Below, in pieces: positions 1 through 64,000 of a stretch of DNA of 64,000 nt. Each line of letters starts with the position of its first letter. Within the stretch, counting starts at the first letter, position 1. The notes below the pieces were generated by a model that was not told the DNA's origin, searched no databases, and saw nothing but the letters and a program-made list of their open reading frames with translations. Source of the DNA: Zestomonas insulae (GTDB taxonomy: Bacteria; Pseudomonadota; Gammaproteobacteria; Pseudomonadales; Pseudomonadaceae). The position numbers and the translations under genes were made by a program. The stretch lies in the NCBI RefSeq assembly GCF_016901015.1, contig NZ_JAFEUP010000006.1:248001-312000 (forward strand), read 5' to 3'.

Positions 1-40
1 TCCGGGAGAGGGGTAGGGGCGGCCCGCGTAGGGTGAGGGG
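1..40. repeat. Truncated G-rich intergenic repeat at window edge
   Basis: The window opens with a GGGAGAGGGG-type arm followed by GGGTGAGGGG. This matches one half of the stem repeat seen intact at 17233-17253 and 12980-13002, and looks like the same dispersed intergenic family cut by the window start. No gene is visible in bases 1-93. Confidence 0.45.
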
Positions 41-93
41 CGGTGTTTCGTCAGGCTGCGGGCTACCGGCGGCAGCCCGCAGTCTTCAGCGTT

Positions 94-2238
94 TCAAATC
101 CGGAAACTGCCGACCAACTGCTCCAGCCGTCCGGCCTGCTGTTCCAGTTCGGCGCAGGCGCGCAGGGTGGCCTGCAGGTTTTCCACGCCTTCCTGGTTGA
201 GCGTGTTGATCTCGATGATGTCGACGTTGAGCGCCTCGACCACCGCGGTCTGTTCCTCGGTGGCGGTGGCCACCGACTGGTTCATGCCATCGATCTCGCC
301 GATCCGGTGGGTCACGCTGCTCAGCCGTTCGCCGGCCAGGTTGGCGATCGCCACGCTGTCCTCGCTGTGCCGCTGGCTCTCGGTCATGGTGCTGACCGCC
401 TCGCGCGCGCCGCGTTGCAGCTCCTCGATCATCTGCTGGATTTCCTGGGTCGACTGCTGGGTGCGGTGCGCCAGGCTGCGCACCTCGTCGGCGACCACCG
501 CGAAGCCACGTCCGGCCTCGCCGGCGCGCGCCGCCTCGATCGCCGCGTTGAGGGCCAGCAGGTTGGTCTGCTCGGAGATGCCTTTGATCACTTCGAGGAT
601 CTGGCCGATGTTCACCGTCTTGCTGTTGAGCACCTCGATGTTGGCGCACGAGGCGCTGATCTTGGTCGACAGCTCGCTCATCGCCTGGATGGTGCGCTCG
701 ACCACCTGACGGCCGTCGCCGGACTGCTGGCGCGCGTCGGAGGCCTGGTGCGAAGCGTCGGCGGCGTTGCGGGCGATCTCCTGGGCGGCGGCGCCGAGTT
801 CGTTGATCGCCGCGGCGACGCTGTTGGTGCGATTGGCCTGTTCGCCGGAGTTGCTCATCGACGAGTTCGACGCGCTGAGCACCTGCTTGGCGACCTGGTT
901 GACCTGGCGGCTCGCCGAGGCCACTTCGCGGATCGAGCCGTGGATGCGTTCGACGAAGCGGTTGAAGGCGCTGGCCAGCTGGCCGAGCTCGTCGCGCGAC
1001 TGCACCTGCAGGCGGCGAGTCAGGTCGCCTTCGCCCTCGGCGATGTCCTCGAGCATCTGCGTCAAGCTCTGCAGCGGGCGGGTGATGCCCAGCGCGGCCA
1101 GCCAGATCAGCAGCACGCCGAGCAGCGCGGCGCCGCCACCGAGGATGAACTCCAGCCACGAGCTGCGCACCCGCGCGGCGTCCAGCTCCTGCTGCAACGC
1201 TTCGGCCGGGGCCAGCAGGACCTGCTGCGGCACGCCGACCAGCACGCCCCAGGGCGCGGCGCCAGCGATCGGTGCGAAGGGTTCGAGCACCTTGATCTGC
1301 TCGGCGTCGACGAACACCTTGGGCTGCGCCTGGCCGAGGCTGGCGAGCACCGCGCCGGCGTCGTCCGGCAGCGCCTGGTCGAGGCGCTGGCCGAGTTGCG
1401 CGGCGTCCTGGCTGTGCGCGGCGAGCACGCCGCGCGGGCTGACGATGCTCACCCGGCCGTTGCCGTCGAACAGCGCGCGGGCGCTGCCCTGGCTGTTCTG
1501 CTGCAGGGCGTTGAGGTTGAGGTCGAGGCCGATCACGGCGATCACCTTGCCGTCTTCCAGCAGTGGGAAGGCCACGCTGGTGACCAGTCGGCGGGTGCCC
1601 GAGGCATCGTCGAAATACGGCTCCAGCACGCAGGCCTGACGGCTGTCGCGGGCGCAGGTGTAGAAGGCGTTGTAGGGGCTGCCGCTGGGGCCGGGCGAGG
1701 TGTCGGCAAGCAGCTTCTCGTCGCCGATCACCGGCTGCAGTTCGCCGGGTTTGCCCTGCACCCAGTAAAGCGCGAAGCGCCCGGCTTCGTTGCTGCCCAG
1801 CTCGGCCTGGTTGGCGAAGCTGGCGTCGGCGCCGTCCAGCGCGTTGCTCTCGAAGATCACGTAGAGGCCGAGCAGTTCCGGCTTGTCGGCCAGCGCCTGG
1901 CGCAGTTGTTCGGTGAGCGCCTGGCGCAGCGCCTGGGCGCTGAGTTCGCCGTGGCTGGCGCGCTGGCGCAGGTACATCAGGTAGCGCGACAGCCCCTGGC
2001 CGTACTCGTGGGTCTGCATGAAGGTGCGCTGCACCTCCAGCGCCTGCACCTTGCCGAGCGCCTGCATGTGCGCTTCGGCGGCGCTGGCCAGCATGCGGCT
2101 GCTGGACTGCTTGACCTGTTCGGTGCTCTCGCGGGTCTGGTACAGCGACAGACCGATCAGCAGGGCGACGACCAGGATCAGGCAACCGCTGGCCAGCAGG
2201 GTGATCTTGCTTTGGATGGTGAGGAGTCGGCTGTGCAT
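94..2238 (-). CDS. Methyl-accepting chemotaxis protein with large periplasmic sensor domain
   Basis: A 714-aa transmembrane chemoreceptor that would signal to CheA/CheW. TM1 is near residues 12-33. A long periplasmic ligand-binding region (about 35-360, length typical of a double-Cache sensor) follows, then TM2 at about 362-385, a HAMP segment (386-440) and the cytoplasmic signalling domain. The hairpin tip at about 556-588 carries the near-invariant [15 protein letters not shown] and [12 protein letters not shown] blocks. The start at 2238 is preferred over upstream in-frame codons because the 71 upstream residues are Arg/Pro-rich and the MHSRLL start places TM1 correctly. The ligand is unknown; its place at the end of a catabolic region makes a role in taxis to a degraded compound plausible (inference). 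Confidence 0.93.
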
Positions 2239-2421
2239 GGCAGGGCCTTGGTTCGCGGGCTGAAGGGCCTTCGCGGGTGGCGAAGGACGGTGGCGAGGCG
2301 GAGGCCTCGCCCGCCGGCGCTTCCGGCCGGCTCCGGTCTGTGCAAGCTGAGGGTGCTGCTGACACACGAACGCCGCCTGGCTCCGAAAGGATGTAGGCGG
2401 CGTGGGTGCGACGACTAAGAA

Positions 2422-2499
2422 CCTGTCTACGATCTGCCGCGCGTCGGCCAAACTGCGCTTTCGCCCGGTTTGGCGCTGGCCCGCGAGAGCGTAGGCAGG
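2422..2499. repeat. Long imperfect inverted repeat after the porin gene
   Basis: The arms CCTGTCTACG (2422-2431) and CGTAGGCAGG (2490-2499) pair, with further pairing inside (GCCAAAC with GTTTGGC). It sits immediately downstream of the porin stop codon on the minus strand, so it may end or stabilise that transcript. There is no T-run. It resembles an extragenic palindrome. Confidence 0.55.
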
Positions 2500-2502
2500 G
2501 GC

Positions 2503-3843
2503 TTAGAACATGGTGGCGAACACCAGCTGGGTGTAGACGTTGCGGTCGTTGTTGCCCAGTTGGGTACCGCCTTCCTCGGCGCTCTTCTTCGGTTCGTAGA
2601 TGCCGATCACCGGCATGATCATCAGGTTCTCGGTAGCACCCCACTCGGCGTACAGGTCGATCTCGTGGCCGTCGGTGTTGCCGAGGTCGCGGTCGATGGT
2701 GTCGAAGTTGAAGTACATCGCGCCGAAGTTGAGGTTCTCTAGCGGGCTGACCTTGAAGCTGACCTGCTGGATGCGCGAGTTGCTGTTGAACGGGCCGGCG
2801 TAGTTGCCCGCCACTTCACCCTGGAACCAGGTGCCGTAGCCGCGGCTGAAGCCGTAGAACAGCGTGTCGTAGCCTTCCGAGAAGCGGCTGTAGCGGTAGC
2901 TGGCGCTCGGCGTCCAGGCCACGTCGGAGAAGGTCCAGCCGGCTTCCAGGTACCAGGCGTCTTCGTTGCCGGCGTCCTCGTTGAACTCGGTGTCCTGCTT
3001 GTCCTGGGTGGCGTATTCGCCGGAGAGGAACAGGTTCTCCACCCCGGCGTTGCCGGCGGCGCGCACGCTGTAAGTCTTCATGCCGTCGCGCTCGAGCTGG
3101 AACGGCGAGGCGTACTGCTCGTCGACGTCAGTGGTGTCGATGTAGGTCAGGCCGACGGTGCCGGCTTCGGCGACGTGCTCCAGGGTGGCCACGTACATCT
3201 CGGTCTTGGCCTGCGCGCGGTTGTCGGATTCCAGCCACATCAGGTCGCTGCGCCAGCCTTCCTTGCCGCCCAGGCGCAGCACCGCGGTCTTGTCGAAGTT
3301 CTTGCGTGCCGCCAAGTAGTAGGCGCCGCCACGGTTGAACTCGCCGTCGGCCACGCCCTTGCCGAGGTTGAGGGCATCGCCCTGAATCAGGAAGCCATCG
3401 CCCACGGTAATGTTCTGCCGGCCGAAGGAGACGTCCACGCCGTCTTCGCCGAGTGCTTCAAACAGGTTGCCCGAACGCCAGCCGGCGTAGGCGTCTTCGA
3501 TCTTGGTGGTGCGCTCGGAACCGTCGCTGAAACCGGCCGCGTCGCCATCACCCCAGCTGCCGGAGCTGAGCAGGGAGAACGCCCCGTAGGCAGTGCCGAC
3601 ACCGCCCAGACCCTGGTCGGCGCTGATGCCGTACTTAGCATAACCCTCGCGCCAGGACGACGAGCCCTCTTCCAGGCGACCCGACGGCGCGTAGTTCTCC
3701 TGGCTGTGGAAGAAGCCGAACACCGCTTCCAGGTTGGCGTTCAGGTGCGTGTCGTCATCGGCGTACAGCTCGTAGGCGCCGACCTGGCTGGCGGCACCGA
3801 CCAGCAGCGCAAGGAGGGAAAGACGAAGGGGCGACTTGTTCAT
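2503..3843 (-). CDS. Outer-membrane porin-like beta-barrel protein
   Basis: A 446-aa protein that starts with a signal peptide (MNKSPLRLSLLALLVGAASQ, cleavage after VGA). The rest consists of alternating aromatic/polar strands and ends in Phe (FATMF), the usual outer-membrane barrel C-terminus. The style resembles alginate-export-type or OprD-like barrels, but I cannot assign a specific family. The start at 3843 is chosen because it gives the signal peptide; the Shine-Dalgarno is weak. It is separated from the upstream sulfatase operon by a terminator at 3996-4031, so it is probably transcribed alone. Its position beside a sulfatase operon suggests substrate uptake (inference). Confidence 0.8.
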   Translation of the reverse strand: MNKSPLRLSLLALLVGAASQVGAYELYADDDTHLNANLEAVFGFFHSQENYAPSGRLEEGSSSWREGYAKYGISADQGLGGVGTAYGAFSLLSSGSWGDGDAAGFSDGSERTTKIEDAYAGWRSGNLFEALGEDGVDVSFGRQNITVGDGFLIQGDALNLGKGVADGEFNRGGAYYLAARKNFDKTAVLRLGGKEGWRSDLMWLESDNRAQAKTEMYVATLEHVAEAGTVGLTYIDTTDVDEQYASPFQLERDGMKTYSVRAAGNAGVENLFLSGEYATQDKQDTEFNEDAGNEDAWYLEAGWTFSDVAWTPSASYRYSRFSEGYDTLFYGFSRGYGTWFQGEVAGNYAGPFNSNSRIQQVSFKVSPLENLNFGAMYFNFDTIDRDLGNTDGHEIDLYAEWGATENLMIMPVIGIYEPKKSAEEGGTQLGNNDRNVYTQLVFATMF

Positions 3844-3995
3844 GGAGGGGATTCCGTTGTTATAGGTGTCGACAAGTAACTCGATGGAGGTTGACCCGAT
3901 ACTAAGTCGCCGCCCGGCGCTGGCTTTTTGCCTGCTTGCCATCCGTTTGCGTATGCCTGCCAGATTTGCCCCGTACCTGACAGGAAGCACACAGC

Positions 3996-4031
3996 AAAAA
4001 CACCCAGCCCGAACGGCGCGGGCTGGGTGTT
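3996..4031 (-). terminator. Rho-independent terminator of the sulfatase operon
   Basis: A perfect 12-bp stem (AACACCCAGCCC with GGGCTGGGTGTT, 9-nt loop) is followed on the minus strand by a T-run. It begins 10 bases after the sulfatase stop codon and closes the minus-strand operon that starts at the LacI gene. Confidence 0.9.
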
Positions 4032-4041
4032 CAGTGGGGTG

Positions 4042-5625
4042 TCAGGGCGCCTTCTTCTGGCCCTGCAGGAAATCCTGCACCAGGTTCGAGCGGTCGAACG
4101 ACTTGGCCGCCTGCACCGGTGGGTACTCGGCCAGGGTTTTCAGGTGTGCGCCGATCAGCTCGCCCATCGGCCCGGAGATCCACGAGTTCTTCTGGATCAG
4201 GTGGCCGTAGGCGTCGTTGCTGTCGTAGCTCTCGAACGGGTCGCTGCGCAGGTTGAACATCAGCGGCGCGAAGCGCGGCTGGATGGCGGCGTAGTAGTCC
4301 TCCTTGGTCGAGAAGTGCATCTTCCACGGGCCCATGCGCACCGCGGTGAGCTTGCCCTCGATGTAGTAGAGCAGGCTGCTGCGCGCGCTCTCCGGCGCCT
4401 TGCCGGTCCAGTAGTCGAGGTTGTTGATGCCGTCGATGTACTGCTTCTTCTCGCTCTTCATGCGCTCGACGACGTCCGGCACACCGGCCGCGGCGGCCAG
4501 GGTGGTGAACATGTCCTGGTGCGCCTGGATGCCGTTCTTGATCTGTCCCGGCTGCACTTTGCCCGGCCAGCGCAGCATCGACGGCACGCGCACGCCGCCT
4601 TCGTAGGTGGTCATCTTCTCGCCACGGAACGGCGTGGTCGCGCCGTGCGGCCAGGAGGAATGTTCCGGGCCGTTGTCGGTGGAGTACCAGACGATGGTGT
4701 TGTCATCCAGGCCGTTGGCCTTGAGAAAATCCAGCACCTGGCCGATGTCGTGGTCGTGCTGCAGCATGCCGCTGCCCTGCATGTCGTCCTCGTGGGTGTA
4801 GGGCGCGGCGGCGTGCTCCCACTTCTTGTTGAGGTGGGTGTAGAGGTGCATGCGACTGGTGTTGAGCCAGACGAAGAACGGCTTGTCCTGCTTCTTCGCG
4901 GCGCGCATGAAGTCCAGCGCATGCGGAATCACTTCGGCGCCGTCGAAGTCTTCCATGCGCTGGGTGGTCAGCGGGCCGGTGTCCTCGATGGTCTGCTTGC
5001 CGACGCGGCCGAAGCGTGGGTCGACGGTCGGATCGTCCTTATCACTGGCGAAGCTGTGCAGCACGCCGCGGGTGGCGAACTTCTTGGCGAACGCCTCAGG
5101 GCCGCCCGGGTAGTTCTTCGCGTAGCTCTGATAGTCGGCGTACTCGTTCTGCTCTTCGGTGTTGAGGTGGTAGAGGTTGCCGTAGAACTCGTCGAAACCG
5201 TGCACCGTTGGCAGGTTGGGGTTGTTGTCGCCCAGGTGGTTCTTGCCGAACTGGCCGGTGCGGTAGCCGGCCTGCTTGAGCACTTCGGCGAGGCTTGGCG
5301 AGGCGGCCTGCAGGCCGAGCTTGTCGCCCGGCTGGCCGACGGTGGTCAGCCCCGAGCGGATCGGGTACTGGCCGGTGATGAACGCCGCGCGCCCGGCGGT
5401 GCAGGAGGGCTGGCCGTAGTGGTCGGTGAAGCGGATGCCCTGCATGCCGATGCTGTCGATGTTCGGCGTGGTGTAGCCCATGGTGCCCATGCCGTAGGCA
5501 CTCACGTTCTGCCAGCCGATGTCGTCGCCCCAGATCACCAGGATGTTGGGTTGGTCCGCGGCTTGTGCCAGCGGCGCGGCGAGCAAGGCGCCGGCCAGGG
5601 CCAGACGCTTGATGTGTTTGAGCAT
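4042..5625 (-). CDS. Exported formylglycine-dependent sulfatase (arylsulfatase family), copy 1
   Basis: A 527-aa type I sulfatase expected to hydrolyse sulfate esters in the periplasm. The signal peptide ends around residue 22 (LAQAA). The metal-binding Asp pair lies in WGDDIGW (34-35) and the C-T-A-G-R signature puts the formylglycine Cys at residue 75. The start at 5625 has a GAGGA Shine-Dalgarno 8 bases upstream; an in-frame ATG at 5640 is the alternative. It follows the SDR gene by 46 bases and ends just before a terminator, so it is the likely last gene of the LacI-headed operon. It is a clear paralogue of the sulfatase at 38370-39923, with the same Cys position and similar N-terminal blocks. 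The substrate is not predictable. No maturation enzyme is encoded in the window. Confidence 0.92.
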
Positions 5626-5671
5626 GAACGCTTTCCTCATCGTTGAACGTGAATGCCTATAGCTGGGAGGT

Positions 5672-6574
5672 TTAGCTACGCAGCGCCTGAACCAGCTGCT
5701 CGCGTAGCTCTGGTCGTTCGGCATAGGGATCGGGCGGGTTGCGCTGCTCGACGATCGCCTCGAAGCGCTCGCGCACCGAGCCCATGGCGTGGGGATGCGA
5801 GTAGATGTAGAACGTGCCCTGGCGGATCGCCGCGAAGGTCTGCTCGGCGATTTGCTCGGCGCTGACCTTGGCCGAACCGGTGGCCTTCTGGTTTTGCGCC
5901 AGAGCCATCGCTTGTGAGCGGGTCAGGCCCGCGGCATTGGCCAGCTGCTCTGGACGATTGCGCGCCGACTGGCTGATGCCGGTGGGTACGAAGTACGGGC
6001 AGAGCACCGAGCAATGCACCTGCGCGGAAACCAGGGCGAGGTCGTGGTACAGCGACTCGCTGAGCGACACCACGGCCTGCTTGCTGAGGCTGTAGGCGCC
6101 CAGGGTCGGCGCGTTGAGCAGGCCGGCCATCGACGCGGTGCTGACGATGTGCCCCTCGTACTCCGGATCGGCCGCGGCGGCGGCGAGCATCAGCGGGGTG
6201 AAGATGCGCACCCCGTGGATCACGCTGCGCACGTTGACGCCCAGCACCCAGTCCCAGTCCTTCTCGCTGTTCTCCCAGACCAGGCCGCCGGCGAGCACGC
6301 CGGCGTTGTTGAACAGCAGGTGCACCGCGCCGAATTCGGCGATGGCCGCATCGGCCAGCGCCTGGATCTGCTCGGCCTGCGAGACGTCGGTGCGTAGGCC
6401 GATCACCGCCGCGCCACGGGCGCGCAGTTCCGCCACGGTGGCCTCGAGCGCCTCGGCCTGGATATCGGCCAGTACCAGCTGCATGCCAAGGCCGGCGGCC
6501 TGTTCGGCAAAGGCCTTGCCGAAGCCGGAGGCGGCGCCCGTGATCACCGCTACGCGACCATGGAAGTCCTTCAT
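5672..6574 (-). CDS. SDR family NAD(P)-dependent oxidoreductase
   Basis: A 300-aa classical short-chain dehydrogenase, expected to interconvert a hydroxyl and a keto group in the cytoplasm. It has TGAASGFG (12-19) for cofactor binding, NNAG (89-92), an active-site Ser around 146-148 and YxxxK as Y161/K165. The C-terminus runs past the usual 250 residues and is charged. Its ATG overlaps the stop of the thioesterase gene by 4 bases (ATGA), so the two are translationally coupled in the LacI-headed operon. The substrate is unknown. Confidence 0.92.
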
Positions 6575-7011
6575 TCGGCCACCTCGATAGTCTCCAGCGC
6601 GCGGCGCAGATCGTCTGGCAGCGGCACCGGGCGACGCGTCACGCGGTCGACGTAGACGTGCACGAAGTGGCCCTGCGCCGAGGCTTCGGTATTGTCGTTG
6701 GCGTACAGGCCCACCTCGTAGCGCACGCTCGAGGTGCCCAGACGGGTGACGCGCAGGCCGGCGCGCACCAGGTCGGGGAAGGCGATCGACGAGAAGTAGC
6801 TGCAGTGGGTTTCCACCACCAGGCCGACGGCCGGGCTGTCGGTGAAGTCCAGGACGTTCTGCTCCAGCAGCCAGCCGTTTACCACGGTGTCGAACCAGCT
6901 GTAGTAGATGACGTTGTTGACGTGGGCATACACGTCGTTGTCCATCCAGCGGGTGGTGATGTCGCGGAAGTAGCGGTATTCGCTGCGGTTATGCGCTACG
7001 GGTTTGCTCAT
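6571..7011 (-). CDS. Hotdog-fold acyl-CoA thioesterase (4HBT/YbgC type), copy 1
   Basis: A 146-aa single hotdog domain with the characteristic N-terminal block RWMDNDVYAHVNNVIYYSWF, whose Asp is the usual catalytic residue of 4-hydroxybenzoyl-CoA-type thioesterases. It would hydrolyse an acyl-CoA to acid and CoA. The gene begins 3 bases after the HisD-family dehydrogenase stop and overlaps the SDR start. A paralogue of the same length lies at 41279-41716, next to an alcohol and an aldehyde dehydrogenase, so a thioesterase recurs in both oxidation modules of the window. Confidence 0.9.
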   Translation of the reverse strand: MSKPVAHNRSEYRYFRDITTRWMDNDVYAHVNNVIYYSWFDTVVNGWLLEQNVLDFTDSPAVGLVVETHCSYFSSIAFPDLVRAGLRVTRLGTSSVRYEVGLYANDNTEASAQGHFVHVYVDRVTRRPVPLPDDLRRALETIEVAE

Positions 7012-7014
7012 GGC

Positions 7015-8298
7015 TCAGGCCTCCTGCTTCAGGCGACGCACGCGGATATCCGCCTGCTCTTTGTGTCCGGACATATGCTCGTAGCCGCACAGGCGCGAGC
7101 AGTACTCGCCGACCATCACGCTGGCGGCGTCGGTCAGCACACGCTGGTAGGTGTGGGTCTTGATGAACTTGCCGACCCACAGCCCGCCGGTGTAACGCCC
7201 GGCGCCCATGGTTGGCAGGGTGTGGTTGGTGCCGATCACTTTGTCGCCGTAACTGACGTTGGTGCGGTGGCCGAGGAACAGGCCGCCGTAGCTGGTCATG
7301 CGCTGCAGGTACCAATCCGGGTCCTGGGTCATCACCTGCACGTGCTCGGAGCACAGGCGCTCGGAGACCTCCAGGGCTTCCTCGTCGCTGTCGCACAGGT
7401 AGATTTCGCCGAAGTCGCGCCAGGCGACGCTGGCCACCGGCGCGGTGTCCAGGCGCGAGAGCACCAGTTCGATGGCGGCCGGCAGCTCCTCGGCGATCTT
7501 CTTGCTGGTGGTCACGCAATAGGCCGGCGAGGTCGGGCCGTGTTCGGCCTGACCGAGCAGGTCGACGGCGACCAGTTCGGCGTCCACCGTGTCATCGCAG
7601 ATCACCATGGTCTCGGTCGGGCCGGCGAACAGGTCGATGCCGACGCGGCCATACAGCTGGCGCTTGGCTTCGGCGACGAAGGCGTTGCCCGGGCCGACGA
7701 TCATGTCGACGCCGGCGATGCTCTCGGTACCGATGGCCATCGCCGCCACCGCCTGCACGCCGCCGAGGCAGTAGATTTCATCGGCGCCGGCCAGGTGCAT
7801 GGCGGCGACGATTTCCGGGCAGGGCTGGCCGTCGAACGGCGGCGCGGCGGCGATCACCCGCTTGACCCCGGCGACCTTGGCGGTGAGCACGCTCATGTGC
7901 GCGCTGGCGATCAGCGGGTACTTGCCGCCGGGGATGTAGCAGCCCACCGAGTTGACCGGGATGTTGCGGTGGCCGAGCACCACGCCCGGCAGGGTTTCGA
8001 CTTCGACGTCGTGCATCGAGTCCTTCTGGATCTGCGCGAAGCGGCGGATCTGCGTCTGGGCGAAGCGGATGTCGTCGAGGGTCTGCTGCGACAGACTGGC
8101 GATGCAGGCGTCGATCTGCGCCGGGCTGAGGCGGAAGGTTTCCGGCGCCCAGTTGTCGAACTTCGCCGAATACTCACGCACCGCGGCGTCGCCGCGCGCT
8201 TCGATGTCGGCGAGGATGCCTTCGACGGTGGCGCGTACCTGCGCCTGGTTGCTGGCCTTGGCCTGGGCCGACTGGCCCTTCTTCAGCTGTTGGATCAT
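7015..8298 (-). CDS. Histidinol dehydrogenase-family enzyme, sulfopropanediol 3-dehydrogenase (HpsN)-like
   Basis: A 427-aa Zn- and NAD-dependent dehydrogenase that oxidises an alcohol to a carboxylate by two hydride transfers. All HisD-family metal ligands and the catalytic pair can be placed: Q250 and H253 (QAEHGP), D352 ([10 protein letters not shown]), H412 ([10 protein letters not shown]), and E318-H319. No other histidine-biosynthesis gene is nearby. The context (MFS transporter, LacI regulator, SDR, thioesterase, sulfatase) is catabolic, as for HpsN, the known HisD relative that oxidises (R)-2,3-dihydroxypropane-1-sulfonate. That exact substrate is not established here. It lies 29 bases after the MFS gene. 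Confidence 0.88.
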
Positions 8299-8327
8299 GG
8301 CTATTACCTACGGATGGAAACGCCGCA

Positions 8328-9632
8328 TCAGGCGGCTTGGAGAACGGGGGCTGGCGGCCGGGCGACCGTCAGAATGATGAAGGCGGCCAGCAGGTACAGG
8401 CTCATCACCAGGTACAGGCTGTAACTGGTACCGCCGCTGGCGGCGTTGAGGGCGCTGGTCAGCGACGGGCTGATCGCGCCACCCAGGTTGCCGAGGCTGC
8501 TGACCAGGGCGATGCCGGCCGCCACCGAGGCGCGCGGCAGGTAGTCGGAGGTCAGGGCGAAGAACACCGGGGTGATCGAGGTGAGGCCGAGCACCGCCAG
8601 GCACAGGCCAGCCAGCGAGAGACCCAGCTGACCCTCGGCCAGGGCGATCAGCGCCATGCCGCTGGCGGCGGTCAGCGCGCCGGCGGTGAAATGCCAGCGG
8701 CGCTCGCCGTGGCGGTCGGAGCTGCGCCCGAGCAGGAGCACCCCGGCGATGGCGAACAGCTGCGGCACGGTGGCGTAGAGGCCGATCTGCAGCACGTCGG
8801 CGACGCCCCAGCTCTTGATCAGGGTCGGCGTCGAGAACGCGATGAAGTAGGTGCCGGCGACCATCAGCACATAGACCAGCGACAGCGCCCAGACCTTGGG
8901 GTCGCCCAGCAGGTCGCGCAGCGAGCCGTGGCTGGCCTTGCCGGTCGACTGGCTCTCGGCGTCGAACTGCTGGCGCAGGCGGGCCTTCTCTTCGGCACTC
9001 AGCCAGGGTGCCTGCTCGGGGCGATCGACCAGCACGAACCAGGCCAGCACGCCGAGCAGCGGGGCGGGCAGGCCCTGTACCAGGAACAGCCATTGCCAAC
9101 CGTGCCAGCCGTTCAGGCCGTCGAGGAACTTCATGATGGCGCCCGACAGCGGCCCGGCGATCAGGCTGGCGATGATGGCGCCGAGCAGGAACACGGCGAT
9201 CATCCGCGCGCGGCGTGCCGGCGGGTACCAGTAGGTCAGGTAGAGCAGGGCGCCGGGGGCGAAGCCGGCTTCGAACACGCCGAGCAGGAAGCGCAGCACG
9301 TAGAACTGCGTCGGTGTCTGCACGAACATCATGGCCATGGCGACCACGCCCCAGCAGACCATGATGCGCAGCAGCGTCTTGCGCACGCCGATTTTCTCCA
9401 GCATCAGGTTGCTCGGCACCTCGAACAGCAGGTAGCCGATGAAGAAGATCCCGGCGCCGAGGGCATACACGGCGTCGCTGAAGGCCAGCGTCTCCTTCAT
9501 CTGCAGCTGCGCGTAGCCGACGTTGATGCGGTCGAGGAACGCCACCACGTAGGCGACCATCAGCAGCGGCATGATGCGCCAGCTGATCTTGCGATACATC
9601 GCGCGGTCATCCGCGGATTCGGTCGGGTTCAT
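8328..9632 (-). CDS. MFS transporter, anion:cation symporter type
   Basis: A 434-aa inner-membrane permease with twelve hydrophobic segments. The N-terminal block (VAFLDRINVGYAQLQM, then LFEVPSNLMLEKIG) is typical of the anion:cation symporter (phthalate/tartrate permease-like) branch of the major facilitator superfamily, which takes up organic acids. The start at 9632 has an AGGAG Shine-Dalgarno. It sits between the LacI regulator (47 bases) and the HisD-family gene (29 bases), so it probably imports the substrate, or the desulfated product, of this operon. Confidence 0.92.
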   Translation of the reverse strand: MNPTESADDRAMYRKISWRIMPLLMVAYVVAFLDRINVGYAQLQMKETLAFSDAVYALGAGIFFIGYLLFEVPSNLMLEKIGVRKTLLRIMVCWGVVAMAMMFVQTPTQFYVLRFLLGVFEAGFAPGALLYLTYWYPPARRARMIAVFLLGAIIASLIAGPLSGAIMKFLDGLNGWHGWQWLFLVQGLPAPLLGVLAWFVLVDRPEQAPWLSAEEKARLRQQFDAESQSTGKASHGSLRDLLGDPKVWALSLVYVLMVAGTYFIAFSTPTLIKSWGVADVLQIGLYATVPQLFAIAGVLLLGRSSDRHGERRWHFTAGALTAASGMALIALAEGQLGLSLAGLCLAVLGLTSITPVFFALTSDYLPRASVAAGIALVSSLGNLGGAISPSLTSALNAASGGTSYSLYLVMSLYLLAAFIILTVARPPAPVLQAA

Positions 9633-9679
9633 GCCTGTCTCCTGGTTCTTGTTGTTGTGTTGGGTTGACCGCTGCGCGG

Positions 9680-10702
9680 CTAGGCGGAGGCGCGAATCAC
9701 CAGGCGCCCGGGTACTTCGCGCAGCGCTTCGGCCACGCTGCCGTTCGGCCGGCCCTGGTCGAGCAGGTGCATGACGCAATCGATCATCTCGTTGAGCGGC
9801 TGCTGCACGGTGGTCAGCGCGTGCTCCGCGTAGGCGGCGGCGCGGATGTCGTCGAAGCCGACCACCGCCACGTCCTCGGGCACGCGCAGGGTGGTGTGCT
9901 GGCGCAGGTGGCTGAGTACGCCGAGGGCCATCACGTCGTTGGCGCAGAACACGGCGTCGATGGCCGGCTGGCCGGCAGCAAACAACTGGGCCGCGGCGTC
10001 GCGCGCGCCGTCGTAGCTGTAGTTACCTTGCGCGCAGGCCACCAGGCGCTGGCCGTGCACCGCCAGGCCGTGCTCGAAGCCGCGCAGACGGTCCGCGGTG
10101 GTCGAGATGTGCGGGTCGCCGGAGACGAAGGCGCAGGCGCGCCGCCCCTGGCTCACCAGGTACTCGGCCACCGCCGCGCCCATGCGCTCGTTGTCGCAGC
10201 ACACCGACCAGACCGTCGGGTCCTCGACGCGGCGGTTCATGAACACCACCGGCACACCCTGGCGGCCGCACAGGTCGGACATGTGCGACGACAGCTTGGC
10301 CGCGGTGACCACGATGGCATCGACCTGGTACTGCAGCAGTTGCGGCATCAGTTCGTCGGCGTCGCCACCCGGCGGCACCACGAACAGCAGCAGCTGGCGG
10401 CCGGTGCGCTGCAGGCGCAGGGAGAACTCTTCGATGGCGGCGGCGTAGAAGGGGTTGGCCATGTCGCCGACCACCAGCGCGACGATGCCGGTACGCCGAC
10501 GGTTCAGCGAGCGGGCGATCGCATTGGGCCGGTAGCCCACCTCGTCGGCCATGGCGAGGATGCGCTGACGCACCTCGGCGGAGATGCGCGACTGCTTGTC
10601 GAACGCCCGGGTGACGGTCGAAGTCGCCACGCCGAGACGTTCGGCGAGCGCCTTGGCGGTGATCCGCTGGGGTGTCTCGGAGGGGGAAAGATTGCGCACC
10701 AT
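9680..10702 (-). CDS. LacI family transcriptional regulator
   Basis: A 340-aa repressor. The N-terminal helix-turn-helix covers about residues 14-66 (KALAERLGVATSTVTRAFD and the hinge-preceding YRPNAIARSL), followed by a periplasmic-binding-protein-like effector domain. It is the first gene of a six-gene minus-strand run ending at 4042. A LacI-type operator with a central CG lies 19-36 bases upstream of its start codon (10721-10738), which suggests autoregulation and control of the whole operon. The effector is probably the pathway substrate or an intermediate (inference). Confidence 0.93.
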   Translation of the reverse strand: MVRNLSPSETPQRITAKALAERLGVATSTVTRAFDKQSRISAEVRQRILAMADEVGYRPNAIARSLNRRRTGIVALVVGDMANPFYAAAIEEFSLRLQRTGRQLLLFVVPPGGDADELMPQLLQYQVDAIVVTAAKLSSHMSDLCGRQGVPVVFMNRRVEDPTVWSVCCDNERMGAAVAEYLVSQGRRACAFVSGDPHISTTADRLRGFEHGLAVHGQRLVACAQGNYSYDGARDAAAQLFAAGQPAIDAVFCANDVMALGVLSHLRQHTTLRVPEDVAVVGFDDIRAAAYAEHALTTVQQPLNEMIDCVMHLLDQGRPNGSVAEALREVPGRLVIRASA

Positions 10703-10720
10703 GCCGAAGCTCTCGAGGGT

Positions 10721-10738
10721 TGTGCAATCGTTTGCACA
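10721..10738. promoter_or_regulatory. LacI-family operator
   Basis: The sequence TGTGCAATCGTTTGCACA is palindromic at 8 of 9 positions around a central CG, the standard layout for LacI-family binding sites. It lies directly upstream of the LacI gene start at 10702. Confidence 0.75.
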
Positions 10739-10951
10739 GATGCGCTACATGGTGCCGAGTTGCGTGCGTTTGGTTACCCACTCGTGGAGAGGGGGCTGCG
10801 TGGGTAGGCGGGCGGGTGAGCGCGAGGGCGCGGCGCGCTGAGTGGCGGCCGGCGGAGGAGGCAAGCAGGGAGGGGCGACGGCCTGGCGCGGGGCCAGACC
10901 GTCGTTGGGGCGGGTAACGCAGGGCCCTGGCTGGCGCCAGGGCTCAGAGGC

Positions 10952-11728
10952 TTACAGGCTGCCGACCAGGTGGCCGCCGTCGACCGCCAGCACGCTGCCG
11001 GTCATGAACGCACCGGCGTCGCTGGCGAGCAGCAGGAACGGACCTTCCAGCTCCTGCAGGTTGCCCAGGCGGCGCATCGGCACGATGTCACGGATGTAAG
11101 CCTGGCCTTTCTCGCTGTCGAAGTAGGCGTCGTTCATCTCGGTCTTGAAGTAGCCCGGCGCGATGCCGTTGACGCGAATGTTGTAGCGCGCCAGCTCCAG
11201 CGCCAGCGACTTGGTCAGCTGCACCACGCCGGCCTTGGCCGCGCAGTAGTGGCTGTAGCCGGTACCGACGCGCAGGCCGAGGATCGAGGCGATGTTGACG
11301 ATGCTGCCCGGCCGCTTGGCTGTGCTCAGGCGCTGGGCGGCCACCTGGGCGACGCGCCAGACGCCATCCAGGTTGGTCGACAGCATGGCGCGCCAGTCTT
11401 CCTCGCTGATCTCCAGCACGCGCTGACCGTTGCCGATGCCGGCGTTGTTGAGCACCACGTCGACCACGCCGAAGCGTGCCTCGGCGGCGTCGAACGCCGC
11501 CTCGACGCTGGCGCGGTCGGTGACGTCGAGCGCCACGCTGAGCGCTTCGCCGTTCTCGAACTCGATGTCGCGCTGCACTTCGGCGAGGCGCTCGACGCGC
11601 CGTGCGGCGAGCACCACGCGGGCGCCGGCCCGTGCGGCGACGCGTGCCAGGTGCGCACCGATGCCGCTGGAGGCGCCGGTGACCAGCACCACCTTGCCGT
11701 TCAGGGCGAAGCTATCGAAGGCGCTCAT
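10952..11728 (-). CDS. SDR family oxidoreductase of a beta-oxidation module
   Basis: A 258-aa classical SDR with TGASSGIG (17-24), NNAG (94-97), Ser148 and Y161/K165. It would act on a hydroxy or keto intermediate in the cytoplasm. The start at 11728 overlaps the thiolase stop (ATGA), indicating translational coupling. It is the last gene of the acyl-CoA dehydrogenase / FadB-like / thiolase / SDR series. Because the FadB-like protein already has a hydroxyacyl-CoA dehydrogenase domain, this SDR may handle a different hydroxyl group (inference). Confidence 0.9.
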   Translation of the reverse strand: MSAFDSFALNGKVVLVTGASSGIGAHLARVAARAGARVVLAARRVERLAEVQRDIEFENGEALSVALDVTDRASVEAAFDAAEARFGVVDVVLNNAGIGNGQRVLEISEEDWRAMLSTNLDGVWRVAQVAAQRLSTAKRPGSIVNIASILGLRVGTGYSHYCAAKAGVVQLTKSLALELARYNIRVNGIAPGYFKTEMNDAYFDSEKGQAYIRDIVPMRRLGNLQELEGPFLLLASDAGAFMTGSVLAVDGGHLVGSL

Positions 11729-12912
11729 CAGAGCACCTCGAACAGGCCGGCGGCGCCCATGCCACCGCCGACGCACATGGTGATCACCACGTACTTCACG
11801 CCGCGGCGCTTACCTTCCAGTAGCGCATGGCCGACCATCCGCGCACCGCTCATGCCGTACGGGTGGCCGATGGCGATGGCGCCACCGTTGACGTTCAGCT
11901 TGGCCGGGTCGATCCCGAGCTTCTCGGCGCAGTACAGCACCTGGCAGGCGAACGCTTCGTTGAGCTCCCACAGGCCGATGTCGTCGACGCTCAGGCCGTG
12001 CTGCTTGAGCAGTTTCGGCACCGCCAGCACCGGGCCGATGCCCATCTCTTCCGGGGCCAGGCCGGCCACCGCGATGCCGCGATACAGACCCAGCGGTTGC
12101 AGGTTGCGCTGCGCAGCCAGGCTGCCATCCATCAGCACGCAGGCGCTGGCGCCGTCGGACAGCTGGCTGGCGTTGCCGGCGGTGATGCAGCCACCGTCGA
12201 TCACCGGCTTGAGCTTGCTCAGGTCTTCCAGCACGGTCTGCGGACGGTTGCCTTCGTCGAGGCTGAGCGTGACTTCCTCGAAGCTCACCGCGCCAGTGGC
12301 CTTGTCGACCACCTGCTTGGTGGCGGTGACCGGCACGATTTCATTGGCGAACAGGCCGGCGGCCTGGGCGGCGGCGGTGCGCTGCTGCGACTGCAGCGAG
12401 TAGGCGTCCTGCGCCTCGCGGCTGATGCCGTAGCGCTTGGCGACCAGCTCGGCGGTCTGCAGCATCGGCATGTAGGCGTGTTCGGCGTTGCGCATCACCA
12501 GTTCGTCGCGCTCGGCCATCGCCCATTCCATGTTCTTGTTCTGCACCAGGCTGATGTGTTCCTGGCCGGCGCCGATGGTCACGGCCATGCCGTCGATCAT
12601 GATCTGCTTGGCGGCGGTGGCGATCGCCATCAGGCCCGACGCGCACTGGCGGTCGAGGGTCTGGCCACTGACCGACAGCGGCAGGCCGGAGGCCAGCGCG
12701 GCCATGCGCCCGAGGTTCCAGCCAGCGGTGCCGCCGGGCATCGCGGTGCCCATCACCAGGTCTTCGATTTCGCCAGCTTCGATGCCGGCGCGCTCGACTG
12801 CGGCGCGGATCGCGTAGCTGGCCATGCTCGGCGACTTGAGGTTGTTGAACGCGCCGCGGAAGGCTTTGGCGATCGGCGTGCGAGCGGTGGAGAGGATGAC
12901 GGCGTCTTTCAT
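11728..12912 (-). CDS. Acetyl-CoA acetyltransferase (thiolase)
   Basis: A 394-aa thiolase that cleaves 3-ketoacyl-CoA with CoA. The nucleophilic Cys is residue 90 (DRQCASG). The C-terminal catalytic blocks [16 protein letters not shown] and [10 protein letters not shown] supply the His and second Cys. Length is normal for the family. The gene follows the FadB-like gene by 123 bases and is translationally coupled to the downstream SDR. Residues around Cys90 indicate a degradative rather than biosynthetic-only enzyme, but chain-length preference is not readable. Confidence 0.93.
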
Positions 12913-12979
12913 TGAAGTGGTTCCTTGTTGGGGTGTGCTCCGCGCTGCGGTGTGGCGGAGTCCTCGGTGTGCTTTTTAT

Positions 12980-13002
12980 CCCCTCTCCCAGAGGGAGAGG
13001 GG
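12980..13002. repeat. Intergenic inverted repeat, CCCTCTCCC family
   Basis: CCCCTCTCCC (12980-12989) pairs with GGGAGAGGGG (12993-13002) across a 3-base loop. It lies between the FadB-like and thiolase genes and belongs to the same family as 17233-17253. Confidence 0.6.
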
Positions 13003-13035
13003 AGTCGTCAGGGGAGAAGGCTGGGTTGGCTCAGC

Positions 13036-15150
<2,115 letters not shown>

Positions 15151-15253
15151 GGCGGTGTCCTTCTGAGGCAGATAAGGGGCCGGGGCGGGGTGTGCAGTAT
15201 CGACAACGACGCTGCGCATCACCCACCCCGCCTGGAGGGGGAAAACAGCGGCG

Positions 15254-17056
15254 TTAGAACCAGTTGTCCTGCATGTCGTAGCTCAGGCGATTGCCGGCGC
15301 CGAGCAGGCGCGCCTGGGCTTCCAGGCCGGCCAGCTCCCAGTCCATGAAGTAGCGCGCGGCGTGCAGCTTGCCCTGGTAGAAGTCGGCTTCGCTGCCGTT
15401 GGCGCCGGCGTTCAGCGCGTGATTGGCGACCAGTGCCTGGCGCAGCCAGATCCAGCCGACCACCACCCGACCGAACAGGTCGAGGTAGGCGGTGGCGTTG
15501 GACAGGCCGAGGTTGGCGTCGGCGGCGACCTGCGCCTGCAGCTCGGCGGTGACCTTGTCGAGGATGCCCAGCGCATCGGCCAGCGCGGCGGCCATTGGCG
15601 CGCAGGCGCTGTCGGCAGCGGCCTGGGTCAGGCTGGCGCGGACTTCGGCGAGGAACAGCTGGTAGCCCTTGCCACCGCGCTGACCGACCTTGCGGCCGAG
15701 CAGGTCGAGGCCGTGGATGCCCTCGGTGCCTTCGTGGATCGGGTTGAGGCGGTTGTCGCGGTAGAACTGCTCCAGCGGGTACTCGCGGATGTAGCCGGAG
15801 CCGCCGAGGACCTGGATGCCGATGTCGGACGCGATCACCCCGTATTTCGACGGGTAGGACTTGATCATCGGGATCAGCAGATCGAGCAGTTCCGCGGCAT
15901 TCTCGCGGTCGGCCTGCTCGGGCGCGGTGTGCGCGTCCTCGAACAGCTGGCTGCCGTACAGGCACAGCGACAGGCTGCCCTCGGCGTAGGCCTTCTGCTG
16001 CAGCAGCATGCGTCGCACGTCGGCGTGCTCGACGATGCGCACCTGCGGCGCCAGCGGGTCCTTGCTGCCCGGCAGGCGGCCTTGCGGGCGTTCGCGGGCG
16101 TAGTCAAGGGCGTGGATGTAGCTCTGGTAGGCCAGCGCCGAAGCGCCGAGGGCCACGCCGATGCGCGCCTCGTTCATCATCTGGAACATGTAGGAGAGGC
16201 CCTTGTTGGCCTCGCCGACCAGGTAACCGAGCGCGCCGTCCTTCTCGCCGAAGCTGAGCACGGTGGAGGTGGTGTTGCGGTAGCCGAACTTGTGCAGTAG
16301 GCCGGCCAGCGCCACGTCGTTGCGCGCGCCGAGGCTGCCGTCCTCGTTAACCACGAACTTCGGCACGAGGAACAGCGAAATGCCCTTGACCCCGGCCGGT
16401 GCGCCGTCGATGCGCGCCAGCACCATGTGCACGATGTTGTCGGTCAGCTCATGGTCGCCGCCGGAGATGAACATCTTCTGGCCGAACACCCGGTAGGTGC
16501 CGTCGGCGGCCGGGCGCGCGGTGGTGCGGATGTCGCCGAGCGCCGAGCCCTGGCCCGGTTCGGTGAGCGCCATGGTGCCGCTGTAGCGGCCGTCGAGCAT
16601 CGACGGCAGGTAGCGCTGGCGCAGGGTCTCGCTGGCGAAGCTCTTGACCAGGTTGGCGGAACCGATGGTCAGGAACGAGTAGGCGGCGGTGGCGATGTTG
16701 GCGGCATTGAAATAGGCCATGCAGGCGCGCAGCACCACTTCCGGCAGCTGCAGGCCGCCGTCTTCGGCGTCGTGGTGGGCGGCGTGGAAGCCGGCGGCGG
16801 CGAGGGCGTCCCAGGCGGCCTTGGTTTCCGGGATCAGGCTGACCTTCTCACCGTCGAAGGTCGGCTCGTTGGCATCGGCCTTCTGGTTGTGCGGCGCCAG
16901 GTACTCGACGGCAATGGCACGCGCGGTCTCCAGGGTCGCATCGAACACGGCGCGGTCGTGCTCGGCGTAGCGTGGACGCTCGAGCAGGGCTTCGGTGTCG
17001 AGCATCTCGTAGAGCTGGAAGCTCAGTTCGCGTTCGTTGAGCAGCTTGTCGGTCAT
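15254..17056 (-). CDS. Acyl-CoA dehydrogenase, long (600 aa) type
   Basis: A 600-aa FAD-dependent acyl-CoA dehydrogenase for the first beta-oxidation step. It has the N-terminal, middle (MALTEPGQGSALGDI) and C-terminal domains, with GGSGYIREYPLEQFYRD and HEGTEGIHGLDLLGRK near residues 430-475 as FAD and active-site segments. About 120 further residues form the extra C-terminal domain usual in this subgroup. The C-terminal extension is typical of Pseudomonas medium/long-chain enzymes. It is the first gene of the beta-oxidation module and lies downstream of the MalT-like regulator on the same strand, 307 bases away. Confidence 0.93.
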   Translation of the reverse strand: MTDKLLNERELSFQLYEMLDTEALLERPRYAEHDRAVFDATLETARAIAVEYLAPHNQKADANEPTFDGEKVSLIPETKAAWDALAAAGFHAAHHDAEDGGLQLPEVVLRACMAYFNAANIATAAYSFLTIGSANLVKSFASETLRQRYLPSMLDGRYSGTMALTEPGQGSALGDIRTTARPAADGTYRVFGQKMFISGGDHELTDNIVHMVLARIDGAPAGVKGISLFLVPKFVVNEDGSLGARNDVALAGLLHKFGYRNTTSTVLSFGEKDGALGYLVGEANKGLSYMFQMMNEARIGVALGASALAYQSYIHALDYARERPQGRLPGSKDPLAPQVRIVEHADVRRMLLQQKAYAEGSLSLCLYGSQLFEDAHTAPEQADRENAAELLDLLIPMIKSYPSKYGVIASDIGIQVLGGSGYIREYPLEQFYRDNRLNPIHEGTEGIHGLDLLGRKVGQRGGKGYQLFLAEVRASLTQAAADSACAPMAAALADALGILDKVTAELQAQVAADANLGLSNATAYLDLFGRVVVGWIWLRQALVANHALNAGANGSEADFYQGKLHAARYFMDWELAGLEAQARLLGAGNRLSYDMQDNWF

Positions 17057-17232
17057 GGCGGTCTCGTCGGTTCTGAATTCGCGGGCGGGCCCGGGCGGTG
17101 CCGGGTCCTGGCAGAACGACGTTGTAGCAAGCGCGCCGAACGCGCGCGTCCAACCGCGGGTGGATTTGCAGGTGGAAACGCGGGTGGAGGGGGGTGGAGG
17201 GGCCGTTGCATTGGCTCAGTCCCTCACCCCAG

Positions 17233-17253
17233 CCCTCTCCCGGAGGGAGAGGG
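17233..17253. repeat. Perfect stem repeat, CCCTCTCCC family
   Basis: CCCTCTCCC and GGGAGAGGG pair perfectly around a GGA loop and are preceded by CCCTCACCCC. Degenerate relatives occur at 1-40, 12980-13002, 38255-38275, 40015-40035 and 45591-45611, always between genes. Confidence 0.7.
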
Positions 17254-17268
17254 GGAGCCCGTAGGATG

Positions 17269-17321
17269 GGTCGAGCGCAGCGATACCCATCGCCGCCTGA
17301 TGGGTATCGCGTGGCTCGACC
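17269..17321. repeat. REP-like palindrome (GATGGGTATCGC family)
   Basis: The arms GGTCGAGC-N3-GCGATACCCATC and GATGGGTATCGC-N3-GCTCGACC pair perfectly around a short loop. This form is familiar as a dispersed extragenic palindrome in Pseudomonas. It may fold at the 3' end of the MalT-like regulator transcript (minus strand). Confidence 0.7.
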
Positions 17322-17363
17322 TGCGCGGCTCGCGCTCGCCGTTCGCCGCAGAGGGCGTTGTGA

Positions 17364-20003
17364 TCAGTCCAGCAGCTTGAGGGCGCGCGCGGCTTGCAGG
17401 GCGGCCTCGCGGTCGCTGACGTCGAGCTTGCGGAACAGGTTGTTGATGTGCGTCTTCACCGTGCTCAGGCTGATGAACAGACCCTCGGCGATCTGCTGGT
17501 TGCTTTGCCCGCGGGCCATGCGGCGCAGTACGTCCTGCTCGCGGCGGGTCAGCGCTTCGAGCAGCGGCTGCGGTTCGCCGGCCGCGCCGAACAGCTCGCG
17601 CAGCAGCGGTTGCAGTTGTTCGCGCGGCGGCAGCGGCGGCAGGTTGTGCTGGCGGCGCTGCTGCGGGTCGACCAGCTGGCGCAGCGCCTCGTGCAGGGCG
17701 CGGCCCTCGTGGTGCAGTAGCTGGCTGAGGCCGTGGGCGATGGCCAGCTGCAGCGCCTGCTCGAGGCTGTCGCGCAGGCCGTCGCGGGCGCCCTGGTCCT
17801 GCTGCAGGGTGGCGTCGAGCAGGTGCAGGTCGAGCTGCAGCAGGTGGTTGTCCTCGCTGTCGGCTAGGCCGTGCAGGTTGGCGACGATGCGCGCGGCGAT
17901 GGCGTGCTGGCCGAGGTGGCGCTGTACCCAGGCGTAGGCCAGCCACTCTTCCGGCTGCAGCTCGACGCCGTAGTGCCGGCGGCACCAGTGCCATTCCTGC
18001 AGCCAGGCGAGGATGAAGTCCTCGTCGTGCTCGCGCACCGCCAGACGGGCGCGCCAGGCGCCGGCCAGGCGATACAGGGCGAACAGCTGGAACTGCCGCG
18101 CGAGGCGGCGCGCCTCGTCCCAGGCGGCGCGCGCCGCGGGCAGTTCGTCGCGCGCGGCGAGCAGGCAGGCCTGGTGGTGGAACACCCAGGGCAGGGCGGC
18201 GCAGTGGATCACGTCGAGGGCGATCACCTCGGCCTGGCCGAAGCGCTGCGCGGCCTGCTCGAGGCGATTCTGCTGCTGCAGGGCGAGGCCGATGCCGAGG
18301 TGCTGGTAGAGGTCGTAGAAGCTGCGCGGCGCGTTCGACGGCAGCGCCTGGTCGAGCGCCAGGAAGCGCTGCGCCGCCTGTGGCGCCTGGCCGCGGGCCA
18401 GCTCGATCTGCCCGAGCAGCAGATGCACGCTGTTGGTGTAGCCGCGAAAGTTCAGGGCTTCCAGCTCACCGAGGGCCAAATTGGCGTCGTGCCAGGCCTC
18501 GCCCAGGCGGCCGAGGGCGAACTGGCAGCTGGCCCGGTTGAACAGCAGCACGGCGCTCGCCGCGTTGCGTTGCGGGAAGCGCTGCAGCGCGTTGCCGACC
18601 AGCTGGATGCCGTGGCCGAGGTTGCCGCCCAGCACCGCCAGGCGGCTGCGCAGGAAGGCCAGGGTCTGGTGCGCGCGCTCCGGGCGGTGCAGCGGCGCTT
18701 CCTGCTGGCGCAGCAGGCGCTGCAGGCGCAACAGGCAGGCGCGGGCGCTCTGGATGTCGTTGGTGGCTATCACCGTGCTGGCTTCGGTGATCGCCAGGGT
18801 GAAGTGGTCGGCGCTCTGTCCGGGGATGTCGCCGAGGAACTCCACCAGCGCATCGACCCGGCCCTCGCGCAGCAGGTCGAAGCTGTGCTGGTCGACCGCT
18901 GCCAGCAGCGCGTTGTAGTCGCGCGCGCGGCCGAGCTGGTAGATCGCTTCCGAGTAGCAGCGCTGCTCCAGCAGCCAGTCGGCGGCCTGGCGGTGCAGGC
19001 GCAGCAGGCCGTCCGGGTCGCGCTGGCGCAGGCGGTGGTAGCAGGCGCGGCGCAGCGCCGGGTGATAGCGGTAGCCGAGGCGCTGATCGCCGCTGTGCTG
19101 GAGGAACAGGTCGTCGCGCTGCAGGCGGCGCAGCAGCTCCAGGGTCTCGCCCTGGCCGCCAAGCAGCGCGGCCAGCTCGGGGGCGAAGGAGCGCACCACC
19201 GACGTGCGTTCGAGGAAGGTCAGCAGCGCCGGCGACAGGCCGCGCAGCACTTCCTCGGTGAGGAAGTCGGCGATGTAGGTGGAGGCCTGTCGCGCGATGG
19301 CGCGCAGGTTGGGCTGCTGTTCGGCGTAGGCGGCCAGCCCGAACAGCACGCCGCTGATCCAGCCCTCGCTGCCGGCGCGCAGCAGGTAGACGGTGTCGCT
19401 GTCCAGGCTCAGGCCGCGGGCGGCGGCCAGTTCGTTGATCTGCGCGTTGTCCAGGGCCAGGTCGGCGGCTTCCAGCAGTTGCAGGCGCTGGTCGCGGCGC
19501 AGGTGACTGAAGGCCAGCGCCGGCAGACCACGGCCGGCGGCGACCAGGTGCAGGCCGGGCGGGGCGAAGTGCAGCAGTTCGTCGAGGTAGCGACACGCCG
19601 GGCGGGCGCGCAGCAGGTGCAGGTCGTCGAGGAACAGGGTCAGGCCGTCACGGTGCTGCTCCAGGTCGGCGAGGATGCGCGCCCACAGTTGCGGTTCGTC
19701 AGCTGGGCTTAACTTGCGGTCCGGGATCGGCAGCTGCAGGGCCTGCAGCAGATGAGTGAGTAGGCGCAGCGGCTGGTTGTCGCCGGCGTCGCAGCGTAGC
19801 CAGGCCCAGGGGCTGCCCAGGCTGGCGGCGTACTGGGCGAGCAGGGTGCTCTTGCCGTAGCCGAGCGGCGCGCTGAGCAGGCTCAGCAGGCAGCCACGCG
19901 CCGCGCCGTCGTGCAAGCGCTGCAGCAGCGCAGGGCGGGCGATGGCAGCCACCGGCGGCATCGGCGGGCGCAGTTTGCTCGGGTTGATCGGCGGTTGGCT
20001 CAT
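17364..20003 (-). CDS. LuxR family ATP-dependent regulator (MalT/AlkS type)
   Basis: An 879-aa LAL-type activator. A Walker A motif (SAPLGYGKSTLL, about 44-55) and LTLFLDDLH as Walker B form the STAND ATPase. A long TPR-like helical sensor region follows, and a LuxR helix-turn-helix closes the protein (about 815-875; LTRREQDVLRRMARG, then STVKTHINNLFRKL). The size is close to AlkS of alkane degradation and MalT, both effector- and ATP-dependent activators. It is upstream of the beta-oxidation module on the same strand and divergent from the DUF3302/HlyD operon. Control of the adjacent beta-oxidation genes is inferred from position only. Confidence 0.92.
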   Translation of the reverse strand: MSQPPINPSKLRPPMPPVAAIARPALLQRLHDGAARGCLLSLLSAPLGYGKSTLLAQYAASLGSPWAWLRCDAGDNQPLRLLTHLLQALQLPIPDRKLSPADEPQLWARILADLEQHRDGLTLFLDDLHLLRARPACRYLDELLHFAPPGLHLVAAGRGLPALAFSHLRRDQRLQLLEAADLALDNAQINELAAARGLSLDSDTVYLLRAGSEGWISGVLFGLAAYAEQQPNLRAIARQASTYIADFLTEEVLRGLSPALLTFLERTSVVRSFAPELAALLGGQGETLELLRRLQRDDLFLQHSGDQRLGYRYHPALRRACYHRLRQRDPDGLLRLHRQAADWLLEQRCYSEAIYQLGRARDYNALLAAVDQHSFDLLREGRVDALVEFLGDIPGQSADHFTLAITEASTVIATNDIQSARACLLRLQRLLRQQEAPLHRPERAHQTLAFLRSRLAVLGGNLGHGIQLVGNALQRFPQRNAASAVLLFNRASCQFALGRLGEAWHDANLALGELEALNFRGYTNSVHLLLGQIELARGQAPQAAQRFLALDQALPSNAPRSFYDLYQHLGIGLALQQQNRLEQAAQRFGQAEVIALDVIHCAALPWVFHHQACLLAARDELPAARAAWDEARRLARQFQLFALYRLAGAWRARLAVREHDEDFILAWLQEWHWCRRHYGVELQPEEWLAYAWVQRHLGQHAIAARIVANLHGLADSEDNHLLQLDLHLLDATLQQDQGARDGLRDSLEQALQLAIAHGLSQLLHHEGRALHEALRQLVDPQQRRQHNLPPLPPREQLQPLLRELFGAAGEPQPLLEALTRREQDVLRRMARGQSNQQIAEGLFISLSTVKTHINNLFRKLDVSDREAALQAARALKLLD

Positions 20004-20157
20004 CTCGGTTTCCGGTACGCCGGCGTGAACAGCCGTGGCGCGGATGCTATAGCGAGGCGCCCTGCCAAGGCTAGCGCGTCGGCGCCGGCAGCGAGCCCGG
20101 GGTAACTGGACTAGATTTCAGCAAGGCACTCCACTGATTGAGAAGGGTAGGGACTCC

Positions 20158-20556
20158 ATGCTCGATTATTTTGCTCTCGGCATACTGATCTTCGTTGGCT
20201 TGGTGTTGTTCTACGGGATCATCGTGATGCATGACATCCCCTACGAGATTGCCGTGCACCGCAACCATCCGCATCAGGATGCGATCCATGCCACTGGCTG
20301 GGTCAGTCTGTTCACCCTGCATGCGCTGTGGCCGTTCCTGTGGATCTGGGCGATGTTGTACCGCGAGGACCGCGGCTGGGGCTTTAGCGACGGCAAGTCG
20401 CCGCGCAACCATGTGCAGCACCTGGAACAGCAGATCGCCGAACTGCAGCAGCGCCTGGAGCGCCTGGAGGCGCCGCGCACGCTGCCGCAAGCCTCACCGG
20501 AGCCGGTGCCAGCGCCGCAGCCGCCCAGCACGCCAGCACCTGGAGAGGGGATCTAA
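20158..20556 (+). CDS. DUF3302 inner-membrane protein
   Basis: A 132-aa protein with an N-terminal membrane segment (about 4-24), a second hydrophobic segment (about 45-65, FTLHALWPFLWIWAML) and a hydrophilic Gln/Pro-rich tail with a short coiled-coil stretch (HLEQQIAELQQRLERLE). This matches the DUF3302 family (E. coli YiaW/YibI), which is encoded next to an HlyD-type protein, as here (3 bases apart). Its biochemical role is not established. It is divergent from the MalT-like regulator, with a 154-base gap. Confidence 0.88.
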   Translation: MLDYFALGILIFVGLVLFYGIIVMHDIPYEIAVHRNHPHQDAIHATGWVSLFTLHALWPFLWIWAMLYREDRGWGFSDGKSPRNHVQHLEQQIAELQQRLERLEAPRTLPQASPEPVPAPQPPSTPAPGEGI

Positions 20557-20559
20557 GCC

Positions 20560-21519
20560 ATGGACCTGCTACTGATCCTCACCTACACCGCGATCTGCAT
20601 TGCCATCTTCAAGATCTTCCGTATCCCGCTGAACAAGTGGACGGTGCCGACCGCCGCCCTCGGCGGGGTGGTGCTGATCGGCACGCTGATCTTCCTGATG
20701 AACTACAACCACCCGTATTCCGAGGTGGCGCGCAGCTATTTCGTCTCGACCCCGGTGATCCCGGTGGTCACCGGCCAGGTGATCGAAGTGCCGGTGACCG
20801 GCAACGAGCTGCTGGAGAAGGGCGACGTGCTGTTTCGCATCGACCCGACGCCGTTCGAGAACCGCGTGAAATCGCTCAACGCCCAGCTCACCCAGGCGCG
20901 TGGCGACCTCGGCCGGATCAGCGAACTGCTCAAGCGCAATTTCGGCACCAAGCGCGACCTGGATGTCGCCACGGCGCGGGTCGACGATCTGCAGGCGCAA
21001 CTCAACATCGCCCAGTACGAACTGGACCACACTGTGGTGCGTGCGCCGAGCAAGGGCTTCGTCACCCACGTCTCGCTGCGCCCGGGGATGATGGCGACCA
21101 AGCTGCCGCTGCGCCCGTCGATGGTGTTCATCCCCGACGAGGGCCACTACTTCGCCGCCTGGATGCGGCAGAACAGCCAGCTGCGCCTGGAAGTCGGCGA
21201 CGAGGCCGAGGTGGCCTTCGACGGCATTCCCGGCAAGGTGTTTGCTGGTAAGGTGCACCAGGTGATCGCGGTGATCGGCGAAGGCCAGATTCAACCGTCC
21301 GGCACGCTGCTCAGCTTCACCGGCTCGCCGCCGGCCGGGCGGGTGCCGGTGATCATCCAGATCACCGACCCGGCCTATGAGGCCTACAGCAAGCGCATGC
21401 CGGGCGGGGCCTACGGCCAGGCGGCGCTGTACAGCAAGCATTTCCACCACGTAGCGATAATGCGCAAGATCCTCCTGCGCATGGCGGCCTGGATGAACTA
21501 CATCTTCCCGTTCCACTGA
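20560..21519 (+). CDS. HlyD family membrane-fusion protein
   Basis: A 319-aa periplasmic adaptor anchored in the inner membrane. Two hydrophobic segments lie in the first 50 residues. A split lipoyl-like domain surrounds a short helical hairpin (VTGQVIEVPVTGNELLEKGD, then LSKGFVTHV-type second half), followed by a beta-barrel domain. It resembles E. coli YiaV/YibH, which also pairs with a DUF3302 protein. An outer-membrane or pump partner is not encoded nearby. A GGGGA Shine-Dalgarno precedes the ATG. Confidence 0.9.
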   Translation: MDLLLILTYTAICIAIFKIFRIPLNKWTVPTAALGGVVLIGTLIFLMNYNHPYSEVARSYFVSTPVIPVVTGQVIEVPVTGNELLEKGDVLFRIDPTPFENRVKSLNAQLTQARGDLGRISELLKRNFGTKRDLDVATARVDDLQAQLNIAQYELDHTVVRAPSKGFVTHVSLRPGMMATKLPLRPSMVFIPDEGHYFAAWMRQNSQLRLEVGDEAEVAFDGIPGKVFAGKVHQVIAVIGEGQIQPSGTLLSFTGSPPAGRVPVIIQITDPAYEAYSKRMPGGAYGQAALYSKHFHHVAIMRKILLRMAAWMNYIFPFH

Positions 21520-21550
21520 GTCCACGCGGTGACGAGCGCAGGTGCCAATC

Positions 21551-21895
21551 ATGCTCAAGCTATGGCGGAAATACCTGGAGCTGCTGGACGCTGAACTGAG
21601 CGCGAAGATATTCGACAACCTGAAGAACCTGCTGGTGATCGCCCTGCTGTTCGCCGCCGGCGCCGAATCGCTGCACGGCGATCACCGGATCTTCCTCGGC
21701 CTGTTCGTTTCCAACCTGACCGGGTGGGGGGTGATCGCCGTGTCGGCATTGCTGCTGGCGTTGAACATGAGCGATGGCCTGCACCGGCTGGCCAAGCTGC
21801 GCTACCACACGGCGCTGCAGGTCCTGCTGTTTCTGCTCTATCTGATCGTTGCGTTGCGCGTGGTGGAGATCGTCTGGAGCTACCGGGCCGCCTAA
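21551..21895 (+). CDS. Small hypothetical inner-membrane protein
   Basis: A 114-aa protein with three likely membrane segments (about 27-42, 54-70 and 88-106) and a charged N-terminus. I do not recognise the family. It follows the HlyD gene by 31 bases on the same strand and may belong to that operon. The ATG at 21551 is preferred; an in-frame GTG at 21542 would add three residues. Confidence 0.7.
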   Translation: MLKLWRKYLELLDAELSAKIFDNLKNLLVIALLFAAGAESLHGDHRIFLGLFVSNLTGWGVIAVSALLLALNMSDGLHRLAKLRYHTALQVLLFLLYLIVALRVVEIVWSYRAA

Positions 21896-21973
21896 CGGTG
21901 GCGCTGACCGGCTATACAAGGCTGTATGATGGCACTCTGCCTCTGGAGTCAAGTTGTTGGTAGGGAAACAGCC

Positions 21974-23353
21974 ATGATCACATCCGCAATGTTCCTCAAG
22001 CGTGTTCGCCAGCTGTGGCAATCGTCCGAGCTGGCCTTGGTCAGTCAGCGCCGCGAGCGGCGCATGCGCCTGTTGGCCAGCCTGCTCATGCTAGTCCTGG
22101 GCGCTGCGTGGGGATGCTTCTTTGCGCTGCGCGGTGCGTGGGGCATCGTGCTGATGGATGCGGCGCTGATCCTCTGCGGGCTCGGGGTGTTCGTCCTGAC
22201 CCTGCGGGGCGAGAGCCGCCGCGCCAACCTGCTGCTGTTCGGCACGCTGATCGTCATCATCGTCGCCACCACGCTGGTGCTGGATGTCCCCAGCGTGGCC
22301 GCGCCGCGCGCCACCCACCTGTACCTGCTACCGCTGGCCGTCGCCGCGCTGATGGCGTTTCGCGACGAACGCCTGTGGCTGCGCTACGGCGTGGCCTCGC
22401 TGTGCCTGCTGCTGTTCACCGGCCTGGCGGCGTCGAACTGGGCGCCGGTCAGCGGCTACGGACTGCCGGACGAGGTGCGGATCATCGGCTCCTGGCTGCA
22501 GGGCGTGGCGGCCGTGGCGATGATGTTCATGCTGCTGCACATCCTGCAGACCGATGCCGCCGAGCGCTCGGAGCTGGACAGCGACCTGCGCAGCGCCCTG
22601 CGCGAGGAGCAGTTCGCCCTGCATTACCAGCCGCAACTGGACAGCAACGGCCAAGTGGTGGGCGCCGAGGTGCTGATCCGTTGGCAGCACCCGCAGCGCG
22701 GCCTGGTGTCGCCCGCGGAGTTCATCGGCCGGGCGGAAAAGACCGGGCTGATCATCCCCATCGGCCGCTGGGTGCTGCGCCAGACCTGCGCGCAGTTGCG
22801 CGCCTGGCAGGATCACCCGGCCTGCCGCGACCTGCGCCTGGCGGTGAACATCAGCCAGAACCAGTTGCGCCAGAGCAGCTTCGTGCCCGAGGTGCTGGCG
22901 ATGATCGAGGAGTACGGCATCGATGCGCGGTGCCTGGAGCTGGAGCTGACCGAAACCCTGATCGTGCAGGACGTCGATGACCTGACGCGCAAGATGGCCA
23001 AGCTGGTCGAGCGCGGGGTGAGCTTCTCCCTCGACGACTTCGGCACTGGCTTCTCCTCGCTCAGCCACCTCAAGCGCCTGCCGCTCAGCACGCTGAAGAT
23101 CGACCGCTCGTTCATCTGCGACCTGCCGGCGGACAGCAGCAGCGAAACCATCGTGCGCACGGTGATCGCGCTGGGCCAGAGCATGGGCATGACGGTGATC
23201 GCCGAGGGCGTCGAGACCGAGGCGCAGCACCGTTTCCTGGTCGACCATGGCTGCACGCAATTCCAGGGCTACCTGTTCAGCAAACCCCTGCCGTTGCCGG
23301 CGTTCATGACCTTTATCGGCAACACCGTGCAGGCCCGCGGCGCCGTCGCCTGA
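21974..23353 (+). CDS. Membrane-bound EAL-domain protein (cyclic-di-GMP phosphodiesterase)
   Basis: A 459-aa protein. The N-terminal part (about 25-175) holds five or six hydrophobic segments forming a membrane sensor. An EAL domain follows from about 190. The signature is EVLIRW in place of [31 protein letters not shown] and QGYLFSKP are intact, so hydrolysis of c-di-GMP is likely. There is no GGDEF domain. The start at 21974 has AGGGAAA 5 bases upstream. No functional link to the catabolic genes is evident. Confidence 0.92.
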
Positions 23354-23362
23354 CCCCGGATG

Positions 23363-23420
23363 TGGCCACCGGCAATTGGCGCGCGGCGTAGTGCGCAGCT
23401 CGGCGAACCGCTGGTGGCCA
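23363..23420. repeat. Inverted repeat between convergent genes
   Basis: TGGCCACC (23363-23370) and GGTGGCCA (23413-23420) are perfect complements around a 42-base loop, between the EAL gene and the hydrolase stop codon. There is no T-run, so terminator function is uncertain. Confidence 0.35.
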
Positions 23421-23421
23421 G

Positions 23422-24309
23422 CTACACCAGATAGCGCCGGAACCAGTCCAGGGTCCGTTGCCAGGCCAGCTCGGCGGCGGCCTTGTCGTAGCGCGGCGTG
23501 GAGTCGTTGTGGAAACCGTGGTTGGCGCCCGGGTAGATGTACGCCTCGTAGACCTTGCCGGCCGCCTTCAGCGCCTGTTCATAGGCGGGCCAGCCCTCGT
23601 TGATGCGGGTGTCCAGTTCGCCGTAGTGAAGCAGCAGCGGCGCGCGGATCTTCGGCACGTCGGCCGCGGCCGCTTGGCGACCGTAGAACGGCGCCGCCGC
23701 CGCCAGGTCGGGAAAGGCCACCGCCGCGGCGTTAGCCACCCCGCCGCCGTAGCAGAAGCCGGTGATGCCGACCTTGCCGGTGCTGCTCGGATGGCTCATC
23801 AGCCACTCGACGGCGGCGAAGAAGTCGTTCATCAGCTTCTCCGGGTTGACCTGCTGCTGCAGCTCGCGGCCCTTGTCGTCGTTGCCCGGGTAGCCGCCCA
23901 CTGAGCTCAGGCCGTCCGGCGCCAGGGCGAGGAATCCGGCCTTCGCCACCCGCCGCGCGACATCCTCGATATAGGGGTTGAGGCCGCGGTTCTCGTGGAC
24001 CACTACCACCGCGGGCGTCTTGGCGCCGGCCTTGGCCGGGCGCACCCGGTAGGCGCGCACGCTGCCGTGGCCCTTCGGCGAGGGGTAGGTGATGTACTCG
24101 GGGACAATTTCCGGATCGGTGAACTCGACCTGTTGGGCCAGCGCGTAGTTCGGGCTCAGCGCCGTCAGCAGCGCGCTGCCGGTCAGCCCGCAGACCGCGA
24201 ACGCCGCCGCGCCATCGAGAAACTCGCGGCGGCTGATCCTGCCGTGGGCATAGAAGTCGTAGAGTTCGAGCAGTTCAGGGGCGAAGTCTTTCGCGCTCAG
24301 GCGGTGCAT
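23422..24309 (-). CDS. Dienelactone hydrolase family protein, Tat-type signal
   Basis: A 295-aa alpha/beta hydrolase. The triad is Cys186 (GFCYGGG), Asp233 (GELDTR) and His264 (GANHGFH), as in dienelactone hydrolases. Residues 26-30 (SRREF) followed by a hydrophobic stretch form a twin-arginine-type signal, placed unusually deep after about 25 residues, so a periplasmic location is likely. The ATG at 24309 has GGAGG 9 bases upstream; the ATG at 24315 is too close to it. It lies 42 bases after the FadL-type channel gene and is probably co-transcribed. The substrate may be an ester or lactone (inference). Confidence 0.87.
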
Positions 24310-24351
24310 GGGCATCTCCCTCCGAATCAGCGCCGCCGCGGCGACGGCGGG

Positions 24352-25575
24352 TTAGAAGTGGTAAGCCCCGGACAGAATCAGGGCATAGGGATGTTCGGTT
24401 TCGCCGACCACCCGACCGCGCTCGATGGACGGTCCGGTATCCACCGGCGCCTCGCCGAAGTCGACCAGGTGCAGGTTGAGGTCGACGGATTTGCCGTTGC
24501 CGTGGTCGATCTGCACACCGCCGCCGATCCCCCACATGCGGTCGAGGGTCAACGCCAGCGTGCGTTTGCTGTCATCCACCGGGGCCTGCACGTAGAAGGC
24601 GTCGAGCGTGTAGCGCAGGCCGTTGCTGGCCGGGAAGCCGTAACCCAGGGTGCCGGCCCACAGGTTGTTGTAGGTGCCGTCGTCCACGTCGATCGTCTCG
24701 CGGTCCAGCGATACCGAGGCCGCGCCGAATTTGGAGAATTCCACCCAGGCGAGGTCGGCGGTGACGAAGGCCCCGGAGTCCAGTTCGTGGTACACGCCGC
24801 CGATGATGCGTTGCGGCATGACCTGCTCGACTTCGATCTTGTCGCCGATGACGCCGCGCTCCAGCAACTCGCCGAGCACCGGGCCCGCGTTGCGGAACTT
24901 GAGCTTGCCGTCGATATCGGTTCTGGACTCGCTGGTGTAGACCAGGCCGAAGCGGGTTTTCGCGGTCATCTCCCATAGCAGCGACAGGCTGAAATTGGTC
25001 CCGACGCCATCCAGATCGGCCTCCAGGCGGCCGTCCGGGGTGCCCGGCACCAGGGTGTTGATCGCCGCTTCCGACTCGGAAGCGATGTAGTTGATGCCCA
25101 CCGCGACACCAAACGACCACTGCTCGTTGAGGCGCCAGGACAGCGCCGGCGTGAGGGCGACATAGACCAGCGAGTAGCTGTCGGTGTAGTAGCGACCGGC
25201 CCAGTCGGAGCCGTACTCCGAGCCAAACCCCGAGGGAATGGTCAGCGAGATGCCGGCATGAAGAGAGTCGCTAAGCGGCTGGACGTAGTAGGCCTGCGGC
25301 ACCAGCACCGGGCTGAAGTCGTTATCCGGGTCGCCGCCGCTGGTGGTGGTTTGCCCCTGGTCGACCTCGAAACTGCCAAAGCCGGCCGCCGCCATCACGC
25401 TGACGGTCGAGGTCGCCTCCGGCAGCCGGGACATGCCGGCCGGATTGTCGCTGGCGGTTTCCGCGCTGTCGGCGCTGGCGGCAATCCCCGAGAAGCCCGC
25501 CGAGCCGGCCAGCACGGCTGGCGTGTCCAGGCAGGCCAGTACGCCAGCCACTACCCCTAGCGCTGTGATTCGCAT
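24352..25575 (-). CDS. FadL/OMPP1/TodX family outer-membrane channel
   Basis: A 407-aa outer-membrane protein for uptake of hydrophobic compounds. After a signal peptide (cleavage after VLA, about residue 23) the mature protein begins GSAGFSGIAASADSAETASDNPAGMSRL, shown here only as the usual FadL-type N-terminal hatch with its Asn-Pro-Ala-Gly turn. The protein ends in Phe (SGAYHF). A GGGGAG Shine-Dalgarno supports 25575. It is upstream of and probably co-transcribed with the dienelactone hydrolase-like gene, suggesting entry and hydrolysis of the same hydrophobic ester (inference). Confidence 0.9.
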   Translation of the reverse strand: MRITALGVVAGVLACLDTPAVLAGSAGFSGIAASADSAETASDNPAGMSRLPEATSTVSVMAAAGFGSFEVDQGQTTTSGGDPDNDFSPVLVPQAYYVQPLSDSLHAGISLTIPSGFGSEYGSDWAGRYYTDSYSLVYVALTPALSWRLNEQWSFGVAVGINYIASESEAAINTLVPGTPDGRLEADLDGVGTNFSLSLLWEMTAKTRFGLVYTSESRTDIDGKLKFRNAGPVLGELLERGVIGDKIEVEQVMPQRIIGGVYHELDSGAFVTADLAWVEFSKFGAASVSLDRETIDVDDGTYNNLWAGTLGYGFPASNGLRYTLDAFYVQAPVDDSKRTLALTLDRMWGIGGGVQIDHGNGKSVDLNLHLVDFGEAPVDTGPSIERGRVVGETEHPYALILSGAYHF

Positions 25576-25702
25576 GGAAACTCCCCCTGGCGGGCCACGC
25601 CGCGGCGCTCCGCCCAATGCGTGATGTCCAGACTGATCATAGACGCTGAACCCGGCGTGCCAGGCGCAGGCCGCTTTGCGCAAGACTGGGGCCCAGGCGC
25701 GC

Positions 25703-26341
25703 TCAGTCCGCCGCCGCAAAGTGCGCGAGCTGGTCGGCGTGCGCCTTGACGAAGGCGGGGCGGGCGGTGGCGCGCGCCATGTAGTCGCGACAGGCGGCAA
25801 ACGGCGTCAGCCCGTCGAAGCGATCGACCAGGCGCAGCACGTCCGCCATGAGGATGTCGGCCACCGAGAACGACCCGGCCAGCCATTCGCGGCCGGCCAA
25901 CAGCCCGTCCATGTGCCGCAGCCGCGCCTCGACGAAGCTGTCGAGGTGTTTGCGCCCCGGTGTTTCGGCGCTGTCCCCGGCGAACAGGAACAGCGCCCAG
26001 GGCAGGGTCGCCATCTCGACGGAATTGAGCGCCGCGAACAGCCACTGGATCGCTGCTGAGCGAGCCTCGGGCGCGCTGGGTAGCAGCCCCTCGCTACGCT
26101 CGCCGAGATGCAGCAGGATCGCGCCGGTCTCGAAGATCGAGAGGTCGCCATCGGTCAGCCAGGGCACCTGCCCGAACGGCTGATGCCGGAAGTGCTCGGC
26201 ACCCCGATTGCGAAACGGCACGCTCGCCACGCGATAGGGCAATGCCGCTTCCTCCAGTGCCCAACGCACGCGCAGATCGCGGACATAGCCGCGCGGCAGC
26301 TCGGGAACCCAGTCGAAGGTGGTGAGTACCAGGTCGGTCAT
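25703..26341 (-). CDS. Glutathione S-transferase family protein
   Basis: A 212-aa protein with an N-terminal thioredoxin-like half (the GQVPWLTDGDLSIFETGAIL block carries the conserved cis-Pro and glutathione-binding Glu/Ser-type positions) and an all-helical C-terminal half (FSVADILMADVLR). It could conjugate glutathione or act as an isomerase. It stands alone, 116 bases after the FMN reductase gene and 127 bases before the FadL-type gene on the same strand. The substrate is unknown. Confidence 0.88.
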   Translation of the reverse strand: MTDLVLTTFDWVPELPRGYVRDLRVRWALEEAALPYRVASVPFRNRGAEHFRHQPFGQVPWLTDGDLSIFETGAILLHLGERSEGLLPSAPEARSAAIQWLFAALNSVEMATLPWALFLFAGDSAETPGRKHLDSFVEARLRHMDGLLAGREWLAGSFSVADILMADVLRLVDRFDGLTPFAACRDYMARATARPAFVKAHADQLAHFAAAD

Positions 26342-26457
26342 GGCGCGCCTCCAGTCGTCGGCTCGGCTAACTATAGGCCTCTGGATAGGTGGGCCACGCA
26401 TTGCCCGACCGGCTGACTGCGGCCACTTGCCGGTGCCCACCGTCAGCGGCGCCGGCC

Positions 26458-27021
26458 TTAGTGGTGCAGTTGGCAGAACTCCAGCACCTGATGGGCCATG
26501 GTCTGCAGCTGCTGATCGACCTGCGCGTCGTCACACGCGCCGTCGGCATCGAAGCGGGTGTGTGTCGAGTTGATCACCACGCCCATCGGCGTCGGCCAAC
26601 CGCGCAAGGCATGCACGATGCCGCGCAAGCCGCCGAGAGTGGCCGCGCCGGCCTGCCAGCCGGCGGCCAGGCCGACGCAGCCGACCGCACGGCGACTCAG
26701 GTAGGGCTGCGCGTCGCTGCGGGCTTCCTCCAGGTAGTCGAGGGCGTTCTTCATCAGCCCCGACAGCGCGCCGTGGTAGCCCGGCGAGGCGAGAATCACC
26801 CCGTCGGCACGGCGCACCTCGCTGAGCAGCGTCTGCACCAGCGGATGGTCGGGCGCGGCGGTGCCGTACAGCGGCAGCTGTAGGCTGTCGCCGCCGAGCA
26901 GTTGGACCTGCGCGCCACGCGCCCGGGCATGGCCGAGGGCGTTGCGCAGCACCCGTTCGGTCATCGAGCCGGGGCGGGTGGTGCCGCCGATGGCGAGGAT
27001 GTAGGGCGGTCGGGTGGCCAT
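26458..27021 (-). CDS. NAD(P)H-dependent FMN reductase
   Basis: A 187-aa flavodoxin-like reductase (SsuE/ArsH-type fold). It has the N-terminal phosphate-binding loop GGTTRPGSMTE and the flavin-contact block SPGYHGALSGLMKNALDYLE. It would supply reduced flavin to an oxygenase. The gene begins 1 base after the nitronate monooxygenase stop. With the acyl-CoA dehydrogenase-like flavoprotein at 27988-29181 it makes a plausible two-component monooxygenase system. Confidence 0.9.
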   Translation of the reverse strand: MATRPPYILAIGGTTRPGSMTERVLRNALGHARARGAQVQLLGGDSLQLPLYGTAAPDHPLVQTLLSEVRRADGVILASPGYHGALSGLMKNALDYLEEARSDAQPYLSRRAVGCVGLAAGWQAGAATLGGLRGIVHALRGWPTPMGVVINSTHTRFDADGACDDAQVDQQLQTMAHQVLEFCQLHH

Positions 27022-27022
27022 C

Positions 27023-27973
27023 TCAATCGGCCTCCGGCGCACTGTTGAACGCCGGCCGGCGCACTGCCCGCCAGTAGTCCTCGGCGAGCCCGGCGATCAG
27101 TTCGCGCGCCGGCTCCGAACGCTGGATCGCACCGACGCCGTGGCCCGCCGACCACACCTGGGTCCAGCGCCGCGCCGCGCCTTTCGGGTCGGTGAAGTCG
27201 ATGGGGGTTTCCTGGGCGAGGTCCTCGGCGCCGATGCCGGCCAGTTCCAGGCTCGGTCGCAGCCAGTTGGCCGGCACGCCGGTGATGCGGTTGCTCAGCA
27301 CCAGGTCCTCGAAGCCCGAGGTCACCAGCATCTCGCGGTAGCGCGCATCGGCCTGGCTTTCCAGGCAGGGGATGAAGCGCGTGCCCATCGACGCCAGGTC
27401 GGCGCCGAGCAGCTCGGCGGAGCGGATCGACGCACCGCTCATCAAGCCGCCGCCGAGCACCAGGGTGCCGTCGAAGAACTCGCGCACCGCGCTGACCATG
27501 GCGAAGCCGTTCATCTGCCCGGTATGCCCGCCGGCGCCGGCGCTGACCAGGATCAGCCCGTCGACGCCGGCCTTGGCCGCCTCGCGGGCGTACTTCAGCG
27601 AGTTGACGTCGGCCAGCACCCGGCCGCCGTAGGCCTGCACGCGCTCGATCACCGCCTTGGGGCTGCCCAGTGCGGTGATCACCAGCGGCGGGCGGTACTT
27701 TTCCACCAGTTCCAGGTCCAGTGGCAGGCGGTCATTGGTGCGGTGCACCACCAGGTTGACCGCCCAGGGCGCGTCCGCGTCGGTGAGCGACTGGCTGATC
27801 TGCTGCAGCCACTCCTCGAGGATCGCCGGGGTGCGCGCGTTGGGCGCCGGGAAGCTGCCGATCACGCCGTTGCGGCAGCATTCGATGACCATCTGCGGGC
27901 CGGAAATCAGGAACATCGGCGCCGCGATCAGCGGCAGTTTCAGGCGCGCACGCCATTCAGCAGGGAGGCTCAT
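27023..27973 (-). CDS. Nitronate monooxygenase / 2-nitropropane dioxygenase family
   Basis: A 316-aa FMN-binding TIM-barrel protein with the family blocks APMFLISGPQMVIECCRNG, SAGAGGHTGQ (active-site His region) and LGGGLMSGASIRSAELLGAD for phosphate binding. Members oxidise alkyl nitronates, but many in catabolic clusters have other or unknown roles, including enoyl-CoA-type chemistry. It sits 14 bases after the acyl-CoA dehydrogenase-like gene and 1 base before the FMN reductase gene, clearly one operon. Confidence 0.9.
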   Translation of the reverse strand: MSLPAEWRARLKLPLIAAPMFLISGPQMVIECCRNGVIGSFPAPNARTPAILEEWLQQISQSLTDADAPWAVNLVVHRTNDRLPLDLELVEKYRPPLVITALGSPKAVIERVQAYGGRVLADVNSLKYAREAAKAGVDGLILVSAGAGGHTGQMNGFAMVSAVREFFDGTLVLGGGLMSGASIRSAELLGADLASMGTRFIPCLESQADARYREMLVTSGFEDLVLSNRITGVPANWLRPSLELAGIGAEDLAQETPIDFTDPKGAARRWTQVWSAGHGVGAIQRSEPARELIAGLAEDYWRAVRRPAFNSAPEAD

Positions 27974-27987
27974 GGAAGTTCCTCGGG

Positions 27988-29181
27988 TCAGAGCATGGAG
28001 ACGTTGGTGTCGAGGCCGAGGAACAGGCGCCCGACCAACTCGTAGGTGGATTCGCTGACCATGAAGTGCTGGCTGACCACATGGATGTCGCGCAGGCATT
28101 GCTGCAGCGGCGAGTTGGCGAACAGCGCCGCGCCGCCGCCCATCTGGTACATGCTGCCGACGATCTCGCGGGCGACGTCCACGGCATGGGTGGTCGCCAG
28201 ACGGATATCGCGGCGCTGCGCCACCGGGATCACGCCGCGCTGCTCGGCTTCCTGCCAGGCCTGCGCGACCGCCTCCATGACGAAAGCGCGCGCCGCGCGC
28301 AGGTCGGCCTCGGCCCTGGCCACGGCTTGCTGGGCGGCCGGGCGCTGGTCGAGGGTCTTGCCGCTGAACTGCGGGGTGCGCACCTGCGCCAACTCGACCA
28401 GGCTGTCCAGCGCATGCCGGGCGATGCCCAGCGCCACCGCGCCGACGCCGATGCCGAGCAGGCCGAAGGCCGGGAAACGGTACAGCGTGCGCGGCAGCGG
28501 CTGGTCGGCGATCAGCGAGGCGCTGTGCTGCGCGGCGACGAACACCTCCTGCACCTCGAACTCGCCACTGCCACTGCCGAGCAGGCCGAAGGTGTCCCAG
28601 TTGTCCAGCCAGCGCACCTGGTCGCGGCGGAACACCATGGCCTGGATGCGCACCGAGCCGTCGGCCAGGGTTTCCGGCTTGCCCTGGTCGGTGAGGATCA
28701 CGCAGCCGCCGAGGATGACGTCGGCGTTCTTGCTCGCCGAGCCCCAGGCCCAGCGGCCGCTGACGCGATAGCCGGCGACGCCGTCCTGCACCGCCCGCAC
28801 CGCCTTGCCGCGCGGGGCGAACACGCCGGCCGCCTTGAGCTGCGGGTCCGCGAACAGGCTGCGCGCGCCGTCTTCGGGCAGATAGGCGGCGAGGATCGAG
28901 GCGGTGCAGGTGATGAAGGTGCACCAGGCCGCGGAGGCCTCGTGGCGGGCCAGGCGTTCGACCACTTCGACGAAGGTCGCCACGCTGACTTCCAGGCCGC
29001 CGTAGGCCTGCGGCGTGAGCATGCGATAGAGCCCGGCGCCGGCCAGTTCCTCGGCCATGTCCTGGGGCAGGCAGCGGTTGGCCTCGATCTCGGGCAGACG
29101 GCCGGCGAAACGGCGACCGAGCTCGTCGGCGGCGGCGAGCAGCGCTTCGCGCTGGGGATCGGGGACAGCGACGGTATGCAT
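27988..29181 (-). CDS. Acyl-CoA dehydrogenase-like flavin monooxygenase
   Basis: A 397-aa protein with acyl-CoA dehydrogenase fold (N-terminal helical domain, middle barrel with RVSGRWAWGSASKNAD, C-terminal type-2 domain). The usual catalytic Glu segment (YEGT) is absent. This is the pattern of the DszC/HsaA/HpaB-like group, which uses reduced flavin and oxygen for hydroxylation. An FMN reductase is in the same operon, which supports that reading. An AGGAG Shine-Dalgarno precedes 29181. The gene is divergent from a TetR regulator, with two palindromes between them. The hydroxylated substrate is unknown. Confidence 0.85.
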   Translation of the reverse strand: MHTVAVPDPQREALLAAADELGRRFAGRLPEIEANRCLPQDMAEELAGAGLYRMLTPQAYGGLEVSVATFVEVVERLARHEASAAWCTFITCTASILAAYLPEDGARSLFADPQLKAAGVFAPRGKAVRAVQDGVAGYRVSGRWAWGSASKNADVILGGCVILTDQGKPETLADGSVRIQAMVFRRDQVRWLDNWDTFGLLGSGSGEFEVQEVFVAAQHSASLIADQPLPRTLYRFPAFGLLGIGVGAVALGIARHALDSLVELAQVRTPQFSGKTLDQRPAAQQAVARAEADLRAARAFVMEAVAQAWQEAEQRGVIPVAQRRDIRLATTHAVDVAREIVGSMYQMGGGAALFANSPLQQCLRDIHVVSQHFMVSESTYELVGRLFLGLDTNVSML

Positions 29182-29235
29182 TGTTGTTCTCCTGCGTCCT
29201 GGCAAAGGGCTGGCGAAACGGGCTCGCCGATAAAG

Positions 29236-29251
29236 TACTCCGAGTGGAGTA
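29236..29251. promoter_or_regulatory. TetR-type operator candidate 1
   Basis: TACTCC-GAGT-GGAGTA is a perfect 6+6 palindrome in the divergent promoter region between the monooxygenase operon and the TetR gene. Its half-site resembles that of the palindrome 25 bases further on. Confidence 0.6.
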
Positions 29252-29260
29252 ATTTAACTT

Positions 29261-29276
29261 TTATCCACATGGATAA
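29261..29276. promoter_or_regulatory. TetR-type operator candidate 2
   Basis: TTATCC-ACAT-GGATAA is a perfect 6+6 palindrome with the same N4 spacer and TA(C/T)TCC-like half-site as 29236-29251. Centre-to-centre distance is 25 bases. The surroundings are AT-rich and likely contain the divergent promoters. Confidence 0.6.
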
Positions 29277-29371
29277 TTTTGTCAACGCAGCGCTGCCAAG
29301 CCCGTCATCGCGCATGGTTGCGCGCGCCGGGCAAATTGACAGGCTCGGGAGGTTGTCTCTAAGGTCGCGCC

Positions 29372-30019
29372 ATGAGCGAACCGCAATCGAAGAAAACCCT
29401 TGCCCCGCGTGCTGACGAAGGCCTCTCCGCCAAGGGCGAGCAGCGTCGCCAGTCGCTGATCGCCGCGGCGCTGCGCCTGATCGTGCGCGACGGCCATCAC
29501 AGCCTCAGCCTGCGCAGCGTGGCCAAGGAAGCCGAGTGCAGTCACGGCTCGGTGGCCTACTACTTCGGCTCGAAGGGCGCGCTGATGTCGGCGGCTATCG
29601 ACCATGCCTGCGAGCAGATCGCCAGCAGCTTCAGCGCGATCGCCCCGGACCTCGAGGCCAGCGCCGGCGATCCGCTGCAGTTCGCCGCGCTTATCGCCCA
29701 GTACAACACCCGTCTGCTGATCGACGACCGCAGCATGGGTATCGCCGTCTACGAACTGAACCTGGCCGGCGCCCACGACGCCTCGCTGCGTCCCGCACTG
29801 TCGAAGTGGGGGCGCATCCACGCCGGCATCTGCCGCGAAGCCTTCCTCAAGCTTGGCTCGCAAGACCCGGACGCCGACTTCGCCTTCGTGCTGCACGCCA
29901 TCGGCGGCCTGGTCATCGCCCAGCTGTCGCTGCCGCGCAAGGACTTCGAGCAGCGCGTGTTCCTGCCCGCCATCGAGCGCCTGATCTTCAGCGTTGCCGG
30001 CCTGCCGCCACGCCGCTGA
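29372..30019 (+). CDS. TetR family transcriptional regulator
   Basis: A 215-aa regulator. The N-terminal helix-turn-helix spans about residues 23-68 (AALRLIVRDGHHSLSLRSVA, then SHGSVAYYFGSKGALM). The C-terminal helical domain would bind a small ligand. It is divergent from the monooxygenase/nitronate monooxygenase/FMN reductase operon, with two matching palindromes in the 190-base gap, so it most likely represses that operon and itself. Confidence 0.92.
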   Translation: MSEPQSKKTLAPRADEGLSAKGEQRRQSLIAAALRLIVRDGHHSLSLRSVAKEAECSHGSVAYYFGSKGALMSAAIDHACEQIASSFSAIAPDLEASAGDPLQFAALIAQYNTRLLIDDRSMGIAVYELNLAGAHDASLRPALSKWGRIHAGICREAFLKLGSQDPDADFAFVLHAIGGLVIAQLSLPRKDFEQRVFLPAIERLIFSVAGLPPRR

Positions 30020-30050
30020 GCCCGCAGGCGGCCCGGCCGCTGAGCAAGCC

Positions 30051-30075
30051 TGGCGTTCAATGGCAAATCGTTGGC
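30051..30075 (+). promoter_or_regulatory. AraC-type regulatory element, site 1 (flavoprotein promoter)
   Basis: Three TGGC repeats begin at 30051, 30061 and 30072 (10- and 11-base steps) with the conserved core TCAATGGCAAATC. The element ends 85 bases before the flavoprotein start codon. It aligns without gaps to sites 32819-32843 and 34421-34445; 17 of 25 positions are identical in all three. Confidence 0.72.
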
Positions 30076-30160
30076 ACCCCCTGACAATTGCCCCTGCCCA
30101 CGTTCTGGCATGTTTCCGGTAACTGCCGGAAGGCATCAGACAACGTTGAAAGGTGTGGGC

Positions 30161-31621
30161 ATGAACAACCAGCAGAGTGACGGCGTCAGCCGCCGCAAAT
30201 TTATCCAGAGCGCCGGCGTGGTCGGCGCGGCAGGTGCGGCGGTAGCCGCTGGAGCGGTGTCGCTCGGCACGGCGGTGGCTGGTGAGAAGCGCGGTGCCAA
30301 GAACGTCGATTGCGACTACGACGTGGTGGTCATCGGCGGCGGCTTCGCCGGCGTGACCGCGGCGCGCGACAGCATGAAGAACGGCTACAAGACGCTGGTT
30401 CTCGAGGCGCGCAACCGCCTTGGCGGGCGCACCTTCAGCAGCGAGTTCGCCGGCCACAAGGTCGAACTCGGCGGCACCTGGATTCACTGGACGCAGCCCT
30501 TCGTGTGGGCCGAAGTGCAGCGCTACGGGCTGAAGCTGAAAGAGACCCCCGAGCCGTTCGTGGAAGAGCAGCAGACCGTCCGCATCGTCCACGAAGGCCA
30601 GTCCATCGAGCCCCAGCTCGAGGACCTGATCGGCATCTCCAAGGCGGTCAAAGAGTACTTCGGCGACGCCCCAAAACTCTGGGAACGTCCCTATGACGCC
30701 AAGCACACCTGGAACGAGCTGCTCGCCGTCGACAGCATGAGCGGTGCCGATCGCCTCAACCAGCTGAAGCTAACGCCGCTGCAGCGCTCCTTCGTCGATG
30801 CCTACGTCGCCGGTGTCGCGCACACCACCAGCGACCGTGCCTCCTACGCCGACGTGGCGCGCTGGTGGTCGCTGCCGGGCTGGAACATGACCGCGTTCGT
30901 CGACGCCGCCGGCCGCTACAGCTTCAAGGACGGCACCATCAGCCTGATCAATGCGATGCTCGACGAAGGCAAGCCGGAAGTGCGCCTGTCCACCCCGGTG
31001 GCCAAGGTCGAGGAGCAGGGCAATCGGGTGCTGATCACCACCCAGGGCGGCGAAACCATCCGCGCCGCCGCGGTGATCGTTGCGGTGCCGATGAACGTGC
31101 TGCCGCGCATCGCCTTCACTCCGGCGCTGGACCCGGCGCTGGTCGAAGCGGCCAAGGAAAAGCACAGCGGCAGCGGCATCAAGGTATTCATGCGCACCAA
31201 GGGCAAGCTGCCGGGTGGTGGCAAGCGTCTCGGCGTGGCCGGTTCCAGCCATCCGCTCAACCTGCTGGTGACCTACGCCAAGGCCGAGGATCACACCATC
31301 TTTGTCGGCTTCGGCGCCGATCCGGACAAGCTCGACATCCAGGACCGTGACGCCGTGCAGGCGGTGGTCCGTTCCTTCTACCCGGATCTCGAGGTCGAGG
31401 AGTGCTACGGCTACGAGTGGACCCTCGATCCGTATGCCAAGGGCACCTACTGCAGCTACAAGCCGAACTGGCTGGGCAAGTACTACGACCACTTCCAGAA
31501 GGACCGTGGCCGCGTGGTGTTCGGCCAGGGCGACCACGGCGAAGGCTGGCGCGGCTTCATCGACGGCGCGATTAGCGCTGGCAGCCAGGCTGCACTGCGC
31601 ACGCGGAAGCTGCTGGGCTGA
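30161..31621 (+). CDS. Tat-exported flavin amine oxidase-family dehydrogenase, NicA2-like
   Basis: A 486-aa FAD enzyme. A twin-arginine signal (SRRKFIQ, residues 10-16, then an Ala/Gly/Val-rich stretch) predicts folded export to the periplasm. The dinucleotide motif GGGFAG is at 59-64, followed by LEARNRLGGRTFSS. From memory of the family, several blocks closely match nicotine oxidoreductase NicA2 (GGTWIHWTQPFVWAEVQRYG and GTISLINAML). NicA2 is a Tat-exported dehydrogenase that passes electrons to a cytochrome c. The C-terminal FAD/active-site block reads FGQGDHGEGWRGFIDGA: the Trp is kept but the usual AGAET is changed, so the substrate probably differs from nicotine. A small cytochrome c gene lies at 34520 under the same putative AraC element. 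The 5' leader contains a TTCCGG-N6-CCGGAA palindrome (30114-30131). Confidence 0.87.
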   Translation: MNNQQSDGVSRRKFIQSAGVVGAAGAAVAAGAVSLGTAVAGEKRGAKNVDCDYDVVVIGGGFAGVTAARDSMKNGYKTLVLEARNRLGGRTFSSEFAGHKVELGGTWIHWTQPFVWAEVQRYGLKLKETPEPFVEEQQTVRIVHEGQSIEPQLEDLIGISKAVKEYFGDAPKLWERPYDAKHTWNELLAVDSMSGADRLNQLKLTPLQRSFVDAYVAGVAHTTSDRASYADVARWWSLPGWNMTAFVDAAGRYSFKDGTISLINAMLDEGKPEVRLSTPVAKVEEQGNRVLITTQGGETIRAAAVIVAVPMNVLPRIAFTPALDPALVEAAKEKHSGSGIKVFMRTKGKLPGGGKRLGVAGSSHPLNLLVTYAKAEDHTIFVGFGADPDKLDIQDRDAVQAVVRSFYPDLEVEECYGYEWTLDPYAKGTYCSYKPNWLGKYYDHFQKDRGRVVFGQGDHGEGWRGFIDGAISAGSQAALRTRKLLG

Positions 31622-31630
31622 TTGCTCCTT

Positions 31631-31664
31631 GCCGGCGGCACCTTGGGTGCCTGCCGGCTTTTTT
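31631..31664 (+). terminator. Rho-independent terminator of the flavoprotein gene
   Basis: GCCGGC-GGCACC pairs with GGTGCC-T-GCCGGC around TTGG, followed by six T. It begins 10 bases after the stop codon, between two convergent genes. Confidence 0.88.
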
Positions 31665-32673
31665 ACGCCTGCTTCTGCTGGCGATACTCGCGCGGCGTCA
31701 CCCCGGTCCAGCGGCGGAACGCGCGGGTGAACGAGCTGGCCTCGTTGTAGCCCAGCTGCTGGGCGATCTCGGTCAGGCTGTGCGACGACTGGCGCACCAG
31801 ATCGATGGCCAGGGCCTGGCGTATCTCCTCGACCAATTCGGCGAATTCCAACTCGAGCTCCTGCAACCGCCGTTGCAGGGTGCGCTTGCTCATGCACAGG
31901 TGACGGGCCACCTCGTCGATGCCGACCTTGCCGTTGCTCAGGTTGGCTTCGATGACCAGGCCGATGCGGGTGGTCAGGTCGGTATCGGCCAGGCGTCGCC
32001 GGCGTTCTTCTTCGAGGCCCGGTAGCAGCGCCTGGTGCAGCCGCGGGTCGGCGCTCAGCAGCGGCGCGTCGAGCATCTCGGTGGGCCAGGCCATGCTGTT
32101 GGCCGGCTGATCGAAGCGCAGCGGACACTGGAACACCTCGCGGTGCAGGCTGATGTCGGCCGGCTGCGGGTGGGCGAAATCCACGCGCAGCGGCGCGAAG
32201 CGTTCGCCGGTGACTTCGCGAAGCAGGGCGTACAGGTTGCCGAGCGCGAACTCGGCGTCCTGGCGACACTGACCGACGCTCGGGTCGGTGATCCGGTAAC
32301 TGATCTCCAGGCGGCCGGCCTGCAGGCGCCAGCTCAGTTCGTTGGCCTGCGCGTGCACCACGATGTAACGGCCGGCGCAGTCGAGCAGGGCGCGCACGTC
32401 CGGGGCGCTGCGCGCGACATGGCCGATGCCGCCCATCAGGCTGTTCTGGGCGCGCGCGCCGAGCAGGCCGAGGCCCATGCGCAGGCCAAGGCTGGGGTCG
32501 TTGTGCGCGGCGGCAGTCTCCAGCAGGGCGGTGTACTGGCTCAGCGGGATCTTGGTGTCCGCACGCTCGAGCACGCTCTCGTCGAGACCGACCGCAGCGA
32601 GGCACGGGCGGAAGATGTCGGCGTAACGCTGCAGCAGCGCTTCAACGTAGACGGTGTTCTTCAGGCGGGACAT
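31663..32673 (-). CDS. AraC family transcriptional regulator
   Basis: A 336-aa regulator with an N-terminal arabinose-binding-like domain (about 20-200, OruR/ArgR-type subgroup) and a C-terminal double helix-turn-helix (about 235-330; VGIDEVARHLCMSKRTLQRRL and FTRAFRRWTGVTPREYR). It lies between the flavoprotein and the sulfatase, divergent from the latter. A 25-base element of TGGC repeats occurs upstream of the sulfatase, the flavoprotein and the cytochrome c. Repeats at one-helical-turn spacing are what an AraC two-HTH domain recognises, so this protein is the best candidate activator of all three units (inference). Confidence 0.93.
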   Translation of the reverse strand: MSRLKNTVYVEALLQRYADIFRPCLAAVGLDESVLERADTKIPLSQYTALLETAAAHNDPSLGLRMGLGLLGARAQNSLMGGIGHVARSAPDVRALLDCAGRYIVVHAQANELSWRLQAGRLEISYRITDPSVGQCRQDAEFALGNLYALLREVTGERFAPLRVDFAHPQPADISLHREVFQCPLRFDQPANSMAWPTEMLDAPLLSADPRLHQALLPGLEEERRRRLADTDLTTRIGLVIEANLSNGKVGIDEVARHLCMSKRTLQRRLQELELEFAELVEEIRQALAIDLVRQSSHSLTEIAQQLGYNEASSFTRAFRRWTGVTPREYRQQKQA

Positions 32674-32818
32674 GACGAAAGGGCTCCTGGCCCGGCCGGT
32701 TCTTCGTGCGAATGAGCTCCAGCATGTGCGCAGATCGACGACCTGCACAAGCCGCAGCGCCGGCACCGTAGCAAAGCGGGATACCGCCAGCAACGGGCGG
32801 GCCAGCAGCCGGGCGAAA

Positions 32819-32843
32819 TGGCGTCGAAAAGCAATTCTTTGGC
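32819..32843 (+). promoter_or_regulatory. AraC-type regulatory element, site 3 (sulfatase promoter)
   Basis: TGGCG at 32819 and TTGGC ending at 32843 flank an AA-N2-GCAA-N-TC core in the same register as sites 30051-30075 and 34421-34445. The middle TGGC is degenerate (AAGC). It lies 96 bases before the sulfatase start and between the sulfatase and the divergent AraC gene. Confidence 0.65.
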
Positions 32844-32939
32844 GTCGAAGGGCGAGCGTGTTTGGTTCCGGTGCGGTTACCGTCCCGGCATGCTGCCTAA
32901 ACTTTTTTCCACCCGCGGGTAGCGCCTGGAGGAAGTCCC

Positions 32940-34388
32940 ATGAAATTCCGTCTGTCCTGTCTGGCGCTCTGCGGCGCCCTGTTGATGGTGCCCGCCACCT
33001 GGGCGGCAACGGCTCCGCCGAACATCGTCATCATGCTCTACGACAACCTCGGCTATGGCGAGCTGGGCGCGTATGGCGGCGGCATCCTGCGCGGCGCCGA
33101 GACGCCGCGCATCGACCAGCTGGCCGCCGAGGGCGTGCGCCTGACCAACTTCAACGTCGAGGCGCAGTGCACGCCGTCGCGCTCGGCGTTGATGACCGGG
33201 CGCTTCTCGATCCGTTCCGGCACCTACAAGGTGTCCGGTGCCGGCTCGCCGGAAGGCCTGACCCTCTGGGAAGTTACCCTGGCCGAGCTGCTTTCGGCCA
33301 AGGGCTATGCCACCGGCATCTGGGGCAAGTGGCACCTGGGCAGCAGCGAGACGCGCTTCCCGACCAACCAGGGCTTCGACGAGTGGTATGGCGTGCCGCG
33401 TACCTACGACGAAGCCATGTGGTCGCACGCCGACGAGAGCGTCGATGGCGGACCGACGATTGGCAGCAAGCAGGGCTGGGACGAGAAGCTGATGCCGCCG
33501 CAGTACATCTACGAGGCGCGCAAGGGCGAAGCCGCACGCCAGGTGAAGAAGCTCGACCTGGCCAGCAAGCGCAATCTCGACGCCGAGATCGCCGAGCGCG
33601 CCACCGCCTTCATCAAGCGCAATGCGGCCGCCGGCAAACCCTTCCTGGCCTACATCCCGTTCTCCCTGGTGCACATGCCGACGCTGCCCAACCCCGAGTT
33701 CGTCGGCAAGACCGGCAACGGCTCGTGGGCCGACGCCCTGGCCGAAGTGGACCACCGTGCCGGGCAGATCCTCGATGCGCTGAAGGCCGCCGGCGTCGAG
33801 CAGAACACCCTGGTGATCCTCGCCAGCGACAACGGCGGCGAGGCCACCCACCCCTGGGAAGGCGCCAACGGCCCGTGGCGCGGCACCTATTTCACCGCCA
33901 TGGAAGCCAGCCTGCGCGCGCCGTTCATCATGCGCTGGCCCGGTCAGGTGCCGGCCGGCAAGGTCAGCAACGAGATCGTCCATATCGTCGACCTCTACAC
34001 CACCCTGGCGCAGGTCGGCGGCGCCCAGGTGCCGAGCGACCGCGCGGTGGACGGCGTCGATCAGCTGGCGTTCCTCACCGGCAAGCAGGCGAACTCCAAC
34101 CGCGAGGGCTTCCCGGCCTACGTCGCCGATCGGCTGTCGGCCATCAAGTGGCGCAACTGGAAGCTGCAGCTGATCCAGCAGGACAACATGTACGACCCGG
34201 CGGTGGTGCTGCCGCTGCCGCGCCTGTACAACCTGCTCACCGACCTGCGCGAAGAGCACAGCGTGACGGTGGAAAACACTTGGGCGGTGCCGCGCATGAT
34301 GAGCATCGCCGGCCAGCTCAAGGCGAGCTTTAAAAAATACCCGCCGATTGAGGCCGGCACGCCCGATCCTTACAGCCCGCCGCAATGA
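32940..34388 (+). CDS. Exported formylglycine-dependent sulfatase, copy 2
   Basis: A 482-aa sulfatase with a signal peptide (cleavage around residue 23, TWAA). The formylglycine signature is C-T-P-S-R with Cys77. The metal-site motif reads YDNLGYGE, with Asn at the second position, as in one branch of the family. WGKWHLG and SDNGGEATHPWEG carry later active-site residues. An AGGAAG Shine-Dalgarno supports the start. It is divergent from the AraC gene and downstream of a putative AraC element. It belongs to a different sulfatase branch from copies 1 and 3, so a different substrate is likely. Confidence 0.92.
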   Translation: MKFRLSCLALCGALLMVPATWAATAPPNIVIMLYDNLGYGELGAYGGGILRGAETPRIDQLAAEGVRLTNFNVEAQCTPSRSALMTGRFSIRSGTYKVSGAGSPEGLTLWEVTLAELLSAKGYATGIWGKWHLGSSETRFPTNQGFDEWYGVPRTYDEAMWSHADESVDGGPTIGSKQGWDEKLMPPQYIYEARKGEAARQVKKLDLASKRNLDAEIAERATAFIKRNAAAGKPFLAYIPFSLVHMPTLPNPEFVGKTGNGSWADALAEVDHRAGQILDALKAAGVEQNTLVILASDNGGEATHPWEGANGPWRGTYFTAMEASLRAPFIMRWPGQVPAGKVSNEIVHIVDLYTTLAQVGGAQVPSDRAVDGVDQLAFLTGKQANSNREGFPAYVADRLSAIKWRNWKLQLIQQDNMYDPAVVLPLPRLYNLLTDLREEHSVTVENTWAVPRMMSIAGQLKASFKKYPPIEAGTPDPYSPPQ

Positions 34389-34397
34389 CCGGTTGCC

Positions 34398-34432
34398 ATT
34401 GAGCGCCAGTCGGAGTCGATTGGCGCTCAATG
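34398..34432. repeat. Inverted repeat overlapping AraC-type site 2
   Basis: ATTGAGCGCCA (34398-34408) and TTGGCGCTCAAT (34420-34431) are complementary around an 11-base loop, just after the sulfatase stop. The right arm is also the first half of the AraC-type element at 34421-34445. It could be a sulfatase 3'-end hairpin, a second inverted binding site, or both. Confidence 0.5.
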
Positions 34433-34445
34433 GCAAATCTCTGGC
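34421..34445 (+). promoter_or_regulatory. AraC-type regulatory element, site 2 (cytochrome c promoter)
   Basis: TGGC repeats at 34421, 34431 and 34442 with core TCAATGGCAAATC are nearly identical to site 1. The element ends 74 bases before the cytochrome c start codon. Confidence 0.72.
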
Positions 34446-34519
34446 GCTGCCCAGCGATTAGCAAAACGCCTCGAATGTCACCTTAGGTTCACCGCCAATA
34501 GTTGCTGGGGAACCTCAAG

Positions 34520-34891
34520 ATGCATCACCTGATCCGCTCGCTGGCCGGCCCCTCGCTGCTGGCGCTCAGCCTTGCCAGCCAGGCCGCCGACTGCGACGTC
34601 GCTGCTGGCCAACAGGCCTTCCAGAGCAAGTGCGCCGCCTGTCACGCCCTCGATGCCGATCGCGTCGGCCCGCACCTCGCCGGCGTGGTTGGCCGGCGCA
34701 TCGGCTCGGTGCCTGGCTTCACCTATTCGACGGACCTGGCCGGGGCGAACAGCACCTGGACCGTCGAGCAGCTCGATCGCTGGCTGACCTCCCCCGCAAA
34801 GATGTTCCCCGATACGGCGATGGCCTTTGGCGGCCTGCGCAATGCCGGTGAGCGCCAGGCCGTGCTGTGTTTCCTGCAGCAGGCCGGCTAG
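34520..34891 (+). CDS. Small periplasmic class I cytochrome c
   Basis: A 123-aa protein with a signal peptide (cleavage after QAA, about residue 23) and one heme site, CAACH at 38-42. The probable axial Met is 101 (TAMAFGG). It would carry electrons in the periplasm. The start at 34520 has GGGGAA upstream. It shares the AraC-type element with the Tat-exported flavoprotein, so the two probably act together, as NicA2 does with its cytochrome c partner. It leads an apparent operon with the DUF1302 and DUF1329 genes. Confidence 0.9.
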   Translation: MHHLIRSLAGPSLLALSLASQAADCDVAAGQQAFQSKCAACHALDADRVGPHLAGVVGRRIGSVPGFTYSTDLAGANSTWTVEQLDRWLTSPAKMFPDTAMAFGGLRNAGERQAVLCFLQQAG

Positions 34892-34962
34892 GCCGCGGCC
34901 ATCTGAATCGGCACGCCTGCCAACCGGCTGCCAGAGCGACAACAACAAGAAGGACACCTCCA

Positions 34963-36750
34963 GTGCACAACACACACTTCCGGCGTTACCTGCTGGCCAG
35001 CGCGATTTCCATGGCCGCCTCCGGCGCGGCGTTCGGCGCGCCGTTCACCTTCGGCGAGCTGCAGGGGCAGTTCGACTCGGCCCTGTCGATTGGCGCCAGC
35101 TGGGCCACCGAGGACCCCAGCAGCAAACTGATCGACAGCACCAACGGCGGCCGCGGCTTCTCCTCGTCCGGCGACGACGGGCGGCTGAACTTCAAGAAGG
35201 GCGAGACCTTCTCGAAGATATTCAAGGGCGTGCACGACCTCGAGCTGAGCTACGGCGACACCCGCGCGTTCGTGCGCGGCAAGTACTGGTACGACTTCGA
35301 GCTGCAGGACGAGAGTCGGCCGTTCAAGCAGATCAGCGACGACGGTCGCGAGATGTCGGCGCGCTCGTCCGGCGCGCAGATCCTCGATGCGTTCGTCTCA
35401 CAGCGCTACGAGCTGGCCGAGCACCCCGGCGACGCGCGTATCGGCAAGCAGGTGGTGAGCTGGGGCGAGAGCCTGTTCATCGGCAACTCGATCAACTCGA
35501 TCAACCCGCTCGACGTCGCCGCCCTGCGCCGCCCCGGTTCCGAGCTGAAGGAAGGCCTGATCCCGGTCAACATGTTCTACCTGGCCCAGGGCCTCAGCGA
35601 TAACCTCAGCCTTGAGGCGTTCTACCAGCTGGAGTGGAAGCCCTACGCCCTGGACAACTGCGGCACCTTCTTCGGCGCCGACCCGGTGGCCAAGGGCTGC
35701 AACAACAACCTCAACGGCGGCATGGCCGGCGTCGCCCCGCTCGAGCCGATCGCCGCGGCCGCGGGCCTGGGCTTCGGGGTCAGCGATCCGGAAGGGGTGA
35801 TCATCCGCCGCGAGAAGAACAACGACCCGCGTGACAGCGGTCAGTACGGTATGGCCCTGCGCTGGTTGGGTGATGGCGTGGAGTACGGCGCCTATTTCAT
35901 GAACTATCACTCGCGCGCGCCGCGTTTCAGTCTGCGCACCGCCAGCGGCGTGACCGACTTCATCAACAACGATCCGGGCTTCGCTGCGCTCGGCGACCCC
36001 GATCTGCAGTTCGCTCTGGGCCTGGCCACCGGTGCCGGCAACACCAGCTACTTCCTCGATTACCCGGAAGACATCCACCTGTATGGCGCCAGCTTCGCCA
36101 CCGAGCTGCCCACCGGCACCGCGTGGAGCGGCGAGATCAGCTACCGGCCCAACGCGCCGATCGGCATCAACACCGCCGACCTGTTCGGCGGCGCACTGAA
36201 CCCGACCTTCCGCGCGTTGACCGGCTCCGACATCGAGCCGACCGTGCAGGCCGAGGAGGGCCAGGTGCTGCAGGGCTGGAAGCGCAAGGAAGTCACCCAG
36301 GCGCAGACCAGCTTCCTGCACCTGTTCGACCCGGTGCTGGGCGCCACCTCGCTGAGCGTGGCGGTCGAGGTGGGCCTCACCCACGTCGGTGGTCTGGAGT
36401 CGTTGGACACCCAGCGCTACGGCCGCGACTCGGTGTACGGCGACATCGTCCAGGGTGGCCGCCACGGCTACTACACCGCCAATTCCTGGGGCTACCGCGC
36501 GTTTACCAACCTCAAGTACAGCGACGTGTTCGCCGGGGTGAACCTGGCGCCGAACGTGTTCTGGTCGCATGACGTGGACGGCTACGGCCCGGTGTTCAAC
36601 GAGGGCGCCAAGTCGGTCGGTCTGGGCCTCGACGCCGACTACCGCAACACCTACACGGCCAGCCTCAGTTACACCAACAACTTCGGCGGCGACTTCAACA
36701 CCGACGTCGACCGCGACTTCGTTTCGCTGAGCCTCGGCGTGAACTTCTAA
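34963..36750 (+). CDS. DUF1302 family outer-membrane protein, copy 1
   Basis: A 595-aa protein starting at GTG (34963, AAGGA 9 bases upstream) with a signal peptide (cleavage around residue 25, AAFGA). The mature part is rich in alternating beta strands and ends in Phe (SLGVNF), consistent with an outer-membrane barrel. The DUF1302 region GDARIGKQVVSWGESLFIGN is recognisable. Members of this family recur with DUF1329 proteins in clusters for degradation of steroids and other hydrophobic compounds, but their activity is not established. The DUF1329 gene follows after 20 bases. Confidence 0.9.
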   Translation: MHNTHFRRYLLASAISMAASGAAFGAPFTFGELQGQFDSALSIGASWATEDPSSKLIDSTNGGRGFSSSGDDGRLNFKKGETFSKIFKGVHDLELSYGDTRAFVRGKYWYDFELQDESRPFKQISDDGREMSARSSGAQILDAFVSQRYELAEHPGDARIGKQVVSWGESLFIGNSINSINPLDVAALRRPGSELKEGLIPVNMFYLAQGLSDNLSLEAFYQLEWKPYALDNCGTFFGADPVAKGCNNNLNGGMAGVAPLEPIAAAAGLGFGVSDPEGVIIRREKNNDPRDSGQYGMALRWLGDGVEYGAYFMNYHSRAPRFSLRTASGVTDFINNDPGFAALGDPDLQFALGLATGAGNTSYFLDYPEDIHLYGASFATELPTGTAWSGEISYRPNAPIGINTADLFGGALNPTFRALTGSDIEPTVQAEEGQVLQGWKRKEVTQAQTSFLHLFDPVLGATSLSVAVEVGLTHVGGLESLDTQRYGRDSVYGDIVQGGRHGYYTANSWGYRAFTNLKYSDVFAGVNLAPNVFWSHDVDGYGPVFNEGAKSVGLGLDADYRNTYTASLSYTNNFGGDFNTDVDRDFVSLSLGVNF

Positions 36751-36770
36751 GTTTTTCCAGGAGCAAGAGC

Positions 36771-38138
36771 ATGAACAAGATTCTTTACAAAGGCTGCATC
36801 CTGGCGCTCAGCCTGCTGGCTGGTCAGGTGATGGCCGCAGTTTCCGCCGACGAAGCCGCGCAACTGGGCGCCGCCCTCACACCGCTCGGCGCGCAGAAGG
36901 CCGGCAACGCCGACGGCAGCATTCCGGCCTGGACCGGCGGCTTGCCGAAGGACGCCGGCACGGTTTCGTCCGGCGGCTTCCTCGCCAACCCGTTCGCCAG
37001 CGAAAAGCCACTGTTCGTGATTACCGCCGCCAACGCCGAGCAGTACCGCGACAAGCTGACCGATGGCCAGCTGGCGTTGTTCAAGCGCTACCCGCAGAGC
37101 TACCGCATTCCCGTGTATGCCTCGCATCGCACCGCCACGGTGCCGACGGCGATTCAGGACGCGGCGCGCAAAAGCGCGCTGCAGGTGCAGCCGATCAACG
37201 GTGGCGACGGCCTGAGCAGCTTCGAAAAGAGCGGCTACTACGCCTTCCCGATCCCCAAGAATGGCGTCGAAGTGCTGTGGAACCACATCACCCGCTACGT
37301 GGGCGGCAACTACTGGCGCAGCTACATCCAGGTCACCCCGCAGGTGAACGGCGCCTACACGCCGGTCCGCTTCGAGGAAGAGCAGGTGTACCCCGAGCAG
37401 GTCGCCGATTTCCCGGCGGAGAAGAAGGGCAGCATGCTGTACATGGTCAAGCAGCGGGTCACCGCGCCGGCGCGTCTGGCCGGTACCGCGGTGCTCGCCC
37501 ATGAAACCCTCAACCAGATCACCGAGCCGCGCATGGCCTGGATCTACAACGCCGGCCAACGCCGCGTGCGGCGTGCGCCGCAGGTCGCCTACGACGGCCC
37601 GGGCACCGCCGCCGACGGCCTGCGCACCGCGGATAACCTGGACATGTTCAACGGCGCGCCGGATCGCTACGACTGGAAACTGGTCGGCAAGAAGGAGCTG
37701 TACATCCCCTACAACAGCTACGCGCTGGAGTCGCCGACACTCAGCTACGACGACATCGTCAAGGCCGGCCACATCAACCCCGACCACACCCGTTACGAGC
37801 TGCACCGGGTCTGGGAAGTGGTGGCGACCCTCAAGTCCGGTGCCCGTCATGTCTACTCCAAGCGCCACATGTACGTCGACGAGGACACCTGGCAGATCGC
37901 CGAGGTCGACCACTACGACGGCCGCGGCCAGCTGTGGCGCGTCGCCGAAGGCCATGCGCTGTACCACTACCAGCAGCAGGCGTCCTACCTGGCGGTCGAG
38001 ACCCTTTACGATCTGATGTCCGGCCGCTACTTGGCGCTCGGCATGCGCAACCAGGAGCCGAGCACCACCAAGTACGGCCAGGCCGCGAAGTACTTCGACT
38101 TCACCCCGGCGGCGCTGCGCACCGACGGTCTGCGCTAG
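36771..38138 (+). CDS. DUF1329 family exported protein
   Basis: A 455-aa protein with a signal peptide (cleavage around residue 22, VMA). The family is related in fold to LolA/LolB-type lipid carriers (established at family level), so a periplasmic carrier of a hydrophobic ligand is plausible. It is paired with the DUF1302 gene 20 bases upstream, the usual arrangement. Only one DUF1329 gene is present although there are two DUF1302 genes in the window. Confidence 0.9.
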   Translation: MNKILYKGCILALSLLAGQVMAAVSADEAAQLGAALTPLGAQKAGNADGSIPAWTGGLPKDAGTVSSGGFLANPFASEKPLFVITAANAEQYRDKLTDGQLALFKRYPQSYRIPVYASHRTATVPTAIQDAARKSALQVQPINGGDGLSSFEKSGYYAFPIPKNGVEVLWNHITRYVGGNYWRSYIQVTPQVNGAYTPVRFEEEQVYPEQVADFPAEKKGSMLYMVKQRVTAPARLAGTAVLAHETLNQITEPRMAWIYNAGQRRVRRAPQVAYDGPGTAADGLRTADNLDMFNGAPDRYDWKLVGKKELYIPYNSYALESPTLSYDDIVKAGHINPDHTRYELHRVWEVVATLKSGARHVYSKRHMYVDEDTWQIAEVDHYDGRGQLWRVAEGHALYHYQQQASYLAVETLYDLMSGRYLALGMRNQEPSTTKYGQAAKYFDFTPAALRTDGLR

Positions 38139-38369
38139 CCGTCATTTGCGACGAGCCAGGCTTCATCTGCAGCGGTGGTCGCGCGAGGGCAACCTCGCCG
38201 GCCACGTTGTCCATTCTGGCGAACCTCCGACGGTCGGCATGGCCAGGCTCACCTCACCCACTCCGAGGGAGGGGTGCCGGAGCCCCCGGACCCGCCTACT
38301 GTCCATGGGCTAGGGCAGGGCGGCGATCGTCGCCCGGCCATTCATTCGAATCGAACCGGAGACTTCGAT

Positions 38370-39923
38370 ATGGCGGGTATAGCAAAACTGCTGAGTGCCT
38401 TGGCACTGGCAGGCGCCGCGTTGGGTGCGCATGCGGCGGACAAGCCGAACATCCTGGTGATCTTTGGCGACGACGTGGGTTACTACAACCTCAGTGCCTA
38501 CAACCAGGGAATGATGGGCTACGAAACGCCGAACATCGACCGCATTGCCAACGAGGGTGCGCTGTTCACCCACGCCTACGGCGAGCAGTCCTGCACCGCC
38601 GGCCGCTCGGCCTTCGCCCTCGGCGAGCATCCGTTCCGCACCGGCCTGCTGACCATCGGCATGCCCGGCGCCGAGCACGGCATCCCTGACTGGGCGCCGA
38701 CCATCGGCGACGTGATGAAGCAGCAGGGCTACACCACCGGCCAGTTCGGCAAGAACCACTTGGGTGACCGCGACAAGCACCTGCCGACCAAGCACGGTTT
38801 CGACGAGTTCTTCGGCAACCTCTATCACCTGAATGCCGAGGAAGAGCCGGAGGGCTACTACTATCCGAAGGACCCGGCGTTCCGCAAAAAGTACGGCCCA
38901 CGCGGGGTGATCCATAGCTATGCCGACGGCAAGATCGAAGACACCGGCCCGCTGAACCGCAAGCGCATGGAGACCATCGATGACGAAGTGGTCCAAGCCA
39001 CCGAGAACTTCATCGACAAGGCGCACAAGGCCGACAAGCCGTTCTTCGTCTGGTTCAACAGCACGCGCATGCATGCCTGGACCCACCTGAAGAAGGAAAT
39101 CGACGGCAAGACTGGCATCGGCCTGTACCCCGACGGCATGGTCGAACATGACGGCCAGATCGGCCAACTGCTCAACAAGCTCGACGAGCTGGGCATCGCC
39201 GACAACACCATCGTCATCTACACCACCGACAACGGCGCGCAGAAAGCCACCTGGCCGGATGGCGGTACCTCGCCGTTCCATGGCGAAAAGGGCAGCAGCA
39301 ACGAGGGCGGTCACCGCGTGCCGCTGCTGGTCAAGTGGCCGGGTGTGCTGAAAGCCGGCAGCCATTACAACAACCTGATCGCGCACAACGACTGGATGCC
39401 GACCTTGGCCGCCGCTGCCGGTGACGCGAATCTGGTCGCCGAGATGGCCAAAGGCAGCGAGCTGAATGGCAAGCAGTTCAAGGTGCACCTGGACGGCTAC
39501 AACTTCCTGCCGTTCTTCAAAGGTGAGGCCAAGGACAGCCCGCGCGAGGAGTACTTCTACTTCTCCCAGGCCGGCGAGCTGAACGCGCTGCGCTGGAAGG
39601 ACTGGAAAATCAGCTTCGCCCAGACCGAAGGCTCGGTCGGCTCGGGATCGCGCAAGGTCACCAACTGGCCGCAGATCGTCAACCTGAAGGCCGACCCGTT
39701 CGAAACCGCGCAACGCGAATCCAGCCTGTTCACCCGCTGGAAGGGCGACCAGATGTGGTTGTTCGTGCCGGTTCAGGCCGAGATCCAGAAGTTCATGGCG
39801 ACCATCCCGCAGTACCCATTCCAGGAGGGCGTTAGCCTCAATCCGGCCAACATCAACTACCAGAGCCTCGCCCTGAAGCGTGCGCTGAGCAGCCTGCAGA
39901 AGGCCCCGGCCAGCGCTCAGTAA
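38370..39923 (+). CDS. Exported formylglycine-dependent sulfatase, copy 3
   Basis: A 517-aa sulfatase with a signal peptide (cleavage around 22, AHAA). It has FGDDVGY for metal binding and C-T-A-G-R with Cys75. It shares the order and spacing of N-terminal blocks with copy 1 at 4042-5625 (PNILVIFGDD, MGYETPNID, FRTGLLTIG), so these two are paralogues. The start has a GGAGA Shine-Dalgarno. It stands between intergenic regions of 231 and 207 bases and may have its own promoter. No AraC-type element was found upstream. Confidence 0.92.
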   Translation: MAGIAKLLSALALAGAALGAHAADKPNILVIFGDDVGYYNLSAYNQGMMGYETPNIDRIANEGALFTHAYGEQSCTAGRSAFALGEHPFRTGLLTIGMPGAEHGIPDWAPTIGDVMKQQGYTTGQFGKNHLGDRDKHLPTKHGFDEFFGNLYHLNAEEEPEGYYYPKDPAFRKKYGPRGVIHSYADGKIEDTGPLNRKRMETIDDEVVQATENFIDKAHKADKPFFVWFNSTRMHAWTHLKKEIDGKTGIGLYPDGMVEHDGQIGQLLNKLDELGIADNTIVIYTTDNGAQKATWPDGGTSPFHGEKGSSNEGGHRVPLLVKWPGVLKAGSHYNNLIAHNDWMPTLAAAAGDANLVAEMAKGSELNGKQFKVHLDGYNFLPFFKGEAKDSPREEYFYFSQAGELNALRWKDWKISFAQTEGSVGSGSRKVTNWPQIVNLKADPFETAQRESSLFTRWKGDQMWLFVPVQAEIQKFMATIPQYPFQEGVSLNPANINYQSLALKRALSSLQKAPASAQ

Positions 39924-39973
39924 CGCCCCTCCCAACCTGCCTCGGAATGCGCTAGCCGGGGCAGGCACAAACC

Positions 39974-40035
39974 AGCGCCAGCCTTGCTGGCGCCGCTGTG
40001 TGCCTCGGCCGTTTTCCCCCTCGGAGGGAGGGGGC
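39974..40035. repeat. Stem-loop and CCCTC-family repeat after sulfatase copy 3
   Basis: AGCGCCAGC (39974-39982) pairs with GCTGGCGC (39986-39993). A CCCCCTC/GGAGGGAGGGGG element follows (about 40017-40035). There is no T-run; these are probably extragenic repeats that may also stabilise the sulfatase transcript. Confidence 0.4.
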
Positions 40036-40130
40036 TGGTGCGGATGGCGAGCCTATATGGTGATGAACAGAACACTCCGCGGCACTGCCGCGTGAAGGTT
40101 GCCGAAGTCATCCATTTGAGGCTCTTTCCC

Positions 40131-41282
40131 ATGCTATCGATGGCATTCAATACCACCCGCTCGATGGTCATCGAGCGCGGTGCCGCCACCCGTCTCGCCA
40201 CCCACGTGCGTGGCCTGGGCGGCAGCTCGGTGCTGCTGGTCACCGACGCCGGCGTCGTCGCCGCGGGCCTGCTCGACGGCGTGCTGGCCGGCTTTGCCGA
40301 GGCCGGCGTGCCGGTGCAGGTGTTCGCCGAGGTGCAGGCTGATCCACCTGAGTCGGTGATTCTCGCCGCGGTGGAAGCAGGCAAGGCCTGCGGCGCGGAC
40401 TGCGTGGTTGGCTTTGGCGGCGGTAGTTCACTGGACGCCGCCAAGCTCGCTGCCCTGCTGATTCGCGGTGGCGAGGAGCTGACCCAGATCTACGGCATCA
40501 ACGTCAGCAAGGGGCAACGCCTGCCGCTGATCCTGGTGCCGACCACCGCTGGTACCGGCTCCGAGGTGACCTCGGTGTCGGTGGTTACCACCGGTGAGGG
40601 CCAAAAGAACGTGGTCTATTCGCCGACCCTGCTGCCCGACCTGGCGGTGCTGGACGCTGAGCTGACGCTCGGCCTGCCGGCGCATATCACCGCGGCGACT
40701 GGCATCGACGCCATGGTCCACGCGGTGGAGGCCTACACCAGTCGCAATCTGAAGAACCCGATCTCCGACTGCCTGGCGCGCGAGGCGCTGCGCCTGCTGT
40801 CCGGCAGCCTGCAGCAAGCCTGCCGTGACGGTGCCGATCTGGTCGCGCGGGAAAATATGCTGATGGGTGCCTGCCTGGCCGGCATGGCTTTCGCCAACTC
40901 ACCGGTGGCTGCCGTGCATGCGCTGGCCTACCCGATCGGCGCGCGCTTCCATGTGCCGCACGGGGTGTCCAATGCCCTGGTCCTCGGCCCGGTGATGCGC
41001 TTCAACCTCGACAGCGTGGCGCCGCTGTACGCGCAACTCGCCGAGATCGTGCTGCCGAACCTGACCGGCAGCGACCACGACAAGGCCCGCGCCCTGGCCG
41101 ATCACCTCGGCGGCCTGGCCGGCGCGCTGCAGCTGCCGACCCGCCTGCGCGACGTGGGCATCGGCGAGGCCGATATCGAGAGCCTGGCGGTGGATGCGAT
41201 GAAGCAGCAGCGCCTGCTCGGCAACAACCCGCGCGAGGTCCAGCTGGACGACGTCCGCGCCATCTACCGAGAAGTTCTATGA
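40131..41282 (+). CDS. Iron-containing alcohol dehydrogenase
   Basis: A 383-aa group III alcohol dehydrogenase converting an alcohol to an aldehyde with NAD(P). The cofactor motif GGGSSLDAAK is at about 96-105. The metal ligands are D193, H197 (GIDAMVHAVEAY), H262 and H276 (HVPHGVSNAL). The ATG at 40131 has GAGG 9 bases upstream; ATG at 40140 is an alternative. The gene overlaps the thioesterase start (ATGA), and an aldehyde dehydrogenase follows, so the set would oxidise an alcohol to an acid. The alcohol may be that released by the upstream sulfatase (inference). Confidence 0.92.
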   Translation: MLSMAFNTTRSMVIERGAATRLATHVRGLGGSSVLLVTDAGVVAAGLLDGVLAGFAEAGVPVQVFAEVQADPPESVILAAVEAGKACGADCVVGFGGGSSLDAAKLAALLIRGGEELTQIYGINVSKGQRLPLILVPTTAGTGSEVTSVSVVTTGEGQKNVVYSPTLLPDLAVLDAELTLGLPAHITAATGIDAMVHAVEAYTSRNLKNPISDCLAREALRLLSGSLQQACRDGADLVARENMLMGACLAGMAFANSPVAAVHALAYPIGARFHVPHGVSNALVLGPVMRFNLDSVAPLYAQLAEIVLPNLTGSDHDKARALADHLGGLAGALQLPTRLRDVGIGEADIESLAVDAMKQQRLLGNNPREVQLDDVRAIYREVL

Positions 41283-41716
41283 GCAACAAAGCCCCCCGTC
41301 CTCGCCGCGAGGACTTCCGCCGTTCCTACACCCTCGGCACGCGCTGGGGCGACCATGATTCCTATGGTCACGTGCAGAACGTCGTCTACTACTCGTTCTT
41401 CGATTCGGCGATCACCCAGTTCCTCGTCGAGCAGGGCACCCTGGACATCGACAACAGCCCGGTCATCGGCCTGATCGTCGAGTCGAGCTGCACCTTCTTC
41501 TCGTCGATCACCTTCCCCGATCAGGTGACCATCGGCCTGCGCATCGCCCACCTGGGCAACAGCAGCGCGCGCTACGAGCTGGGGGTGTTCCGCAACGGCG
41601 AGAGCGAGGCGTCGGCACTCGGCTACGTGGTTTACGTGTATGTCGATCGGGCCAGCAACAAGCCGGTGGCCATCCCCCAGCTGGTGCGCGACGAGCTGCT
41701 CACCCTGGTCGACTAG
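41279..41716 (+). CDS. Hotdog-fold acyl-CoA thioesterase (4HBT type), copy 2
   Basis: A 145-aa single hotdog domain with the block RWGDHDSYGHVQNVVYYSFF, whose Asp is the expected catalytic residue. It is a paralogue of the protein at 6571-7011 (same length and motif order, for example VGLVVETHCSYFSSI versus IGLIVESSCTFFSSI). It is translationally coupled to the iron alcohol dehydrogenase. A thioesterase between alcohol and aldehyde dehydrogenases suggests release of a free acid or CoA recycling in this module. Confidence 0.9.
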   Translation: MSNKAPRPRREDFRRSYTLGTRWGDHDSYGHVQNVVYYSFFDSAITQFLVEQGTLDIDNSPVIGLIVESSCTFFSSITFPDQVTIGLRIAHLGNSSARYELGVFRNGESEASALGYVVYVYVDRASNKPVAIPQLVRDELLTLVD

Positions 41717-41820
41717 TTGTCGCTTCGCTGGCGCCCCGGTCGCCGCCACGTGGCTGGCGGGGGACGTCGAGTTTTCTACGGCTATGTCTCCGGTAACGGG
41801 TGCCTGGACGCGGGCGTTTT

Positions 41821-41889
41821 GTAGGAGCGGATTTATCCGCGAAGAGGGCGGCTCCGTGCCACCTGCATCGCGAATGAATTCGCTCCTAC
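41821..41889. repeat. Pseudomonas REP pair (BIME)
   Basis: GTAGGAGCGGATTTATCCGC and the inverted copy GCGAATGAATTCGCTCCTAC are the well-known Pseudomonas REP units in head-to-head orientation, separated by a short spacer. They lie between the thioesterase and the aldehyde dehydrogenase genes and support the genus assignment. Confidence 0.85.
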
Positions 41890-41931
41890 GGACATAGCTT
41901 TTTCTATCCCTTTCAGCCTGCAGGAAATGCC

Positions 41932-43515
41932 ATGTCCCTGACCGGTTACAACTTCATCGCCGGCGTGCGCAGCGCTGCCGGCACCCTTCTGCTCAACAGC
42001 TTCGATGCCGGCACTGGCGAAGCCTTGCCCGGCAGCTTCGTGCAGGCCACCGCAGAAGAAGTCGATGCCGCCGCGCGGGGCGCCGAGGCCGCCTACCCGG
42101 CGTTCCGCAGCCTGGCGCCGGCCCGACGCGCCGAGTTCCTCGACGCCATCGCCGCTGAACTGGACGCGCTGGACGCCAGCTTCCTCGCCACCGTGACCCG
42201 TGAGACCGCGTTGCCGCCGGCGCGCGTGCTGAGCGAGCGGGCGCGCACCAGCAACCAGCTGCGCCTGTTCGCCCAGGCGCTGCGCCGCGGTGATTTCCTC
42301 GGCGCGCGCATCGACCGCGCGCAACCCGGGCGCCAGCCGCTGCCGCGCGCCGATCTGCGCCAGTGCCGCCTGGGCGTCGGCCCGGTGGCGGTGTTCGGCG
42401 CCGCCAACTTCCCGCTGGCGTTCTCCACCGCCGGTGGTGACACTGCCGCGGCGCTGGCCGCCGGCTGCCCGGTGATCGTCAAGGCGCACAGCGGCCACAT
42501 GGCCACCGCCGAGTACGTGGCCGGTGCCATTGTCCGTGCCGCACTGGCCACCGGCATGCCCGCCGGGGTGTTCAGCATGATCTACGGCAGTGGGGTCGGC
42601 GAGCTGCTGGTCAAGCATCCGGCGATCCAGGCGGTCGGTTTCACCGGCTCGCTCAAGGGTGGTCGCGCGCTGTGCGATCTGGCCGCGGCGCGCCCGCAGC
42701 CGATCCCGGTGTTCGCCGAGATGAGCAGCATCAATCCGGTGGTGCTGCTACCCGAGGCACTGCAGCAGCGCGGCGAGCGCATTGCCGAAGAGCTGGCCGC
42801 CTCCGTGGTGCTCGGCTGTGGACAGTTCTGCACCAACCCGGGCCTGGTGCTCGGCATCCGTTCGCCAGAACTGAGTGCCTTCCTCGAGCGTTTCACCGCG
42901 CGCATGGCTGACCAGCCGGCGCAGACCATGCTCAACGCCGGCATCCTGCGCAGCTACGAGCACGGTGTCGCGGCCCTGCATGCGCACCCCGGCGTGCGCC
43001 ATCTGGCAGGCGCGGCGCAAGCCGGCCGGCAGGCGCAGCCGCAGGTGTTCCAGGCCGACGCCAGCCTGCTGCTGAGCGGCGACGAATTGCTCCAGGAAGA
43101 AGTCTTCGGGCCGCTCACCGTGGTCGTCGAAGTGGCCGATGCCGCCGAGCTGCAGCGCGCTTTGCAGGCGCTGCGCGGCCAGCTGGCGGCGACGCTGATT
43201 GGTGAGCCTGGCGATCTGCAGCGCTTCCGCCATCTGGTGCCGCTGCTCGAGCACAAGGCCGGACGCCTGCTGGTCAACGGCTACCCGACCGGCGTGGAAG
43301 TCTGCGACGCCATGGTGCACGGCGGCCCCTATCCGGCCACCTCGGATGCCCGCGGCACGTCGGTCGGCACCGTTGCGATCGACCGCTTCCTGCGCCCGCT
43401 GTGCTACCAGAACTACCCCGATGAACTGCTGCCGGAAGCCCTGCAGGACGCCAACCCGCTCGGCCTGCTGCGTTTGCTGGATGGGGTGCCGAGCCGCGAG
43501 CCCGTGCAGCGCTAG
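41932..43515 (+). CDS. Aldehyde dehydrogenase, NADP-type (ketoglutarate-semialdehyde/fatty-aldehyde branch)
   Basis: A 527-aa aldehyde dehydrogenase with catalytic Cys300 (GQFCTNPG), Glu263 (FAEMSSINP), Asn159 and Lys184. The FGAANFPLAF and SINPVVLLPEAL blocks belong to the branch containing alpha-ketoglutarate semialdehyde and NADP-dependent fatty aldehyde dehydrogenases. It would oxidise the aldehyde made by the iron alcohol dehydrogenase. A 215-base gap with a REP pair separates it from the thioesterase, so co-transcription is likely but not certain. A long hairpin follows at 43529-43578. Confidence 0.92.
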   Translation: MSLTGYNFIAGVRSAAGTLLLNSFDAGTGEALPGSFVQATAEEVDAAARGAEAAYPAFRSLAPARRAEFLDAIAAELDALDASFLATVTRETALPPARVLSERARTSNQLRLFAQALRRGDFLGARIDRAQPGRQPLPRADLRQCRLGVGPVAVFGAANFPLAFSTAGGDTAAALAAGCPVIVKAHSGHMATAEYVAGAIVRAALATGMPAGVFSMIYGSGVGELLVKHPAIQAVGFTGSLKGGRALCDLAAARPQPIPVFAEMSSINPVVLLPEALQQRGERIAEELAASVVLGCGQFCTNPGLVLGIRSPELSAFLERFTARMADQPAQTMLNAGILRSYEHGVAALHAHPGVRHLAGAAQAGRQAQPQVFQADASLLLSGDELLQEEVFGPLTVVVEVADAAELQRALQALRGQLAATLIGEPGDLQRFRHLVPLLEHKAGRLLVNGYPTGVEVCDAMVHGGPYPATSDARGTSVGTVAIDRFLRPLCYQNYPDELLPEALQDANPLGLLRLLDGVPSREPVQR

Positions 43516-43528
43516 CCCCGCGCGCTAG

Positions 43529-43578
43529 CGGCATGCGTCAGCGCCCCTCATCACGGGAGGGGCGCCTGGCGCATGCCG
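43529..43578. terminator. Long hairpin after the aldehyde dehydrogenase
   Basis: CGGCATGCG-N3-GCGCCCCTC pairs with GAGGGGCGC-N4-CGCATGCCG. It is strong but lacks a T-run, so it is either an intrinsic terminator variant or an extragenic palindrome. It overlaps the earliest ATG of the next reading frame, which argues for the downstream GTG start at 43651. Confidence 0.5.
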
Positions 43579-43650
43579 GCCGCTATCGTGGCCAGCCTGA
43601 AAGACCCGTCGCCGCGTGGCGCGGGTGTGTTGCTGCAAGAGGTAAAGGTC

Positions 43651-44514
43651 GTGAACCGTAGGCTTTCCACCCTCGCCGGCCAGCCCCGGCGACTCGACGG
43701 TGGGGTGATGTTCGGCGCGACGCCCCGGCCGTTGTGGGCCGCCTGGATGACCCCCGATCACAACAACCAGATCAGCCTGGCTTCGCGTGCGCTGCTGGTG
43801 CAGCAAGAACAGCAGAACATCCTGGTGCTGGCCGGCAGCGACAGCCTGCTGGCACCGCTGCCGCGCGCCTGTCGCTGCCAACCGCACAGCGTCGGTCTGC
43901 TCGACAGCCTGGCGCGGCACGGGCTGCGCGAAGAGGATGTCCACCTGGTACTGCTCACCCACCTGCAAGCCCGGCTGCCCCCGGAGCTGCAGGCTGCGCT
44001 GCGCGGCGGCGAGCTGCCGCGCCTGCTGTTCCCGCGCGCGCGTTACCTGGTCGGCGAGCGCCATTGGCTGCGCGCACAGCGCCCGCATCCGCTGGACCGC
44101 GCGCTGTTCGTCGCGCCGCTCATTAGCCAGCTGGAAAGCAGCGGGCGCCTGGTGCTGATCGACCGCAGCAGCTCGGCGTTGCTGGGCCCCGGCTGGCACC
44201 TGCAGAGCAGCGATGGCTTCACCCCGGGGCAGTTGCTGCCAGAGATCGACATGCCCGCCGGCAAGGTGATCTTCGCTGGCGACCTGCTGCCCGGTGCACC
44301 CTGGCTGCGGCTCGACGTGACCAGCGCGCTGGACCGCAATCCCGAATGCCTGGTCGAGGAGAAGGAACGCCTGCTCGACCACCTGGTGGCGATCGGCGGC
44401 CGGCTGGTGCTGGCCCGCGATCCCGAGGTGGCGATGCTCAGGGTCAATCGCGATCGGCAATCGCGCTACCAGCCGTTCGACCAACACGCCGAGCTCACTC
44501 GGCTCGACAGCTGA
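43651..44514 (+). CDS. Metallo-beta-lactamase-fold protein with degenerate metal site
   Basis: A 287-aa protein whose layout matches AHL-lactonase-like MBL hydrolases: an N-terminal LDGGVMFGATPRPLW block, a QNILVLAGSDS-type strand, the VHLVLLTHLQARL segment, DGFTPGQLL and IFAGDLLP. The ligand motif HxHxDH is reduced to HLQARL (104-109) and the His of GHTPG is Phe190; only Asp211 of the FAGD block remains. It should therefore not bind two metals or hydrolyse like its relatives. The GTG start at 43651 has AGAGG upstream and avoids the hairpin at 43529-43578. Its role is unknown; it may be a binding or regulatory protein. Confidence 0.75.
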   Translation: MNRRLSTLAGQPRRLDGGVMFGATPRPLWAAWMTPDHNNQISLASRALLVQQEQQNILVLAGSDSLLAPLPRACRCQPHSVGLLDSLARHGLREEDVHLVLLTHLQARLPPELQAALRGGELPRLLFPRARYLVGERHWLRAQRPHPLDRALFVAPLISQLESSGRLVLIDRSSSALLGPGWHLQSSDGFTPGQLLPEIDMPAGKVIFAGDLLPGAPWLRLDVTSALDRNPECLVEEKERLLDHLVAIGGRLVLARDPEVAMLRVNRDRQSRYQPFDQHAELTRLDS

Positions 44515-44663
44515 GCGCTTGCCGCCGTCGCGTTAGTCGGCAGTAGCCCGCATGGCAGTGGCGAATCCGCTAGCTGCGCTTCGCCTGCGGCACTGCGTTG
44601 CCAATCACTACCCTCGAACAGCCCGGCGGCGCCTATGGCCCCGCCGGTTGCTCGGCTGCGCGC

Positions 44664-45410
44664 TCAGCGCGTGCCGCACTGGATGTCGAGGGTCAGTGCA
44701 TTCAGGTAGGCGTTCTCGATCACGTGCTGCACCAGCGCGGCGAACTCGCTCGGCAGGCCCATGCGGCGCGGGAACAGCAGGCTGCCAACGATGCTTTCCG
44801 AGACCTTCGCCGGCATGCCGGCCGACATGCCGGACTCGAACAGTCCAGGCGCCAGGGTCACCACACGGATGCCATGTTCGGCCAGGTCGCGGGCGATCGG
44901 CAGGGTCATGCCGATCACACCGGCCTTACTGGCGCTGTAGGCGGCCTGGCCCATCTGTCCTTCGCGGGCCGCGCCGGAGGCGGTGTTGATAATCACGCCG
45001 CGCTCGCCGGTGTCTTCAGGGTCGTTCGCACTCATCGCCAAGGCGGCGTGGCGGATGATGTTGAAGGTGCCGGTGAGGTTGACGGCGAGCACGCGGTTCC
45101 ACAGATCGCTGGGGAACAGCTGGCCTTTCGACAAGGTCTTGCACGGGCCGAGGATGCCGGCGCAGTTCACCGCGATATGGATCTGCCCGTACGTCTCGAG
45201 CACCGCGTCGATGCCGGCCTGCACGCTGGCTTCATCGGCCACGTTCACCGCGATGCCTTTGAGCTGCGGGCCGAGCGCGGCGCTGAGTTTCTCTTGGTCG
45301 AGATCGAAGCCGACCACGGTGGCGCCTGCGGCCGCCAGGGCCTGGCAGGTGGCCAGGCCGAGTCCGGATGCCGCGCCGGTGACGATCGCGACTTTGTTGT
45401 CCAGTTTCAT
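44664..45410 (-). CDS. SDR, 3-hydroxyacyl-CoA dehydrogenase type II-like
   Basis: A 248-aa SDR with TGAASGLG (11-18), NCAG (82-85; Cys in place of the usual second Asn), Ser145 and Y158/K162. The NCAG motif and the C-terminal GMSAGMPAKV and LFPRRMGLPSEFA blocks match the HSD10/3-hydroxyacyl-CoA dehydrogenase type II group, which oxidises branched or steroid-like hydroxyacyl-CoAs. It is divergent from the second DUF1302 gene and convergent with the MBL-fold gene, so it is transcribed alone. Confidence 0.92.
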   Translation of the reverse strand: MKLDNKVAIVTGAASGLGLATCQALAAAGATVVGFDLDQEKLSAALGPQLKGIAVNVADEASVQAGIDAVLETYGQIHIAVNCAGILGPCKTLSKGQLFPSDLWNRVLAVNLTGTFNIIRHAALAMSANDPEDTGERGVIINTASGAAREGQMGQAAYSASKAGVIGMTLPIARDLAEHGIRVVTLAPGLFESGMSAGMPAKVSESIVGSLLFPRRMGLPSEFAALVQHVIENAYLNALTLDIQCGTR

Positions 45411-45724
45411 GAAAGGGGCTCTCTTGCACTGAGGGTTCGCGGCGATGGTAGGTAATGGCCGCGGACGCCGGGCCTCCCATAAGAGGGGGTGGCCAACCCC
45501 CACCTGCGCAAGTGCCCGGGCGCCCTGGCCCGGTGGCTCTGGATGCGGGCCTTGTGCCGCTCCGCCCCCTCAATTCGGATGCTGGCAAATCCCCCTTCAG
45601 TGGGAGGGGGAGGATTCCTATCCCGCTGGCAGGCTAGTGACGCTCGATCCGTTGATTGAGGTTCATCTGACTGAGCGGGGAGTCGGCGCGCAGTCGTGAT
45701 TTGGCGAGATAGGAGACACCCAAG
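45411..45724. other. 314-base divergent intergenic region, no gene
   Basis: No plausible gene is seen between the SDR and the second DUF1302 gene. The stretch holds a small palindrome GGGGGT-N5-ACCCCC (45485-45501) and a CCCTC-family repeat (45591-45611). Both promoters should lie here, but no clear boxes or AraC-type element were found. Confidence 0.6.
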
Positions 45725-47443
45725 ATGACGAATAACAAGAACAAGTCGAAACAGATTCAGCTTGTCAGCTCCTCTGCGCTGCGTTTGACGGCATTGGCGC
45801 TGTGCATTGCGGCCGCTGGCCAGGTGGGGGCTTTCGAGATCGATACCGGTAACGAGGACCTGCAGCTGCGCTTCGATAACACGCTGCGCTACAACATCGG
45901 TCAGCGTCTGGACAGCCAGTCCAAGGCCATTCTCGGCAACGCGAACAACGACGACGGTGATCGCAACTTCAACAAGCACAGCATGGTTGCCAACCGTCTC
46001 GACATCCTCACCGAGACCGACCTGGTCTATAAGGGCAAGTACGGCGCGCGGGTCAGTGCGGCGAGCTGGTACGACCAGGCCTATGAAGGTGATCTGGATG
46101 GTGACAACACCGCGACCTCCAACCATCTGCAAGATGGTCGGCCGGCACAAGGTCTGAGCAACTACGCCACGCGCTACTACCGCGGGCCGTCCGGCGAGAT
46201 CATGGATGCCTTCGTGTTCGGCTCCTTCGACCTCGGCAACATGCCGCTGAACGCCCGTTTCGGCCGTCACACGGTCAACTGGGGCGAGTCGCTGCTCGGT
46301 AGCGGCGCGATCCATGGTATCTCCTACGGCCAGGCGCCGCTCGACCAGGCCAAGGCCCTGGCGCTGCCGGGCGTGGAAGCCAAGGAGCTGTACCTGCCGC
46401 GCACCCAGATTTCCGCGCAATTGCAGGCCACCTCCGAACTGTCCTTTGCCGCGCAGTACTTCCTGGAGTGGCGTCCTTCGCGCGTGCCGGAGGCCGGTAC
46501 CTACCTGGGCTTCAGTGACGCCTTCCTGCAGGGCGGCGAGTCCCTCGTTCTGGGGGGGAGGCGTGTCGGGCATGGCGACGATATCGAGCCGGAGGACCGT
46601 GGCGACTGGGGCGTGATGGCGCGCTGGAGCCCGGAGTGGCTGGACGGCACCCTCGGCTTCTACGTGCGCAACTTCTCCGACACCCAGCCGCAGCTCATTC
46701 AGATGATTACGGTGGGATCGCCCGCGCTTAATTGCACCACGACGTCCTGCAAATACTTCGCGAACTACGGCGACGACATCGACATGTACGGCCTGAGCCT
46801 GTCGAAGGAAGTCGGCGGCATCAGCTTCGGTGCGGACCTCAACTATCGCCGCAACATGCCGCTGAACAGCGGCGCGGTGACGGTGACCTCGCCCGCCCGG
46901 CTGCCGGACGATGGCGATGTCCTCGGTGCCCGCGGCGACACCCTGCACGGGGTGCTCAACGCGATCGGCTCGCTCAGCCCGACGGCGGTGTACGACGGCG
47001 CTTCCTGGTCGGCCGAGCTGACGGCGAGCCGTTGGCTGTCGGTCACCGACGACCCGAACAACGTGTTCAAAGGGACCTCCCTGTACAAGTCCAACCCGCT
47101 CAACATCGATGCGGTGACTCGCAGTGCCTATGGCGCGGCGGTGAACTTCACGCCGGTCTGGTACCAGGTGTTCCCGGGTGGCGACGTGTCCTTGCCGCTC
47201 AGCTACTCGCGCGGCCTGAACGGCAACTCCGCAGTCGCCTCCGGCGGCAACGAAGATGCCGGCAGCTACGCGGTCGGCGTGGCTCTGGACCTGTACAGCC
47301 GCTACCGCTTCGACCTGAAGTATGTCGACTACTTTGGCGACATCTCGAAGAACCCCAATGGCTCCCTGCGCACCACCAGTGGCGCTCAGTCGGCCCTGGA
47401 AGACCGCGGCGCGGTGTTCTTCACCTTCAAAACCACGCTCTGA
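45725..47443 (+). CDS. DUF1302 family outer-membrane protein, copy 2
   Basis: A 572-aa protein with a longer-than-usual positively charged N-terminus and a signal peptide (cleavage around residue 37, VGA). The mature part shows alternating beta strands and the DUF1302 block NARFGRHTVNWGESLLGSG. It is divergent in sequence from copy 1. It is followed by the YCF48-like and MMPL genes on the same strand. That trio recurs in bacterial steroid and hydrophobic-compound clusters, suggesting a trans-envelope transport function (established association, mechanism unknown). Confidence 0.9.
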   Translation: MTNNKNKSKQIQLVSSSALRLTALALCIAAAGQVGAFEIDTGNEDLQLRFDNTLRYNIGQRLDSQSKAILGNANNDDGDRNFNKHSMVANRLDILTETDLVYKGKYGARVSAASWYDQAYEGDLDGDNTATSNHLQDGRPAQGLSNYATRYYRGPSGEIMDAFVFGSFDLGNMPLNARFGRHTVNWGESLLGSGAIHGISYGQAPLDQAKALALPGVEAKELYLPRTQISAQLQATSELSFAAQYFLEWRPSRVPEAGTYLGFSDAFLQGGESLVLGGRRVGHGDDIEPEDRGDWGVMARWSPEWLDGTLGFYVRNFSDTQPQLIQMITVGSPALNCTTTSCKYFANYGDDIDMYGLSLSKEVGGISFGADLNYRRNMPLNSGAVTVTSPARLPDDGDVLGARGDTLHGVLNAIGSLSPTAVYDGASWSAELTASRWLSVTDDPNNVFKGTSLYKSNPLNIDAVTRSAYGAAVNFTPVWYQVFPGGDVSLPLSYSRGLNGNSAVASGGNEDAGSYAVGVALDLYSRYRFDLKYVDYFGDISKNPNGSLRTTSGAQSALEDRGAVFFTFKTTL

Positions 47444-47455
47444 CCTCAGCGCGAT

Positions 47456-47481
47456 CCACCCGGCCGCTGGCTGCCGGGTGG
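47456..47481 (+). terminator. Stem-loop after DUF1302 copy 2
   Basis: CCACCCGGC pairs with GCCGGGTGG around an 8-base loop, 13 bases after the stop codon. There is no T-run, so it may be an attenuator or mRNA-stabilising hairpin rather than a full terminator. Confidence 0.45.
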
Positions 47482-47641
47482 GGCCTTCGCCTCACCGTCC
47501 CCGCGGTGGGGCGATGGCTTTTCTCCATGCGTGGTTCACGCCGGCATGACAGGGACGCCGATTCATTGGCTCCGAGCAGGATGGTCCTGCTCTTGCCGTT
47601 CCGCAGTAGGCGCTTAGGCGCACCGATTCGAGGGTACAAAC

Positions 47642-48700
47642 GTGCTGGTAAAACGTATCTGCACCCGGCTTGCGATTCTCGCCGCGCTGGCCGGTCCGGC
47701 CGTCGCGCAACCCGTGTTCACTTCGCCCATGGACCTGGCCGCCGCGCCGAGTACCAAGGCGCTGCTTTCTCCGCTCAATGCACTGGCAGCGGCGGGTGGT
47801 CGGACGATTGCCGCCGGGCAGCGCGGCCACATTCTCTATTCCGACGATGGCCAGACCTGGCGCCAGGCGCAGGTTCCGGTCAGTTCCGACCTGACCGCCC
47901 TGGCGTTCCCCAGCGCCCAGCAGGGCTGGGCGGTCGGCCATGAAGGGGTGATCCTGCACAGCGCCGACGGTGGCGTGACCTGGAACAAGCAGCTCGACGG
48001 CCGGCAGATCGCCGAACTGGTCAGCAAGCGCTACGGCGCGGCGGCCAACGCCGACGACCCAGAGGCGCAGCGCCTGCAGCAGGAGGCGGAGTCCCTTGCC
48101 GCGCAGGGCGCCGACAAGCCGCTGCTGGATGTCTGGTTCGAGAACGAGCAGAAGGGCTTCGTGGTCGGCGCGTTCAACCTGATCCTGCGCACCGAGGACG
48201 GTGGCAAGACTTGGACGCCGTGGCTCGACCGCATCGACAACCCGCGCGGCATGCACCTCTACGGCATCCGTCCGGCGGGCGGCTCGCTGTTCATCGTCGG
48301 GGAGCAGGGCCTGGTGCTCAAGCTCGATGCCGCCGGCCAGCGCTTCCAGCCGGTGGCGCTGCCCTACGAGGGCACGCTGTTCGGTCTGCTCGGCAATCGC
48401 GACATGGTGCTGGTCTACGGACTGCGCGGCAACGCGTATCGCAGCGTCGATGGTGGCGCCAGCTGGAGCAAGGTCGAGACCCATGTGCATGCCGGCCTGA
48501 CTGCCGGCACCGCGCTCGGCGACGGCTCCCTTGTGCTGGTCAGCCAGGCCGGACAAATCCTTCGCTCGCGGGACCAGGGCGCTAGCTTCGCGCCGGTCAA
48601 GCCGCGCCGTGTCGCCCCGAACTTCGCTGTGGCCCCGGCTGCTGGTGGCGCTATCGCGCTGGCCGGCATCGGTGGCGTGCGCGTGGAAAACCTGCAGTAA
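47642..48700 (+). CDS. YCF48/BNR-repeat exported protein
   Basis: A 352-aa protein starting at GTG (GAGGGT Shine-Dalgarno) with a signal peptide (cleavage around residue 24, AVAQ). The rest consists of beta-propeller repeats with the Asp-Gly-Gly-x-Thr-Trp motif of the YCF48 (photosystem II assembly factor-like) family (for example ADGGVTWNK, EDGGKTWTP and DGGASWSK). It lies 24 bases before the MMPL transporter gene, its usual neighbour, and is probably a periplasmic accessory of that transporter. Confidence 0.9.
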   Translation: MLVKRICTRLAILAALAGPAVAQPVFTSPMDLAAAPSTKALLSPLNALAAAGGRTIAAGQRGHILYSDDGQTWRQAQVPVSSDLTALAFPSAQQGWAVGHEGVILHSADGGVTWNKQLDGRQIAELVSKRYGAAANADDPEAQRLQQEAESLAAQGADKPLLDVWFENEQKGFVVGAFNLILRTEDGGKTWTPWLDRIDNPRGMHLYGIRPAGGSLFIVGEQGLVLKLDAAGQRFQPVALPYEGTLFGLLGNRDMVLVYGLRGNAYRSVDGGASWSKVETHVHAGLTAGTALGDGSLVLVSQAGQILRSRDQGASFAPVKPRRVAPNFAVAPAAGGAIALAGIGGVRVENLQ

Positions 48701-48724
48701 CAACAGATCCGTTGGGGATAGGTA

Positions 48725-51181
48725 ATGAACACCAACAAATTCGACGACAACCTGCAGACGATCCGCGACCTGAAGGCGTTCGACCGCAAGTCCGGCAGCT
48801 GGCTCGAGCGGCTGATCTTCAACCATCGCCTGCTGGTGGTGATCCTCTGTGCACTGGCCACGCTGCTGCTGGGCTGGGATGCGACCAAGCTGACGTTCAA
48901 CGCGGCGTTCGAGAAGACCATTCCGCACCACCAGCCGTACATCCGCAATTTCCTCGACAACCGCAGCGAACTTGCCGGTCTCGGCAATGCGGTGCGCGTG
49001 GTGGTGGAGAACAAGAGCGGTGACATCTTCGCGCCGGACTACCTGCAGGCGCTCAAGGAAATCAACGACGAGCTGTTCCTCACTCCGGGTATCGACCGCG
49101 CCAACGTCAAGTCGCTGTGGATGCCGGTGGTGCGCTGGAACGAAGTTACCGAGGAAGGTTTCACCGGCGGTCCGGTGATGCCCGACAACTACACCGGTTC
49201 GGCGGAGAACATCGAGCAGCTGAAACAGAACATCGGCCGCGCGCAACTGCTCGGCAGCCTGGTCGGCAACGATTACCGCTCGAGCATGATCTTCCTGCCG
49301 CTGCTGGATAAGGACGTGAACACCGGGGCGGTGCTCGACTACTGGGAACTGTCCAAGCAGCTGGAAGCGGTACGCAGCAAGTTCTCCGGCGAGCAGGGCA
49401 GTGCGCAGGTCGAGATCCGTCTGGTCGGCTTCGCCAAGGTGGTCGGCGAACTGCTCGACGGCCTGGTGCAGATGATCCTCTACTTCGCCGTCGCGGCAGT
49501 GATCGCCGCGCTGATCATCTTTGCCTGGACCCGTTGCCTGCGCAGCACCCTGCTGGTGCTGGCCTGCTCCTGCGTGGCGGTGCTCTGGCAGCTCGGCCTG
49601 ATCGCCCGGCTCGGCTACGAGCTGGACCCCTATTCGATTCTGGTGCCGTTCCTGGTCTTCGCCATCGGCGTGTCCCACGGCGCGCAGAAGATGAACGGCA
49701 TCATGCAGGACATCGGTCGTGGCACCCACAAGCTGGTCGCCGCCCGTTACACCTTCCGCCGCCTGTTCCTCGCCGGGCTGACCGCGCTGGCCGCCGACGC
49801 GGTGGGTTTCGCGGTGCTGATGATGATCGACATTCCGGTCATCAAGGACCTGGCAATCACCGCCAGCATCGGCGTGGCGCTGCTGGTGTTCACCAACCTG
49901 ATCCTGCTGCCGGTGATGCTCTCCTACACCGGTGTCAGTCAGAAGGCGGCGCAGCGCAGCCTGCGTGCCGACGAGGCGGAACTCGGCGGTGTGTGGAAAC
50001 TGCTGGTGCGCTTCACCGAACGGCGCTGGGCGCTGGCGGCGCTCGCGGCATCGTTGGTCCTGCTGGTTGGCGGCTTCATGGTCAGTACCCAGCTGAAGAT
50101 CGGCGACCTCGATGCCGGGGTTTCCGAACTGCGCCCGAACTCGCGCTACAACCTCGACAACGCCTACATCACCAACAGGTACTCGCTGTCGACCGATCAG
50201 TTCGCGGTGATCGTCAAGACCGCCCCGGAAGGCTGCCTCGAGTACCAGACGCTGATCGAGGCCGACCGCCTGGGTTGGGCGCTGCAGCAGGTGCCCGGCG
50301 TGCAGAGCACGGTGTCGCTGGCCGACGCGGTGCGCAAGATCACCGCCGGCTCTTATGAAGGCAGCAACAAGTGGCTGTCGATCCCGCCGAACCAGGACGT
50401 GCTGAACTACGCGGCGCGTACCGCCAGCACCACCAACCCGGAGCTGTTCAACACCGATTGCTCGGTGATGCCGGTGGTCGCCTACCTGGCCGACCACAAG
50501 GCCGAGACGCTCGATCGGGTGGTCAAGGCCGCCGAGGCGTTCGCCGCCGCGCACAGCACCCCCGAGCACCAGTTCCTGCTCGCCGCCGGTAGCGCCGGCA
50601 TCGAGGCGGCGACCAACATCGTGGTCAAGAAGGCCAACTTCACCATGCTGATGTACGTCTATGCGGCGGTCATCGTGCTGTGCTTCGTCACGTTCCGCAG
50701 CTGGCGCGCGGTGATCGTCGCCGTGGTGCCGCTGGTGATTACTTCGGTGCTCTGCGAGGCATTGATGGTCGCGCTGGGCATGGGCGTGAAGGTCGCCACG
50801 CTGCCGGTGATCGCCCTCGGCGTCGGCATCGGCGTCGACTATGCGCTGTACCTGCTGAGCATCCAGCTGGCCCGCCAGCGTGCCGGCGCGTCGCTCGCCG
50901 AGGCGTACTGCTACGCGCTGCGCTTCACCGGCAAGGTGGTCGCGCTGGTCGGTGTGACGCTGGCCGCCGGGGTGATCACCTGGGCCTTCTCGCCCATCAA
51001 GTTCCAGGCCGACATGGGCATCCTGCTGACCTTCATGTTCCTCTGGAACATGCTCGGCGCCCTGGTGCTCATCCCGGCGCTCTCGCACTTCCTGCTGCGC
51101 GGCAGCGCGACGCCGGACGCCGCCCGCGTGCAGGCGACCACCAACGTGCAGCGCAAGGTGCCGGCCGCCCAATGTCTCTGA
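48725..51181 (+). CDS. MMPL family RND transporter
   Basis: An 818-aa inner-membrane protein with the twofold RND/MMPL layout: TM1 at about 36-55, a large periplasmic loop, TM2-6 at about 238-400, TM7 near 435-455, a second loop, and TM8-12 at about 635-800. Proteins of this type move lipids or other hydrophobic molecules across the envelope using the proton gradient. It is next to the YCF48-like and DUF1302 genes and just upstream of two acyl-CoA dehydrogenases, suggesting uptake or export of the compound they process. GGGGA precedes the start. Confidence 0.92.
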   Translation: MNTNKFDDNLQTIRDLKAFDRKSGSWLERLIFNHRLLVVILCALATLLLGWDATKLTFNAAFEKTIPHHQPYIRNFLDNRSELAGLGNAVRVVVENKSGDIFAPDYLQALKEINDELFLTPGIDRANVKSLWMPVVRWNEVTEEGFTGGPVMPDNYTGSAENIEQLKQNIGRAQLLGSLVGNDYRSSMIFLPLLDKDVNTGAVLDYWELSKQLEAVRSKFSGEQGSAQVEIRLVGFAKVVGELLDGLVQMILYFAVAAVIAALIIFAWTRCLRSTLLVLACSCVAVLWQLGLIARLGYELDPYSILVPFLVFAIGVSHGAQKMNGIMQDIGRGTHKLVAARYTFRRLFLAGLTALAADAVGFAVLMMIDIPVIKDLAITASIGVALLVFTNLILLPVMLSYTGVSQKAAQRSLRADEAELGGVWKLLVRFTERRWALAALAASLVLLVGGFMVSTQLKIGDLDAGVSELRPNSRYNLDNAYITNRYSLSTDQFAVIVKTAPEGCLEYQTLIEADRLGWALQQVPGVQSTVSLADAVRKITAGSYEGSNKWLSIPPNQDVLNYAARTASTTNPELFNTDCSVMPVVAYLADHKAETLDRVVKAAEAFAAAHSTPEHQFLLAAGSAGIEAATNIVVKKANFTMLMYVYAAVIVLCFVTFRSWRAVIVAVVPLVITSVLCEALMVALGMGVKVATLPVIALGVGIGVDYALYLLSIQLARQRAGASLAEAYCYALRFTGKVVALVGVTLAAGVITWAFSPIKFQADMGILLTFMFLWNMLGALVLIPALSHFLLRGSATPDAARVQATTNVQRKVPAAQCL

Positions 51182-51262
51182 CGAGGACCGTGCCGGTGCG
51201 CCGCCTGCGCGCCGGCCGGTGCTCGGTTTCTACCCATTAAGCGAAATGTACAAGGTGTAACG

Positions 51263-52411
51263 ATGAGCGATTCCTCCTCTGTTTTTCTGAGCGAACAAGA
51301 ACTGATGATTCGCGACTCGGCGCGCAAGGTCGCGCTCGAGGTGGTCGCGGCCACCGCGGCCGAGCGGGATCGCAGCGGTGCCTGGCCGCACGCTGAACTG
51401 GCGGCGGCCGCCGAGCTGGGTTTTCTCGGCATGCTGATCCCCGAGGAGTACGGCGGCGCGGGCTTGAGCTTCGTCGAGTACTGCCTGGCCATCGAAGAGT
51501 TCGCCGCCGCCGACGCCGGTTTCGCCACGCTGATCCATGTGCACAACTCCGCCGGCATGTCGATCGCCCGGCTCGGCACCGAGGCGCAGAAGCGCAAGTA
51601 CCTGCCGGGTATCGCCGACGGTTCGCGGATCGGCGCGTTCCTGCTGAGCGAGCCGCAGGCCGGCTCCGACACCGCGGCGTTCCGTACCAGTGCCCGCCGT
51701 GAGGGCGAGCACTACGTGCTCAACGGCAGCAAGCAGTTCATCTCCAACGGCAACGAAGCGGGCGTCGGCCTGGTCCTCGCGGTGACTGACAAGGCCGCCG
51801 GCAAGAAGGGCAGCAGCCTGTTCATCGTCGATCCGCACGAGCATCCCGGCTATGTCGTCGCGCGCATCGAGGAGAAGCTCGGCCAGCGTTCGGCGCACGT
51901 CGCGCAGATCCAGCTCGAGGAGTGCCGCGTGCCGCTGGACAACCTGCTCGGCGCCGAAGGGGCCGGGTACGGGGCCATCATGGGTTCGCTGTCCGAGGGC
52001 CGAGTGGCCATCGCCGCGGTGGCCACCGGTGTGGCGCGTGCCGCGCTGGACGCCGGGGTCGCCTACGCCAAGGAACGCGAGGCCTACGGCGCGCCGATCA
52101 TCAACCTGCAAGGCGTGGCCTTCGACCTGGCCGAAATGGCGATGAAAGTCGACGTGTCGCACCAGTACGTGGTGCATGCCGCGCGCTTGTGCGAAGCCGG
52201 GGTCCAGTGTGCCAAGGAGGCCTCGATCGCCAAGCTGTTCGCCAGCGAGATGGCCGAGAAGGTCTGCTCCGACGCCCTGCAGGTGCATGGCGGCTACGGC
52301 TACCTAAACGACTTCCCTGTCGAGCGCTATTGCCGTGACGTGCGGGTGACCAAGATCTACGAAGGCACCAGCCACATCCAGAAGCTGATCATCTCGCGCA
52401 GCCTCGGCTAG
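51263..52411 (+). CDS. Acyl-CoA dehydrogenase (catalytic type)
   Basis: A 382-aa short acyl-CoA dehydrogenase with standard N-terminal, middle (LLSEPQAGSDTAAFRT) and C-terminal domains. The catalytic Glu is in IYEGTSHIQ (about 368-376), and the FAD block LQVHGGYGYLNDFPVERYCRD is intact. AAGGTG precedes the start. It lies 81 bases after the MMPL gene and 117 bases before a second, Glu-less acyl-CoA dehydrogenase homologue. Either a self-sufficient homotetramer or the active half of a heteromer is possible. Confidence 0.93.
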   Translation: MSDSSSVFLSEQELMIRDSARKVALEVVAATAAERDRSGAWPHAELAAAAELGFLGMLIPEEYGGAGLSFVEYCLAIEEFAAADAGFATLIHVHNSAGMSIARLGTEAQKRKYLPGIADGSRIGAFLLSEPQAGSDTAAFRTSARREGEHYVLNGSKQFISNGNEAGVGLVLAVTDKAAGKKGSSLFIVDPHEHPGYVVARIEEKLGQRSAHVAQIQLEECRVPLDNLLGAEGAGYGAIMGSLSEGRVAIAAVATGVARAALDAGVAYAKEREAYGAPIINLQGVAFDLAEMAMKVDVSHQYVVHAARLCEAGVQCAKEASIAKLFASEMAEKVCSDALQVHGGYGYLNDFPVERYCRDVRVTKIYEGTSHIQKLIISRSLG

Positions 52412-52426
52412 CGGCCTGCGGGCGGC

Positions 52427-52445
52427 CCCCTCGAAAGGCGAGGGG
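52427..52445. repeat. Short stem-loop between the two acyl-CoA dehydrogenase genes
   Basis: CCCCTC (52427-52432) pairs with GAGGGG (52440-52445). It has no T-run and probably does not fully stop transcription. Confidence 0.4.
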
Positions 52446-52528
52446 ACGGGCCTGGCGGTGCTTCCTACCCTTATCCGGACCTGGATCGTACCGGGCTGCA
52501 GGACACCGCCCTGACGAGGAATCGGGCC

Positions 52529-53641
52529 ATGAATGTTGAGAGTCCCAGCGCAGATCAGCGGTTTGTGATCGACAGCTTTCGCCAGTTCCTCGCCTCGGAG
52601 ATCGAGCCGATCGCGCGCGGCTACCGCGACCGGCCGATTCCCAAAGAGCGGATGCTCGACATCACCCAGGCGATCGCCGAATTCGGCCTGCCCGGCGCCA
52701 GCGTGGCCAAGAGCCTCGGTGGCCTAGGCCTGTCGCCGAGCACCGAGGCGATGCTGTTCGAGGAGCTCAGCGTCGTCTCGCTCGACATCGCCTGGTGCGT
52801 GATCACCAACCGCGCGGCGGCCACGGTTCTCGCCGAGCTGCCGGCAACCCAGGCGCACCTGCGCGATCGCTACCTCGCCGACCTGCTGGCGGGGCGCGCG
52901 TGCGCCGGCTTCTGCCTGGGTGATGCCGACGCGGCGCTGAATCCGTCGATCCATGCCGTGCCGGACGGCGACAGTGTCGTGCTGTCCGGCGAGGCCGGCT
53001 GGGTCGCCAATGGCCATTTCGCCGATTTCCTCATTGTTGCTGCCAGCGCTGAGCAGGGCGCGCGGTGGCATCTGATCGTCGACCGCAAGGACCACGGCTA
53101 TCTGTCGCGCAAGCTCGAGCGGGTCGCGGTGAACGGTCAGCCCGCCGCGCAGATCAGCTTCAGCGCGGTGCGGGTGCTCAGCGTCGATCGCATCTGGATC
53201 GGCGAAGCGGGGCTGCACAGCGCACGGCGGCTGCTGGCCAAGCAGCATGCCGATATCGCCCTGCTGGCGCTCGGCCTGATGCGCGCGGCCCTCGACGCCG
53301 CGCTGGCCCACCTGCACGCGCTGCACCCCGGCCTGCAGGTCGCTCCGCAGGTGGCGACCCGGCTCGCCGAGATGGCCACCTTCATCGAAGCCGCCCGGCT
53401 GATGTGCTTCCAGGCCATCGCCCAGAAGGAGGCCGGCGGCACCGCGGTGTCGATGGCCAAGTGGCTGGTCTGCGAGCTGGCGGTGAGGGTCTGTCACGCC
53501 GCCATGCAGGTGCAGGGCGGCGCGGGCCGCGACAGCGAGATCGAACGCCTGGCGCGCGAGGCGCTGCTGCTGTCGATCTCCGGCGGCACCACCGATTGCC
53601 ACAAACAGTGGATCGCCGACGCGCTTGGCGCGTCGCTGTGA
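52529..53641 (+). CDS. Acyl-CoA dehydrogenase homologue lacking the catalytic Glu
   Basis: A 370-aa protein of the acyl-CoA dehydrogenase fold (GYRDRPIPKERMLDITQAIA N-terminal domain, middle barrel, and MQVQGGAGRDSEIERLAREAL as the FAD-contact helix). Where active enzymes have YEGT the sequence reads SGGT (LLSISGGTTDCHKQWIA), so the usual base is missing. In steroid catabolism, acyl-CoA dehydrogenases are often alpha2-beta2 heteromers in which only one subunit has the Glu. The neighbour at 51263-52411 would be that partner (inference). GAGGAA precedes the start. Confidence 0.88.
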   Translation: MNVESPSADQRFVIDSFRQFLASEIEPIARGYRDRPIPKERMLDITQAIAEFGLPGASVAKSLGGLGLSPSTEAMLFEELSVVSLDIAWCVITNRAAATVLAELPATQAHLRDRYLADLLAGRACAGFCLGDADAALNPSIHAVPDGDSVVLSGEAGWVANGHFADFLIVAASAEQGARWHLIVDRKDHGYLSRKLERVAVNGQPAAQISFSAVRVLSVDRIWIGEAGLHSARRLLAKQHADIALLALGLMRAALDAALAHLHALHPGLQVAPQVATRLAEMATFIEAARLMCFQAIAQKEAGGTAVSMAKWLVCELAVRVCHAAMQVQGGAGRDSEIERLAREALLLSISGGTTDCHKQWIADALGASL

Positions 53642-53701
53642 GCCCGCCGGCCGGCTTGGCGGTTTGCCGCCGAGCGCCGACACCATGAGGCGCTGATTGT
53701 C

Positions 53702-54424
53702 ATGCTCAACCGTACCCTGCAAACCGATGCCGCCGCGCTCAAGGACACCCCGTCCCAGGCCGGCGGCGACGTGCTGCTGGTCGAACTCACCGCCCGGCAG
53801 CGCAAACTGCCGCGCCAGGCGCGTTCGGTCGCCCTGGTCGAGGCACTGAAAAAAGCCGGCCGCGACATCCTCGAGCAGGACGGTCGCGGCGGCTTGTCGG
53901 TGTACCGCCTGGCGGACTACTCGGGGGTCGCCATCAGTTCGATCTACGAGTACTTCCCGACCATCGAAGCGCTGGTCGGGGCGATCTTCGACGACTACCG
54001 CGACGAGGCGCGCCAGGAGGGGATCGCCAGCCTGGCCAGTCTGCCGGCGACCGCCACCTTGCTCGACGGCATCGAACGGGTGCTCAGCTGCGGACTGGCG
54101 GCCCTGCACCGCTGGATGCAGATCGATTCGGAGCTGAGCATCAAGGCCGCCTATCACGCCGAGCTGGTGCGCCTCGACCTGGTCAAGGCGGAGCGCTTCT
54201 GGTCGGCGATGGTGATTCCCGCATTGGTCGAGCGCTTTTCCAGCGAGGTGCTGGTGCGCGATCGGGAGAAGGCTGGCTTCCTCGCCTATCAGGCGGTGGT
54301 GGCCATCCCGCGCGCGCTGCTGCTCGAGCGGCCGCAGTACCTGGTGGCCCCCGACACCGTCCGCCTGCTGGCGCGGATGATCCATGCGCTGCTGACCACC
54401 CCGGATTTGGAAACGCGCCGCTGA
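53702..54424 (+). CDS. TetR family transcriptional regulator
   Basis: A 240-aa regulator with an unusually long N-terminal arm (about 40 residues) before the helix-turn-helix (about 45-95; YRLADYSGVAISSIYEYFPTIE). The C-terminal helical domain is the ligand-binding part. It lies between the acyl-CoA dehydrogenase pair and the LuxE-like gene, all on the same strand. A perfect palindrome in the AT-rich gap after it (54436-54459) is a candidate binding site for control of the LuxE/LuxC/alcohol dehydrogenase genes. Confidence 0.9.
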   Translation: MLNRTLQTDAAALKDTPSQAGGDVLLVELTARQRKLPRQARSVALVEALKKAGRDILEQDGRGGLSVYRLADYSGVAISSIYEYFPTIEALVGAIFDDYRDEARQEGIASLASLPATATLLDGIERVLSCGLAALHRWMQIDSELSIKAAYHAELVRLDLVKAERFWSAMVIPALVERFSSEVLVRDREKAGFLAYQAVVAIPRALLLERPQYLVAPDTVRLLARMIHALLTTPDLETRR

Positions 54425-54435
54425 CCGCCGGTCTG

Positions 54436-54459
54436 TGTTTTAAAAAGCCATCTAAAACA
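54436..54459. promoter_or_regulatory. Palindrome in AT-rich promoter region upstream of LuxE-like gene
   Basis: TGTTTTA (54436-54442) and TAAAACA (54453-54459) are a perfect inverted repeat with a 10-base spacer. The segment 54436-54480 is markedly AT-rich compared with its surroundings. It probably contains the promoter of the LuxE-like operon and may be the operator of the adjacent TetR protein. Confidence 0.5.
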
Positions 54460-54594
54460 AATAGTTAGGCGATTTTTTCGGGTGACTGAATCCGGAACTA
54501 ATCGGCGCCGAGGCTCCCTACACTGGCTCTACGGTGGCGATGGGGGAGCGTTCCCCTCGACACGCGAACGAGCGAATTCGAGGAGGCTCTGCGC

Positions 54595-56025
54595 ATGACA
54601 CGAACAATCGACGAGAAGGTCGAACTGCTGTTGACCAACCCTGCGGAGTTGGCCGAGCACTCCTTCGAGACCTGGAATCAGCTGCCGCGCGACGAGGTCG
54701 ATGCGCTGCAACTGGCGGCACTCCAGCGCCGCTTCGCGCAAATGCGCGACAGCATTCCGGTGCTGAAGAAGCTCGCCGATGGCGAGGGCGTCGAGCGCAT
54801 CGAGAAACTCGAGGATCTGGTGCCGCTGCTGTTCGAGCACACGGTGTTCAAGTCCTACCCGCCATCGCTGCTGGAGAAGAACAACTTCACCGCGATCAAC
54901 AAGTGGCTGAGCCGGCTGGTCATCCCGGAAATCGGTGAAAAGATCCTCGCCACCGACGTCAGCGGTTGCCAGGGCCTCGACGACTGGTTCGAGACCATGG
55001 ACGAAGCGGTACCCGAGCTGTGCCTCAGCCACACCTCCGGCACTTCCGGCACCCTGTCGTTCCTGCCGCTGGGTTTCCGCGAGTTCGAGAAATCCGTGCA
55101 GATCCGTCGCCTGTATGCCTGGGGCATGACTGGCCCGGACAGCCCGGCGGTGGACATGCATTCCGCCTATCCCTACTACCGCAAGGGCTACCTCAGCCAC
55201 CTGCGCGGCAACGTGATGCTCATGCGCACGGTGCTGCCGAGCCTGGACAACTTCCATGCCGCCTACCCGGCGACGCTGTCCAGCGACGTGCTGCACCTCG
55301 GCGCCAAGGTCCGCGCGGCACATGCCAAGGGCACCCTCGACCGTCTGGTGATCAGCCCCGAGCTGCTGGCCAAGAAGAAGGCCTTCGATCAGCTGCAGGC
55401 CGACATGCCGCAGCACCTGGCCAACTTCTTCGACGAGATGACCCGCGAACTCAAGGGCAAGCGCGTGTACATCGGCGGCACCTGGAACCTCCTGCACAAC
55501 ATGGCCAAGGCCGGTCTGGAACGCGGCATCGAGGGCGTGTTCCACCCCGATTCGTGGATCGCCACCACCGGCGGTGCCAAGGGCGTGGTGCAGCCCGAGG
55601 GCTGGCGCGAAGAGGTGATGCGTTTCACCGGCGTGAACAAGATCAACGAGACCTACGCGATGTCGGAAACGCCGAGCGGTTCGCACGCCAAGTGCGAGCA
55701 CGGCAACTACCACTTCGCGCACACCGCGATTCCCTTCGTGCTCGACCCGGAAACCGGCAAGTCGCTGCCCCGTGAAGGTCGGCAGACCGGCCGCGCGGCG
55801 TTCTTCGACCTCGGCGCCGACCTGCGCTGGGGCGGCTTCATCACCGGCGACGAGATCACCGTGGAGTGGGACAAGCCCTGCGCCTGCGGCCGGCCGAGCC
55901 GTTACGTGGCCGGCGCGATCCAGCGCTACAGCGACAAGAACGGCGGCGACGACAAGATCACCTGCGCCGCCTCCGAACAGTCCCATCGCGAGGCGATGGA
56001 CTTCCTGAATACCTTCGAGGGCTGA
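54595..56025 (+). CDS. LuxE-like acyl-protein synthetase
   Basis: A 476-aa protein of the LuxE/PaaK-like adenylate-forming group, which activates an acid as acyl-AMP and hands it to a LuxC reductase. Recognisable blocks are SHTSGTSGT (about 143-151, phosphate-binding loop), INETYAMSETPS, and ITGDEITVEWDKPCACGRPS with the CxCGR motif. It is about 100 residues longer than luminous-bacterium LuxE, mostly at the N-terminus. The gene is followed 3 bases later by the LuxC-like gene, and no luciferase genes are present, so a catabolic or lipid role is likely. Confidence 0.88.
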   Translation: MTRTIDEKVELLLTNPAELAEHSFETWNQLPRDEVDALQLAALQRRFAQMRDSIPVLKKLADGEGVERIEKLEDLVPLLFEHTVFKSYPPSLLEKNNFTAINKWLSRLVIPEIGEKILATDVSGCQGLDDWFETMDEAVPELCLSHTSGTSGTLSFLPLGFREFEKSVQIRRLYAWGMTGPDSPAVDMHSAYPYYRKGYLSHLRGNVMLMRTVLPSLDNFHAAYPATLSSDVLHLGAKVRAAHAKGTLDRLVISPELLAKKKAFDQLQADMPQHLANFFDEMTRELKGKRVYIGGTWNLLHNMAKAGLERGIEGVFHPDSWIATTGGAKGVVQPEGWREEVMRFTGVNKINETYAMSETPSGSHAKCEHGNYHFAHTAIPFVLDPETGKSLPREGRQTGRAAFFDLGADLRWGGFITGDEITVEWDKPCACGRPSRYVAGAIQRYSDKNGGDDKITCAASEQSHREAMDFLNTFEG

Positions 56026-56028
56026 TCC

Positions 56029-57486
56029 ATGACCCATCCCATCGCGCCGCTGATCATTCGCGGCGAAGTCATCACCGACAACCTGATCGAAGTGGGTGGC
56101 CGTGGCGGTGACCTGGCCTTCCTCACCCCCGATGCGCACAAGTACATCGACAAGCTGCCACTGGGCAATCCGGCCAAGCTGGCCGACCTGTACGAACTGA
56201 GCTTCGAGGACATCCTCGACTACTGCGTGGCCCTCGGCGAACGCCTGGAATACAGCAAGAACCGCTACCTGCAGGAAGCCTGCGAGCTGTCCTACCTGAC
56301 CGCACCGACCACCCCGACCATCGTCCGGGCCTCGTACATGGGCCTGCAGCACATGCTGACGCGTGAGTTCATCCGCGAGATGGTGGAAACCACCGTGGGC
56401 GTCGATTACCTGGAAGGCTGGGTCAAGCAGACCCTGCTCGACGGCACCGAACTGGAAGTGCGCTGCTTCGGCGCGCGCACCCTGCACATCGTCGCCGGCA
56501 ACGCGGTGTCGCTGTCGCTGTGGACCATCATCCGCAACATGGTCCTGCGCAGCGACGCGATCATCAAGGCACCGTCCAACGACCCGTTCACCGCACTGGC
56601 CATCGCCCGCACCATGATCGACATGGCACCGGACCACCCGCTGACCAAGCACCTCACCGTGGCCTACTGGAAAGGTGGCGACCAGGCCCTCGAACAGCGC
56701 CTGTACCAGCCGCAGAACCTGGAGAAGATCGTCGCCTGGGGCGGTTTCGCCTCGATCAAGCACGTCACCCAGTACATCCAGCCAGGCCTCGAACTGATCT
56801 CCCTCGACCCGAAGCGCAGCGCATCGATCATTGGCGAGGCCACCTTCGCCAGCGAAGCGAGCATGCGCGAGGCCGCCGTGCGCCTGGCCGCCGACATCGG
56901 CGCGATCAACCAGAAGGGCTGCGTCTGCGCCCGGGTGATCTACGTGCAGAGCGGCACCGACGAGGATGGCCTGGCGCGCCTGAATACCTTCGGCCAGTAC
57001 GTCTACGAGGCCATGCTCGGCCTGCCGAACACCCTGTCCACCGCGCCCAAGCGCTACGACCAGCGCCTCAAGGCGGAAGTCGACGCGCTGCGCCTGGATG
57101 ACGAGTGGTACAAGGTCATCGGCGGCAAGGACGGCGAAGGCGCAGTGATCTGCTCGCAGATTCCCGAGCCGGTGTCCTTCTCCACCAGCCTCGACGACCG
57201 CACCGCCAACCTGGTGCCGGTCGATTCGCTCGACGAAATGATGGATGCGGTGGACTCCTACACCCAGACCGTCGGCGTCTACCCGGAGAGCATCAAGGAC
57301 CAGCTGAAGGACGTCCTGCCGCTCTACGGCGCACAGCGCATCGTCTCGCTGGGCTACGCGGCGGCGATGAAGTTCGCCGCCCCGCAGGACTCGCTCGAGC
57401 CGATGCGGCGCATGGGCAAGTGGATCTCCAACCAGATCGCCTCGCCGGAAACCACGGCGGCGCCCTGGCTCCGACCTTCGATCTAA
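56029..57486 (+). CDS. LuxC-like acyl-CoA reductase
   Basis: A 485-aa protein of the aldehyde dehydrogenase-like LuxC family, which interconverts fatty acyl groups and aldehydes with NADPH through a Cys-bound thioester. The probable nucleophile is Cys298 (NQKGCVCAR). IVAGNAVSLSL and IIKAPSNDPFTALAIA fit the nucleotide-binding half. It forms a tight pair with the LuxE-like gene and is followed by a zinc alcohol dehydrogenase, so the set could take alcohol to aldehyde to acyl-CoA, or the reverse. A hairpin with a T-rich tail follows (57494-57525). Confidence 0.88.
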   Translation: MTHPIAPLIIRGEVITDNLIEVGGRGGDLAFLTPDAHKYIDKLPLGNPAKLADLYELSFEDILDYCVALGERLEYSKNRYLQEACELSYLTAPTTPTIVRASYMGLQHMLTREFIREMVETTVGVDYLEGWVKQTLLDGTELEVRCFGARTLHIVAGNAVSLSLWTIIRNMVLRSDAIIKAPSNDPFTALAIARTMIDMAPDHPLTKHLTVAYWKGGDQALEQRLYQPQNLEKIVAWGGFASIKHVTQYIQPGLELISLDPKRSASIIGEATFASEASMREAAVRLAADIGAINQKGCVCARVIYVQSGTDEDGLARLNTFGQYVYEAMLGLPNTLSTAPKRYDQRLKAEVDALRLDDEWYKVIGGKDGEGAVICSQIPEPVSFSTSLDDRTANLVPVDSLDEMMDAVDSYTQTVGVYPESIKDQLKDVLPLYGAQRIVSLGYAAAMKFAAPQDSLEPMRRMGKWISNQIASPETTAAPWLRPSI

Positions 57487-57493
57487 AGCCCCA

Positions 57494-57525
57494 GGCCCGG
57501 CGCATGCCGGGCCGTTTCGTTTTCT
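57494..57525 (+). terminator. Terminator-like hairpin after the LuxC-like gene
   Basis: GGCCCGGC and GCCGGGCC pair around GCAT and are followed by a T-rich tail. The alcohol dehydrogenase gene begins only 45 bases after the hairpin arm, so it may be partial termination within one operon. Confidence 0.6.
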
Positions 57526-57557
57526 ACGTTTGCACTCTTTGTCTGAGGAAAACTGTC

Positions 57558-58619
57558 ATGACTGATTGTCTTGCCTATGGCGCCCACGAAGCCCACGCAC
57601 AGCTGGCGCCGATGCGCATCGCGCGCCGCGTGCTGCGCGACGATGACGTGGCCATCGAGATCGCCTATTGCGGCGTCTGCCACTCCGACCTGCATTTCGC
57701 CCACAACCACTGGGGCAGCACCGTGTTCCCCTGTGTGCCCGGTCACGAGATCGTCGGCCACGTCACCGCGGTCGGCAGCCAGGTGAGCCGCTACCAGGTC
57801 GGCGACCGCGTGGCGGTCGGTTGCCTGGTCGACAGCTGCCAGCACTGCGCGGCCTGCGAAGCGCATCAGGAGCCGCACTGCGAGAAGGGCATGACCGCGA
57901 CCTATAACGGCCGCGACCGCCATACCGGCGACGTCACCCTCGGCGGCTACGCGCAGCACATCGTGGTGCGCGAAGAGTTCGTCCTCAGCGTGCCGGCGGC
58001 GCTCGACCTGCGCTACACCGGCCCGCTGCTGTGCGCCGGGATCACCGTGTGGGTGCCGTTGCGCGAACATGGCGTCAAGCAGGGCACCCGCATCGCAGTG
58101 GTCGGGCTCGGCGGTCTCGGCCACATGGCGGTCAAACTGGCGGCCGCGCTGGGTGCGGAAGTTACGGTGATCACCACTTCGCCGAGCAAGGCCGACGATG
58201 CCCGTGCGCTGGGCGCGCATCACGTGCTGCTGTCCAGCGATCCGGAAGCGATGAAGGGCGCGGCCAACCGCTTCGACCTGATCCTCGACACCATCCCCAG
58301 CAAGCACAACGTCAATCCCTACCTGATGCTGCTGGCCCGTAACGGCAAGCTGGTGCTGGTCGGTGCGCTGGAGCCGCTGGAGCCGATCCACGGCGGCCTG
58401 CTGGCGCGCAACAACCGCTCGATCTCCGGCGCGCTGATCGGCGGCCTGGCGCAGACCCAGGAGCTGCTGGAATTCTGCGCCGAGCATCAGGTGCTGCCGA
58501 ACTGCGAGATGATCCGCATGCAGGACATCAACGCCGCCTTCGAGCGCATGGAGAAGAACGACGTGAAGTACCGCTTCGTCATCGACATGGCCTCGCTGGC
58601 CGACGTGCAGGTCGACTGA
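57558..58619 (+). CDS. Zinc-dependent NAD(P) alcohol dehydrogenase (cinnamyl-type branch)
   Basis: A 353-aa medium-chain dehydrogenase. The catalytic zinc site uses Cys38 (YCGVCHSD) and His63 (PGHEIVGHV). The structural zinc site is the Cys cluster CQHCAACEAHQEPHC (about 100-115). GLGGLGHMAVKLAAALGA binds the cofactor. Sequence blocks fit the cinnamyl-alcohol/YahK-type branch acting on aldehydes and primary alcohols. TGAGGA precedes the start. It is the third gene of the LuxE/LuxC/ADH set and would supply or remove the aldehyde handled by LuxC. Confidence 0.93.
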   Translation: MTDCLAYGAHEAHAQLAPMRIARRVLRDDDVAIEIAYCGVCHSDLHFAHNHWGSTVFPCVPGHEIVGHVTAVGSQVSRYQVGDRVAVGCLVDSCQHCAACEAHQEPHCEKGMTATYNGRDRHTGDVTLGGYAQHIVVREEFVLSVPAALDLRYTGPLLCAGITVWVPLREHGVKQGTRIAVVGLGGLGHMAVKLAAALGAEVTVITTSPSKADDARALGAHHVLLSSDPEAMKGAANRFDLILDTIPSKHNVNPYLMLLARNGKLVLVGALEPLEPIHGGLLARNNRSISGALIGGLAQTQELLEFCAEHQVLPNCEMIRMQDINAAFERMEKNDVKYRFVIDMASLADVQVD

Positions 58620-58765
58620 CGCAGACCGGGCAGGGGCGCCGCATGACGAGCGCCGCTGCCCGGTGCACTGCCCACTCCAAAGGGAGGGGGGCGAGAGCGA
58701 TCCGATGCAGGCTAACTGGCTATGATCCTAGAGGTCGTACCGATTGCTTTCGACGGAGAATGTTC

Positions 58766-60112
58766 ATGTCCATGCGATTACCTACCGCCCTTGGCGCTGC
58801 CGCCGCAACCTGGCTGGTGGCAGCCTGCCTGCAGGCGCCGCTCGCCCTCGCGCAAACCACTCCAGCAGCCCCCGCGGCGATCACCGATCAAGACATCAGC
58901 GACGCCTACATCTACCTGTTCGGCCGCCTGCTGGTGACCCGCCAGCAACAGCTGGACTTCAAGGACGGCCTGCAGTGGAACACCCTGCATCACCGCAAGC
59001 CCGGCGCGGTGGCCTGGGCCAACCCCAACCTGGATGTCGCCTATTCCGAGGCCTGGGTCGGGATCGACGAGAACAGCTGCACGCTGGTCTCGGTGCCGAA
59101 GGTGGTTGATCGCTACTACACCGTGCAGTTTCTCAACGGCTGGGGCGAGACCCTGGCCAACATCAACGAGCGCGAGTTTCCCAAGCATCCGGACGGCGAG
59201 TTCGCGGTGTGCCTGAAGGACGCCAAGGTCAGCCTGCCGGCCGGTACCCAGCGCATCGATGTGCCGGCGCGCACCCTGCGGGTGCTGAGCCGGGTCGAGC
59301 TGGGCAAGGACTGGAGCGAGGCCGAGCGTCTGCAGCACCAGTTCACGATGCGCCCGAGCGGCTCACCGAAACTTCCGGAAGTGCCGCAAACCCTGATGTT
59401 CGCCGCCGGCCAGCTGCCCGGTGTGGAAGCCTTCGACTCGGCGACCGTGGCGCTGCAGGAGCCGGACATCAACCCCGGTATGGAAACCCAGCAGGCCAAT
59501 GTGCGTGCCATTGCCGCGGCCATCGCCGACCCGGCCGAGCGCGCGCGCATCGACAAGTCGATCCGCACCGTTGCCTTTGCCAACATCGCCAAGGCCTCGC
59601 CGCTAATGGGCCACGGCACCGCCAAAAATGGCTGGGCTCGCCCGGCTACCTCCGGGGTCTACGGCAATGACTTCCTGACCCGTACCCTGGTCAACTACGG
59701 CGGCATCTGGGCCAACAACCAGAAGGAAGTGGTCTACTACCGCGGCACCCTGGATGACCAGGGCCAACCGCTGCAGAGCACCCAGAGCTACTCGGTGACG
59801 TTCCCCGCCGACCAACTGCCGGACACCCTGGCGAATTACTACTGGTCGATCACCGTCACCGATTCCAAGACCTTCCTGGTGCTACCCAACCCGCTGAACC
59901 GTTTCTCGCTCAACGACCAGGCGGATCTGAAGTACAACCCGGACGGTTCGCTGACCCTGTACTTCGCCCCGGAACAGCCCAAGGACGCGCCGCAAGGCAA
60001 CTGGCTGCCGACCCAGCCGGGCCACAACTACCGCATGATCTTCCGCTTCTACGGGCCGAAGAACGGCGCGGTCAGCGGTGATTACTACCCGCCGGTGATC
60101 AAGCGCTCCTGA
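58766..60112 (+). CDS. DUF1254/DUF1214 family exported protein
   Basis: A 448-aa protein with a signal peptide (cleavage around residue 29, ALAQ). The N-terminal half carries DUF1254 (DAYIYLFGRLLVTRQQQLDF, then NLDVAYSEAWVGID) and the C-terminal half DUF1214 (VYYRGTLDDQGQPLQS and TLYFAPEQPK). The biochemical function is not established; members occur in clusters for hydrophobic or polymeric substrates. GGAGAA precedes the start at 58766. It follows the alcohol dehydrogenase by 146 bases and ends in a strong terminator. Confidence 0.9.
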   Translation: MSMRLPTALGAAAATWLVAACLQAPLALAQTTPAAPAAITDQDISDAYIYLFGRLLVTRQQQLDFKDGLQWNTLHHRKPGAVAWANPNLDVAYSEAWVGIDENSCTLVSVPKVVDRYYTVQFLNGWGETLANINEREFPKHPDGEFAVCLKDAKVSLPAGTQRIDVPARTLRVLSRVELGKDWSEAERLQHQFTMRPSGSPKLPEVPQTLMFAAGQLPGVEAFDSATVALQEPDINPGMETQQANVRAIAAAIADPAERARIDKSIRTVAFANIAKASPLMGHGTAKNGWARPATSGVYGNDFLTRTLVNYGGIWANNQKEVVYYRGTLDDQGQPLQSTQSYSVTFPADQLPDTLANYYWSITVTDSKTFLVLPNPLNRFSLNDQADLKYNPDGSLTLYFAPEQPKDAPQGNWLPTQPGHNYRMIFRFYGPKNGAVSGDYYPPVIKRS

Positions 60113-60126
60113 GTCATCCATGCCAA

Positions 60127-60161
60127 CGGCAGTTCGGGTCTCCCGGACTGCCGTTTTTTTT
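60127..60161 (+). terminator. Rho-independent terminator after the DUF1254 gene
   Basis: CGGCAGTTCGGG pairs with CCGGACTGCCG (one mismatch) and is followed by eight T. It begins 15 bases after the stop codon. Confidence 0.92.
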
Positions 60162-60170
60162 GCGCACAAT

Positions 60171-60225
60171 AAAAAAGCCCCGGGCAAACACCGTCGTTCG
60201 TGGAAACGCCGGTGCCGCCCGGGGC
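60171..60225 (-). terminator. Rho-independent terminator after the acyl-CoA synthetase
   Basis: GCCCCGGGC (60177-60185) and GCCCGGGGC (60217-60225) pair. On the minus strand the stem is followed by a T-run (AAAAAA on the plus strand at 60171-60176). It serves the convergent gene ending at 60247. Confidence 0.88.
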
Positions 60226-60246
60226 AGCAAGGGTAAAGCTTGCGGA

Positions 60247-61818
60247 TCAGGACACGCGTCGCGCCTTGTCCTTCCAGTACTTCTCGCGCACCTGACGGCG
60301 CAGCACCTTGCCGACCACGCTGACCGGCAGCGCGTCGACGAACAGGATCGACTTCGGCGCCTTGAAGCGGCCCAGGCGACCCTTGACGTGCTCGATCAGC
60401 GCCTCGGCGGAAACCTCCTCGCCGGCCTTGACCATCACCTCGGCATGCAGCGCCTCGCCCCATTCCTCATGGGGGATGCCGACCACCGCCGAGTTGGACA
60501 CCGCCGGGTGCGAGTTGAGCGCCGCCTCGACTTCCACGGCGTACACGTTGAAGCCGCCGGTGATGATCATGTCCTTCTTGCGGTCGACCAGATGCAGGAA
60601 GCCTTCCTGGTCGAGGTAGCAGAGGTCGCCGGATTTCCAGAAGCCATCGACGAATTCGCTGGCGCTCGCCTCCGGGTTGTCGAAATAGCCGGATACCGTG
60701 CCGCGCGAGCGCACCCACAGCTCGCCGGTTTCGCCGTGTGGCACTTCGCGGCCGTCGTCGTCGACGATGATCACTTCGGCGCCGGCGGCGATGCGCCCGG
60801 CCGAGCCGATCTGCTCGTCGCTGGCGTTCAGGTGGTCGGCCTTGCTGAGCATCGCCACCGCATGCAGGCACTCGGTGGCGCCGTAGATCTGCATGAAGAT
60901 GTTGCCGAAGCGTTCCTGGGCCTGGCGCAGCTTGGTCGGGCTCATCGGCGCGGCGCCATAGGCCAGGCTGTTCAGCGACGACAGGTCGAAGCTGGTGGCT
61001 TCGGGCATTTCCAGCAGCCGATAGATCATGGTCGGCACCAGCAGGGTCATGGTGATGCGTTCGGCCTCGATGTTGCGGCACAGCTGGACCATGTCCGGGA
61101 TGTTCTGGGTCACCGTGCAGCCGCCGCGGAACAGCGTCGGCAGCAGGCCGAGGCCGGAGCCGTGGCTGATCGGCGCCATGTGCAGGAAGCGCGTCTCCGG
61201 CTGGTAGGGCTGCTCGCTCTCCATGTACATGGAGTCGCGCAGCGCCAGCCAGTTGTCCATGGTGTAGGGCACGCACTTGCTGACCCCGGTGGTCCCGCCG
61301 GTGAAGCGGTAGGAGACCACGTCGTTCTGCGTGTCCTGCGCCACTTCGGGGGTGGCGTCGCTGACCCCTTCGAGCAGGTCCCAGAAGTAACGCAGGCCGT
61401 TCTGCTGGATCACTGGCGGGTCCATGCAGACCACCGTGATGCCCTGTTCGCGGAGCAGGTCGAAGTAGCGATCGAGCAGGCTGTTTTCGAGGAACACCAC
61501 CTTGGGCTTAATCAGTGCGATCTGCCCGCGGTGCTCTTCGAGCGAGTCGCGGAAATTAGTGTAGGCGCCTGCCGCCTCGCCTTTCATGGCGGTCCAGGCG
61601 TGCAGCAGCGACAGGTTGTCGTTATCGAGGATGCACAGGTAGATATCGCCACGCTGCAACTGCAGGCGCTCACGCATCATGTTGACGATGCGGTTGGTGA
61701 GCAGGTGCAGTTCGCGGAAGGTGTAGCGACGGTTGCGCTCGATGTTGACCAGGGCTTCCCGGTCAGCGAAGCGCACGGCCAGGTTTCTTACCGTGCGTGC
61801 GAAATTCATCGTGGTCAT
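60247..61818 (-). CDS. AMP-dependent acyl-CoA synthetase
   Basis: A 523-aa ligase that activates a carboxylic acid with ATP and CoA. The ATP-binding loop is FTGGTTGVSK (172-181), with Gly-Gly in place of the usual Ser-Gly. IYGATECLHAV, SGDLCYLDQEGFLHLVDRKKD and the catalytic Lys in VVGKVLRR (near 510) follow in the family order. An AAGGAG Shine-Dalgarno supports 61818. It is the third gene of a minus-strand series with the SDR and thiolase, though a strong hairpin separates it from them. The substrate is unknown; a steroid-side-chain or branched acid would fit the neighbours (inference). Confidence 0.93.
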   Translation of the reverse strand: MTTMNFARTVRNLAVRFADREALVNIERNRRYTFRELHLLTNRIVNMMRERLQLQRGDIYLCILDNDNLSLLHAWTAMKGEAAGAYTNFRDSLEEHRGQIALIKPKVVFLENSLLDRYFDLLREQGITVVCMDPPVIQQNGLRYFWDLLEGVSDATPEVAQDTQNDVVSYRFTGGTTGVSKCVPYTMDNWLALRDSMYMESEQPYQPETRFLHMAPISHGSGLGLLPTLFRGGCTVTQNIPDMVQLCRNIEAERITMTLLVPTMIYRLLEMPEATSFDLSSLNSLAYGAAPMSPTKLRQAQERFGNIFMQIYGATECLHAVAMLSKADHLNASDEQIGSAGRIAAGAEVIIVDDDGREVPHGETGELWVRSRGTVSGYFDNPEASASEFVDGFWKSGDLCYLDQEGFLHLVDRKKDMIITGGFNVYAVEVEAALNSHPAVSNSAVVGIPHEEWGEALHAEVMVKAGEEVSAEALIEHVKGRLGRFKAPKSILFVDALPVSVVGKVLRRQVREKYWKDKARRVS

Positions 61819-61920
61819 CTTGTTCTCCTTCCCGAATGCCGGGGCGCGCCCGCTGGGGGCATGCGGATGGCAGTCGGTGCCAGCGGCAGTCGTTCGCTGT
61901 GAATGCTGGTAGTGGACGAT

Positions 61921-61965
61921 GGCCCCGGAACCCTCCGAGCGGTCTGCTCGGGGGCTTCCGGGGCC
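61921..61965 (-). terminator. Strong hairpin downstream of the MFE-2-like SDR
   Basis: GGCCCCGGAA (61921-61930) and TTCCGGGGCC (61956-61965) pair perfectly, with more pairing inside (CCGAGC with GCTCGG). It lies between the SDR and the acyl-CoA synthetase on the minus strand. There is no T-run, so it may terminate weakly or be an extragenic palindrome. Confidence 0.55.
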
Positions 61966-62049
61966 GGTACCAGGCGTCCAGTCCATCCGCAGCGTGTTCA
62001 GCTGCGGATTTTGCTGTCGATTCTAGCTAACGCCGAATCTGCACTCGCC

Positions 62050-62958
62050 TCAAGCGTTGAGGGCTTTCATCGCGGTGTCGACGAACAGCGCGACCTGGGC
62101 GTTGGCATCGTCACGCGGGCCGGCGCTGCTCCAGTCGGTGATCTGCTCGATCGCGGCTTCCACGTCTTCCGGAGCGACGTCACCGGCGATGTGCACCGGC
62201 GCGGTCTCTTCCATGCGCACGGCGGTGAACACGCCAGCACCGGCGCCGAGGATCAGCTTGGTCGGGGCGTTTTCGCTGACCAGGTACAGGGCGCCCGGAG
62301 TCACTTGCTCAGGACGGCTGGCCTTGAGCAGGGCTTCCGGCATCACGTCTTCGGTCATGCGCGTGGCGGCCATCGGCGCCAGGGTGTTGACGCGAATGTT
62401 GTTCTTGCGGCCTTCGATGGCCAGCATGTTCATCAGGCCGACCACGGCCATCTTCGCCGCGCCGTAGTTGGCCTGGCCGAAGTTGCCGAACAGGCCGGCG
62501 GCGGAGGTGGTCATCAGGATGCGCCCGTAGTTCTGCTCCTTCATCACGTCCCAGACGGCCTTGGAGCAGTTCATCGCGCCCATCAGATGGACGTTGATCA
62601 CTGCGTGGATGTCGGCCAGATCCATCTTGGCGAACGACTTGTCACGCAGGATGCCGGCGTTGTTGATCAGGATGTCGACGCGGCCGAACTCGGCGACGGT
62701 CTGGGCGACCATGGCCTGGACCTGCGCGAAGTCGGCGACGTTGGCGCCGTTGGCGATGGCGGTGCCGCCGGCCTGGCGGATTTCTTCGACCACGGCCAGG
62801 GCGGACTCGGTGGAAGAACCGGTGCCGTCACGGCTGCCGCCGAAGTCGTTGATCACCAGCTTGGCGCCACGCTTGGCGAGTTCCAGTGCGTGAATGCGGC
62901 CCAGGCCGTTGCCGGCGCCGGTGACAATGGCCACTTGGCCGTCGAAGCGAATGGTCAT
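62050..62958 (-). CDS. SDR, MFE-2 (HSD17B4)-like 3-hydroxyacyl-CoA dehydrogenase
   Basis: A 302-aa SDR with TGAGNGLG (13-20), NNAG (99-102), Ser152 and Y165/K169. Blocks such as NNAGILRDKSFAKM and GNFGQANYGAAKM are characteristic of the dehydrogenase domain of peroxisomal multifunctional enzyme 2, and it has the extra C-terminal segment of that group. It would oxidise a 3-hydroxyacyl-CoA, often with branched or steroid substrates. The hydratase domain of MFE-2 is absent. It follows the SCP-x-type thiolase by 69 bases. Confidence 0.93.
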   Translation of the reverse strand: MTIRFDGQVAIVTGAGNGLGRIHALELAKRGAKLVINDFGGSRDGTGSSTESALAVVEEIRQAGGTAIANGANVADFAQVQAMVAQTVAEFGRVDILINNAGILRDKSFAKMDLADIHAVINVHLMGAMNCSKAVWDVMKEQNYGRILMTTSAAGLFGNFGQANYGAAKMAVVGLMNMLAIEGRKNNIRVNTLAPMAATRMTEDVMPEALLKASRPEQVTPGALYLVSENAPTKLILGAGAGVFTAVRMEETAPVHIAGDVAPEDVEAAIEQITDWSSAGPRDDANAQVALFVDTAMKALNA

Positions 62959-63027
62959 CTTGTTAACCTCAAATTCAGTGAGTAGCGAAGGGTGCGGCGC
63001 GGCCGGGGAGGGCCGCGCCTCAGGTCA

Positions 63028-64000
63028 TCAGGCGCGGCTGAAGATGCCGACGTGCTCGGTCGATTCCTCGACGCGCCACAGGCCGCCGCCGTTGCCCTGC
63101 AGGGCGATGCGTGCGCCTTCCACCTGGCGCGGGCCGCAGTTACCGCGCAGCTGCTCGACCAGCTCGAAGATCTGGCCGATGCCGGTGGCGCCGATCGGGT
63201 GGCCCTTGGATTCCAGGCCGCCCGACGGGTTGACCGGCAGACGGCCGCCCAGCGCGCTGTCGCCGCGCTCGGCATCCACGCCGCTCATGCCCGGTTCGCA
63301 GAGACCCAGGGCTTCGATGGCGAGCAGCTCGCCGATGGCGGTGGCGTCGTGCACTTCGGCCACGTCGACGTCGGACGGGCTGATCCCGGCCTGCTCGAAC
63401 GCCGCCTTGCCAGCCAGGTGCGTGCAGCCCTTGTCGAAGTCTTCAGCGGCGCGTGCCGAGGCCGAGCGCACCACCGAGGCCAGCACCTTGATCGCGCGGT
63501 TCTTGTCGAAGCCGTACTTCTTCAGCGCCGACTCGGTGCAGAGGATCGCCGCGGCGGCGCCGTCGGAGATCGGCGAGCACATCGGCAGGGTGATCGGGTA
63601 GGTGATCGGCGGCGCGGCGAGGATTTCCTCGATGCTCATGGCGTTGCGGTACTGCGAGCGCTCGTTGTGCACCGAATGGCCGTGGTTCTTCGACGACACG
63701 GCAGCCAGCTGGCGCTGGGTGATGCCGTAGCGCTCCATCAGGCCGCCACGGCCGAGGGCCGCGTAGACGTCCATGAACGGGCTGTAGGGGTTCTTCGACT
63801 GCGAACCTTCCGGCGGCACGATGCTCTTGCCCATGGCTGCCAGGTAGTTCTTGTTGTCCTCGAAGGTCTCGATGTCCCAGGCCGACTCGAAGGCGGAGAA
63901 CATCTTGGCCTTGTCGCTGTAGAACATCTTCTCCGCGCCGACGGCGATGGCAACGTCAGCGGCACCGGCTTGCAGCTGGGTGACCGCCAAGCTGAAGGCG
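63028..64000 (-). CDS. SCP-x-type thiolase / lipid-transfer thiolase (5' end beyond window)
   Basis: About 324 C-terminal residues are present; the N-terminus with the nucleophilic Cys lies beyond base 64000. The visible part has the thiolase-superfamily blocks DVAEVHDATAIGELL and NPSGGLESKGHPIGATG (catalytic His) and ends in a short C-terminal tail. This layout matches the thiolase part of SCP-x and bacterial homologues that cleave branched or steroid-side-chain 3-ketoacyl-CoAs. It leads the SDR, with the acyl-CoA synthetase further on. Confidence 0.9.
   Translation of the reverse strand, partial: AFSLAVTQLQAGAADVAIAVGAEKMFYSDKAKMFSAFESAWDIETFEDNKNYLAAMGKSIVPPEGSQSKNPYSPFMDVYAALGRGGLMERYGITQRQLAAVSSKNHGHSVHNERSQYRNAMSIEEILAAPPITYPITLPMCSPISDGAAAAILCTESALKKYGFDKNRAIKVLASVVRSASARAAEDFDKGCTHLAGKAAFEQAGISPSDVDVAEVHDATAIGELLAIEALGLCEPGMSGVDAERGDSALGGRLPVNPSGGLESKGHPIGATGIGQIFELVEQLRGNCGPRQVEGARIALQGNGGGLWRVEESTEHVGIFSRA

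Follow-up and report, generated by a model that had tools for sequence, protein, structure and literature searches.

A 39-base tandem operator probably connects a flavoprotein, a sulfatase and a cytochrome c unit with the AraC-family regulator encoded between them in Zestomonas insulae

In Pseudomonas, the operators of XylS/BenR and MtlR are built from tandem two-box half-sites with a period of about 21 bp that lie upstream of the -35 region; PMC4514859 gives the XylS site as TGCA-N6-GGNTA-N6-TGCA-N6-GGNTA, and PMC6449761 gives a consensus for the BenR operator. QhpR is described in PMC7876137 as the regulator of the quinohemoprotein amine dehydrogenase operon qhpABCDEFGR. For cytochrome-using flavoprotein amine dehydrogenases, the published rule is that the gene of the enzyme adjoins a cytochrome c gene (PMC12224317).

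The 64,000-nucleotide stretch of Z. insulae DNA analysed here (the window) contains a locus that shares the layout of the XylS/BenR and MtlR operators but differs from them in its boxes, TGGC and TGRCAAA/nRGCRAT, and in carrying the site at three scattered promoters. Operator 1 (30051..30089, + strand) is a tandem 21-bp direct repeat before a flavoprotein gene; operator 2 (32819..32857, + strand), a weak site, lies between the divergent araC and sulfatase genes, before the latter; and operator 3 (34421..34459, + strand) stands before genes for a cytochrome c, a DUF1302 protein and a DUF1329 protein. A sequence-only reading had described a 25-base element at the start of each of these sites, and the three 25-mers are indeed present, with 0 mismatches to TGGCGNNNAANNGCAANTCNNTGGC in each; as it had also stated, they end shortly before start codons (85 bases before that of the flavoprotein, 96 before that of the sulfatase and 74 before that of the cytochrome c). 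The 25-base element is therefore real, but the site alignment extends the conserved unit by 14 bases downstream, to 39 bp. Likewise, the proposed TGGC steps of 10 to 11 bases are seen in sites 1 and 3 but not in site 2, where TGGC occurs at positions 1 and 22 only. The consensus of 33 aligned sites is TGGC-N6-TGRCAAA-N4-TGGC-N6-nRGCRAT, two tandem half-sites with a period of 21 bp, and the promoter alignment sets these two-box half-sites near a presumed -35 region, the -35 and -10 elements having been placed by eye.

The flavoprotein (30161..31621, + strand; PF01593) is an amine oxidoreductase and presumably a periplasmic amine dehydrogenase, with a twin-arginine motif, SRRKF, read by eye at its N terminus. 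Its best solved relative is Pnao (7U6L), and CycN (7TLX) is the second-best solved relative of the small cytochrome c (34520..34891, + strand; PF00034), so that both resemble the NicA2/Pnao-CycN type of cytochrome-using flavoprotein amine dehydrogenases of Pseudomonas putida S16; the flavoprotein is probably the enzyme and the cytochrome its electron acceptor. The window differs from that type in that the two genes belong to separate transcription units and are tied by an operator instead of by adjacency: araC and the sulfatase gene separate them, and the start of the cytochrome c gene is 2.9 kb beyond the flavoprotein gene. The sulfatase (32940..34388, + strand; PF00884), presumed to be exported, has a CTPSR motif, read in the sequence, and an arylsulfatase (7aj0) as its best solved relative. 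Downstream of the cytochrome c gene lie the DUF1302 gene (34963..36750, + strand; PF06980) and, in the same presumed operon, the DUF1329 gene (36771..38138, + strand; PF07044). A second sulfatase gene with a CTAGR motif (38361..39923, + strand; PF00884) has no match to the site model in front of it and is a possible extension of this operon.

The 17 of 25 identical columns previously counted among the three copies are the best three-way 25-mer in the 200-bp upstream regions, where 200 dinucleotide shuffles gave 10 to 13; by a rough hand estimate, a triple of this quality might arise about once if 25-mers are freely chosen across the window. The 25-base pattern is also unspecific by itself, with 94 places in the genome at 3 or fewer mismatches, 10 of these at 2, compared with 14 places for the reversed pattern. 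What makes the operator significant is where its sites lie relative to the promoters, together with its independent occurrence at other loci and in other species. Many equally good sites at unrelated genes had been named as the result that would speak against a regulon, and the 4.87-Mb genome was scanned for them with a model, R1, whose 27 training sites came from nine other genomes and none from G000. The scan did not refute the regulon, as the four best places were all cluster sites: operators 3, 1 and 2 ranked first, second and fourth (37.1, 35.3 and 19.1 bits, the last for a matched stretch of 32819-32855), and the third (19.9 bits) was a site in a duplicated cluster, beside an AraC paralogue. 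Operator 2 and the two sites of the duplicated cluster are all weak. The next places outside the clusters scored 13.7 and 12.7 bits, both slightly above the weakest site of the second cluster (12.5 bits); they were taken as chance matches, the 13.7-bit one lying within a 286-codon frame.

An orthologue of the window AraC is present in 5/398 genomes of the genus and, patchily, in 10/398 of the family. At E <= 1e-4, R1 matched 4/396 sampled genus genomes, all four of them AraC carriers. In 13 clusters (L051 and L052, near-identical to L050, being omitted from the counts), sites were found upstream of 12/12 flavoprotein, 12/12 cytochrome c and 11/12 sulfatase genes, and the single sulfatase gene without a site lies head to tail behind the flavoprotein gene. 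The R1 scores of 9 of these 13 clusters are not independent, since those nine supplied the sites of the model. In G547, the fixed-spacing model matched no cluster site, and a flexible scan gave 22-bp sites there. Mean pairwise identity, computed from 10 or 11 clusters per gene with L055 and L034 omitted, was 0.68 to 0.80 over site positions 1-25 and 0.52 to 0.80 over positions 1-39; at positions -60 to -21 and 71 to 100 it was 0.28 to 0.35, and at -60 to -21 taken singly, 0.28 to 0.30. The sites were also kept where the cluster is rearranged (L049) or duplicated and where the AraC identity is 58 to 64%. Of the matches outside the clusters in the 12 carriers, inspection covered the two best, both above 19.1 bits.

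Outside the five carriers, one weaker match each (E, 5.2e-4 to 0.0093) was found in 12/396 genus genomes. Three of these lie before DUF1329 genes, in a set of five further clusters whose AraC is 42 to 44% identical to that of the window; around the other nine, no homologue of the cluster lies closer than about 1.5 kb. The five clusters carry 21/22-bp versions of the site before a DUF1329-DUF1302 gene pair and before genes for an amine dehydrogenase and a FAD oxidoreductase. They were outside the training set, and all 15 of their promoters (amine dehydrogenase, DUF1329 and DAO) scored 12.4 to 43.7; as controls, 152 and 55 kb of reversed sequence gave no match at 11 or more. In G569 and G493, genes for a flavoprotein, a cytochrome c, DUF1329 and DUF1302 stand in one row behind an AraC of 42 to 43% identity; the site there scored 12.7, and the other matches in those loci scored 10.8.

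The presumed binder is the AraC-family regulator encoded at 31663..32673 (- strand), in which the N-terminal ligand domain (PF12625) and the C-terminal double helix-turn-helix (HTH_18, PF12833) both exceed the Pfam cut-offs. It resembles QhpR in passing the cut-off of NCBIfam NF049968 (261.9 bits; cut-off, 250) and in its linkage to amine oxidation genes; among six other cluster AraC proteins, three pass (258.9, 252.9 and 253.6) and three fall below (L055, 245.3; L050, 238.2; L049, 237.8). It differs from QhpR in lying away from the qhp genes: the qhp gamma gene of this genome is on another contig (C5:289867), near an AraC that scores 145.4 for QhpR, and the 17-kb qhp locus (L092) has no operator scoring 11 or more. 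Because the qhp genes are unlinked, the window regulator is not classed as a true QhpR. Nor is the operator common to QhpR-like AraC proteins in general, since 0/6 other such loci in the genome (L115 to L120) reach 11.

The AraC encoded between the three units very probably binds their 39-base operator, and we put at roughly 85% the fuller reading that this AraC activates a regulon for periplasmic amine oxidation, with electrons passing from the flavoprotein to the cytochrome c. Computation establishes the motif, its architecture, conservation and specificity, and its co-occurrence with the AraC gene; that this AraC binds and activates, where the -35 and -10 elements lie, that electrons are transferred, and what serves as inducer and substrate belong to the interpretation. 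An AraC dimer would occupy the two half-sites 21 bp apart, the two helix-turn-helices of each monomer touching a TGGC box and, 10 bp further on, a TGRCAAA-like box. The proximal half-site would abut the presumed -35 region, and AraC would thus be an activator at the three promoters, those of the putative Tat flavoprotein, the sulfatase and the cytochrome c-DUF1302-DUF1329 unit. The flavoprotein would oxidise an amine and hand the electrons to the co-regulated cytochrome c, and the sulfatase may, as a guess, cleave a sulfate ester to set free that amine or a compound related to it. As the same operator stands on three separate units, which would handle amines outside the inner membrane, a reading of them as a single co-regulated pathway of a well-known type is open.

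That the three units form one regulon around the araC gene, as had been proposed, is supported computationally by the ranks, the co-occurrence with AraC, the AraC/XylS architecture and the recurrence beside AraC relatives. It can be envisioned instead that the repeats are bound by another regulator, such as a global factor or the TetR encoded at 29372-30019, with araC a mere neighbour; AraC binding is a prediction, and the genome contains 28 AraC-type matches at E <= 1e-10. This is improbable, given that sites at E <= 1e-4 are confined to AraC carriers, that the 21- or 22-bp tandem two-box layout resembles that of AraC/XylS, and that the sites recur beside the 42 to 44% identical AraC proteins with different enzymes adjoining. 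The TetR itself is rejected as the binder, as it has no relative in any of the 12 other clusters read (blastp, E <= 1e-3). More improbable still is that the similarity reflects nothing but common descent, in a cluster that spread recently, without functional constraint: the patchy distribution fits horizontal spread, but the sites are better conserved than their flanks and survive rearrangement, duplication and AraC divergence.

A further possibility, which overlaps the preferred reading, is that the sites are true AraC sites that serve repression or autoregulation only, or that the flavoprotein works as an ordinary oxidase, the cytochrome belonging to another route. The position of site 2 in the gap adjoining araC would suit the former, and the latter would suit the window gene order, which departs from the adjacency rule (PMC12224317) because the cytochrome c gene does not adjoin the flavoprotein gene. 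We consider this unlikely, since the sites lie immediately before the presumed -35 element, placed by eye, as with XylS and MtlR, and since the two proteins resemble the Pnao/CycN pair and are encoded by neighbouring genes in G569 and G493. Under the activator reading, a precise operator is now defined for the regulon, of which no description was found by title among the matches listed in the open-licence literature; this operator predicts a flavoprotein-cytochrome pair that the adjacency rule would miss.

We tentatively suggest, at somewhat less than even odds, that the QhpR-like AraC branch and its TGGC tandem operator constitute an exchangeable periplasmic amine-oxidation module, in which unrelated amine-oxidising enzymes are swapped while DUF1302 and DUF1329 stay constant. 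In one branch, the switch would be followed by a flavoprotein and a cytochrome c, and in the other by a methylamine/aromatic-amine-type dehydrogenase and a DAO-type FAD enzyme. DUF1302 and DUF1329, proteins of unknown function, are thereby given a definite context, next to amine-oxidising systems of two kinds; if the module exists, they would form an envelope component dedicated to amine catabolism, and a shared operator, rather than gene adjacency, would point to a flavoprotein's electron acceptor.

Upstream of operator 3 lies a lone inverted half-site (34393..34408, - strand; 9.8 bits), which belongs to a perfect inverted repeat at 34393-34436. Over the 80 bp that precede the cytochrome c site, the inverted half-site scored 24.6 in the window and -3.9 or less in 10/10 other clusters; as it is missing there, it is a local feature, and the inverted repeat was rejected as part of the operator.

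The duplicated cluster makes up a second copy of the regulon in the same genome, with an AraC paralogue (AraC2) that is 76% identical to the window AraC. The two paralogous copies, which share a genome but differ in recognition helix and boxes, provide a natural test of operator insulation. The covariation of helix and box in AraC2 is a single case: its second helix-turn-helix, and no other, has TGASAFS in place of NEASSFT, and T at position 15 occurs in 2/33 sites, both belonging to the AraC2 cluster. Set against each other, the operator boxes of the two paralogues read TGGCAAAT versus TGG[A/T]TAAT.

The 25-base element that a sequence-only reading had described before three genes of the window fits its pattern exactly at all three places: 30051-30075, 32819-32843 and 34421-34445, upstream of the flavoprotein, sulfatase and cytochrome c genes (starting at 30161, 32940 and 34520). 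The sites end 85, 96 and 74 bases before the respective start codons, in agreement with the claimed range of 74 to 96 bases. The 17 identical columns that had been counted are also the most that any ungapped three-way 25-mer attains in the 200 bp upstream of each gene; in dinucleotide shuffles of these regions (n=200), the best had at most 13. On its own, the 25-base pattern is loose: with up to three mismatches it occurs at 94 places in the genome (10 with two mismatches), compared with 14 for a reversed control. Since the exact matches in the window are true by construction, the decisive test lies in independent sites.

The sequence-only reading had proposed matrix scans of the whole genome and of related genomes; scans of this kind supported it. 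A fixed-spacing model, R1, was trained on 27 sites from nine genomes other than that of the window (G000). Over the whole 4.87-Mb genome, window sites 3 (37.1 bits), 1 (35.3 bits) and 2 (19.1 bits) took ranks 1, 2 and 4, and rank 3 fell to the cytochrome c site of a paralogous cluster (19.9 bits); two unrelated places followed (13.7 and 12.7 bits), and then the paralogue's flavoprotein site (12.5 bits). In a scan of 396 genomes of the genus, only G000, G238, G600 and G639 had matches at E<=1e-4. All four carry the AraC gene (carriers were defined in a 398-genome genus sample drawn in the same way), and all of these matches were at the clusters. Twelve other genus genomes had one weaker match each (E of 5.2e-4 to 0.0093), three of them preceding DUF1329 genes and nine with no cluster-protein homologue within ~1.5 kb. 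G547, the fifth carrier, had no cluster match with R1; a flexible scan that allowed 20- to 23-bp spacing and was trained on 32 sites found 22-bp sites there before the flavoprotein (23.5) and cytochrome c (23.3) genes.

Orthologues of the window AraC (31663-32673, reverse strand) are rare: of 398 genomes sampled from the family, 10 had one at E<=1e-110, and of 398 sampled from the genus, 5 did. Five named loci, including those of P. umsongensis DSM 16611, P. schmalbachii and P. taiwanensis xwS3, were added; judged by coordinates, four of them are the same as genomes already found. We read 13 distinct clusters: the window, the paralogue and 11 others. A site lay upstream of the flavoprotein gene in 12 of the 12 clusters having it, upstream of the cytochrome c gene likewise in 12 of 12, and upstream of the sulfatase gene in 11 of 12. 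In the exception, L055, the sulfatase gene lies ~0.1 kb behind the flavoprotein gene on the same strand and the gap holds no site, which is what an operon would show. L049 retains all three sites despite a different gene order, and L034, with neither a flavoprotein nor a cytochrome match in 21 kb, retains a weak site (16.5 bits) upstream of the sulfatase gene. Two motif-like sequences in P. schmalbachii (L033:12950-12974 and 13969-13993; 3 and 2 mismatches), near thioesterase and Fe-alcohol dehydrogenase genes, were unmatched by R1 at E<=5.

The paralogous cluster is a second copy in G000, where C3:94019-94043 (one of the ten two-mismatch places) and C3:96894-96918 (three mismatches) flank an AraC gene, AraC2, 76% identical to that of the window. 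Its flavoprotein, cytochrome c, DUF1302 and DUF1329 proteins are 91%, 71%, 77% and 71% identical to their counterparts, and its sites lie 74 (cytochrome c) and 87 (flavoprotein) bases from the starts (74 and 85 in the window); no match to the sulfatase was present in the 19.9 kb read. Another DUF1329 gene piece (65% identical) lies at the edge of this region (L017:19313-19900).

Conservation extends to position 39 in an alignment of 33 sites, whose consensus, TGGCRYCnAATGRCAAATC-NN-TGGCGYnnnCnGGCRATT, comprises two half-sites with a 21-bp period. Mean pairwise identity in 11, 11 and 10 clusters was 0.68 to 0.80 at positions 1 to 25 and 0.52 to 0.73 at 26 to 39, falling to 0.28 to 0.30 (-60 to -21) and 0.30 to 0.35 (71 to 100) in the flanks. 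The spacing equals that of XylS sites, TGCA-N6-GGNTA-N6-TGCA-N6-GGNTA, and each half-site resembles the Rob and SoxS monomer sites, GCAC-N7-CAA and GCAC-N7-TAAA, as given in PMC4514859. Because candidate -10 hexamers picked by eye (CATGTT, CAAGGT and TTAGGT) start 20 to 24 bp behind the site, the -35 element would lie where the proximal half-site ends. At window site 3, a perfect 16-base inverted repeat (34393-34436) places an inverted half-site opposite the distal half, 12 bases apart; it was missing from all 10 other clusters scored.

As for the binder, the AraC gene is the factor common to the clusters; a relative of the window TetR was absent from all 12 others read. Among 15 aligned AraC proteins, TGASAFS replaces NEASSFT in the HTH2 recognition region of AraC2 only, with single changes in five others (L050-L052, L054 and L055), and only AraC2's two sites, of 33, have T at position 15 (TGGTTAAT, TGGATAAT); this single pairing of helix and site changes is only suggestive. 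The window AraC scores 261.9 bits against NCBIfam QhpR (cut-off, 250); we did not file it as QhpR, because the genome's quinohemoprotein amine dehydrogenase gamma gene lies elsewhere (G000:C5:289867-290091), with a different AraC ~4 kb away. The flexible scan gave no site of at least 11 at this qhp locus, nor at six further loci of the genome that encode a QhpR-like AraC.

The putative operator extends to a wider family. The two best non-cluster R1 matches in 12 AraC carriers, G038:C28:77354 (25.4 bits) and G131:C1:2578769 (20.6 bits), both precede a DUF1329-DUF1302 pair in clusters whose AraC is 42% identical to the window's, and the three weak genus matches that precede DUF1329 genes (G523, G483 and G491) led to clusters of the same make-up (AraC identities of 42, 44 and 42%). 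The flexible scan, trained on nothing from these five clusters, picked up sites upstream of the same three units in every cluster (15/15). In the order G038, G131, G523, G483 and G491, scores were 43.7, 36.3, 41.3, 35.9 and 30.6 before DUF1329; 17.0, 19.3, 24.9, 19.4 and 22.4 before a methylamine/aromatic-amine dehydrogenase heavy chain; and 14.9, 20.6, 12.4, 20.8 and 21.2 before a DAO-type FAD oxidoreductase. Start codons of the last two genes were presumed, and some of their sites lie inside the stop-to-stop frame, though still 5' of the part that codes for the signal peptide or conserved domain. Twelve of the 15 sites had a 22-bp spacing; the other three, each in front of a FAD oxidoreductase gene, had 21 bp. 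Reversed-sequence controls gave no match of at least 11 (ten loci, 152 kb; three loci, 55 kb). In G569 and G493, genes for the flavoprotein (56% identical), cytochrome c, DUF1329 and DUF1302 follow in succession behind a 42 to 43%-identical AraC gene; thus, genes that the window distributes over separate promoters can stand in a single series. Between AraC and the flavoprotein gene in these two genomes lies a weak 22-bp site (12.7); other matches in those loci were at most 10.8.

Taken as a whole, the finding is real and well supported, and its interpretation was right in outline: the data argue well for a putative regulon of the AraC/XylS type that would serve periplasmic amine oxidation. The best solved relative of the flavoprotein, which has an SRRKF motif (by eye) at its N-terminus, is 7U6L, and the second-best of the cytochrome c is 7TLX; according to PMC9396064, 7U6L is Pnao and 7TLX is CycN, which accepts electrons from Pnao. 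PMC12224317 reports that dehydrogenase function can be predicted from a Tat signal combined with an operon that includes a cytochrome c gene; the window cytochrome gene is not adjacent to the flavoprotein gene and therefore falls outside this rule. The shared operator in the window and the adjacency in G569 and G493 would supply the flavoprotein-cytochrome link. The sulfatase has a CTPSR motif (by eye), and we would guess from it at a sulfated substrate. A second sulfatase (38361-39923) has CTAGR in place of CTPSR at the presumed formylglycine site (by eye). Downstream in the window, a further DUF1302-like gene (45764-47440) is 27% identical to that at 34963.
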